DNA from: Oscillospiraceae bacterium
GTDB lineage: Bacteria; Bacillota; Clostridia; Oscillospirales; Ruminococcaceae
Direction of reading: 5' to 3'
Length of the DNA: 34,561 nt
NCBI GenBank assembly: GCA_017541275.1
Contig: JAFXZM010000022.1
Location: 1-34,561 of the forward strand
Position 1 is the stretch's first letter, and the number at the start of each line of letters is the position of its first letter. Position numbers and translations under genes: made by a program. Positions 1 through 34,561 of the stretch are shown here, piece after piece. The notes beneath the pieces were generated by a model that did not search any database, was not told where the DNA came from, and was given only the letters and a program-made list of their open reading frames with translations.

Positions 1-2753
1 ATCTCATCCCATGCATAGCCTGCACCCATATTGCCGTCCGGTGCCGGGCAGCCGTTGAAGGTCGGGCAGACCACGATCATCGGTTCAATGTCGCCGTTTG
101 CGATCATGTTATCGAGCATAATGTCAATGTTGATTGCGTCGTCGTTGAAGCAGGTGCCCTCATTTTCTCCGCCGCCGTGCATCAGATAGAACACATTATA
201 CTGCTTGTTCTTGTCGTAGCCGTAAGGAACATACACATACATGGTTTTGCTGCCGTTGATGCCGCTGTAGGTTTCCTTGATAACCGTGCCGTGATTCGCA
301 GGCTGCTTGAAATAGTTAATCTGGTCATTCTGCGGTGCGGCATGATACTGAACCGCAGAATCATAATTGAAGTTGCTCGGTACGCGGACCGGTTCTGCCT
401 TTTCCGGATAAGCTTTCGCTGTGCCGGTGAGGAAATCAACATACCATGCGATATCGTCCGCATCGACCGTGCCGCTCTGGTCAACATCGGCGGCCTTCTT
501 CGCAAGGTCGCTTGCAAAGGAATCCTTGATCGCGCCGTGCTTTGCAAGCGTCATATCGGCAGCGTTGATCGTGCCGTCGCTGTTGACGTCGCCGAGCATA
601 AACTTGGACTTGCCTGCGCCCTTGATTGTCGTGCCCTCATCGGCACAGATCATATCGTCGATGTAGAAATCGAACGAGCCGGTTCCTGTATCGGATTCCA
701 CATAGATTTCCATAGAGGAAGCGTCTGACGGAATGGTGTAGGCCGGATTGGAAAGCTGCACCCACTCGCCCTTGACGGCCTGCTGCGTGTCGATCTTATC
801 GTAATGAACCTCACCGTCTGCGCCCTTGTATTGGAGCGTGAAGTGGAATTTGGTCGTATCCTGACCCGTTGTGTACTTCGCATTGACGCTGAAGCTGTAG
901 GTCTTGCCCGGCTCACAGATCGCAGAGCTGAGCGTATGCACGGCACCGTTCCATTCTGCGGTACGGTCTGTGCAGGCGAGCGATTTGCTGCCCTCAAACT
1001 TCTCGGCGGAGGTGCTGCTGACCGATGCGCCGCCGCGTCCGCTGAAGCCGTCATTGCCCTTTTCAAAGGTATAATGGAACCAGTAGCCGTCGCTGTCCTT
1101 TTCAATCACAGTCGGAACATTCCATTCGGCGCGCTCATAATCAAAATAATCGAAATCTGCATAGCCGCCGGTGTTCGATGTACCGTAGCTGTAAAGTGCA
1201 TTGCGGTAGCCGGTAAAGAGCTTCAGGCTGTAATCCATGTTCAGCGTATCGCCGATCTGCGTCCAGTTATTGCCGTCATAGGAATAGTAGAAGTTTGCCT
1301 TGTTGACATCGCCGCTGATCACGCCGTTGCTGCCGACATTATTGAACTGATAATCAATCTTGAGATAGATCTCCTTACCGTTCATGTTCACTTCCTGAAT
1401 CTTCTTGTCAGTCGCATTCACGACCTCATCGCCGCCGCCGTTGCGGGAGGCATAGATTTTGCGGGTGCCGTCGTTGGTAACATAGACGCCGACATTGCCG
1501 AAATGGAACTGGAACGCGGAAAGGCCAGCGTGGTCGCCGGGCTTCATGCCGGAAGTATCGAGCTTGACCACACCGGAGCATGCGGGACCCTCTGTACGCA
1601 TCGTCAGCGTATTGCGCGCCCAGAAGATGTTACTTGCCGTGCTCTTGTTGGTAATGCGGAGATAGCCGGGACGGTCGGTGACAGACCACGCGGAATTGTC
1701 GGGATTGTGATTCCACTGCCAGACATAGTCGAGCTTGTTGGAATCATAAGTGAAGTCATCGTCCTTCGCAAGGAATGTACCCTTGTAACCGTCCGGAACG
1801 GTCAGCGTGGTCGGAGCCTTACCGTTTTCACCGAAGACCGGCCAGTCATTCTGCCAGACACATGGAACCAGAACCGGAACGCGGCCGAGTGAACCGTGAT
1901 CCTGGAAGAACAGACCGTACCATTTGTCGTCCGGCGTATTGATGATGCCGCCCTGTGCGACGCCGCTGCCGTAATTTCCAAGACCGGATTCGAGGACGAC
2001 CTTGCCCTCCCAGTTGCCGGTCAGAGACTTGCTGCGGTAGCAGTATTCGGTACGCGGATGTCCGTTCGGCCATGCGATGATGAAAACATAGTAATAATCA
2101 CCGACCTTGTGAATGTGCGAACCCTCACCGGCAAGTCCGGAGAGATTTGTCTTGAACAGTGTTCGCTCACCGCCCTTGAAATCGGTCATCGTATCGTTGA
2201 ATTCTTTGATTTTGATTTCGCCGCCGCCGTAGACGAGATACTTTCTGCCGTCTGTATCAAAAAGCATCGACGCATCATGATACATACCGCGGAGCTCAAC
2301 GCGGTTCCAGTTTCCGCTTTCAATATCGTCGGTGGAGTAGATGTAGGAATTCCCGGTTCCGTAGCTGCCGAAAAAGACATAGAATTTGCCGTCATGGTAG
2401 CGCAGCGAGGTTGCCCACTGTCCGTGCGCATAGTCGTGCTGGCCGTTCTGGAGATTCTGCTTTGCGCCGTCTGCGTATTTGTCATAGACATAGCCGCAGA
2501 TCTCCCACGAAAAGAGGTCTTTCGATTTCATGATCGGCACGCCGGGCGTAAAGAACATGGTCGTATGTACCATGTAATAGGTGTCCCCGACGCGGATGAT
2601 GTCATCATCCGGAACATCCGAAAGGATGAACGGGTTCTGGATCGTGGATGCCGCAGATGCCTGCTGCACCTGTTCGCTCCGCGGCAGGCTGCACACCATG
2701 CTCCCGGCGCAGAGTACCGCCGTCATGGCGGATAACAGTCTCTTTGTTTTCAT
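1..2753 (-). CDS. Secreted multi-domain xylanolytic enzyme GH43-CBM22-dockerin-CE1, C-terminus cut by window edge
   Basis: The ATG at 2753 follows the ribosome site AGGGGGAAT and gives a signal peptide (KRLLSAM core, hydrophobic run, Ala-rich cleavage region near residue 35). A GH43 five-bladed propeller domain follows from about residue 39. Its three acidic positions are visible: the Asp cluster in VPDDDII (about 48-51), Asp in YHDASM and the acid Glu in GEGSHIH. A beta-sandwich GH43 C-terminal region runs to about 540. A CBM22-like xylan-binding module follows at about 554-701 (ESDTGTGSFDFYIDD), then a type I dockerin at about 718-781 (GDVNSDGTINAADM, DVDQSGTVDADDI). The last part, from about 808, reads as a CE1 feruloyl/acetyl-xylan esterase (YVYVPYGYD, HGGGENEGT), and the window ends before its GxSxG serine. 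Known families suggest arabinofuranosidase or xylosidase plus esterase action on decorated xylan from a cellulosome. The internal dockerin before CE1 resembles clostridial XynY. The exact GH43 specificity is uncertain. Confidence 0.9.
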   Translation of the reverse strand, partial: MKTKRLLSAMTAVLCAGSMVCSLPRSEQVQQASAASTIQNPFILSDVPDDDIIRVGDTYYMVHTTMFFTPGVPIMKSKDLFSWEICGYVYDKYADGAKQNLQNGQHDYAHGQWATSLRYHDGKFYVFFGSYGTGNSYIYSTDDIESGNWNRVELRGMYHDASMLFDTDGRKYLVYGGGEIKIKEFNDTMTDFKGGERTLFKTNLSGLAGEGSHIHKVGDYYYVFIIAWPNGHPRTEYCYRSKSLTGNWEGKVVLESGLGNYGSGVAQGGIINTPDDKWYGLFFQDHGSLGRVPVLVPCVWQNDWPVFGENGKAPTTLTVPDGYKGTFLAKDDDFTYDSNKLDYVWQWNHNPDNSAWSVTDRPGYLRITNKSTASNIFWARNTLTMRTEGPACSGVVKLDTSGMKPGDHAGLSAFQFHFGNVGVYVTNDGTRKIYASRNGGGDEVVNATDKKIQEVNMNGKEIYLKIDYQFNNVGSNGVISGDVNKANFYYSYDGNNWTQIGDTLNMDYSLKLFTGYRNALYSYGTSNTGGYADFDYFDYERAEWNVPTVIEKDSDGYWFHYTFEKGNDGFSGRGGASVSSTSAEKFEGSKSLACTDRTAEWNGAVHTLSSAICEPGKTYSFSVNAKYTTGQDTTKFHFTLQYKGADGEVHYDKIDTQQAVKGEWVQLSNPAYTIPSDASSMEIYVESDTGTGSFDFYIDDMICADEGTTIKGAGKSKFMLGDVNSDGTINAADMTLAKHGAIKDSFASDLAKKAADVDQSGTVDADDIAWYVDFLTGTAKAYPEKAEPVRVPSNFNYDSAVQYHAAPQNDQINYFKQPANHGTVIKETYSGINGSKTMYVYVPYGYDKNKQYNVFYLMHGGGENEGTCFNDDAINIDIMLDNMIANGDIEPMIVVCPTFNGCPAPDGNMGAGYAWDE

Positions 2754-2787
2754 AATCTATTCCCCCTGAAATCAAACTTGTCTGTAC

Positions 2788-2804
2788 GGAGTTAAATTTA
2801 CTCC
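2788..2804. promoter_or_regulatory. Imperfect palindrome at the GH43 transcription start, possible operator
   Basis: The 17-bp site GGAGTTAAATTTACTCC has matching GGAGT/ACTCC arms around an AAATTT centre, off by one base from perfect symmetry. It lies directly downstream of the predicted -10 box, where a repressor would block transcription; it could instead form a hairpin at the mRNA 5' end. No regulator family can be named from the sequence. Confidence 0.3.
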
Positions 2805-2811
2805 CAGTTTT

Positions 2812-2840
2812 ATCATAACAGGTTTTTACAGGACAATCAA
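2812..2840 (-). promoter_or_regulatory. Sigma-A-type promoter for the GH43 enzyme
   Basis: On the minus strand TTGATT (2840-2835) and TATGAT (2817-2812) are separated by 17 bp. They sit about 60 bp upstream of the GH43 start codon in an AT-rich stretch. Confidence 0.6.
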
Positions 2841-2879
2841 TTCACGATTTGCAGAAAAGATAGAAAAAATGAAGAATCA

Positions 2880-3437
2880 TTATGACAAAAACGCAATTTT
2901 TGTACAGAATTGCTCTTTTTGGAGGACTTGTCTGTACAAAAGAGCATATATTTTGCGGATATCGTCCGCATCATGTACGGACTGCTTCGGGTATTCCAGC
3001 AGCCTGTATCTGACACCGTACACAAGCACACATACACCTGTATCTGCACAGCCGCAGTTCAGATAGAAGCTTCTGCGGCGAAGCTCCGGCAGGGTATACG
3101 CCTGCTCCTCGATCTCAATGAGCAGACATTCAGCCGCGGGAAAGTGCGCGCAAAGCATCGGCAGAAACGCACTGCCGAGCCCGAGCCCGCGGTATTCCGG
3201 CAGCACCGCAAAATAATCCAGCAAAAGATACTGCTTCTGCTCATGCACAATCCGGACAAAAAAGGCATAACCGCGCAGCACATCCCCCTCAAACAAGCCA
3301 AGGCAGTCGTATTCGTCACGCGCGAGCGCCTCCCGGATCATTCGCAGGGGCTTTCGTTCATCATCGGGAAAATCCGCGGTCAAATAGTTCTGATAAACGG
3401 CGGTGATTTCCGCGTCATACAAGGGCCTGATTCTCAT
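2880..3437 (-). CDS. GNAT family N-acetyltransferase
   Basis: A 185-residue protein with the GNAT acetyl-CoA-binding signature: strand YLLLDYFAVLP followed by EYRGLGLGSAF (pyrophosphate loop RGLGLG at 83-88). The acceptor cannot be told from the sequence. The start is clear: its ATG directly abuts the TGA of the upstream cyclase-family gene, and GGAGG lies seven bases upstream inside that gene, so the two are translationally coupled. After the stop there is only a weak hairpin followed by a T-run near 2862-2878, which may end the transcript. The last 45 residues are less typical of GNAT proteins but remain in the same frame and form the usual C-terminal strand region. Confidence 0.85.
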   Translation of the reverse strand: MRIRPLYDAEITAVYQNYLTADFPDDERKPLRMIREALARDEYDCLGLFEGDVLRGYAFFVRIVHEQKQYLLLDYFAVLPEYRGLGLGSAFLPMLCAHFPAAECLLIEIEEQAYTLPELRRRSFYLNCGCADTGVCVLVYGVRYRLLEYPKQSVHDADDIRKIYALLYRQVLQKEQFCTKIAFLS

Positions 3438-4025
3438 TCAGTCCTCCGCGATCAGAAACGCACGGCAGGGCGCACCGTCACATCCGCCGAGCTTCAGGGG
3501 GGCAGCGCTGAGCACATACCGCCCCTCCGGAACGGCCCCCAGCACGATTCCTTCCAGCAGAATGACGCCTGCGCCGAGCAGAATCCGGTGAACCGCTGCC
3601 GGAGCATTTTCCGGCCCGACCGTCTGGCTTTCATTGCCCAGCAGCAGGATGTTTGCCTCCGCAAAAACGTGCGCCGCCTCTGCCGTGACGGTCGCCCGCC
3701 CCGCAAGCAGAATCCGCTGTGCGGCACTGCACGCAGCAGCCGCACGCAGAATTTCTCCTGCATCCGCACCGGTCACATCGCCCTCGCAGCGTGCGATATA
3801 GCATGCACCGTAATAGGGCTCCAAACCTGTCTGCTCAACTGTCCGACCGTTTTCCAGAAAATGATACGGCGCATCGACATGTGTCCCGTTGTGCGCACAC
3901 ATGGAAAAAGCCGAGAGATTGCAGACAGCGCCGTCCTTCATGCGCATCAGCACTTGCCTTTGCGGCGCGGGGTCGCCCTCCCACACGCGGCAGGAGAACA
4001 CCTCCTGTGTAATATCAATCAGCAT
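3438..4025 (-). CDS. Cyclase / kynurenine formamidase-like metal-dependent hydrolase
   Basis: A 195-residue member of the cyclase superfamily (PF04199; kynurenine formamidase, isatin hydrolase and related enzymes). The family metal-binding motif HxGTHxDxPxH is present as HNGTHVDAPYH at residues 45-55. The MLIDITQEV opening is typical. The reading frame stays open further upstream to 4127, but ATG 4025 has a strong AAAGGAGG site at the right distance and matches family length, so I use it. The substrate is unknown, and no tryptophan-degradation genes are nearby. It lies downstream of mgtE with a hairpin between them and is coupled to the GNAT gene that follows. Confidence 0.85.
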   Translation of the reverse strand: MLIDITQEVFSCRVWEGDPAPQRQVLMRMKDGAVCNLSAFSMCAHNGTHVDAPYHFLENGRTVEQTGLEPYYGACYIARCEGDVTGADAGEILRAAAACSAAQRILLAGRATVTAEAAHVFAEANILLLGNESQTVGPENAPAAVHRILLGAGVILLEGIVLGAVPEGRYVLSAAPLKLGGCDGAPCRAFLIAED

Positions 4026-4052
4026 GGGAATCCTCCTTTTTTGGGTTACAGC

Positions 4053-4084
4053 AAATGCCCGCTGCGAAACTGCGGCGGGCATTT
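4053..4084 (-). terminator. Hairpin between mgtE and the cyclase gene
   Basis: AAATGCCCGC (4053-4062) pairs perfectly with GCGGGCATTT (4075-4084). On the minus strand the 3' side is not followed by a strong T-tract, so it may be a weak terminator or an mRNA-stabilising structure rather than a full stop. Confidence 0.45.
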
Positions 4085-4090
4085 CAGGTT

Positions 4091-5494
4091 TCAGCCGAGA
4101 TGCAGGACATTCAGCAGTAAAATCCAACTGATGCCGTAATAGGTCACAACAGCAACAAGGTCATTGACCGTCGTGATGAGCGGCCCGGACGCGACCGCCG
4201 GATCGACCTTGAGCTTTTTGAAAAACAGCGGAATCAGCGTACCGACTGCACTGGAGATCACCATAGCAAGCATCAGCGAAAACCCGATGCAGCCGGACAC
4301 TGCAAAAGCAAATGCAGCGGTCTTCCTTTTGACCGTGAAAATATAAATGCCGACAAACAGGAAGGAAAGCAGCCCCATCAGCAGACCGTTGCAGAAGCCT
4401 ACGCGGGTCTCCTTCGCGATCAGATGACATTTTTGGCGGAAGGTCAGGTTTTCGTCCATGAGCACGCGAATCGTCACGGCAAGCGACTGCGTGCCGACAT
4501 TACCGGCCATATCCAGAATAAGTGACTGGAATGCCATAATCAGCGTAAGCTGAGAGATGACCTTTTCAAATACGCCGACAACGGACGATACCAGCAATCC
4601 GAGGCCGAGCAAAATCAGCAGCCACGGCAGGCGCTTTTTCATGCTCTGCACCAGCGGCTCCTGCAAATCCTCCTCCGCAGTCAGGCCGGCGAGCTTTGCG
4701 TAGTCCTCGCCCATTTCATCATCAACGACCTCGATAATGCTCTGCGATGTGATAACACCGAGCATTTTGTTTGCATTATCGAGCACCGGAATGATGCTTT
4801 CCGAATAATCCTTCAGCTTTTCAATACAGTCGTCAATCGTTTCCGTTGCATAGACATACGGGAACGAGGTAACGATCAGGCTTTCCAGCGAGGTCGTGCT
4901 GCGGGCGGTAATCAGCTCCTTCAGATCAAGCGCACCGAAAAACTCGCCGGATTCATCGACCACAAACAGCGTGGTAATATTGTCATTTTCCTCTGCCTGA
5001 TGCACAAGCTCGCTCATTGCCTGCTTGACAGTCAGATTTTCGCGGATGACGATGCAGTTCGTTGTCATTCTGCTGCCGATCTCATCCTCATCAAAGGAAG
5101 CGATCAGGCGGATCTCCTTTCGGATATCCGGCGCAATGGCATCAATGATAAGCACGCGCTTCTGTTTTTCGATCGCATGCAGCACATTGGCGGCGGTATC
5201 GGTTTCCAGTCCGGAGACAACCGCAGCGGCCTTCCGGATATCCATTTCATCGAGAAACACGCCGGCCTCTGCTTCATCCAGATGCTCAAACACCTCTGAT
5301 AGCATTTCCGCAGTGCAGACGCGGTACAGCTTCCGCCGCTCCGGCAGCGAGAGTGTCTGAAGCACCTGTGCAATATCATTGCAATGATAGTCCTCCAGCT
5401 TATTCTGAATGGCCTTCGGTGAATCATTGCTCCGGATGACAGCCGCAATTTCTGCTTCATAATCCGGCTTGATGTTCAGTTCATCCTGATTCAT
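4091..5494 (-). CDS. mgtE: MgtE family magnesium transporter
   Basis: A 467-residue protein with the standard MgtE layout. An acidic superhelical N domain spans about residues 10-130 (FEHLDEAEAGVFLDEM, IRKAAAVVSGLE). Paired CBS domains span about 135-265 (GSRMTTNCIVIRENLT, PVLDNANKMLGVIT). A membrane domain of five helices runs from about 285 to the end, with conserved DMAGNVGTQSLAV and PLITTVNDLVAVVTYY. In this family Mg2+ bound between the N and CBS domains closes the channel. The start has a GGAGG site eight bases upstream. A 246-base leader from a consensus promoter precedes it and contains a small ORF and an intrinsic terminator, so expression is probably attenuated. Confidence 0.96.
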   Translation of the reverse strand: MNQDELNIKPDYEAEIAAVIRSNDSPKAIQNKLEDYHCNDIAQVLQTLSLPERRKLYRVCTAEMLSEVFEHLDEAEAGVFLDEMDIRKAAAVVSGLETDTAANVLHAIEKQKRVLIIDAIAPDIRKEIRLIASFDEDEIGSRMTTNCIVIRENLTVKQAMSELVHQAEENDNITTLFVVDESGEFFGALDLKELITARSTTSLESLIVTSFPYVYATETIDDCIEKLKDYSESIIPVLDNANKMLGVITSQSIIEVVDDEMGEDYAKLAGLTAEEDLQEPLVQSMKKRLPWLLILLGLGLLVSSVVGVFEKVISQLTLIMAFQSLILDMAGNVGTQSLAVTIRVLMDENLTFRQKCHLIAKETRVGFCNGLLMGLLSFLFVGIYIFTVKRKTAAFAFAVSGCIGFSLMLAMVISSAVGTLIPLFFKKLKVDPAVASGPLITTVNDLVAVVTYYGISWILLLNVLHLG

Positions 5495-5562
5495 CTATAT
5501 CCCTCCGTTTCATTCGTTGAAGCTGTGTCAATATTCAACGCTGACGTAAGGGGCAAATGGAC

Positions 5563-5595
5563 AAAAAATCCTGTGCATGACGGGTCATACACAGG
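5563..5595 (-). terminator. Intrinsic terminator inside the mgtE leader (attenuator)
   Basis: On the minus strand a 12-bp stem, CCTGTGTATGAC with GTCATGCACAGG (one G-U pair), is followed by A and a run of six T. It lies between the small leader ORF and the mgtE ribosome site, so transcription from the leader promoter must read through it to reach mgtE. Confidence 0.85.
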
Positions 5596-5612
5596 GAGAC
5601 AGCATGATTAGT

Positions 5613-5708
5613 TCATCGGAGAAGAAAGCCGCATACCGGCCGCCGTTTTTCCTCCGGAAACGACATGCATAATCGCCCGTTTGACCCGCAACTGTCGCCG
5701 TTTGCCAC
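5613..5708 (-). CDS. Small leader ORF upstream of mgtE, 31 codons
   Basis: A GTG start at 5708 is preceded by the strong site GGAGGTGAAGAAA, and the frame closes with TGA at 5613. The predicted peptide has three cysteines (positions 7, 14 and 26), a basic-proline patch (EEKRRPVCGF) and no hydrophobic signal. It starts about 30 bases after the predicted transcription start and ends 18 bases before the terminator stem, the geometry of an attenuator leader peptide. I do not recognise the peptide. The stretch might instead be a structured RNA that merely contains a reading frame; the ribosome site argues for translation. Confidence 0.5.
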   Translation of the reverse strand: MANGDSCGSNGRLCMSFPEEKRRPVCGFLLR

Positions 5709-5746
5709 TTTCTTCACCTCCGTTAGCTCAGTTTTACAGCATATTC

Positions 5747-5775
5747 ATTATAGCACAGATTTGTTCATTTGTCAA
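5747..5775 (-). promoter_or_regulatory. Exact-consensus sigma-A promoter for mgtE
   Basis: On the minus strand TTGACA (5775-5770) and TATAAT (5752-5747) are separated by exactly 17 bp. It lies between the hydF terminator and the small leader ORF and points to mgtE. Confidence 0.9.
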
Positions 5776-5795
5776 CCAAAAACGACGTAAATCAC

Positions 5796-5846
5796 AAAAA
5801 AGCAGGACAGAGCAGCGCACGCACCCGCACGCTTATCTGTCCTGCT
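5796..5846 (-). terminator. Rho-independent terminator of hydF
   Basis: On the minus strand AGCAGGACAGA (5846-5836) pairs perfectly with TCTGTCCTGCT (5811-5801), followed by a T-run (5800-5796). It lies 20 bp past the hydF stop. Confidence 0.93.
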
Positions 5847-5865
5847 GCCGCAGCCGGGGCGGCGG

Positions 5866-7059
5866 TCAGAGCAGCATGCCGTTCATCAGCGACCGGTTCA
5901 GGATTCCGGTGCAGGCAGCGAGCGTCACGCCGTAATTGGTAAACGGAACGCCCTGTGCAAGCGCGGTTCGCATGCGCCACTGCAATTCCCGTTCTGTCCG
6001 CATACATCCCCCGCAGTGAATCACGAGCTGATATCCGGTCAGGTCGGACGGGAATGTCCCGCCGGAGCAGAAGGAGAGCGCAAACTGCTTTCCGGTCAGC
6101 TTCATGATTGCACGCGGCAGCTTGACCGTTCCGATATCGCCGCACTGCCGGTGATGCGTGCAGCCCTCTGCAATCAGGATTTTCGCGCCGTCGGGGAGCT
6201 GCTTCAGAGTCTCCGCACCGGCGACAGCCGTTTTGAGAAAGCCCTTATACCGCGCCATGAGAATGGAAAAGGAGGTCAGCGGAATATCCTCCGGCACGGC
6301 CGAAGCGACCGCTGCAAACGCCTGACTGTCGGTCACGACCATGCGCGGCGCTGTCCGGAGGCTGCGGAGCAGTCCGGGAAGCTGTGCGGGCTGCACCAGC
6401 AGCGCACAGGCATCCGCATCGAGCACCTCGCGCAGGGTTTGCTGCTGCGGCAGAATCAGTCTGCCCTTCGGCGCCGACTCGTCGATCGGCGTCACAAGAA
6501 TGACCGAATCCGCCGGCTTTATCAGATCGCGGATGATAAACCGCTCCGGCGCATCCGTTTTCGCAAGCCGTCCGAGTGCCTCCTTCAGCTCCGGTATGCC
6601 CGCGCCGGTTTTCGCACTGACCGCGACCGCATGCTCCGGCAGGTTTTCCGGCGGCGCAGAGAGCTTATCGCACTGACTGTACGCGATCAGATAGGGCACC
6701 CGCTCCTGCTCAAACAGAGCGGTCAGCGCCCGATCGGTCTCAGAAACCGGAGCAGCGGCATCCGTTACCAGAACCGCAATATCCGTGCGGAACAGCTCGC
6801 GCTTGGTTTTTTCGATGCGGAGCGCACCGAGCGATTCATCGTCATCATCAAAGCCCGCAGTATCCGTAATCATGACCGGGCCGATCGGCAGAAGCTCCAT
6901 GCTTTTCATCACGGCATCGGTCGTTGTGCCGGCAACATCGGAAACGATCGACACATCCTGTCCGGTCAGCGCATTGACAAGGCTGGATTTTCCTGCATTC
7001 CGCGCACCGAAAAAGCCGATATGCACCCGTTCGGATGCGGGGACATCATTGATTCCCAT
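5866..7059 (-). CDS. hydF: [FeFe]-hydrogenase H-cluster maturation GTPase HydF
   Basis: A 397-residue protein, the usual HydF length. The N-terminal GTPase domain has a P-loop GARNAGKSS (18-26), switch TTTDA, DTAG (66-69) and YSQCDK (127-132). The C-terminal domain carries the cluster ligands: CTHH at 300-303 and HCGGC at 348-352, matching the CxH...HCxxC pattern. HydF is the scaffold on which HydE and HydG assemble the diiron subcluster before transfer to the hydrogenase, which implies H2-producing fermentation. hydE, hydG and the hydrogenase itself are not in this window. The ATG at 7059 has GAGGTGAT upstream. It lies 52 bp after the GH5 endoglucanase gene, separated by a GC hairpin, with no promoter I could identify. 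Confidence 0.96.
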   Translation of the reverse strand: MGINDVPASERVHIGFFGARNAGKSSLVNALTGQDVSIVSDVAGTTTDAVMKSMELLPIGPVMITDTAGFDDDDESLGALRIEKTKRELFRTDIAVLVTDAAAPVSETDRALTALFEQERVPYLIAYSQCDKLSAPPENLPEHAVAVSAKTGAGIPELKEALGRLAKTDAPERFIIRDLIKPADSVILVTPIDESAPKGRLILPQQQTLREVLDADACALLVQPAQLPGLLRSLRTAPRMVVTDSQAFAAVASAVPEDIPLTSFSILMARYKGFLKTAVAGAETLKQLPDGAKILIAEGCTHHRQCGDIGTVKLPRAIMKLTGKQFALSFCSGGTFPSDLTGYQLVIHCGGCMRTERELQWRMRTALAQGVPFTNYGVTLAACTGILNRSLMNGMLL

Positions 7060-7076
7060 TGTATCACCTCAAAGCT

Positions 7077-7102
7077 GCGGGCGGCCTGTACAAGCCGCCC
7101 GC
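7077..7102 (-). terminator. GC-rich hairpin after the GH5 endoglucanase
   Basis: GCGGGCGGC (7077-7085) pairs perfectly with GCCGCCCGC (7094-7102). The T-tract on the minus strand is poor (AGCTTTGAGG), so it may only partly terminate and could let hydF be co-transcribed. Confidence 0.55.
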
Positions 7103-7111
7103 ATTGTTCAT

Positions 7112-8881
7112 TCAGTTCAGGCCGACCAGATCGGAAAGGCTGCATCTTTTGGCAAGATACTGCATCAGCCGCGAGACATCGCCGCTGTCTACGCCGATTT
7201 TTCCGTTGCATTCGGCATTCATTTTGGATTCTTCGGAAACCTCCAGTCCGTCTTCATCGCCGACAATCCGGCACAGCAGCACGGCATCCTGAACATTGAC
7301 TGTGCCGTTGCAGTCCACATCGCCGGGCTTGCTTTTCTTTCCGGGCGGGTCGGTTTCAGTTGTGCTTGTGGAGGTACTTGTGGATGTGCTTGTAGTGATG
7401 CTTGTGGAGCATGTCGTGTGGGTCGAGGAGGCAGTTGTCGTGGTCACAGTTTCGGTCGTGGTCGTGACGGTCGGTTTTGTTACGACTGAGCCGCCATTGT
7501 AATACTGTGTCACTGTCTGACCGTTTGCACCCAGCGGAATCTGATGGTCAAGACCGATGAACACACCGTTTTCGTCCTGCCAGAGCGCCGGCTTCACAAG
7601 CTCGTACTTATCCTCATCCCAATTCTGGAAGTCGTTTATAAGGAGACCGCCGGTATCGCCGGAATTCTCGTTAAAGCACCAGAACGTATGATGAATATGC
7701 TTTTCGATCATATAATCACGGAGGATTATCATCCACTTTTTGTTATCGCCCGTCGGGTCCTTCGTTTCGTCGATGAATCCGCCCCATTCTCCCATGAGAA
7801 GCGGAGATATTTTTTCTTCAGCAAGATATGCCCATGTATCACGCCAGTAGTCATCAAGGAGCGTTTCTCTGGAAAAATCCTTCGCAAACCAGTCCTGCTT
7901 CCATACGAGCGGGCCGTAGTCATGCGGAGAATATACAAGCTGGCTCTGATACTTGCCGAGATTCACAGGATAGTCTCTTGCGCCGCGGAAGTTGCCCCCC
8001 CACCATGCACCGTAAAAGGGGCTGTAATTTGTCTGATACACGATCATGGGCGAATCCCAGTCCTGACCCTCCTCAAACTTCGGATAGACCTCAATGCCCT
8101 CAACCATGACAAGCAGATGCGGGTTCGCGCTTAATACAGCATTCGCGCCGCGCTCGGCAGCATACTTCCAGTTTGTATCATCCTTTGAATCGTCCCATTT
8201 GGCCATGCCCTGACCGTCGTTCTTGCCGTGCGGCTCATTCTTCAGGTCAATCGCGATGATCGTATCGTCATTCTTGTAGTAATCCGCAACCCAGTTCAAT
8301 GCTTCGAGCCAGTCATCATAGCTGTAATTGCTGTCATACCAGAGCGGATACTGGTGACCGTTTGAGGCAGTTGTCGCACAGTGAATGTCGATCATAATTT
8401 TGATGCCGAGCTCCTTGCACCACTGCACAGCCATATTCCAGATATCAAAGCTGTATTTGGGTTTTCCGCCCGCAACACCCTCTACGGTCAGCTCAGGGTT
8501 CTTCCACTCATTGATCTTGACCATATAAGGATCCGGAGCAAGGTTTTTCCATTGGAGAAGAATCTGTGTGGACATCGGCACCCGCATGAGATTGAATCCG
8601 TGATCTGCCATTTCGGTCAGCATTTCATGCATATTTCGCGACCACACGCCGTCAAAGCACTGTGTTGTGACATTGTAGCCGAACCAGTTGACGCCGGTCA
8701 GCCAGACCTCATTTCCGTTCATGTCAACAATTTTGTCGCCCTCGACATGCAGCCAGTCGTCCTGCGTGTCGTCCGCTGCCGCGGCTGCGGCGGTACCCGC
8801 AGTTTCCGTGATCGGCGCTGCCTGTGATGTCAGCAGCAGCCCCGCTGCCAGCAATGCTGACAGCTTTTGCCCTCTTTTCAT
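7112..8881 (-). CDS. Secreted GH5 family endoglucanase with C-terminal dockerin
   Basis: A 589-residue cellulosomal enzyme. A signal peptide (MKRGQKLSALLAAGLLL) is followed by a GH5 catalytic domain at about 40-440. The acid/base is Glu216 in DLKNEP, the nucleophile Glu365 in LLMGEWGG, and substrate-cleft motifs include WFGYNV, HGFNLMRVP and IDIHC. A low-complexity Thr/Ser linker (about 466-510) leads to a type I dockerin (about 518-580). The first calcium loop is good (GDVDCNGTVNVQDA). The second (AECNGKIGVDSGDV) lacks the usual leading Asp, giving a divergent duplicate. Likely role: cutting beta-1,4-glucan while docked on a scaffoldin. RBS GAGGGG lies upstream of the ATG at 8881. The nearest upstream gene is an unknown membrane protein. 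Confidence 0.94.
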   Translation of the reverse strand: MKRGQKLSALLAAGLLLTSQAAPITETAGTAAAAAADDTQDDWLHVEGDKIVDMNGNEVWLTGVNWFGYNVTTQCFDGVWSRNMHEMLTEMADHGFNLMRVPMSTQILLQWKNLAPDPYMVKINEWKNPELTVEGVAGGKPKYSFDIWNMAVQWCKELGIKIMIDIHCATTASNGHQYPLWYDSNYSYDDWLEALNWVADYYKNDDTIIAIDLKNEPHGKNDGQGMAKWDDSKDDTNWKYAAERGANAVLSANPHLLVMVEGIEVYPKFEEGQDWDSPMIVYQTNYSPFYGAWWGGNFRGARDYPVNLGKYQSQLVYSPHDYGPLVWKQDWFAKDFSRETLLDDYWRDTWAYLAEEKISPLLMGEWGGFIDETKDPTGDNKKWMIILRDYMIEKHIHHTFWCFNENSGDTGGLLINDFQNWDEDKYELVKPALWQDENGVFIGLDHQIPLGANGQTVTQYYNGGSVVTKPTVTTTTETVTTTTASSTHTTCSTSITTSTSTSTSTSTTETDPPGKKSKPGDVDCNGTVNVQDAVLLCRIVGDEDGLEVSEESKMNAECNGKIGVDSGDVSRLMQYLAKRCSLSDLVGLN

Positions 8882-8917
8882 AATGAATCCCCTCTCAATT
8901 CATATTTTAAGACATGC

Positions 8918-8958
8918 ACATGCAGCGCCCCGCAATGCTTTTGCCGGACGCTGCATGT
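8918..8958 (-). terminator. Hairpin between the unknown membrane protein gene and the GH5 gene
   Basis: ACATGCAGCG (8918-8927) pairs with CGCTGCATGT (8949-8958). No clear T-run follows on the minus strand. It probably marks the 3' end of the ATP synthase transcript, since no promoter for the GH5 gene was found in the 84 bp between the genes. Confidence 0.45.
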
Positions 8959-8965
8959 TTCTGCC

Positions 8966-9619
8966 TTAATAACCGTACTGTGCCTTCTTTTTGCCCTTGA
9001 CAGTCATAACAATACACACAATCCACAGAAGGACCGTGCCTGCCGCGCAGGCGATGCCGACATAAATAATCCAGTTGAATCTGGAATAATCCGTGCGGAC
9101 AACATAGATCGCGTTCTCGCAGTCTGTCGAATAGCCCTCGCCGTACCATTCCTGGAAGATATTGTTCAGATCGCTTGGCAGGGAGCGCACCTCGCCCTCG
9201 AAGCTGATTGTCTCCGTCGGCACATCGTCCTCAGAGTATTCCTCACCGTTCTGGTATTTTTCAAAGAGCTCCTGCCACCGGTCTGCGATCCGGTCCAGTG
9301 TTGCATAGTCGGAGGAATCGCTCGTTCCGTACAGAACATACTGACCGTTGTCCATGATGACGGCATAATACTGCATCGTTGTGGATTTAGAGGTCGTGAT
9401 GCCGAATGTCTTGCGGGATTCCTCACGTTCGGCAATGGCACCGTATGTTCTGTCGATTGTACCGCGGACGAGGTCGCCGTCCATCAGCTCACCGGCTTTC
9501 ACGGCATTGAAATCCTTGATATCATTGTTCTTCCATTTCTGCCATTTCGGAAATTCCATCAGGAATGCGATAGACAGCACCAGCAAAACTAGTGATATAA
9601 GCAGACAAAACTTTCTCAT
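8966..9619 (-). CDS. Unknown protein with one N-terminal and one C-terminal membrane segment
   Basis: A 217-residue protein of unrecognised function. A hydrophobic segment at about residues 5-20 (signal anchor) is followed by an extracytoplasmic region of about 155 residues rich in Asp, Glu, Tyr and Ser. A second membrane helix lies near 183-205 (WIIYVGIACAAGTVLLWIVCIVM), then a short Lys-rich tail. The extracytoplasmic part contains LVRGTIDRTYGAIAE and a beta-rich YYAVIMDNGQYVLYG, which faintly recalls uncharacterised Firmicutes DUF proteins of the same layout. ATG 9619 is preferred over an in-frame TTG at 9628 because of spacing from AAAGGG. It begins 22 bp after atpC, so it is probably the last gene of the ATP synthase transcript. 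Confidence 0.75.
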   Translation of the reverse strand: MRKFCLLISLVLLVLSIAFLMEFPKWQKWKNNDIKDFNAVKAGELMDGDLVRGTIDRTYGAIAEREESRKTFGITTSKSTTMQYYAVIMDNGQYVLYGTSDSSDYATLDRIADRWQELFEKYQNGEEYSEDDVPTETISFEGEVRSLPSDLNNIFQEWYGEGYSTDCENAIYVVRTDYSRFNWIIYVGIACAAGTVLLWIVCIVMTVKGKKKAQYGY

Positions 9620-9641
9620 AAACTTCAAATCCCTTTCCCAA

Positions 9642-10052
9642 TTATAAGTCCTTCATGGACGATACCCTCAATCTGTTCAGTGCACGCTGAAGTTTCAGCT
9701 CAGCATACTTGAGATCTTCCTGATTCTGACTGTTTTCCTTGCGGCGGCGGGCATCCTCCTCAGAGCGCTTTGCCCAGTCGATGTCGATATCCTCCGCCCA
9801 TTCCACGGCATTGGCAAGAATGGCCGTATGATCCGGCGAGACCTTTACCGCACCGCCGGAGAGCGCGGCAATCCGCTCTGTTCCGTCCTCCATGGTAATC
9901 TTCACCGGCCCGGAGGGCAGTGCCGCGACATATTTCTCATGCTTTGCGAGGATGCCGAGGTCGCCCTCGCTTGTGCGGACAATCACGCGCTGAACGGCAC
10001 CCTCAAAGAATACCTTTTCCGGCGTAATAATCCGGAGCCGGAATATGCTCAT
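9642..10052 (-). CDS. atpC: F-type ATP synthase epsilon subunit
   Basis: A 136-residue epsilon subunit of the F1 central stalk. The N-terminal beta-sandwich (FRLRIITPEKVFFEG, EGDLGILAKHEKYVAAL) is followed by a C-terminal helical hairpin (from about 85, Arg/Glu-rich) of the type that inhibits ATP hydrolysis in bacteria. Its ATG abuts the atpD stop (TAAATG) with the site GAGGAGG inside atpD, so translation is coupled. It ends with a short MKDL tail. Confidence 0.97.
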   Translation of the reverse strand: MSIFRLRIITPEKVFFEGAVQRVIVRTSEGDLGILAKHEKYVAALPSGPVKITMEDGTERIAALSGGAVKVSPDHTAILANAVEWAEDIDIDWAKRSEEDARRRKENSQNQEDLKYAELKLQRALNRLRVSSMKDL

Positions 10053-11483
<1,431 letters not shown>

Positions 11484-11533
11484 TCACTTTCTAAATCAGA
11501 TTCCTACTCAAAGAGAAAAACGCGCCCGTGCTC

Positions 11534-12400
11534 TCACTCCTGTGCATTTGCGCCGGAAACGATTTCGGTCAGCTCCTGTGTAATGGAGGCCTGCCGCGCA
11601 CGGTTATATTTGAGGGAAAGATCGTCGATCATTTCCTGTGCATTATCGGTTGCATTCTCCATTGCCATACGCCGTGCCGCCTGCTCGGAGGCATACGTAT
11701 CGACAACGGTGCAGTACAGGATACCGGCAAGATACTGCGGAATGAGCGAATTGAACACAGCCTCCGGGCTGGGCTCATAGTGTGTCAGGCTTTGCACGCC
11801 GGGATTCCGTTCGAGATTCGGCACGGGAATGACCTGCATCTGTCTTGCCTCCTGCGAGAGCGGGGAAACCATATTCGTAAAGAACACCTCAACAAGCGCG
11901 AGATGCCCCTGATCGAACAGGTGAACGATATGCTCTGCCATATGCAGGGCGGTATAGGTCGTCATCTTCTCCGCAACATTATCAAATGTGCCGAGAATCC
12001 GGTTTTCGGCTTTTGCATAATGCTCCGAGGCCTTTTTCCCGACGGTCATCAGGATAACCTCTCTGCCCTGTGCCTCCAGCTCCCTGATGCGTTTGTCAGC
12101 CAGCCGGAACACATTGACATTGAAGCCGCCCGCCAGTCCGCGGTCGCCGGCCATGACGATCAGCAGAGCGGCGCCGTCCTCCCGCAGCTCAGTATAGGCG
12201 GAATGAAATCCGACCGCCTCTGAGGCAACCTCGCTCATGGTTTCATACAGCAGATTAAAAAACGGTACAGCCTGCTCGGCGCGCTCCTTTGCGTGGCGCA
12301 GCTTGGAGGATGCGACCAGTTCCATCGCCTTGGTGATCTGCATGGTGCTTTCGACACTTTTGATCCGGCGTTTGATCGCTTTCATATTGGCACCGGCCAT
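11534..12400 (-). CDS. atpG: F-type ATP synthase gamma subunit
   Basis: A 288-residue central rotor shaft. The N-terminal helix has the family pattern (MKAIKRRIKSVESTMQITKA). A Rossmann-like middle contains MAGDRGLAGGFN, and the C-terminal helix has MENATDNAQEMIDDLSLKYNRARQ, which enters the alpha/beta head. The start has GGAGG upstream and lies 15 bp after atpA. Confidence 0.98.
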   Translation of the reverse strand: MAGANMKAIKRRIKSVESTMQITKAMELVASSKLRHAKERAEQAVPFFNLLYETMSEVASEAVGFHSAYTELREDGAALLIVMAGDRGLAGGFNVNVFRLADKRIRELEAQGREVILMTVGKKASEHYAKAENRILGTFDNVAEKMTTYTALHMAEHIVHLFDQGHLALVEVFFTNMVSPLSQEARQMQVIPVPNLERNPGVQSLTHYEPSPEAVFNSLIPQYLAGILYCTVVDTYASEQAARRMAMENATDNAQEMIDDLSLKYNRARQASITQELTEIVSGANAQE

Positions 12401-12415
12401 GAATCACACCTCCGA

Positions 12416-13921
<1,506 letters not shown>

Positions 13922-13949
13922 GTTGCACCTTCTTATACCGGATGCGGCG

Positions 13950-14480
13950 CTATGAAAGCTGAGCCTTCAGCGCATCCAGCCGAAATTTCACACTGTTATC
14001 AATCCGCGTATCGCCGTACTGCACGATAACACCGCCGAGAATGCTGCTGTCGATGTGCTCTGTGATCCGGACGGTTTTCCCGAGCTTCTCACCGAGCTTG
14101 GAACGCAGCCGCTCCTTCTGATCGGGATTCATCGCGACGGCGGTTGTGACTTGCACATCGACCGTTCCCTGATAATCGAGCATCCGCGCGTCAAAATCAT
14201 CTGCGATTTCGCGGAGATACGGCACTCTGCCGTGATCAATCAGCAAAAACAGCAGTCTGGCTGCGTTTCCTTCATCACCGAAGATTTTTTTGGCGATGCC
14301 GATGCGCTCACCGACGGAAACAGTCGGAAGCGAGAGCAGCCTTGTCAGATCGGGATTCAGGGAGAAAAGGACAGCAAGCTGTCTGAGGTCGGCACGGGTC
14401 TCCTGAAGGGCAGAGTCGCCCTGCTCGCGCGCCAGTGAAAACAGTGCGTTTGCGTAAACCGCAGACACTTCAGAGCTCAC
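13950..14480 (-). CDS. atpH: F-type ATP synthase delta subunit
   Basis: A 176-residue delta subunit that links the top of the alpha3beta3 head to the b-subunit stalk. The N-terminal helical bundle ([16 protein letters not shown]) and the conserved C-terminal block ([20 protein letters not shown]) are both present. It starts with GTG, overlapping the atpF stop as GTGA, so the two stalk proteins are translationally coupled. Confidence 0.97.
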
Positions 14481-14977
14481 TGCACATCACCCACCGAATC
14501 TATAAACTCGTCGATCAGTCTCGCATGATCCTCCGGATTGATCTCACGGCCGACGACCTTCTCCGCAACCATGACAGCCAGACCGGAGACTTCTCCGCGC
14601 AGCTCGTGCTCAGCACGGCGTTTCTCGCGCTCAAGCTCCTCCGCATTCTGCTGCATGATCCCTGCTGCATCGGCCTTTGCCTTTGCGATGATCTCATCCG
14701 AGCGCTTCTGTGCTTTTCTGGTCGCATTGCGCATGAGCTCGGCGGATTCCTCCTTCGCCTGCTCCAGCTTTTCGCGGTATTCCGTTTCTGCTGTTTCGGC
14801 GCGGCTGCGGGCATCCTCTGCATCCTGCAATGTCTGGTCAACGGCGGTCTGCCGCTCCTCCAGAATCTTATTTACGGGCTTGAACAGAAAATGCTTCAGG
14901 CCGAGAAACAGAATCAGCGTATTGGCCAGCGTGAAAAGAATGGTGCCGGGATCAATGGATAAAAATCCTAGCTTCAT
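14477..14977 (-). CDS. atpF: F-type ATP synthase b subunit
   Basis: A 166-residue peripheral-stalk subunit. One N-terminal membrane helix (about 12-30, TILFTLANTLILFLGLKHFLF) is followed by a long Ala/Glu/Arg-rich coiled coil and a C-terminal delta-binding region (GLAVMVAEKVVGREI). Only one b gene is present, so the stalk is presumably a b homodimer. It overlaps atpH by four bases and lies 47 bp after atpE. Confidence 0.97.
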   Translation of the reverse strand: MKLGFLSIDPGTILFTLANTLILFLGLKHFLFKPVNKILEERQTAVDQTLQDAEDARSRAETAETEYREKLEQAKEESAELMRNATRKAQKRSDEIIAKAKADAAGIMQQNAEELEREKRRAEHELRGEVSGLAVMVAEKVVGREINPEDHARLIDEFIDSVGDVQ

Positions 14978-15024
14978 TTCATTCAGTCCTTCTTATCGTA
15001 AATGTATCCGATCTCCGCAGCCAA

Positions 15025-15282
<258 letters not shown>

Positions 15283-15305
15283 TTACCTCCGTTCAGAATA
15301 AACAA

Positions 15306-16085
15306 TCAGTTTGCCTGCGGTGCTTCATCCTCCGCAGGGCCGGCATTGCTGATAAACACCATTGTCAGCATAATGAAGATAAATGCCTGCATGAAGTCGG
15401 AAAACAGGTCAAAATACAGGGAAAGCACAGCCGGAATGCCGACTGTCAAAACAGGAACCTGAAGCCGGATCATATGGCTCAGATTCGACAGCCCGTAGTA
15501 GATCAGACCCATGATGATTGAGCCGCCGGCGATATTGCCGAAGTGACGCAGTGCCATCGCGGCAGGCGTCGAGACTTCACTGAGAATGTTGATCGGCAGC
15601 ATCACGGGGATCGGATCGACAAAGCCCTTCAGGTAGCCGCCGACGCCGCCGTACCGGATTTTTGTTGCGGTGATCAGGATAAATGTCACAGCCGCCCACG
15701 AGAGCAGCACCGAGAAGTCAGAAGTCACGGCACGGACACCGAGCAGGCTGATGAGGCTGCCGAAGATTGAAAAGCAGAACACCGACGCAATATACGGGGT
15801 AAACCACAGCCAGCGCTTACCCATAGTATCGCGCACGAGATTGGTGATTGCCTCGACTGCCATTTCCGCGACCGCCTGCCGCTTGGACACATTCCGCACC
15901 TTCAGATTGCGGGTCAGCAGAAAGGCCGTGAGCAGAATGATCCCGATGACAATCCATTCGAGCACAACGGTTTCCGTAAAGTTGATTTTGAAGCCGAAGA
16001 CATGGAATGTTTTGATGACCTTGGGGCCGTCAACGCTCAGCTCCTCCGGGCCCTGAAGCACCTTCGGAATTGCAAATAATGCCAT
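15306..16085 (-). CDS. atpB: F-type ATP synthase a subunit
   Basis: A 259-residue membrane stator with five to six helices. The essential arginine is Arg180 in AMALRHFGNIAGG, and the last helix carries the usual QAFIFIMLTMVFISNA block. It provides the ion half-channels facing the c ring. The N-terminal sequence FHVFGFKINFTETVVLEWIVIG is typical of Firmicutes. GAGGTG lies upstream of the ATG, 12 bp after atpI. Confidence 0.98.
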   Translation of the reverse strand: MALFAIPKVLQGPEELSVDGPKVIKTFHVFGFKINFTETVVLEWIVIGIILLTAFLLTRNLKVRNVSKRQAVAEMAVEAITNLVRDTMGKRWLWFTPYIASVFCFSIFGSLISLLGVRAVTSDFSVLLSWAAVTFILITATKIRYGGVGGYLKGFVDPIPVMLPINILSEVSTPAAMALRHFGNIAGGSIIMGLIYYGLSNLSHMIRLQVPVLTVGIPAVLSLYFDLFSDFMQAFIFIMLTMVFISNAGPAEDEAPQAN

Positions 16086-16097
16086 TTTGTATATGTT

Positions 16098-16511
16098 TCA
16101 CCTCTTTTTTTCGCGGGGCTTTGCATCTGCGCGGGTAAACAGTGCGCCTGCCGTATAAATCAGCCGCGGATAGAGCATCGGAACCGCGACCGCGACCGGC
16201 GAAATGAATTCGCGCAGGACGAGAGCTGTTCCGAACGCAGCGGCAAAGAGCATCAGCCGCAGCGCATAGAACATCCGGTGTCTGCGCTGACTGGCCGTAC
16301 CGGTGCGCTTTGCATCTGTTTCCATGCGCAGTATGCTGTACCGCAGCAGCAGCAGCGACCCGATCAGCACAGCCGTACCCAGCAGCAGACCGAACGCAAA
16401 GGCGGCAGTCACGCCCAGCACGATCACGCTGATGAGATATGCAGCGATATTCAGAAACACGGCGCGCCCTGCCAGCATTTTAATCTCCTGCTGCATCTGA
16501 TCTGCCGGCAT
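16098..16511 (-). CDS. atpI: ATP synthase subunit I (AtpI-like) membrane protein
   Basis: A 137-residue protein with four predicted membrane segments in two pairs (about 16-36, 38-58, 82-102 and 105-123), a short basic loop between the pairs and a Lys/Arg-rich end. Sequence identity to AtpI is low, as is normal for this family. Length, topology and its place as the first gene of the operon, 12 bp before atpB, support the call. AtpI helps c-ring assembly in other bacteria. RBS GAAGGAGG lies upstream of the start. Confidence 0.82.
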   Translation of the reverse strand: MPADQMQQEIKMLAGRAVFLNIAAYLISVIVLGVTAAFAFGLLLGTAVLIGSLLLLRYSILRMETDAKRTGTASQRRHRMFYALRLMLFAAAFGTALVLREFISPVAVAVPMLYPRLIYTAGALFTRADAKPREKKR

Positions 16512-16542
16512 AACAGCGCCTCCTTCTCCCGGATTCTCTCAC

Positions 16543-16571
16543 AGTATACCATAAATCCGGAAAAAAAGCAA
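16543..16571 (-). promoter_or_regulatory. Inner promoter of the ATP synthase operon (P2)
   Basis: On the minus strand TTGCTT (16571-16566) and TATACT (16548-16543) are separated by 17 bp, about 30 bp before atpI. It lies downstream of the leader terminator, so it could give constitutive expression. Confidence 0.6.
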
Positions 16572-16621
16572 TGGGCAAACACGATGAAATGCCTGTTTTT
16601 CAGCACACTGTACAAACCGCA

Positions 16622-16683
16622 CAAAAACAGCCCTACAGCCCTGTCCGTTCTGTGCAGGTCTGTAGGGCGCTCCGTTGCGTTCT
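16622..16683 (-). ncRNA. Predicted short transcript between outer atp promoter and terminator
   Basis: The exact-consensus P1 promoter would start transcription near 16683, and the terminator hairpin begins only about 15 bases later and ends at 16622. The product would be an RNA of about 60 bases that is mostly one hairpin. It could be an attenuated leader of the ATP synthase operon or a free small RNA. No reading frame with a ribosome site and no known RNA family fits. Confidence 0.4.
16623..16668 (-). terminator. Strong intrinsic terminator in the ATP synthase operon leader
   Basis: On the minus strand GCCCTACAG (16668-16660) pairs perfectly with CTGTAGGGC (16638-16630). An inner CCTG/CAGG stem lengthens it to about 13 bp, and TGTTTTTG follows. 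It stands between the two atp promoters. Confidence 0.85.
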
Positions 16684-16689
16684 GCCGCT

Positions 16690-16718
16690 ATTATAGCATA
16701 AAACGGGGCTTTTGTCAA
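16690..16718 (-). promoter_or_regulatory. Exact-consensus outer promoter (P1) facing the ATP synthase operon
   Basis: On the minus strand TTGACA (16718-16713) and TATAAT (16695-16690) are separated by 17 bp. A terminator follows within about 20-60 bp of the expected start. Confidence 0.88.
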
Positions 16719-16786
16719 GCCGCGCCGCGCACCGGAGTTTGAACAATCAATCCCCGAAATATCCATTCCCGATTACACGGCAGCGG

Positions 16787-16815
16787 TTGACAATTCCGGC
16801 CGGTTATGATACAAT
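16787..16815 (+). promoter_or_regulatory. Promoter of the dockerin peptidase gene
   Basis: TTGACA (16787-16792) and TACAAT (16810-16815) are separated by 17 bp and lie 55 bp before the ATG. It is divergent from the atp promoters. Confidence 0.8.
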
Positions 16816-16869
16816 GTTTTTGGTATTTATTCCGCATTCAAAGGCGGAAATACCGCAGAAAGGAATTAT

Positions 16870-18468
16870 ATGAAGCGAAGATTATTAAAACGGCTGTGCT
16901 GTGCGGCTGCTGCATTCACCGCTGCTGCGGCCGGAATGCGGCCTGCTGCGGCAGCAGAGGGACGGCTGTACAATCAGTTTGATCCGTACTGGGATACGGT
17001 AATCATGCACAGCATCACAGGCACCGAAAGCTCTATGTATACATCTGCATGCGGCGTTTTTTCGTTCTGCAATGCAATTTACGGCCTGAACAGCACCGAG
17101 ATTGATGCGATTGAGTTTGCGGAGTGGGCAGCCGGCACCGGCGGGTACCGCCCCGGAAACGGCGGAACCTATGCAACAATCCTCTACCCGAAGCTCGAAG
17201 CGGCATGGGGTGAGCGTGCGCATTTTAAGATGCTCGGCTATTATGACGGCGGCATCCGCAGCACAAGGCTGATGAATCACCTGAAATCCGGCGGTGTCGC
17301 GGTGATTCATGTTTACAATCATTTTATGGCAGTGACGGGCTACGATGAGGAAAACGATCTGTATCATGTGATTGAAAGCGCATGCAGCACCGCACGCGGT
17401 CTGGAGGGAGACAGTTGGGTTACGGCGGAAAAGCTCTCTGAGGGCCGCACGAAATCCGACTGGTATGCGCTGCTTCAGAATACAAAGGCACCGGAATATT
17501 CCGGCGTGGTGACAGATCACCTTCACAGCGCATCGGAGCTGTCAGAGTTTCTGCTCGTGAGCGATATCAAGGGTGATTTCGCGCTCGGCATCAACGATGC
17601 GGACGGAAACCGGCTGGAAACCTGCTATAGCCGGAGGGCCGCATTATCCTGCGAGCAGCCGCTTCAGACCGCACTGACCGAGCCCGGCTTTTATTCCTGC
17701 TATGCCTCATCCTATAACAGCTTCGGATTCATTGACAGCGAGCCGGTTACATTTCAGGTATACAATACCCCGCCGGAGCTTTCTGAGCTGACAGCCGCAG
17801 AGGGCGCGATGCAGGCCGGAGAGCCTGTCGTGTTTCAGGTGCGGGGCGGCACCGCGGAATCCTTCGTGCTGGAGGTGCGCGATGCCAAGAACAACCGCGT
17901 ATACCGCTGCTATCAGAGCGGCGAGCTCGGCGCGTGGTTCGGCGATACGGCAGCGGCGGAATGGCTGCCGGAAGCGCCCGGAGAGTACAAAGCGCATGTT
18001 GTTATGTACAATGATTTCGGCTACAAATATTCCGACAGCATCAGCCTGCATGTTGATGGCGATGTGCCGGTCACGCTGGCGGATGACCCCGATTCTGCTG
18101 CGGATGCGCAGACGGTTCTCGTTCCCTACGGCGGTGCATACGGCGCACTTCCGGAGCACTCCCGCATCGGCGCACGGTTCGACGGCTGGTTTACGGAGCC
18201 GGAAAACGGCGAGCAGATCTCTGCACAAACGGTCGTTGATTCCTCCGAGGCGCATTCGCTGTACGCACACTGGACGCCGTATCCCGCCGGTGATCTCAAT
18301 GCTGACATGCAGGCCGATATGCGGGATGCGGTGCTGATGTCCCGGCTGATTACGGAGGACGCTGTATTATCCGCAGACGATACCATGCTGTTCTGTGCGG
18401 ATACGGACGGGGACGGCATCATCGGAATCAGCGATCTGACCGCACTTCTGCATGCTCTGAGCGGCTGA
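16870..18468 (+). CDS. Secreted C39-like cysteine peptidase with InlB-type repeat and dockerin
   Basis: A 532-residue secreted protein. A basic, Ala-rich signal peptide ends near residue 29. A papain-like peptidase C39_2 domain follows (about 30-210): the catalytic Cys61 lies in YTSACGVFSFC and the His151 in HVYNHFMAVTGYD. The third residue may be Glu169 in VIES. A middle beta-rich region (about 215-400) contains two related segments ending FYSCYASSYNSFGF and YKAHVVMYNDFGY. An InlB B-repeat-like module (about 410-468, FDGWFTEP and YAHWTP) precedes a type I dockerin (about 474-532, GDLNADMQADMRDA and ADTDGDGIIGISDL). It is probably docked on the cellulosome or cell wall. The peptide substrate is unknown, and it could also be a catalytically weak adhesin. 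RBS AAAGGA lies before the ATG. Confidence 0.85.
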   Translation: MKRRLLKRLCCAAAAFTAAAAGMRPAAAAEGRLYNQFDPYWDTVIMHSITGTESSMYTSACGVFSFCNAIYGLNSTEIDAIEFAEWAAGTGGYRPGNGGTYATILYPKLEAAWGERAHFKMLGYYDGGIRSTRLMNHLKSGGVAVIHVYNHFMAVTGYDEENDLYHVIESACSTARGLEGDSWVTAEKLSEGRTKSDWYALLQNTKAPEYSGVVTDHLHSASELSEFLLVSDIKGDFALGINDADGNRLETCYSRRAALSCEQPLQTALTEPGFYSCYASSYNSFGFIDSEPVTFQVYNTPPELSELTAAEGAMQAGEPVVFQVRGGTAESFVLEVRDAKNNRVYRCYQSGELGAWFGDTAAAEWLPEAPGEYKAHVVMYNDFGYKYSDSISLHVDGDVPVTLADDPDSAADAQTVLVPYGGAYGALPEHSRIGARFDGWFTEPENGEQISAQTVVDSSEAHSLYAHWTPYPAGDLNADMQADMRDAVLMSRLITEDAVLSADDTMLFCADTDGDGIIGISDLTALLHALSG

Positions 18469-18484
18469 ACGGAGGACATCGCTG

Positions 18485-18880
18485 ATGAGGATTCCTGAGT
18501 CGATTATTCACGGAATGCTGGTTCGGATCGGAATGAGTCCGGAATACCGCGGATTTCATTATTTTATGCGCGCGATTACTCTTCAGTTCGACACGCCGTT
18601 TCCGGGCAGGCAGATGATGACAGCGGTTTATCCGGTGATTGCTGCCGAAATGAATACAACACCGTCGCGGGTCGAGCGCTGCATGCGGAATGCCGTCCGG
18701 ATTGCATGGGAGAATCAGCGCGTCCGGCGCGACCGTGTGCTCTCCGCTATCATTACGCATAGAATGTCCAATTCGCAGATGATTGCATGTCTGGTCATGT
18801 ATCTGCGGACACAGGCTGAAATGCACGGGCTTTTTTCCGATACGGAATATCGCAAGACCGCAGCCGGTGCGCAGGAATAA
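18485..18880 (+). CDS. Stand-alone Spo0A C-terminal DNA-binding domain protein
   Basis: A 131-residue protein made up almost entirely of the Spo0A effector domain (PF08769). The key block NTTPSRVERCMRNAVRIAW (57-75) matches the Spo0A recognition helix region that contacts 0A boxes, and the preceding IGMSPEYRGFHYFMRAI and TAVYPVIAAEM fit the first helices. There is no receiver domain and no room for one upstream, since the dockerin peptidase ends 16 bp before with GGAGG in the gap. A phosphorelay therefore cannot control it directly. It could bind DNA constitutively or interfere with full-length Spo0A by pairing. It is probably co-transcribed with the peptidase. Confidence 0.85.
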   Translation: MRIPESIIHGMLVRIGMSPEYRGFHYFMRAITLQFDTPFPGRQMMTAVYPVIAAEMNTTPSRVERCMRNAVRIAWENQRVRRDRVLSAIITHRMSNSQMIACLVMYLRTQAEMHGLFSDTEYRKTAAGAQE

Positions 18881-18914
18881 TCCCGGTCAGCCGCTTCCAA
18901 GCCCGGAAAGGGTA

Positions 18915-18943
18915 TTGACAAACCGCACGAAAAGTTGTATAAT
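18915..18943 (+). promoter_or_regulatory. Exact-consensus promoter of the riboflavin operon
   Basis: TTGACA (18915-18920) and TATAAT (18938-18943) are separated by 17 bp, seven bases before the riboswitch. Confidence 0.93.
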
Positions 18944-18950
18944 GGTAACT

Positions 18951-19080
18951 GTTCTTCGGGGTATGTGCAATTCATAACCGACGGTGACGGGTGCTGCGGC
19001 ATCCGAAGTCCGTGAGCCCGTTTTGGGGCTGAGCCGGTGCGATTCCGGCACCGACGGTAGAGTCCGGACGGGAGAAGAAC
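18951..19080 (+). ncRNA. FMN riboswitch (RFN element)
   Basis: The P1 stem is formed by GTTCTTC (18951-18957) and GAAGAAC (19074-19080). Between them lie the conserved RFN blocks: CGGGGTATGTGCAATTC, ACCGACGGTGA, AGTCCGTGAGCCCG, GCCGGTGCGATTCCGGC and CCGACGGTAGAGTCCGGACG. FMN binding would favour the terminator that follows and so switch off the rib genes when flavin is plentiful. Confidence 0.97.
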
Positions 19081-19104
19081 GGGATATGGATTCTGAAGCC
19101 CGCA

Positions 19105-19134
19105 CCCCCCGAAGCATTGTCTTCGGGGGGATTT
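19105..19134 (+). terminator. Regulated terminator of the FMN riboswitch
   Basis: CCCCCCGAAG (19105-19114) pairs with CTTCGGGGGG (19121-19130), followed by ATTTTG. It lies between the aptamer and ribD; its T-run is short. Confidence 0.85.
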
Positions 19135-19166
19135 TGTCTGTCCCCGGGCGGAAAAGGAGTATGCAT

Positions 19167-20279
19167 ATGACAGATGCGGAATGGATGCTGCGGGCGGTCG
19201 CACTCGCAGAACGCGGGAGCGGCTTTGTCAACCCGAACCCGCTGGTCGGCTGCGTGATTGTCCGGGACGGCCGGGTGATCGGTGAGGGCTGGCATGAGCG
19301 ATACGGCTCGCTGCATGCCGAGCGGAATGCGCTGAAAAACTGCACAGAGGATCCGCGCGGTGCGGTGATGTACGTGACGCTGGAGCCCTGCTGCCATTAC
19401 GGCAAGAATCCGCCCTGCACGGAAGCCGTCATCGCTGCGGGCATCTCGCGGGTCGTTGTTGGCTCGGATGACCCGAACCCGCTGGTCGCGGGAAAGGGAC
19501 TTCAGCAGCTCCGCGATGCCGGAATCGAGGTTGAGACCGGTGTCTGCAAGGCGGAATGCGACCGCCTGAACCGCATCTTTTTCCACTATATCACGACCGG
19601 AACGCCGTACTGCATCCTGAAAACGGCGATGACCGCCGACGGCAAGACCGCGACCCGCACCGGGAAATCCAAATGGATTACCGGAGAGGAAGCACGGCAG
19701 CATGTCCATGAAACGCGCAAACGAGTTGCTGCGGTCCTATGCGGGATCGGCACGGTGCTTGCCGATGACCCGATGCTGAATTGCCGGACGGAGGATCCGA
19801 GTCAGCCGGTGCGTGTGGTATGTGACAGCCGGCTGCGGCTGCCGATGAGCTCGCAGCTTGTCCGGACGGCGCGGGAGATTCCGGTGATTGCGGCCGCCTG
19901 CGTGCCTGACCCGGAAAAGCAGGATCAGCTTGAAAAAGCCGGCGTGCAGGTATGCATGCTGCCGGCGGAGAACGGGCATGTCAGCCTGAGAGCGCTGATG
20001 CGCGTGCTCGGCGAAATGCACCTTGACAGTGTTCTGATCGAAGGCGGTGCGGAGCTGCATGAGGCGGCGCTGCGTGCGGGAATCGTACAGCAGGTGCAGG
20101 TGTATATCGCACCCAAGATGTTCGGCGGCAGCGGTGCAAGGCCTGCGGTCGGCGGGCTCGGCATTGCGGAGGTTTCCGACGCCTATCAGCTCTCCGCACC
20201 GGAGATCACCCGGTTCGGGGACGATATTCTGCTGAATTACACGGTAAAGGAGGCAGCGCCTTGTTCACAGGAATCATAG
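19167..20279 (+). CDS. ribD: Bifunctional riboflavin deaminase/reductase RibD
   Basis: A 370-residue protein catalysing the deamination and side-chain reduction of the pyrimidine intermediate in riboflavin synthesis. The N-terminal deaminase has zinc ligands His50 (HAE), Cys75 and Cys84 (EPCCHYGKNPPC). The C-terminal reductase (from about 148) has KTAMTADGKTATRTGKSKWITG and the GGAEL block. Of two neighbouring ATGs, the one at 19167 is seven bases from AAAAGGAG, while 19161 is only one base away, so 19167 is chosen. It ends 19 bases inside ribE. Confidence 0.97.
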   Translation: MTDAEWMLRAVALAERGSGFVNPNPLVGCVIVRDGRVIGEGWHERYGSLHAERNALKNCTEDPRGAVMYVTLEPCCHYGKNPPCTEAVIAAGISRVVVGSDDPNPLVAGKGLQQLRDAGIEVETGVCKAECDRLNRIFFHYITTGTPYCILKTAMTADGKTATRTGKSKWITGEEARQHVHETRKRVAAVLCGIGTVLADDPMLNCRTEDPSQPVRVVCDSRLRLPMSSQLVRTAREIPVIAAACVPDPEKQDQLEKAGVQVCMLPAENGHVSLRALMRVLGEMHLDSVLIEGGAELHEAALRAGIVQQVQVYIAPKMFGGSGARPAVGGLGIAEVSDAYQLSAPEITRFGDDILLNYTVKEAAPCSQES

Positions 20280-20899
20280 AGGAGATCGGCACGGTCAGGC
20301 GGGTGCAGACCGGAACGGCGGCCTGTGTGCTGACTGTCTCTGCGGAGAAGGTGCTGGAGGATGTGCATATCGGCGACAGCATCGCAGTGAACGGCACATG
20401 CCTGACCGTCTGCAGAACGGACGGGAGCAGCTTTTCTGCGGATGTCATGCCGGAAACTTTGCGCCGGACGAACCTCGGTGCGCTGCGTCCGGGGAGCCGC
20501 GTCAATCTCGAACGCGCCATGCCGGCGAACGGCCGTTTCGGCGGGCATATCGTTTCCGGACATATCGACGGCACCGGAACCGTCCGGCAGATGAAGCGCG
20601 AGGAAAACGCGGTCTGGGTCACGGTATCGGCGGATGCGTCCCTGCTGCGGTATCTCGTTGAAAAGGGCTCTGTCGCAATCGACGGCATCAGCCTGACAGT
20701 CGCACGGGTCTCCGGGCAGGATTTCGCCGTGTCGGTCATCCCGCATACCGCGCAGGAGACAACACTGCTTTCCCGCAAGCCCGGCGATACGGTGAATCTG
20801 GAATGCGATATCATTGCAAAATACACGGAAAAGCTGCTCATGCCGCAGCAGCAGAGCGGGATTTCCGCCGATTTTCTGGCAAAGCACGGATTTCTGTAA
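20261..20899 (+). CDS. ribE: Riboflavin synthase, alpha chain
   Basis: A 212-residue enzyme that dismutates two molecules of 6,7-dimethyl-8-ribityllumazine to riboflavin. It has two lumazine-binding barrels: the N-terminal one starts with the invariant FTGIIEEIGTV and contains NGTCLTV; the second starts near residue 97 (GRFGGHIVSGHIDGTGTV) and contains IDGISLTVA. The start codon is TTG at 20261. It is preferred because the family begins exactly with MFTGI and because AAAGGAGG lies upstream. The gene overlaps ribD by 19 bases. Confidence 0.96.
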   Translation: MFTGIIEEIGTVRRVQTGTAACVLTVSAEKVLEDVHIGDSIAVNGTCLTVCRTDGSSFSADVMPETLRRTNLGALRPGSRVNLERAMPANGRFGGHIVSGHIDGTGTVRQMKREENAVWVTVSADASLLRYLVEKGSVAIDGISLTVARVSGQDFAVSVIPHTAQETTLLSRKPGDTVNLECDIIAKYTEKLLMPQQQSGISADFLAKHGFL

Positions 20900-20914
20900 G
20901 GAGATGTGAGAAGA

Positions 20915-22156
20915 ATGAAACCAGAGCATGAAATGCTGTTTCCGACAATTCCGAAGGCACTGCGCGCACTGCGGGAGGGTAAGCTCATCCTCGTGACGGA
21001 CGATCCCGACCGCGAAAATGAGGGCGATCTGATCTGTGCAGCGCAGTTTGCGACAACGGAAAATGTCAACTTTATGGCAGTCTACGGGCGCGGCCTCATC
21101 TGCATGCCGATGGATTCGGCGCATGTGGAAAAGCTCGGCCTGCGGCAGATGGTCGCTAATAACACGGACAATCACTGCACGGCCTTTACCGAGTCGATTG
21201 ACCATGTGCGGACAACGACCGGCATTTCCGCCGAGGAGCGCGGCCTGACCGCGAGAATGTGCGTGGATGCAAATGCAGGCCCGGCGGATTTCCGCAGACC
21301 GGGGCATATGTTCCCGCTCGAAGCGAGACCGGGCGGCGTGCTGGAGCGCAACGGCCACACTGAAGCGACGGTTGATCTGCTTCGGCTTGCGGGACTTGCG
21401 CCCTGCGGCCTCTGCTGCGAGATCATGGCGGATGACGGCCGCATGATGCGGATGCCGGCACTTGCGGAATATGCGGAAAAGCACGGGCTCGTTCTGACCT
21501 CGATCAAGGAGCTGCAATGCTACCGCAGGATGCACGATGTTTTTATGGAGCATGTTTCCGCTGCGCATCTCCCCACGCAATACGGCACATTCATGCTGCA
21601 CGGCTACCGCAATGCGATCACCGGCAGAGAGCATGTCGCGCTCGTCATGGGTGATGTCGCGGACGGAAAGCCGGTGCTCTGCCGCGTGCATTCGGAATGC
21701 CTGACCGGCGATGTGTTCGGCTCGTTCCGCTGCGACTGCGGACAGCAGCTCGATCAGGCAATGAAGCGCATCGCGGAGGAGGGACGCGGCGTGATCGTTT
21801 ATCTGCGGCAGGAGGGCAGAGGCATCGGCCTGCTGAACAAGATCAAGGCATACGATTTGCAGGAGCACGGCCGCGATACCGTTGAGGCGAACATCGAGCT
21901 CGGCTTTGCACCCGATCTGCGGGATTACAGCGAGGGCGCACAGATTCTGAAAGATCTCGGTGCCAAGGCGCTGCGGATTATGACAAACAATCCGGAGAAG
22001 ATCTCCGACCTGTCGGAATACGGCATCACGATTGTTTCGCGCGAGCCGATCGCGATTCCGCCGAAAAAGGAAAACCGGTTCTATCTGCGGACAAAGCAGG
22101 AAAAAATGGGGCATCTGCTGAATGTTGCAGCAGATGCCGATACCGAAAATGTCTGA
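20915..22156 (+). CDS. ribBA: Bifunctional DHBP synthase / GTP cyclohydrolase II RibBA
   Basis: A 413-residue fusion of two first-step enzymes. The RibB half (about 1-205) makes 3,4-dihydroxy-2-butanone 4-phosphate from ribulose 5-phosphate, with the acidic motif [11 protein letters not shown] (29-39) and RRPGHMFPL (127-135). The RibA half (about 206-413) opens GTP, with zinc cysteines Cys262, Cys273 and Cys275 ([16 protein letters not shown]) and RQEGRGIGL (298-306). ATG 20915 is used. An in-frame GTG at 20906 is only two bases from GGAG and too close. It supplies both branches of the pathway whose later steps are encoded next to it. Confidence 0.97.
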
Positions 22157-22169
22157 AAGGAGCAGTATT

Positions 22170-22631
22170 ATGAAAGTTTTGGAAGGAATTTACGAGGGCA
22201 AGGGTCTGAAAATCGCGATTGTCGCATCGCGGTTCAATGAGTTTATTACATCGAAGCTGGTCGGCGGCGCCGAGGACTGCCTGCGCAGACACGATGTCGC
22301 GGATGACGATATTACGCTGGCATGGGTGCCGGGCGCGTTTGAGATTCCTCTGCTGGCGAAAAAGCTCGCAAAATCCGGCAAATACGATGCCGTGATCTGT
22401 GTCGGCGCAGTCATCCGCGGTGCAACCTCGCACTATGACTATGTCTGCGCGGAGGTCTCCAAGGGCATTGCCGCTGTTTCGCTGGAAACCGGCGTCCCGG
22501 TGATGTTCGGCGTTCTGACAACGGACACGATCGAACAGGCGATCGAGCGGGCGGGCACAAAGGCCGGCAACAAGGGCTATGACTGCGCAATGGGTGCGCT
22601 GGAGCTCGTCAGTTTGCTGAAGAAAGCGTAA
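22170..22631 (+). CDS. ribH: 6,7-dimethyl-8-ribityllumazine synthase
   Basis: A 153-residue lumazine synthase that joins the RibBA butanone product to the ribitylamino-uracil. Family blocks are all present: [50 protein letters not shown] and AGNKGYDCA. The ATG at 22170 has AAAGGAG eight bases upstream and lies 13 bp after ribBA. Confidence 0.98.
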
Positions 22632-22635
22632 TTCC

Positions 22636-23430
22636 GTGCGCAAGATCATGTTCTTCGACATTGACGGCACGCTCATGGAGGATTCCCCCTCGCATTTTGT
22701 GCCCGCAGGTACGCCGGAGGCGCTGCGCAGAGCACGCGAAGCCGGCAATCTGCTCTTTGTCAATACAGGGCGGCCGGTCATCAATGTCGATGCAGATGTG
22801 CGGATTCTCGGCTTTGACGGTTATATCTGCGGCTGCGGAACCTATATCGAGTGCGGCGGAAAAGAGCTGTTCTATGCCACGAATCCGCCGGCGCTCTGCC
22901 GCAGAACCGCAGCGCTTATCCGGGAATGCGGTGCTTCTCCGCTCTATGAGCGCAGGGATGCGTTTTTCTTTGACCCGGAGGCGCGGGAGCTTCCGTTTAT
23001 CACAACCATCCGCGATACCTTCCGGATGCAGGAGAAAAATGTGTGGCGCAAGGTATCGGATGCCGATTTCAGCTTTGACAAATTTGTGATTGCCTATGAC
23101 GGGCAAACCGATCTCGAACGGTTCAAAAGCGGCATCGCGCCGTATTTCACATTCATTGACCGCGGCTGGGGCTTTGCGGAAATGGTGCCGCTGCAATACA
23201 GCAAAAAAACCGGCATCGAATTCATTTTGCAGTATTACGGCATGCAGCGTGCAGATGCCTATGCAATCGGAGACAGCCTCAACGATCTGCCGATGTTTGA
23301 GGGCTGCGGTACTTCTATCGCCATGGGCAACGGAGAACTGCTCATTCCCTATGCGGACTATGTCACCGACGATCTGCGGCATGACGGGGTTGCAAAGGCA
23401 CTGGCACATTTCGGGTTTCTTGATGCCTGA
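22636..23430 (+). CDS. HAD-superfamily Cof-type phosphatase, candidate riboflavin-pathway phosphatase
   Basis: A 264-residue HAD phosphatase. Motif I is FFDIDGT with nucleophile Asp8 and acid Asp10, motif II is in FVNTGRP, the Lys is at 190/191 (QYSKKTG), and motif III/IV is IGDSLNDLPMF (Asp213, Asp217). The large alpha/beta cap marks the Cof class. Its GTG start is four bases after the ribH stop with only a weak AAGAAAG site, so it is translationally tied to the rib genes. In other bacteria the dephosphorylation of 5-amino-6-ribitylamino-uracil phosphate is done by HAD enzymes of this class (YcsE, YbjI). Position suggests the same here, but that is inference; such enzymes are promiscuous. 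Confidence 0.88.
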   Translation: MRKIMFFDIDGTLMEDSPSHFVPAGTPEALRRAREAGNLLFVNTGRPVINVDADVRILGFDGYICGCGTYIECGGKELFYATNPPALCRRTAALIRECGASPLYERRDAFFFDPEARELPFITTIRDTFRMQEKNVWRKVSDADFSFDKFVIAYDGQTDLERFKSGIAPYFTFIDRGWGFAEMVPLQYSKKTGIEFILQYYGMQRADAYAIGDSLNDLPMFEGCGTSIAMGNGELLIPYADYVTDDLRHDGVAKALAHFGFLDA

Positions 23431-23486
23431 AGCAGTCAGAAGGGCAGCGCGGGGAGTCTCATTCCGAATCCATCGGAGATACCGCT

Positions 23487-24593
23487 TCACACCGCACTTT
23501 TGCGCGGTGCTGTCCGCTGACCGGTCTGAAGCCGTGCCGCCTCCGCAAGCATCAGTGCACCGACCCCCTTGGGGTCATTTTCCGTGACCGGCTCTGAAAG
23601 ATAATAGGCACAGCTTCCGTCGCGGTTTCCGGCGCCGCCCAGCCCCGCTGCACTGCATATTCCGGTCAGGCGCAGGCCGCTGTCCGTCTGGATGAGCTGA
23701 TGCTGCCGGACAGCCTCCAGCGTTTCGGCGCCTGCATGATATGCGCCGGCATCGAGTGCTCCGGCAGCCGCGCCCTGCATCATCGCATAGCTGACCATCA
23801 GGCTGCCGGAGGTTTCCTCATAGTTCTCCGGCACATCTGCGCGGTCAATCACCTGAAGATACATGCCGTTTGGCGTGCGGTACGGAAGAACGGCCGTCAC
23901 AGCCTGCCGCAGTGCGCGGTGAAGCTGCGCACGGAGCGAGGCCTGACTGTCCGGCAGCAGCGCCGCGGTGTCTGTCAGCGCCATGAGATACCAGCCCTCT
24001 CCGCGCAGCCAGTGCGAGCGGGAAAGACCGGTCAGCGGGTCGGCCCATGTCTGCTTTCGCGCCTCATCCAGCGCATGAAAATGCAGGCCGTTTTTTTTGT
24101 CACGCATATTTGCTTCGACAAACGAAAACCAGCGTCCGATCTCCGAATAAATCCGTTCGTCATGCACCGCCGCCGCATATTCTGCAAAAAACGGCGCAGC
24201 CATATAGACCCCGTCGATCCAGATCTGCTCCGGATAGATCTGCTTATGCCAGCAGAAGCCGCTTTTTGTGCGCGGATGCGAACGAATCTGCTCTGCGATC
24301 CACGCAGCGGCTCTGCGGTAACGCTCCTCCCCGGTCAGCTCCGCTGCAAAGAACAGCACCCTGCCGCAGTGGAAGCTGTCGAGACTGTGTGCGTCGGTGA
24401 GGTAAGTCGGAATATGCCCGTCGGCAGTGACCCGCTGAGACAGGTACCGCAGCACGAATTCTGCATATTCCGGATTCCCGGATGCACGGAACATCCGCGT
24501 GCAGCCGAGCAGCAGACAGCCGTCCTCGTAATTCCAGTACCCCTTGAACGGCTTGTACCGCGAGAGATATTCATGAAAAAAGCGTTCTGTCAT
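23487..24593 (-). CDS. GH105 family unsaturated uronyl hydrolase
   Basis: A 368-residue (alpha/alpha)6-barrel protein of the YteR/YesR type. The catalytic Asp is Asp127 in IWIDGVYMAAPFFAEY, and the substrate-binding blocks SRSHWLRGEGWYLMAL (191-206) and EETSGSLMVSYAM are present. There is no signal peptide, so it acts in the cytoplasm on imported unsaturated disaccharides from lyase-digested pectin or related polymers, removing the unsaturated galacturonyl or glucuronyl unit. ATG 24593 overlaps the stop of the lipoprotein gene (ATGA) with GGAG upstream; the longer open frame upstream of it is not used. Close homologues differ in substrate, so rhamnogalacturonan is only the likeliest. Confidence 0.88.
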   Translation of the reverse strand: MTERFFHEYLSRYKPFKGYWNYEDGCLLLGCTRMFRASGNPEYAEFVLRYLSQRVTADGHIPTYLTDAHSLDSFHCGRVLFFAAELTGEERYRRAAAWIAEQIRSHPRTKSGFCWHKQIYPEQIWIDGVYMAAPFFAEYAAAVHDERIYSEIGRWFSFVEANMRDKKNGLHFHALDEARKQTWADPLTGLSRSHWLRGEGWYLMALTDTAALLPDSQASLRAQLHRALRQAVTAVLPYRTPNGMYLQVIDRADVPENYEETSGSLMVSYAMMQGAAAGALDAGAYHAGAETLEAVRQHQLIQTDSGLRLTGICSAAGLGGAGNRDGSCAYYLSEPVTENDPKGVGALMLAEAARLQTGQRTAPRKSAV

Positions 24594-25870
24594 GACGTTT
24601 CTCCGGCAAGGGCAGCCTGAATTCCGGCATACAGCCGTTCTGCGCCTTGGGAAACCGAATAATCGCCGTAGCTCAGTCCGGTGAATACATCCTCGTAAAC
24701 ACCGTTTCCGCCCTTCAGTGCAGCGCATTCAAAATCCGGATCAATCCGGAAGCTCACCCATTCGCTCATACGGCGGCAGGCCTCTGCGGTCGTGTCCCCC
24801 AACAGTCCCGCATCGCTGCATATCTGACAGGCGGTGTGATTCAGCGGAACACCGCGTTCCGTTCCGAGTGTTCTGACGGCATCTGCATCGCTGACCAGAT
24901 AGGAGATCAGCTCTGCACAGGCCTCCGGGTTTTTTGTATGCTTTGAGATTGCGAAGCCCTGTGCAATTTTGGAGAAGCCGCCCCGGTATGCTCCGAGATC
25001 GGAAAAATAATCCCCGACGGTCAATATCTGCCCTTCTGAAAGGGAATCAATGAATTTTCCGGCTGAGGAATCCCACTCATAGATTCCGCCGTATTTGCCG
25101 GTGATCCAGTTTTCGTCCTTATCAAAGCTGTCTGCGCCGCCGCCCGCGATCTGTTTCAGCGGCGGGATCACATGATTCTGTTCCATATCCTGAATGATTT
25201 GCAGCGCCTCGGCAAGCTCTGCTTCCGTATATTGAAGCTGTCCGTCCGTGACCCATTCTCTGCCGTATCTGCATTGCAGGACATACACGGCAAAGAGCAT
25301 CCTGTCATACCAGCCCAGCGCAAGCGGGTAGTATTCCTCACCCAGACGCTCGCGGAAAGCAGGCCCGGCCGCGCAAAGTGCCGCAAAGCTGTCCGGCACC
25401 GGAATGCCCGCCGCATCAAATACAGACTGATTCCAGAAAAAGACCCTGCCCGTTTCGCTGACCGGCAGGCAGCGCAGCTCACCGTCCGCGGTACACCATT
25501 CCAGTACATCGGCGTCATATTGCTGCAAGTCGATGATATCGCCGAACTGCCGCAGATCCAGAAAGCCGGTGCTCTCCGAGCTGTAGTCGGTGATCCAGTT
25601 CCAGTTGACCTGCATCACATCCGGCTCAGTTCCGGCATAGAGTGCTGCGGCACAGGCCTCCTCCCAGCCGCTCCATGCGCCGTACTCGCATTTGACGGTG
25701 ATGTCAGAATGCTTCTGCATGAACCCACGGACTGCTTCGGAGGTCGCCTGATGACGCGATTCTCCGCCCCACCATGAGAACCGGATCGTATTGCTGCCGG
25801 ACTGTGTGTTTCCGCAGCCGGTCAGCAGGATTGCAGCAGTTATGCACAGCGTCCCCACACGTTTTCGCAT
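24590..25870 (-). CDS. Extracellular sugar-binding lipoprotein of an ABC transporter
   Basis: A 426-residue family-1 solute-binding protein. A lipoprotein signal with lipobox LLTGC (Cys19) is followed by a Gly/Ser linker and the family-typical IRFSWWGGESRHQATSEAV. Sugar-contact residues include repeated Trp (WGG, WNWITDY, WNQSVF). The gene overlaps GH105 by four bases, so it presumably binds the oligosaccharide that GH105 later cleaves. No permease or ATPase genes are adjacent; it must use components encoded elsewhere. The start has ACGGAGAA upstream, and a consensus promoter lies 54 bp before the ATG. A small CCCC-TGAA-GGGG hairpin is in the 5' leader. Confidence 0.92.
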   Translation of the reverse strand: MRKRVGTLCITAAILLTGCGNTQSGSNTIRFSWWGGESRHQATSEAVRGFMQKHSDITVKCEYGAWSGWEEACAAALYAGTEPDVMQVNWNWITDYSSESTGFLDLRQFGDIIDLQQYDADVLEWCTADGELRCLPVSETGRVFFWNQSVFDAAGIPVPDSFAALCAAGPAFRERLGEEYYPLALGWYDRMLFAVYVLQCRYGREWVTDGQLQYTEAELAEALQIIQDMEQNHVIPPLKQIAGGGADSFDKDENWITGKYGGIYEWDSSAGKFIDSLSEGQILTVGDYFSDLGAYRGGFSKIAQGFAISKHTKNPEACAELISYLVSDADAVRTLGTERGVPLNHTACQICSDAGLLGDTTAEACRRMSEWVSFRIDPDFECAALKGGNGVYEDVFTGLSYGDYSVSQGAERLYAGIQAALAGETS

Positions 25871-25923
25871 AACATTCTCCGTTTCAGATACCCCTTCAGG
25901 GGTTGATTCCCATTGATAATATT

Positions 25924-25952
25924 ATTATATCCGAATTGAGCGGGCCTGTCAA
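25924..25952 (-). promoter_or_regulatory. Exact-consensus promoter of the binding-protein/GH105 operon
   Basis: On the minus strand TTGACA (25952-25947) and TATAAT (25929-25924) are separated by 17 bp. Confidence 0.9.
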
Positions 25953-26040
25953 TGCACAATCGTCCGCTGAAGCAGGCATATCATCCTGTTTCACGCGATT
26001 ATCAATGATCGCGCAGGATATCTTTTTTCGGCAAGCCGAA

Positions 26041-26074
26041 ACGGGCAGAACAGGGATGCACCTGTTCTGCCCGT
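26041..26074 (-). terminator. Terminator of the AI-2E family transporter gene
   Basis: ACGGGCAGAACAGG (26041-26054) pairs with CCTGTTCTGCCCGT (26061-26074), a 14-bp perfect stem 15 bp past the stop. The T-run on the minus strand is short (TTT). Confidence 0.8.
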
Positions 26075-26089
26075 TTGTGTTGTATCAGA

Positions 26090-27397
26090 TCAATGCTTTC
26101 GCCGTCCGGCGCGCCTGCGCTTCTGCTGCTGCGTTGCAGACTGCGCCTTCTCCTTCACGGATTCAGCCGCTTCAGCCGCCGGCGGAACAGGCGGCGCTTC
26201 TGCTGGGAGCGCAATCGCAGGAGCAGGCTGCGGCTCTGCTTCTTCATCATCGTTCTTCGGCAAACGGTCGATCGCATCCTTCAGCAGTGAATAGATGATC
26301 GCAAAGACCGGCACCGCCACAATAATGCCGATCACGCCGCCCAGTCCGCCGCCGACAATGACGGCAATCAGCACCAGCAGTCCCGGCAGGCCGATCGAAT
26401 CGCCGACGACCTTGGGGTAAATGAGCTGATTGTCAAACTGCTGGAGGACAAAGATGAACAAAACAAACCAGAGCGCTTTTTCGGGCGCCTCAACCCATAT
26501 CAGCAGCGCGCCCACGCCGCCGCCGATCCATGCGCCGATGATCGGTAGCAGTGCTGTGATGCCGGTCAGAATCCCGATTGTCGCTGCAAACGGGAACCGG
26601 AAAATTGCACAGCCGACACCGCAGAGCGTGCCGAGAATCGTTGCCTCGATGAACTGACCCGTGAGGAAATTGGAGAACGAGGTCTTGGTCAGTGTCAGGA
26701 TCCGGCGGGTACGCGGGAGATACTGCTTCGGCACAAACAGCTCCAGAATCTTGTGCCAGACATAAATGACACGCCGCTTCTGCGCAAGCAGATAGATCGC
26801 GATAATCAGGCCGAGCACCAGATTCGTTGCCGTCGAGAGCACAGAGGTTGTCGCATTGAAGGCTGTGCCCAGCACGGTCTTGACATTGCCCTCCATGAAA
26901 TCTGTGACCCAGCCTAATGCAGTGTCCCAGTCCACATCGAATTCCTTGACTTTTTTCATGATGAATTCCGGCGCTTTCCATTCCTTGAGCTTATGCTCGA
27001 CCAAACTCTGGAACTGCGCCTGACTGCTCGGCATTTTTTCAATCAGTGTATTGATCGCCCCGTAAATCTGCGGGATAATGATGACAATAATCATCGCGAC
27101 CAGTATCGTGAATACAAGGCCGGTGCAGACGCCCGACAGAACCGGACAGAGCTTTCGCTCCCATTTCTTTTCGGAGCTGCCCATCGCCTTAAAGACGCGG
27201 TACCGAAAGATATTCATGAACAGATTGATGATGAATGCGATGCAGACGCCGTATGCGACCGGCTCCAGAATCGCAAAGATCCACATGAAGATGCTTTTGA
27301 CCGTTTTGAAATTCTGAAGCGCCATGTAAAGTACAATGCCGTATGTCACGAGTATAAACGGCATTTTGTTTTTGCGTTTTTTATCCTTTTCCGACAT
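26090..27397 (-). CDS. AI-2E family membrane transporter
   Basis: A 435-residue membrane protein of PF01594. Two helices near the N-terminus are followed by a cytoplasmic helical stretch (about 95-165) and a cluster of helices (about 170-360) with the family signatures FIEATILGTLCGVGCAIFRF, LLPIIGAWIGGGVG and GLPGLLVLIAVIVGGGLGG. Members export AI-2 or exchange ions (some are Na+/H+ antiporters), so the substrate is open. ATG 27397 has AAAGGAA upstream. The last 50 residues are Pro/Ala/Glu-rich and end in a strongly basic tail, which is not part of the family core. It lies 98 bp downstream of ppk1; an 11-bp hairpin (27431-27488) without a T-run lies between them. Confidence 0.92.
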   Translation of the reverse strand: MSEKDKKRKNKMPFILVTYGIVLYMALQNFKTVKSIFMWIFAILEPVAYGVCIAFIINLFMNIFRYRVFKAMGSSEKKWERKLCPVLSGVCTGLVFTILVAMIIVIIIPQIYGAINTLIEKMPSSQAQFQSLVEHKLKEWKAPEFIMKKVKEFDVDWDTALGWVTDFMEGNVKTVLGTAFNATTSVLSTATNLVLGLIIAIYLLAQKRRVIYVWHKILELFVPKQYLPRTRRILTLTKTSFSNFLTGQFIEATILGTLCGVGCAIFRFPFAATIGILTGITALLPIIGAWIGGGVGALLIWVEAPEKALWFVLFIFVLQQFDNQLIYPKVVGDSIGLPGLLVLIAVIVGGGLGGVIGIIVAVPVFAIIYSLLKDAIDRLPKNDDEEAEPQPAPAIALPAEAPPVPPAAEAAESVKEKAQSATQQQKRRRAGRRKH

Positions 27398-27495
27398 GTC
27401 TGATTCCTTTATTCCGAATTTCCGGCAATCCCGCACAGAGCCGGCAGTGCTGATGCACCGTCGGGCTGTCAGGCACAGCTCTGCGCGGTGCTGCC

Positions 27496-29562
27496 TTATG
27501 CTTCATGCTCTTCCTGCTGCTCCATCTGCTCAGCGCGCGCATAGGCTGCACGGTGGAGCGTTTCCTGTGAATTATCGGCCGGATTGCCGCCCTCAGGAAG
27601 ATGATACTCACCGTCCTCCGTGCGGTACCGTGCTTTTACCGGATCGTTGAACTGCAGCTTGAATTCGCTGTAAAGCCGCTCCTTCAGCTCAGCGTCCTTG
27701 ACCGGCGCACAGACCTCAACGCGCTTGACCGTATTCCGCGGCATGAAGTCTGCCGAGCCAAGATAGACCTTCATGCGGCCGGGCACACCGAAGAAGTATA
27801 CGCGCGCATGCTCCAGATAGCGTCCGACAACACTGCGCACCTCAATATTTTCGGTCAACTCCGGCATCCGCGGCAGGATGCAGCAGATACCGCGCACGAG
27901 CAGCTCGATTCTGACGCCCGCCTGCGAGGCCTCGACCAGCTTTTTCATGACTGTCTTATCGCAGAGGCCGTTCATGCGCAGTCCGATATAAGCCTCCTCG
28001 CCGTTTTCGGCATGTGCGATTTCACCGTCGATCATTTCAAGCACCGGCGGCAGCAGTCCGTACGGCGCGACCAGCAGGTCAGTCTGCGGCTGCGGCAGCT
28101 CATTGCGGCAAAGCGCCTCAAAAACATGTGAGGCATCCTCCGCAATCTGCGGATCGGCAGTCATCAGGCAGTAATCGGTATACATCGCAGCGGTTTTCTC
28201 GTTGTAGTTTCCGGTTCCGATCTGGGTAAAGGATTCGGTTTTTCCGCGGTTCTTCCGCGTAATCAGCAGCAGCTTGGAATGCACCTTATAGTTTTCGGGG
28301 CCGTAAATCACATGCACGCCGGCGCGCTCCAGTGCCTTCGACCATTCGATATTGCCCTCCTCATCGAAGCGTGCGCGCAGCTCGGTCAGAGCAGTGACCT
28401 CCTTGCCGCGTCCGGCCGCTTCACAGAGCGCCGCAATCACGCGGCTGTCTCTTGCCATGCGGTACAGCGTTATCTTGATGCTGATGACCTTTGAGTCATC
28501 GGCGGCCTCATCGAGCAGCCGCAGAAACGGCCGGATGCTCTCATACGGATAGCTCAGAAGGATGTCCTTTTTGCGGATCTGCGGGAACATTGAGCGGTTT
28601 TCCTGCACCATTGCAGATTTCTGCGGCACCATGCGTTCATACAGCAGCTTCGGATTCTGCACCAGATTCTTGCATTCGCTGACAAATGACAGATCAAGCG
28701 GCGCCTTTGCGTAAAACACCTGATCGTCTGTGACGCCGAGCTTTTTGCAGAGATATTCCAGCGCGGGCTGATAAAAAGTCTCCGAGAGCTCCACGCGCAC
28801 AACGGGGAGCCGCTTGCGCTCCTGAAGCATCATTTCCATATCGACACGGTAATCGCCGGTGCGCAGATCGCCGATATCCTCCGGCGTGATGCTGGCAGAG
28901 CGGGTAATCCGCAGGATTGTCCGGTCGATCACGCGGGAATTGGCAAACGCCGTATGAGCATATGCCAGAATGACGTCCTCCGCGAGAATAAAACGCCCGC
29001 CCGCGCCGAGCCGGATGATACGCTGGCGCTGGTCGGCAACCGGCAGAATGCCCATGCGGATACCGGATTTCGATTCCAGACGCAGCACGACATAGAGCTT
29101 CCGGTCACGGAGATACGGAAACGGCTTTCCCTTATCAATGATGACCGGCATGGAAACAGGCCGTACCTCGCGCTTGAACCATTCCGAAAGCATGATCTGC
29201 TCGCTCGGTGTTGCAGCATGCACACTGATCTGTTCGAGCCCTTCCGCACGCAGCTCCTGCATAATCTGATGATATGCGGCATCGCGCGCGGGGGCCATGG
29301 TGCGCACCTTCTCGTAAATTGCCTTTAGCTGTGACTTGGGCTTCATTTTGCTCAGTGAATCGCGCTTTTTGGGGTCAAGCTCCTGCTTGCGCAGCAGATT
29401 TCCGACCCGCACACGGAAAAACTCGTCCAGATTGCTCTGGAAAATCGAGGTAAAGCTCAGCCGCTCCAGCAGCGGATTGGCCGGACACTGCGCCTCCTCC
29501 AGCACGCGGCCGTTAAAGCGCAGCCACGACAGCTCACGGTTTTCAAAGCATTTATACTTCAT
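27496..29562 (-). CDS. ppk1: Polyphosphate kinase 1
   Basis: A 688-residue PPK1 that makes long-chain polyphosphate from ATP and runs in reverse. The N-terminal block FENRELSWLRFNGRVLEEA is diagnostic. The phospho-accepting histidine is His428 (YKVHSKLLLITRK) and the second active-site histidine is His585 (EHARVYFFG), matching His435 and His592 of E. coli PPK. A short Glu/Gln-rich tail ends the protein. ATG 29562 has TAGGAG upstream, and a good promoter lies 41 bp before it. Confidence 0.97.
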   Translation of the reverse strand: MKYKCFENRELSWLRFNGRVLEEAQCPANPLLERLSFTSIFQSNLDEFFRVRVGNLLRKQELDPKKRDSLSKMKPKSQLKAIYEKVRTMAPARDAAYHQIMQELRAEGLEQISVHAATPSEQIMLSEWFKREVRPVSMPVIIDKGKPFPYLRDRKLYVVLRLESKSGIRMGILPVADQRQRIIRLGAGGRFILAEDVILAYAHTAFANSRVIDRTILRITRSASITPEDIGDLRTGDYRVDMEMMLQERKRLPVVRVELSETFYQPALEYLCKKLGVTDDQVFYAKAPLDLSFVSECKNLVQNPKLLYERMVPQKSAMVQENRSMFPQIRKKDILLSYPYESIRPFLRLLDEAADDSKVISIKITLYRMARDSRVIAALCEAAGRGKEVTALTELRARFDEEGNIEWSKALERAGVHVIYGPENYKVHSKLLLITRKNRGKTESFTQIGTGNYNEKTAAMYTDYCLMTADPQIAEDASHVFEALCRNELPQPQTDLLVAPYGLLPPVLEMIDGEIAHAENGEEAYIGLRMNGLCDKTVMKKLVEASQAGVRIELLVRGICCILPRMPELTENIEVRSVVGRYLEHARVYFFGVPGRMKVYLGSADFMPRNTVKRVEVCAPVKDAELKERLYSEFKLQFNDPVKARYRTEDGEYHLPEGGNPADNSQETLHRAAYARAEQMEQQEEHEA

Positions 29563-29602
29563 ACAGCATCACTCCTAACAGTATAAATTGGCTATTATAT
29601 TT

Positions 29603-29631
29603 ATTATACTGCTTTTTGCTGCTTTCGTCAA
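29603..29631 (-). promoter_or_regulatory. Promoter of ppk1
   Basis: On the minus strand TTGACG (29631-29626) and TATAAT (29608-29603) are separated by 17 bp. A further AT-rich stretch follows the -10 box. Confidence 0.85.
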
Positions 29632-29709
29632 GTGCAGGATAAAAAAAGGGGCGGATATTTCGGGGATTTTGGGCAGCGCCTCCGGCCGCAGACCCTGTCT
29701 GTAAACTGA

Positions 29710-29739
29710 CGGACACATCCTGCAAAGAGAATGTGTCCG
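29710..29739. terminator. Hairpin at the end of the lysine operon
   Basis: CGGACACAT (29710-29718) pairs perfectly with ATGTGTCCG (29731-29739), 14 bp past the dapB stop. The clear T-run (CTTTTTG) is on the plus strand; on the minus strand only TCAGTTT follows. It probably ends dapB transcription but is better suited to stopping plus-strand readthrough. Confidence 0.6.
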
Positions 29740-29752
29740 CTTTTTGTGTATA

Positions 29753-30511
29753 TCAGGCTTCGGCGAGCAGATGCGTCATGTCATAGAGCATCGGTGCCTT
29801 GCCGATCAGGAACAGCGCAGCATTGACAGAGCCCTCCGCAAAGACGCGCTTTGACGATGCAGAATGCTTGATTGAGATGCACTCATCCGGCCCGGCGAAC
29901 AGAACCTCATGCTCGCCGACGATTGTACCGCCGCGGATGGAATGCATGCCGATCTCGGTCATCTCGCGCTTTTTCCGGACACTGTGCCGGTCATAGACCA
30001 CATGCTTTTGCGGGTCGGTCTCACCGATGATTGCATTTGCAATCATGATTGCCGTACCGGACGGTGCGTCGATCTTCTGATTGTGGTGCTTCTCGATGAT
30101 TTCAATGTCAAACTGATTGCCGAGCACGGCCGCAGCCTTCTTTGAGAGCGCCAGCAAAAGCTGAATGCCGATCGACATATTGAATGACGAGAACAGTGCA
30201 GCCTGCTGTGAGGCCTCGCGAATCTGCTGAAGCTGCGCCTCGGAATAGCCGGTGGTCGCCAGCACGACCGGCGTACCAGTGGACTTTGCGTATTCCAGCA
30301 GGCTGCTCAGACAGGAGGGATGGCTGTAGTCGATGATGACGTCGGGCTTCTCCTGCATCTTTGCGATGCTGTCATAAACCGGGAATTTGTATTCTGTTTC
30401 GGTGTTCAGGTCGATGCCGCAGCAGACCTCACAGTCCGCACGGTCGGCGATGCAGCTTGCGAGCATTCTGCCCATGTGGCCGCAGACACCGCTGATTGCG
30501 ATTTTTGTCAT
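29753..30511 (-). CDS. dapB: 4-hydroxy-tetrahydrodipicolinate reductase
   Basis: A 252-residue DapB catalysing the NAD(P)H-dependent reduction step after DapA in lysine and diaminopimelate synthesis. The nucleotide-binding motif GVCGHMGRM (8-16) and the substrate signature EKHHNQKIDAPSGTA are intact. ATG 30511 has GAAGG nine bases upstream. It is the last gene of the lysine-riboswitch operon. A 63-bp gap with a GC hairpin separates it from dapA, possibly setting a different expression level. Confidence 0.97.
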   Translation of the reverse strand: MTKIAISGVCGHMGRMLASCIADRADCEVCCGIDLNTETEYKFPVYDSIAKMQEKPDVIIDYSHPSCLSSLLEYAKSTGTPVVLATTGYSEAQLQQIREASQQAALFSSFNMSIGIQLLLALSKKAAAVLGNQFDIEIIEKHHNQKIDAPSGTAIMIANAIIGETDPQKHVVYDRHSVRKKREMTEIGMHSIRGGTIVGEHEVLFAGPDECISIKHSASSKRVFAEGSVNAALFLIGKAPMLYDMTHLLAEA

Positions 30512-30546
30512 GCTTGAAACCTTCTTTCTTTTTTACGATATGACTT

Positions 30547-30566
30547 GGGCGGGACAGTGCCCGCCC
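30547..30566 (-). other. Intercistronic hairpin between dapA and dapB
   Basis: GGGCGGG (30547-30553) pairs perfectly with CCCGCCC (30560-30566). There is no T-run on the minus strand. It is likely an mRNA stability or partial-stop element inside the operon. Confidence 0.5.
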
Positions 30567-30574
30567 GTATCGGA

Positions 30575-31465
30575 TTACTTTACAAGTCCGTGCTTTCTCA
30601 GCTCTGCATCGAGCACCGCGGCGGTATTCTCCGCCATATGGTACAGCGGCAGACGGCATTCGCCCGCGTTGAATCCCATGCGGTTGACCGCTTCCTTGAC
30701 AGGAATCGGGTTTGTCTCGATGAACAGCGCGTTCACCAGCTTCAGATACTTGAGCTGGAGCTCCGCAGCGGTCTTGAAATCACCTGCGAGTGCGGCTGCG
30801 CACATATCGTGGGTCTCTCTCGGCAGGACGTTCGACAGCACGGAGATGACACCCTTTGCGCCGAGCGACATCATCGGCACGATCTGATCGTCGTTGCCGC
30901 TGTAGACAGTCAGCTTGTCGCCGCAGCGCTCGATCAGCTTTGCGGTATAGGAAATGTTGCCCACAGCGTCCTTCATTGCGGCAATGTTGTCGAGCTCTGC
31001 CAGTCTCGCGGCGGTCTCGACTTCAATGGTCATGCCGGTGCGGGAGGGGACATTATACAGAATAATCGGCAGACTGACGCTCTTTGCAATCGTCGAATAG
31101 TGAACATACAGACCGTTCTGCGTGGTCTTATTATAGTACGGGGTGACGAGCAGCAGGGCATCCGCGCCGAGCTTCTCCGCCTCCTGCGAGAGCATTACGG
31201 CTGTTGCGGTCGAGTTGCTGCCGGTGCCGGCGATGACCGGAACGCGGTGGTTTGCGCGCTCGATCGCATAGCGGATGACATCGACATGCTCCTCCTCGGA
31301 GAGTGTCGAGCTTTCGCCGGTTGTTCCCGCGATAACAAGCGCATCAGTGCCGTTTTCAATCTGGAAGTCAATCAGCTTGCCGAATTCATCATAGTTGACA
31401 GAGCCGTCCGCATTGAACGGTGTCACGAGCGCAACAGCGGCGCCGGTAAAAATAACAGGCTTCAT
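30575..31465 (-). CDS. dapA: 4-hydroxy-tetrahydrodipicolinate synthase
   Basis: A 296-residue TIM-barrel aldolase that condenses pyruvate with aspartate semialdehyde, the branch point to lysine. Visible motifs: GTTGESSTLSEEEH, the tyrosine in YNVPSRTGMTI and the Schiff-base lysine in IAAMKDAVGN. ATG 31465 is used. ATG 31474 touches the AAAGG site and is too close, and the longer upstream open frame runs through the neighbouring gene out of frame. Family length agrees. Confidence 0.97.
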   Translation of the reverse strand: MKPVIFTGAAVALVTPFNADGSVNYDEFGKLIDFQIENGTDALVIAGTTGESSTLSEEEHVDVIRYAIERANHRVPVIAGTGSNSTATAVMLSQEAEKLGADALLLVTPYYNKTTQNGLYVHYSTIAKSVSLPIILYNVPSRTGMTIEVETAARLAELDNIAAMKDAVGNISYTAKLIERCGDKLTVYSGNDDQIVPMMSLGAKGVISVLSNVLPRETHDMCAAALAGDFKTAAELQLKYLKLVNALFIETNPIPVKEAVNRMGFNAGECRLPLYHMAENTAAVLDAELRKHGLVK

Positions 31466-31508
31466 CGTATTCATCCTTTCCATCTCAAAATATACGTATT
31501 TACATGAT

Positions 31509-31898
31509 TTATGACTGAATATAGGCAGGGAACTGTGTCCGGAGCCATTCCAGCAGCGCATCTGCCTGCGCCTTTGAAAAGCCGCGAACCGCCGCGCTGT
31601 CGCTGTCCTGCGCACAGGCCGCGAGCAGCAGGTCGCCGCAGATCGGACATCCGGTGTGATAGAAGCAGGTACCCAGTGCATTGGCCGGCAGTGCCTTGTC
31701 GCCGCCGCGGGCGTCGATGAAATAGCACAGCACGAAATCCTCCCCGGCAAATGCATCCGGCATCACCGGAACGCGCATCCGCTCGGTCACATCCGTTTCG
31801 AGCAGCCCGCAGAGGGTCTCCTGCGGCACATCCATCATCACATCGACCGCCTCGGTATGCCCTGTTACACTGACGCGCACCACATATCCCAGCTCCAT
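31509..31898 (-). CDS. Unknown small protein in the lysine operon
   Basis: A 129-residue soluble protein that I do not recognise. The N-terminal half looks beta-rich (MELGYVVRVSVTGHTEAVDVMMDVP). The middle has HTGCPICGD with a CxxC pair, perhaps a metal site. The C-terminal half is helical and acidic. It has a good GGAGG five bases before the ATG and sits between a second unknown gene (25 bp upstream) and dapA (43 bp downstream), all on one strand, so it should be controlled by the lysine riboswitch. Position hints at a link to lysine or cell-wall metabolism but does not prove it. Confidence 0.8.
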   Translation of the reverse strand: MELGYVVRVSVTGHTEAVDVMMDVPQETLCGLLETDVTERMRVPVMPDAFAGEDFVLCYFIDARGGDKALPANALGTCFYHTGCPICGDLLLAACAQDSDSAAVRGFSKAQADALLEWLRTQFPAYIQS

Positions 31899-31923
31899 TG
31901 CAGCCTCCTATATCATATTCCGT

Positions 31924-32538
31924 TTACAGGATCTTGACAAAATTCCGCACGATCTCGTTCGCATTGACCGGCTCGCCGACATTGGCATCCGCGATCGCCT
32001 GCGGCACGCAGAACCGATAGACCGGCAGCGTATCATCCGGATTCAGGTCATGTACGGCATCCTGCACCATTTCAGGCGATGCGTCCGCAATCGGAACAAA
32101 GATCCGCTCGGTTTCCTGTCTGTCTGCGCGCACGAGCGTCACGGCGACTGCCCGCTTCGAGGCAGTGACCGCGATGTATGCATCCTCTGAGGAGAGCAGA
32201 AATGCGCGGTATTCCATAAGGGTCTCCCTTGCACCGCATGCGATCAGCAGCTCACTGAGGGCATGCGCCTCCAGATCGGTTGCATCGTCATGCAGCGCGA
32301 GCAGATAATTCCGGGGGCGCAGTCCGGAGACATTCTCCCGCAGGAACCGCCGCAGCGGTCCCCGCTGATGATTATAGCTCTGGAAATACGCCGGAACATA
32401 CGGATAAACCGGCGCTTCGGGCGGCACATAATCCCGGAATAAGATTGCAGCATGAATCCGGTTCTCGCTGTAAAGGTCGAAGCCGCCGATCTGGATGGAA
32501 TCCTCCAGCGGGCAGACAAACACCAGCTTTGTCGCCAT
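31924..32538 (-). CDS. Unknown protein following asd in the lysine operon
   Basis: A 204-residue soluble protein without signal peptide or membrane helix, of unrecognised family. It begins MATKLVFVCPLEDSIQIGGFD and has a mixed alpha/beta pattern, a basic-aromatic stretch (YFQSYNHQRGPLRRFLRE), an LLALHDDATDLEAHALSE segment and a C-terminal NEIVRNFVKIL. ATG 32538 has GGAGG nine bases upstream; the frame is open a little further but without a better site. It lies 77 bp after asd and 25 bp before the next unknown gene. Codon use and GC are like those of its neighbours, so it is a resident gene rather than an insertion. Confidence 0.8.
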   Translation of the reverse strand: MATKLVFVCPLEDSIQIGGFDLYSENRIHAAILFRDYVPPEAPVYPYVPAYFQSYNHQRGPLRRFLRENVSGLRPRNYLLALHDDATDLEAHALSELLIACGARETLMEYRAFLLSSEDAYIAVTASKRAVAVTLVRADRQETERIFVPIADASPEMVQDAVHDLNPDDTLPVYRFCVPQAIADANVGEPVNANEIVRNFVKIL

Positions 32539-32615
32539 AATGCCAGTCCTCCGAATCAGAATCACAGAAGTGCGGATGCGGCAGCCGGTTCAGCGCCGTC
32601 CGCATTCTGTTTCAG

Positions 32616-33698
32616 TCAGTCAAAATAGCCCTTTGCCGCGAGCAGCTCTGCAAGCTCAACGGCTCCGCCTGCCGCGCCGCGCAGCGTATTGTGCGAGAGG
32701 CAGACGAACTTATAATCAAACATCGTATCCTCGCGCAGTCTGCCGACGGAAACCGCCATGCCGCCTTCCAGATTGCGGTCGAGCTTTGCCTGCGGACGAT
32801 CCGGCTCCTCGAAGTAGTGGATAAACTGCTTGGGAGCGTGCGGCAGCTCCAGCTCCTGCGGGATGCCCTTGAACTCCGCCCATGCCGCCTTGATCTCGTC
32901 GATCGTCGGCTTCTTGTCAAACTTGACAAACACGGCAGCCGTATGGCCGTCGGAGACCGGCACGCGGAGGCACTGCGTCGTAATCAGCGGGGACTGTGCC
33001 TTGACGATCTCGCCGTTTTCGATGCTGCCCCAGATCTTCAGCGGCTCCTGCTCAGACTTTTCCTCCTCGCCGCCGATGTACGGGATCAGGTTGTCGATCA
33101 TTTCCGGCCAGCGCTCAAAGGTCTTGCCGGCGCCGGAGATTGCCTGATACGTGCAGGCGAGCACCTGCGAAATGCCGTACTTGCGCAGCGGGTGCAGTGC
33201 CGGGACATAGCTCTGAATGGAGCAGTTGGATTTGACTGCGATAAAGCCGCGCTTGGTGCCAAGGCGCTTCTTCTGGGACGCAATGATTTCCAGATGCTCC
33301 GGATTCAGCTCCGGAATGATCATCGGGACATCAGGCGTAAAGCGGTGTGCGGAATTGTTGGATACGATCGGGCACTCTGCCTTGGCGTAGGATTCCTCCA
33401 GTGCGCGCAGCGCATCCTTCTTCATATCGACCGCGCAGAAGCAGAAATCGACCTCTGCCGCGATCTTTTCGATGTCCGAACCGGCATCGAAAATGACCAT
33501 ATCCGCAAACTTTTCCGGCATCGGCTGATCCTTGAACGCCCAGCGTGCGCCCACAGCCTCGCGGTAGGTCTTGCCGGCAGAGCGGGACGATGCCGCAAGT
33601 GCCGTGACCTTGAACCACGGATGCTCGGCAAGGAGCAGGGCGAAGCGCTGGCCGACCATGCCGGTTGCGCCGATGATTCCGACTCGAAATTCTTTCAT
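32616..33698 (-). CDS. asd: Aspartate-semialdehyde dehydrogenase
   Basis: A 360-residue enzyme making aspartate semialdehyde, the precursor of lysine, threonine and methionine. The N-terminal Rossmann motif GIIGATGMVGQRF, the catalytic Cys159 in KSNCSIQSY and the His in SDGHTAAVFV are present. The sequence is of the longer archaeal/fungal-like class rather than the short E. coli type, as in many Clostridia. ATG 33698 has GGAGG nine bases upstream. The open frame upstream of it overlaps the riboswitch and is not coding. It is the first gene of the lysine-regulated operon. Confidence 0.97.
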   Translation of the reverse strand: MKEFRVGIIGATGMVGQRFALLLAEHPWFKVTALAASSRSAGKTYREAVGARWAFKDQPMPEKFADMVIFDAGSDIEKIAAEVDFCFCAVDMKKDALRALEESYAKAECPIVSNNSAHRFTPDVPMIIPELNPEHLEIIASQKKRLGTKRGFIAVKSNCSIQSYVPALHPLRKYGISQVLACTYQAISGAGKTFERWPEMIDNLIPYIGGEEEKSEQEPLKIWGSIENGEIVKAQSPLITTQCLRVPVSDGHTAAVFVKFDKKPTIDEIKAAWAEFKGIPQELELPHAPKQFIHYFEEPDRPQAKLDRNLEGGMAVSVGRLREDTMFDYKFVCLSHNTLRGAAGGAVELAELLAAKGYFD

Positions 33699-33757
33699 AG
33701 TAGGTTCCTCCGTTCTGAATTCTGCCGCGCTTTCCGGCGGCATTTGTTCTGAGGCAG

Positions 33758-33784
33758 AAAAAAATCCGCCATTCCTTTGGCGGA
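33758..33784 (-). terminator. Regulated terminator of the lysine riboswitch
   Basis: On the minus strand TCCGCC (33784-33779) pairs with GGCGGA (33770-33765), followed by seven T (33764-33758). It lies between the aptamer and asd. Confidence 0.92.
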
Positions 33785-33844
33785 CATTGAGCATGTGAAC
33801 GGATATCAGCTCCCGTGCAGTATCCCCGCACGGCATCTGAAGCC

Positions 33845-34041
33845 CGGTCAGCACTCCACAAAGCGGAAGCCGCTCTGTGACAGTCACGCACTTGTTCAGT
33901 GCGCGCCCAGCATCGCCGCCCGCCGCGGCAGCTCTGCTTCGGCGGTCTTGCCTTTTCTGCGGGAGTATGCCGCCTGTTCGGGGCGGTTACGGGTTCGGCA
34001 CCCTTCTCTCGCAGGACTCATCAAGCCCGCGCCTCTGTCCG
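33845..34041 (-). ncRNA. Lysine riboswitch (L box)
   Basis: Read on the minus strand, the conserved L-box blocks occur in order: AGAGGCGCGGGC (34036-34025), CCGCAGAAAAGGCAAG, GCCGAAGC (33943-33936), GCTGGG, the GCACTGAACAAGTGC stem-loop (33902-33888), TGACTGTCAC (33886-33877) and GTGGAGTGCTGAC. The closing stem is CGGACAG (34041-34035) with CTGACCG (33851-33845). Lysine binding would promote the terminator before asd, lowering lysine synthesis. Confidence 0.95.
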
Positions 34042-34048
34042 TAACACT

Positions 34049-34077
34049 ATCATAGCACAAACGCCGCGATTTGTCAA
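34049..34077 (-). promoter_or_regulatory. Promoter of the lysine operon
   Basis: On the minus strand TTGACA (34077-34072) and TATGAT (34054-34049) are separated by 17 bp, eight bases before the riboswitch. Confidence 0.92.
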
Positions 34078-34561
34078 GCCCTGATTTCAGAATTTTGTCT
34101 CTGGTAATAAAACAGGTGTTCGCCTTGCACGGACATATATGCAAACTGCTGTGTTTTTCGGGTATTTCCAAAAGCCTGCGGGCTTGGGTGTCTGCGATAG
34201 AGGCACTCATTCAAAATAGCATTCGCGAAGCGGGATCAGGGAATCACTGATTCAATCCTGCCTGAACGAAAGGGCGATGCTGATATAGAAGTTTTAAGCC
34301 ATAGTATTTATGCGCATCTTTCAGTACACTGGTTTTCGGAAGCTTATTGCTGTAAATCAGAATTTGTCGGCATAATTACACCCAATAGACTTTCTGAAAA
34401 TCGAAAACTTACTTCTCCCCACAGTCCGGGGGTGACAACCCAAGGGGACAGGGGGATGCGCCGCGATGCGGCTTATTCCCCCTATCCCCTTAGGTTTTCG
34501 CCCCCGAGCCCCCGCTTTCCTGATCCCTTGACCCCCTATGCTCCGCGTTTCATACGGTTTG
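34078..34561. other. Gene-free right end, lower GC, with no supported coding region
   Basis: No gene with a credible start and ribosome site is visible. Two plus-strand frames stay open without start codons (about 34060-34250, and 34201 to the window end), and neither encodes anything recognisable. GC falls noticeably in about 34240-34420 compared with the rest of the window. This could be a decayed gene or the edge of an acquired segment. A G/C-rich palindrome follows at 34427-34506. Confidence 0.4.
34427..34506. repeat. Long G/C-rich imperfect palindrome with inner hairpin
   Basis: The left arm contains CGGGGG (34427-34432), AACCCAAGGGGA (34437-34448) and AGGGGGA (34450-34456). The right arm carries the complements TCCCCCT (34477-34483), TCCCCTTAGGTT (34485-34496) and CCCCCG (34501-34506). 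The centre has its own hairpin GCCGC/GCGGC (34460-34472). Arms of about 30 bases with few mismatches can fold into one long stem. No T-run follows on either side, so it is not a classical terminator. Confidence 0.75.

Follow-up and report, generated by a model that had tools for sequence, protein, structure and literature searches.

What controls the Mg2+ channel gene mgtE in this bacterium? Within the window (the whole 34,561-nucleotide stretch of DNA analysed here), mgtE occupies 4091..5494 on the minus strand (ATG at 5494, 467 aa), its product matches PF01769 MgtE, PF03448 MgtE_N and CBS in a domain search, and all parts of its leader lie on the same strand, reading from 5775 downward to the gene. 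The first-pass annotation had described an exact TTGACA-17-TATAAT promoter, a 31-aa ORF with a strong ribosome site and an intrinsic terminator before mgtE, and we find all of these on the minus strand. The sigma-70 promoter (5747..5775, with TG before the -10 element) reaches a consensus score of 12/12; three promoter-like sites occur in 3 kb, compared to 1.6 in shuffles, and only the site at 5775-5747 attains a score of 12. When 65 leaders were reduced to a non-redundant comparison set of 42, the best promoter score was at least 10/12 in 36, with a mean of 10.98 compared to 7.74 for shuffled sequences.

The leader matches no known class of RNA switch in Rfam 15. At the gathering threshold, the only matches in the window are an FMN riboswitch (RF00050, 18948-19083, plus strand, 98.9 bits) and a lysine riboswitch (RF00168, 33841-34045, minus strand, 94.1 bits), both outside the leader, which itself gave four matches with E-values of 2.9-5.1, all far below gathering scores. 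A covariance-model search found no M-box (RF00380) in the bacterium's own genome, which is 75.6% complete; the same search detects the M-box in B. subtilis and L. lactis. We therefore ruled out the M-box, or another Rfam family with a gathering-level match, as the identity of the leader, and the significant Rfam match that had been named beforehand as contrary evidence did not occur in it. The accompanying expectation that mgtE genes of this group are usually under M-box control did not hold: the M-box is rare, being found in 1 of 61 genomes searched and in none of the 30 in the genus. The central suggestion of the first-pass annotation, that a leader peptide stands in for the M-box and controls the gene, is very probably right in the main, while its premise about the M-box in relatives was mistaken.

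Presence of the leader follows presence of the gene. Among 30 genomes of the genus, the leader core occurs in exactly the 21 that carry this mgtE, on the same contigs, and in none of the 9 that lack it. A degenerate DNA pattern matched 31 named genome records, every one with a metagenome-assembled title; they are labelled Ruminococcus, Oscillospiraceae, Clostridiales, Clostridia or Ruminiclostridium, with a rumen, gut or faecal origin stated in 12 of the 31 titles. All 31 have mgtE downstream within the 1.7 kb searched, counting one locus (L076) with just a 49-residue mgtE fragment and another (L083) that aligned only at residues 211-454. No leader match was found among viral contigs using one pattern.

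A core model built on sequence only gave a consistent picture over wider samples. It matched 15 of 297 genomes in the family, including the bacterium's own, with 14 matches before mgtE and one false; 2 of 295 in the order draw (its own and G519); 24 of 29 in the genus of G210; and 8 of 391 in the class draw (its own and seven others). Leaving aside the own locus, mgtE is downstream at 31 of 31 loci from the G210 genus and the class draw. A phylum draw of 398 genomes, which could have placed the leader beyond the class, returned only the own genome and G705, which lies within the class. Except for one false match, all leader matches examined sit before mgtE, and no other gene was found behind the leader. 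One core-model match, L105 (E 4.8e-4, at about 1500 of the reverse strand), falls on the coding-frame start VAKCDCCGKGM, which we take to be that of ribosomal protein L28 (rpmB); with no mgtE after it, it was rejected as a leader, and it is a caution for weak matches to the core. Distant mgtE paralogues of about 25% identity (L024-L030) gave no R2 match, nor did the M-box locus L108. The mgtE of L023 (58% identity) also gave none, and it is preceded by a divergent leader recognised by eye only. Taken together, the comparisons strongly support a real, conserved leader before the mgtE of gut bacteria related to Ruminococcus.

Is the small ORF translated? It runs from a GTG at 5708 to a stop at 5613 (5613..5708, minus strand; 31 aa plus stop), behind a Shine-Dalgarno sequence, GGAGGTGA, at 5714..5721 that is conserved and correctly spaced among leaders. 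Its product, VANGDSCGSNGRLCMSFPEEKRRPVCGFLLR, contains three cysteines and matched no Pfam or NCBIfam model. Across the 42 leaders the ORF is 28 to 47 codons long including the stop, and the start codon is GTG in 39, ATG in 2 and TTG in 1, in part because of how the search was built. From codon 14 through codon 20, frame 0 lacks a stop in all 42 leaders, compared to 33 and 32 for the other frames; the corresponding values are 42, 28 and 25 through codon 24, and 42, 24 and 24 through codon 27. Codons 14-27 hold no stop in frame 0 and 22 in each of the others. The frame is open through codon 30 in 37 leaders (23 and 24 for the other frames) and through codon 34 in 18 (20 and 18), with no advantage for frame 0 beyond. 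We give the whole series because the cut-off at codon 27 was picked after the shortest ORF was known; in these alignments, the difference between frames remains clear at codons 20-27.

To locate where the amino acids appear to matter, we linked 55 unique cores in a minimum spanning tree and counted substitutions along 49 edges, with an assumed transition weight of 2. Codons 4-7 show 17 synonymous and 11 nonsynonymous changes, where 6.0 of 28 would be expected to be synonymous (P 7.7e-6; three multi-hit codons skipped). Both flanks are near neutral, with 7 synonymous, 15 nonsynonymous and 6.8 synonymous expected at codons 2-3, and 14, 23 and 10.6 at codons 9-12. Codons 13-27, compared within nine groups of close relatives, gave 31 synonymous and 49 nonsynonymous changes (22.1 synonymous expected, 50 multi-hit codons skipped), at best a weak sign of amino-acid selection there. 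By these counts, amino-acid selection is confined to codons 4-7, [GS]DS[CY], which in the window read G D S C (5688..5699, minus strand). In L153, by eye, one inserted base shifts the frame of codons 9-12 and the RNA there is kept, which fits selection on the RNA at those codons. Because frame 0 is open through codon 24 and codons 4-7 are selected as amino acids, these indirect tests indicate that the small ORF is translated.

The conservation of the small frame in relatives, on which the first-pass annotation had staked its reading, is thus seen in every leader through codon 24. Its emphasis on three cysteines was misplaced: all three are present in the window, and only the first is conserved, the selected part being codons 4-7. 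Asp stands at codon 5 in 41 of 42 leaders, Ser at codon 6 in 40 and Cys at codon 7 in 34, with Tyr, Ser, Gln or Thr in the other 8. The second and third cysteines of the window peptide are, by eye, not conserved among leaders. L016, L018 and L020 form one lineage in which Cys-Ser replaces Ser-Cys.

We looked for helices by comparing the duplex energy of each leader's own strands with that of partners swapped between leaders, after removing row and column means, using 20,000 permutations that treat related sequences as exchangeable. Over 42 leaders, the strongest signal comes from a helix, P1, between ORF positions -10 to +6 and the 3' part of the ORF (z -11.1, 0 of 20,000 permutations as good). 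In the window, its 5' strand (5703..5718, minus strand) covers part of the Shine-Dalgarno and the start codon of the leader ORF, and its 3' strand (5617..5634, minus strand) lies within the last codons. P1 fails in L102, L136, L023, L147, L100, L107 and L155, where 20-41 of 41 swapped strands do equally well or better. A second helix, S, pairs the mgtE ribosome site (Shine-Dalgarno region, 5500..5509, minus strand) with an upstream anti-Shine-Dalgarno strand (5543..5553, minus strand; z -5.6, no permutation as good), and a third, X, pairs codons 8-13 with the region after the ORF (z -3.35, 11 of 20,000). Seven other strand combinations gave z between -1.0 and +2.3.

The switch strand in codons 7-13 (X5; 5670..5690, minus strand) has two candidate partners, the 5' arm of the terminator and block B (5549..5565, minus strand), which overlaps the strand masking the mgtE ribosome site. 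The terminator is an 11-pair hairpin, H (5570..5595, minus strand), followed by ATTTTTTG, with its U-rich tail at 5562..5569 on the same strand. We placed hairpin and tail without using the switch strand in 39 of the 42 leaders, none being placed in L017, L019 and L066, and repeated the permutations on these 39. The antiterminator (codons 7-13 against the hairpin) gave z -5.0 (0 of 20,000), X (codons 7-13 against the 30 nt behind the hairpin) gave z -3.2 (29 of 20,000), S (the mgtE site against the same 30 nt) gave z -5.3 (0 of 20,000), and four control pairings fell between -0.3 and +1.3. We relied on this test rather than on a variant covering 37 of the 42 leaders, in which block B was placed with the help of X5 and which favours X. 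Pairings of codons 2-6, the 5' end of the leader or the P1 5' strand with the terminator or block B were rejected, as they showed no excess over swapped partners. These permutation tests support four helices: P1, the antiterminator, X5 with block B, and S over the mgtE ribosome site.

Individual leaders bear this out: in L007 (UGUGGUGCAAACGGA with CCUGUUUGCAUUGCAG), L010 (UGUGGUACAAACGGGCGA with CUGCCUUGUUUGUAUCCGU) and L005 (UGCGGUUCAAACCGGC with CCCCGUCUGAACCGCAG), altered codon letters are matched by altered hairpin letters. Covariation and fold calculation together indicate that the terminator and antiterminator are mutually exclusive and that the antiterminator strand is within reach of a ribosome. 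In energies that include no long-loop penalty, the antiterminator duplex outweighs H in 30 of 39 leaders (-19.8 compared to -15.4 kcal/mol in the window), and no more than 5 bp of H survive its formation in 32 of the 39. The strands of X and S share nucleotides of block B in 27 of the 42 leaders and are separate in 15; in the 27, pairing of the switch strand should therefore free the mgtE ribosome site. Measured from where the P1 3' strand ends, the stop codon falls at -10 to +11 nt in 27 of 42 leaders, and the remaining 15 have it further downstream, so ribosomes that finish should also open P1. Beyond what the first-pass annotation proposed, the codons themselves would thus form an antiterminator, P1 would mask the ribosome site of the ORF, and the ribosome site of mgtE appears to be masked as well.

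From these comparisons we estimate, at a probability of roughly 0.7, that the leader is a ribosome-controlled attenuator of mgtE acting on both transcription and translation. A ribosome kept on the first codons would break P1 and leave the switch strand free; the free switch strand would keep the terminator from being made and release the mgtE ribosome site (ON). A ribosome on about codons 4-22 would cover the switch strand, allowing the terminator to form while the mgtE site stays masked (OFF).

We moved a 31-nt ribosome footprint along transcripts that stop at the U-rich tail and calculated the folds for nested structures only, an approach to which pseudoknots are invisible. In the window, the probability of the terminator hairpin, P(H), is 0.08-0.10 with the P-site on codons 1-2 and 0.23 at codon 25, 0.95-0.99 at all other codons up to 30, and 0.99 without a ribosome. 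Averaged over 39 leaders, P(H) rises from 0.56 at codon 1 and 0.58 at codon 2 to 0.81-0.84 across codons 5-21 and drops again to 0.61-0.68 across codons 24-30; the ribosome-free mean is 0.68. It falls below 0.5 in 16 of these leaders at codon 1, 3-7 at codons 5-21, 14 at codon 25 and 11 without a ribosome. In this model, the clearest ON state is a ribosome held at the beginning and the clearest OFF state a ribosome over the switch strand, with a modest contrast over the set. The ribosome-free state is uncertain because a possible pseudoknot of P1 and the antiterminator would be invisible to the fold calculation: the two helices could coexist in this way and make the ribosome-free leader ON, whereas the scan predicts OFF for the window.

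What would the ribosome respond to? We infer that Mg2+ is the signal because mgtE encodes an Mg2+ channel and was the only gene found behind the leader, and because the enterobacterial leaders mgtL and corL offer a parallel. With less certainty, low Mg2+ may delay initiation on the leader ORF or the first steps of elongation, by way of the [GS]DS[CY] codons, and turn the gene ON, and ample Mg2+ may let ribosomes run through and turn it OFF; this predicted sign would agree with mgtL/corL logic. Codons 4-7 sit where the ribosome passes from freeing to covering the switch strand and so are the best candidate for the sensing step. That [GS]DS[CY] is itself an Mg2+ sensor, a Gram-positive nascent-chain or decoding motif unlike EPDP that would depend on Mg2+ to pass through the ribosome, would sit at the very point of choice between antiterminator and terminator and would have arisen separately from mgtL, is a tentative idea that we consider doubtful.

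It is also conceivable, though we consider it rather unlikely, that the switch in the leader ORF is set by general translation capacity, for example the initiation rate, with Mg2+ as one of several inputs. Such a design would suit a P1 that masks the ORF's own ribosome site and a switch that follows ribosome position and not a run of codons; it would not account for a leader found before mgtE only, and selection on codons 4-7 as amino acids argues for something specific in elongation.

An orphan riboswitch, whose conserved core would be loop 1 of an H-type pseudoknot binding an ion or metabolite and whose ORF would be secondary, seems improbable to us. P1 together with X5:H (or X5:B) does have the topology of an H-type pseudoknot whose first loop, some 12-15 nt long, is strongly conserved, and a double output is common to many riboswitches. 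Yet a secondary ORF does not explain a frame 0 that all 42 leaders keep free of stops through codon 24 (28 and 25 leaders for the other two frames), the synonymous excess at codons 4-7, or a conserved and correctly spaced Shine-Dalgarno. Furthermore, a pseudoknot stabilised by Mg2+ would presumably put an Mg2+ uptake gene ON at high Mg2+.

In trp/his-type amino-acid attenuators, the position of the ribosome chooses antiterminator or terminator. The mgtE leader resembles them in that ribosome position would decide between these two structures; unlike them, it has no run of control codons, its P1 and antiterminator share no strand, and it has a second output on translation. Stalling on Cys or Ser starvation at codons 6-7 could draw on the Ser and Cys that most leaders carry there (40 and 34 of 42), but by eye no leader peptide contains a control-codon run for one amino acid, 8 of 42 leaders have Tyr, Ser, Gln or Thr at codon 7, and the downstream gene encodes a cation channel. 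We regard this kind of attenuation as very unlikely, and the earlier suggestion that a specific amino acid is sensed loses ground with it. A chance arrangement of constitutive promoter, terminator and spurious ORF is scarcely credible, for although the leader as a whole folds just slightly better than shuffles (z -1.4), the helix permutations, the selection on codons 4-7 and the openness of the frame are all contrary.

The ribosome-controlled attenuator that we favour has its nearest parallels in enterobacteria, for which PMC11282234, PMC3641672 and PMC11552253 describe transport genes whose Mg2+ control runs through a translated leader ORF; such control of magnesium uptake is better known from Salmonella and E. 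coli. For mgtL/mgtA of these two bacteria, and likewise for corL, PMC11282234 and PMC11552253 report that efficient leader translation at high Mg2+ is the OFF state and poor translation at low Mg2+ the ON state. As there, in the mgtE leader a short translated ORF precedes an Mg2+ transport gene and two RNA structures exclude each other. Compared by description, not by sequence, mgtL differs in that its terminator is Rho-dependent and its codons are proline/acidic (EPDP), whereas the mgtE leader has an intrinsic terminator, an antiterminator inside the ORF and no proline/acidic run in its conserved part, the gene being mgtE and the hosts Clostridia. An EPDP-type motif is absent, with one Asp, at codon 5, and Pro at codons 3-8 in 0 of 42 leaders. 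The corL/corA system of E. coli and Salmonella likewise has a leader ORF, conserved in its N-terminal part, and translating this ORF reduces expression of an Mg2+ transport gene (PMC11552253); again by description and not sequence, corL is Rho-dependent and belongs to another gene and other hosts. In mgtM/mgtP of Salmonella mgtCBR, short ORFs likewise act as transcription attenuators before an Mg2+ transport operon, and differ in having ATP and proline as signals and two ORFs in tandem (PMC3641672).

Other RNA elements are less similar. The M-box also controls Mg2+ transport genes in cis, and the mgtE leader has no match to it; according to PMC12810186, the target of an M-box in Mtb is a small upstream ORF. 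The mgtE motif of Thioalkalivibrio is another orphan RNA before mgtE, but PMC11109978 describes it as exclusive to Thioalkalivibrio, with SD and AUG at the base of its P4 stem, and as a riboswitch candidate rather than a uORF. An Mg2+-sensitive upstream ORF has been reported for the animal channel TRPM7. Literature searches on leader peptides, uORFs, RNA motifs, riboswitches and attenuation of mgtE or Mg2+ transporters in Ruminococcus and Clostridia, and on mgtL and ribosome destabilisation, with subscription journals mostly outside their reach, gave among the papers listed no title or abstract opening that describes the present element. If our reading is true, gut Clostridia would have a family of their own, with an antiterminator written into codons and a second switch at the ribosome site of mgtE itself, which would suggest that sensing of Mg2+ by way of the ribosome arose more than once. 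The leader would then be a compact model for studying possible Mg2+ responses of a short nascent peptide.

We made further observations at and around this locus. Upstream of the mgtE promoter on the same strand is hydF, for the [FeFe] hydrogenase maturation GTPase (5866-7059, minus strand; TIGR03918, E 6.7e-153), and by eye an inverted repeat and a T run lie between the two. The ORF at 7112-8881 (minus strand) has, we assume, the look of a secreted cellulase whose linker is rich in threonine and whose end is dockerin-like; NCBIfam gives it just a sub-threshold match to endoglycoceramidase I (21 bits compared to a cut-off of 700). Among divergent relatives of the leader, L157 and L158 (VDSCDNCGRSR) have Asn replacing Ser at codon 6 and lie roughly 0.3-0.6 kb from mgtE, which could be due to a longer leader or to another element between. 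Two leaders of family f67, L159 and L160 (VDAGDSCDKRGK), keep GDSC alone from the core peptide. L159 has changes both in codons 8-13 and in block B, and the two still pair, GACAAACGAGGGAAA with GUUCCCGUCGUUUGUU.
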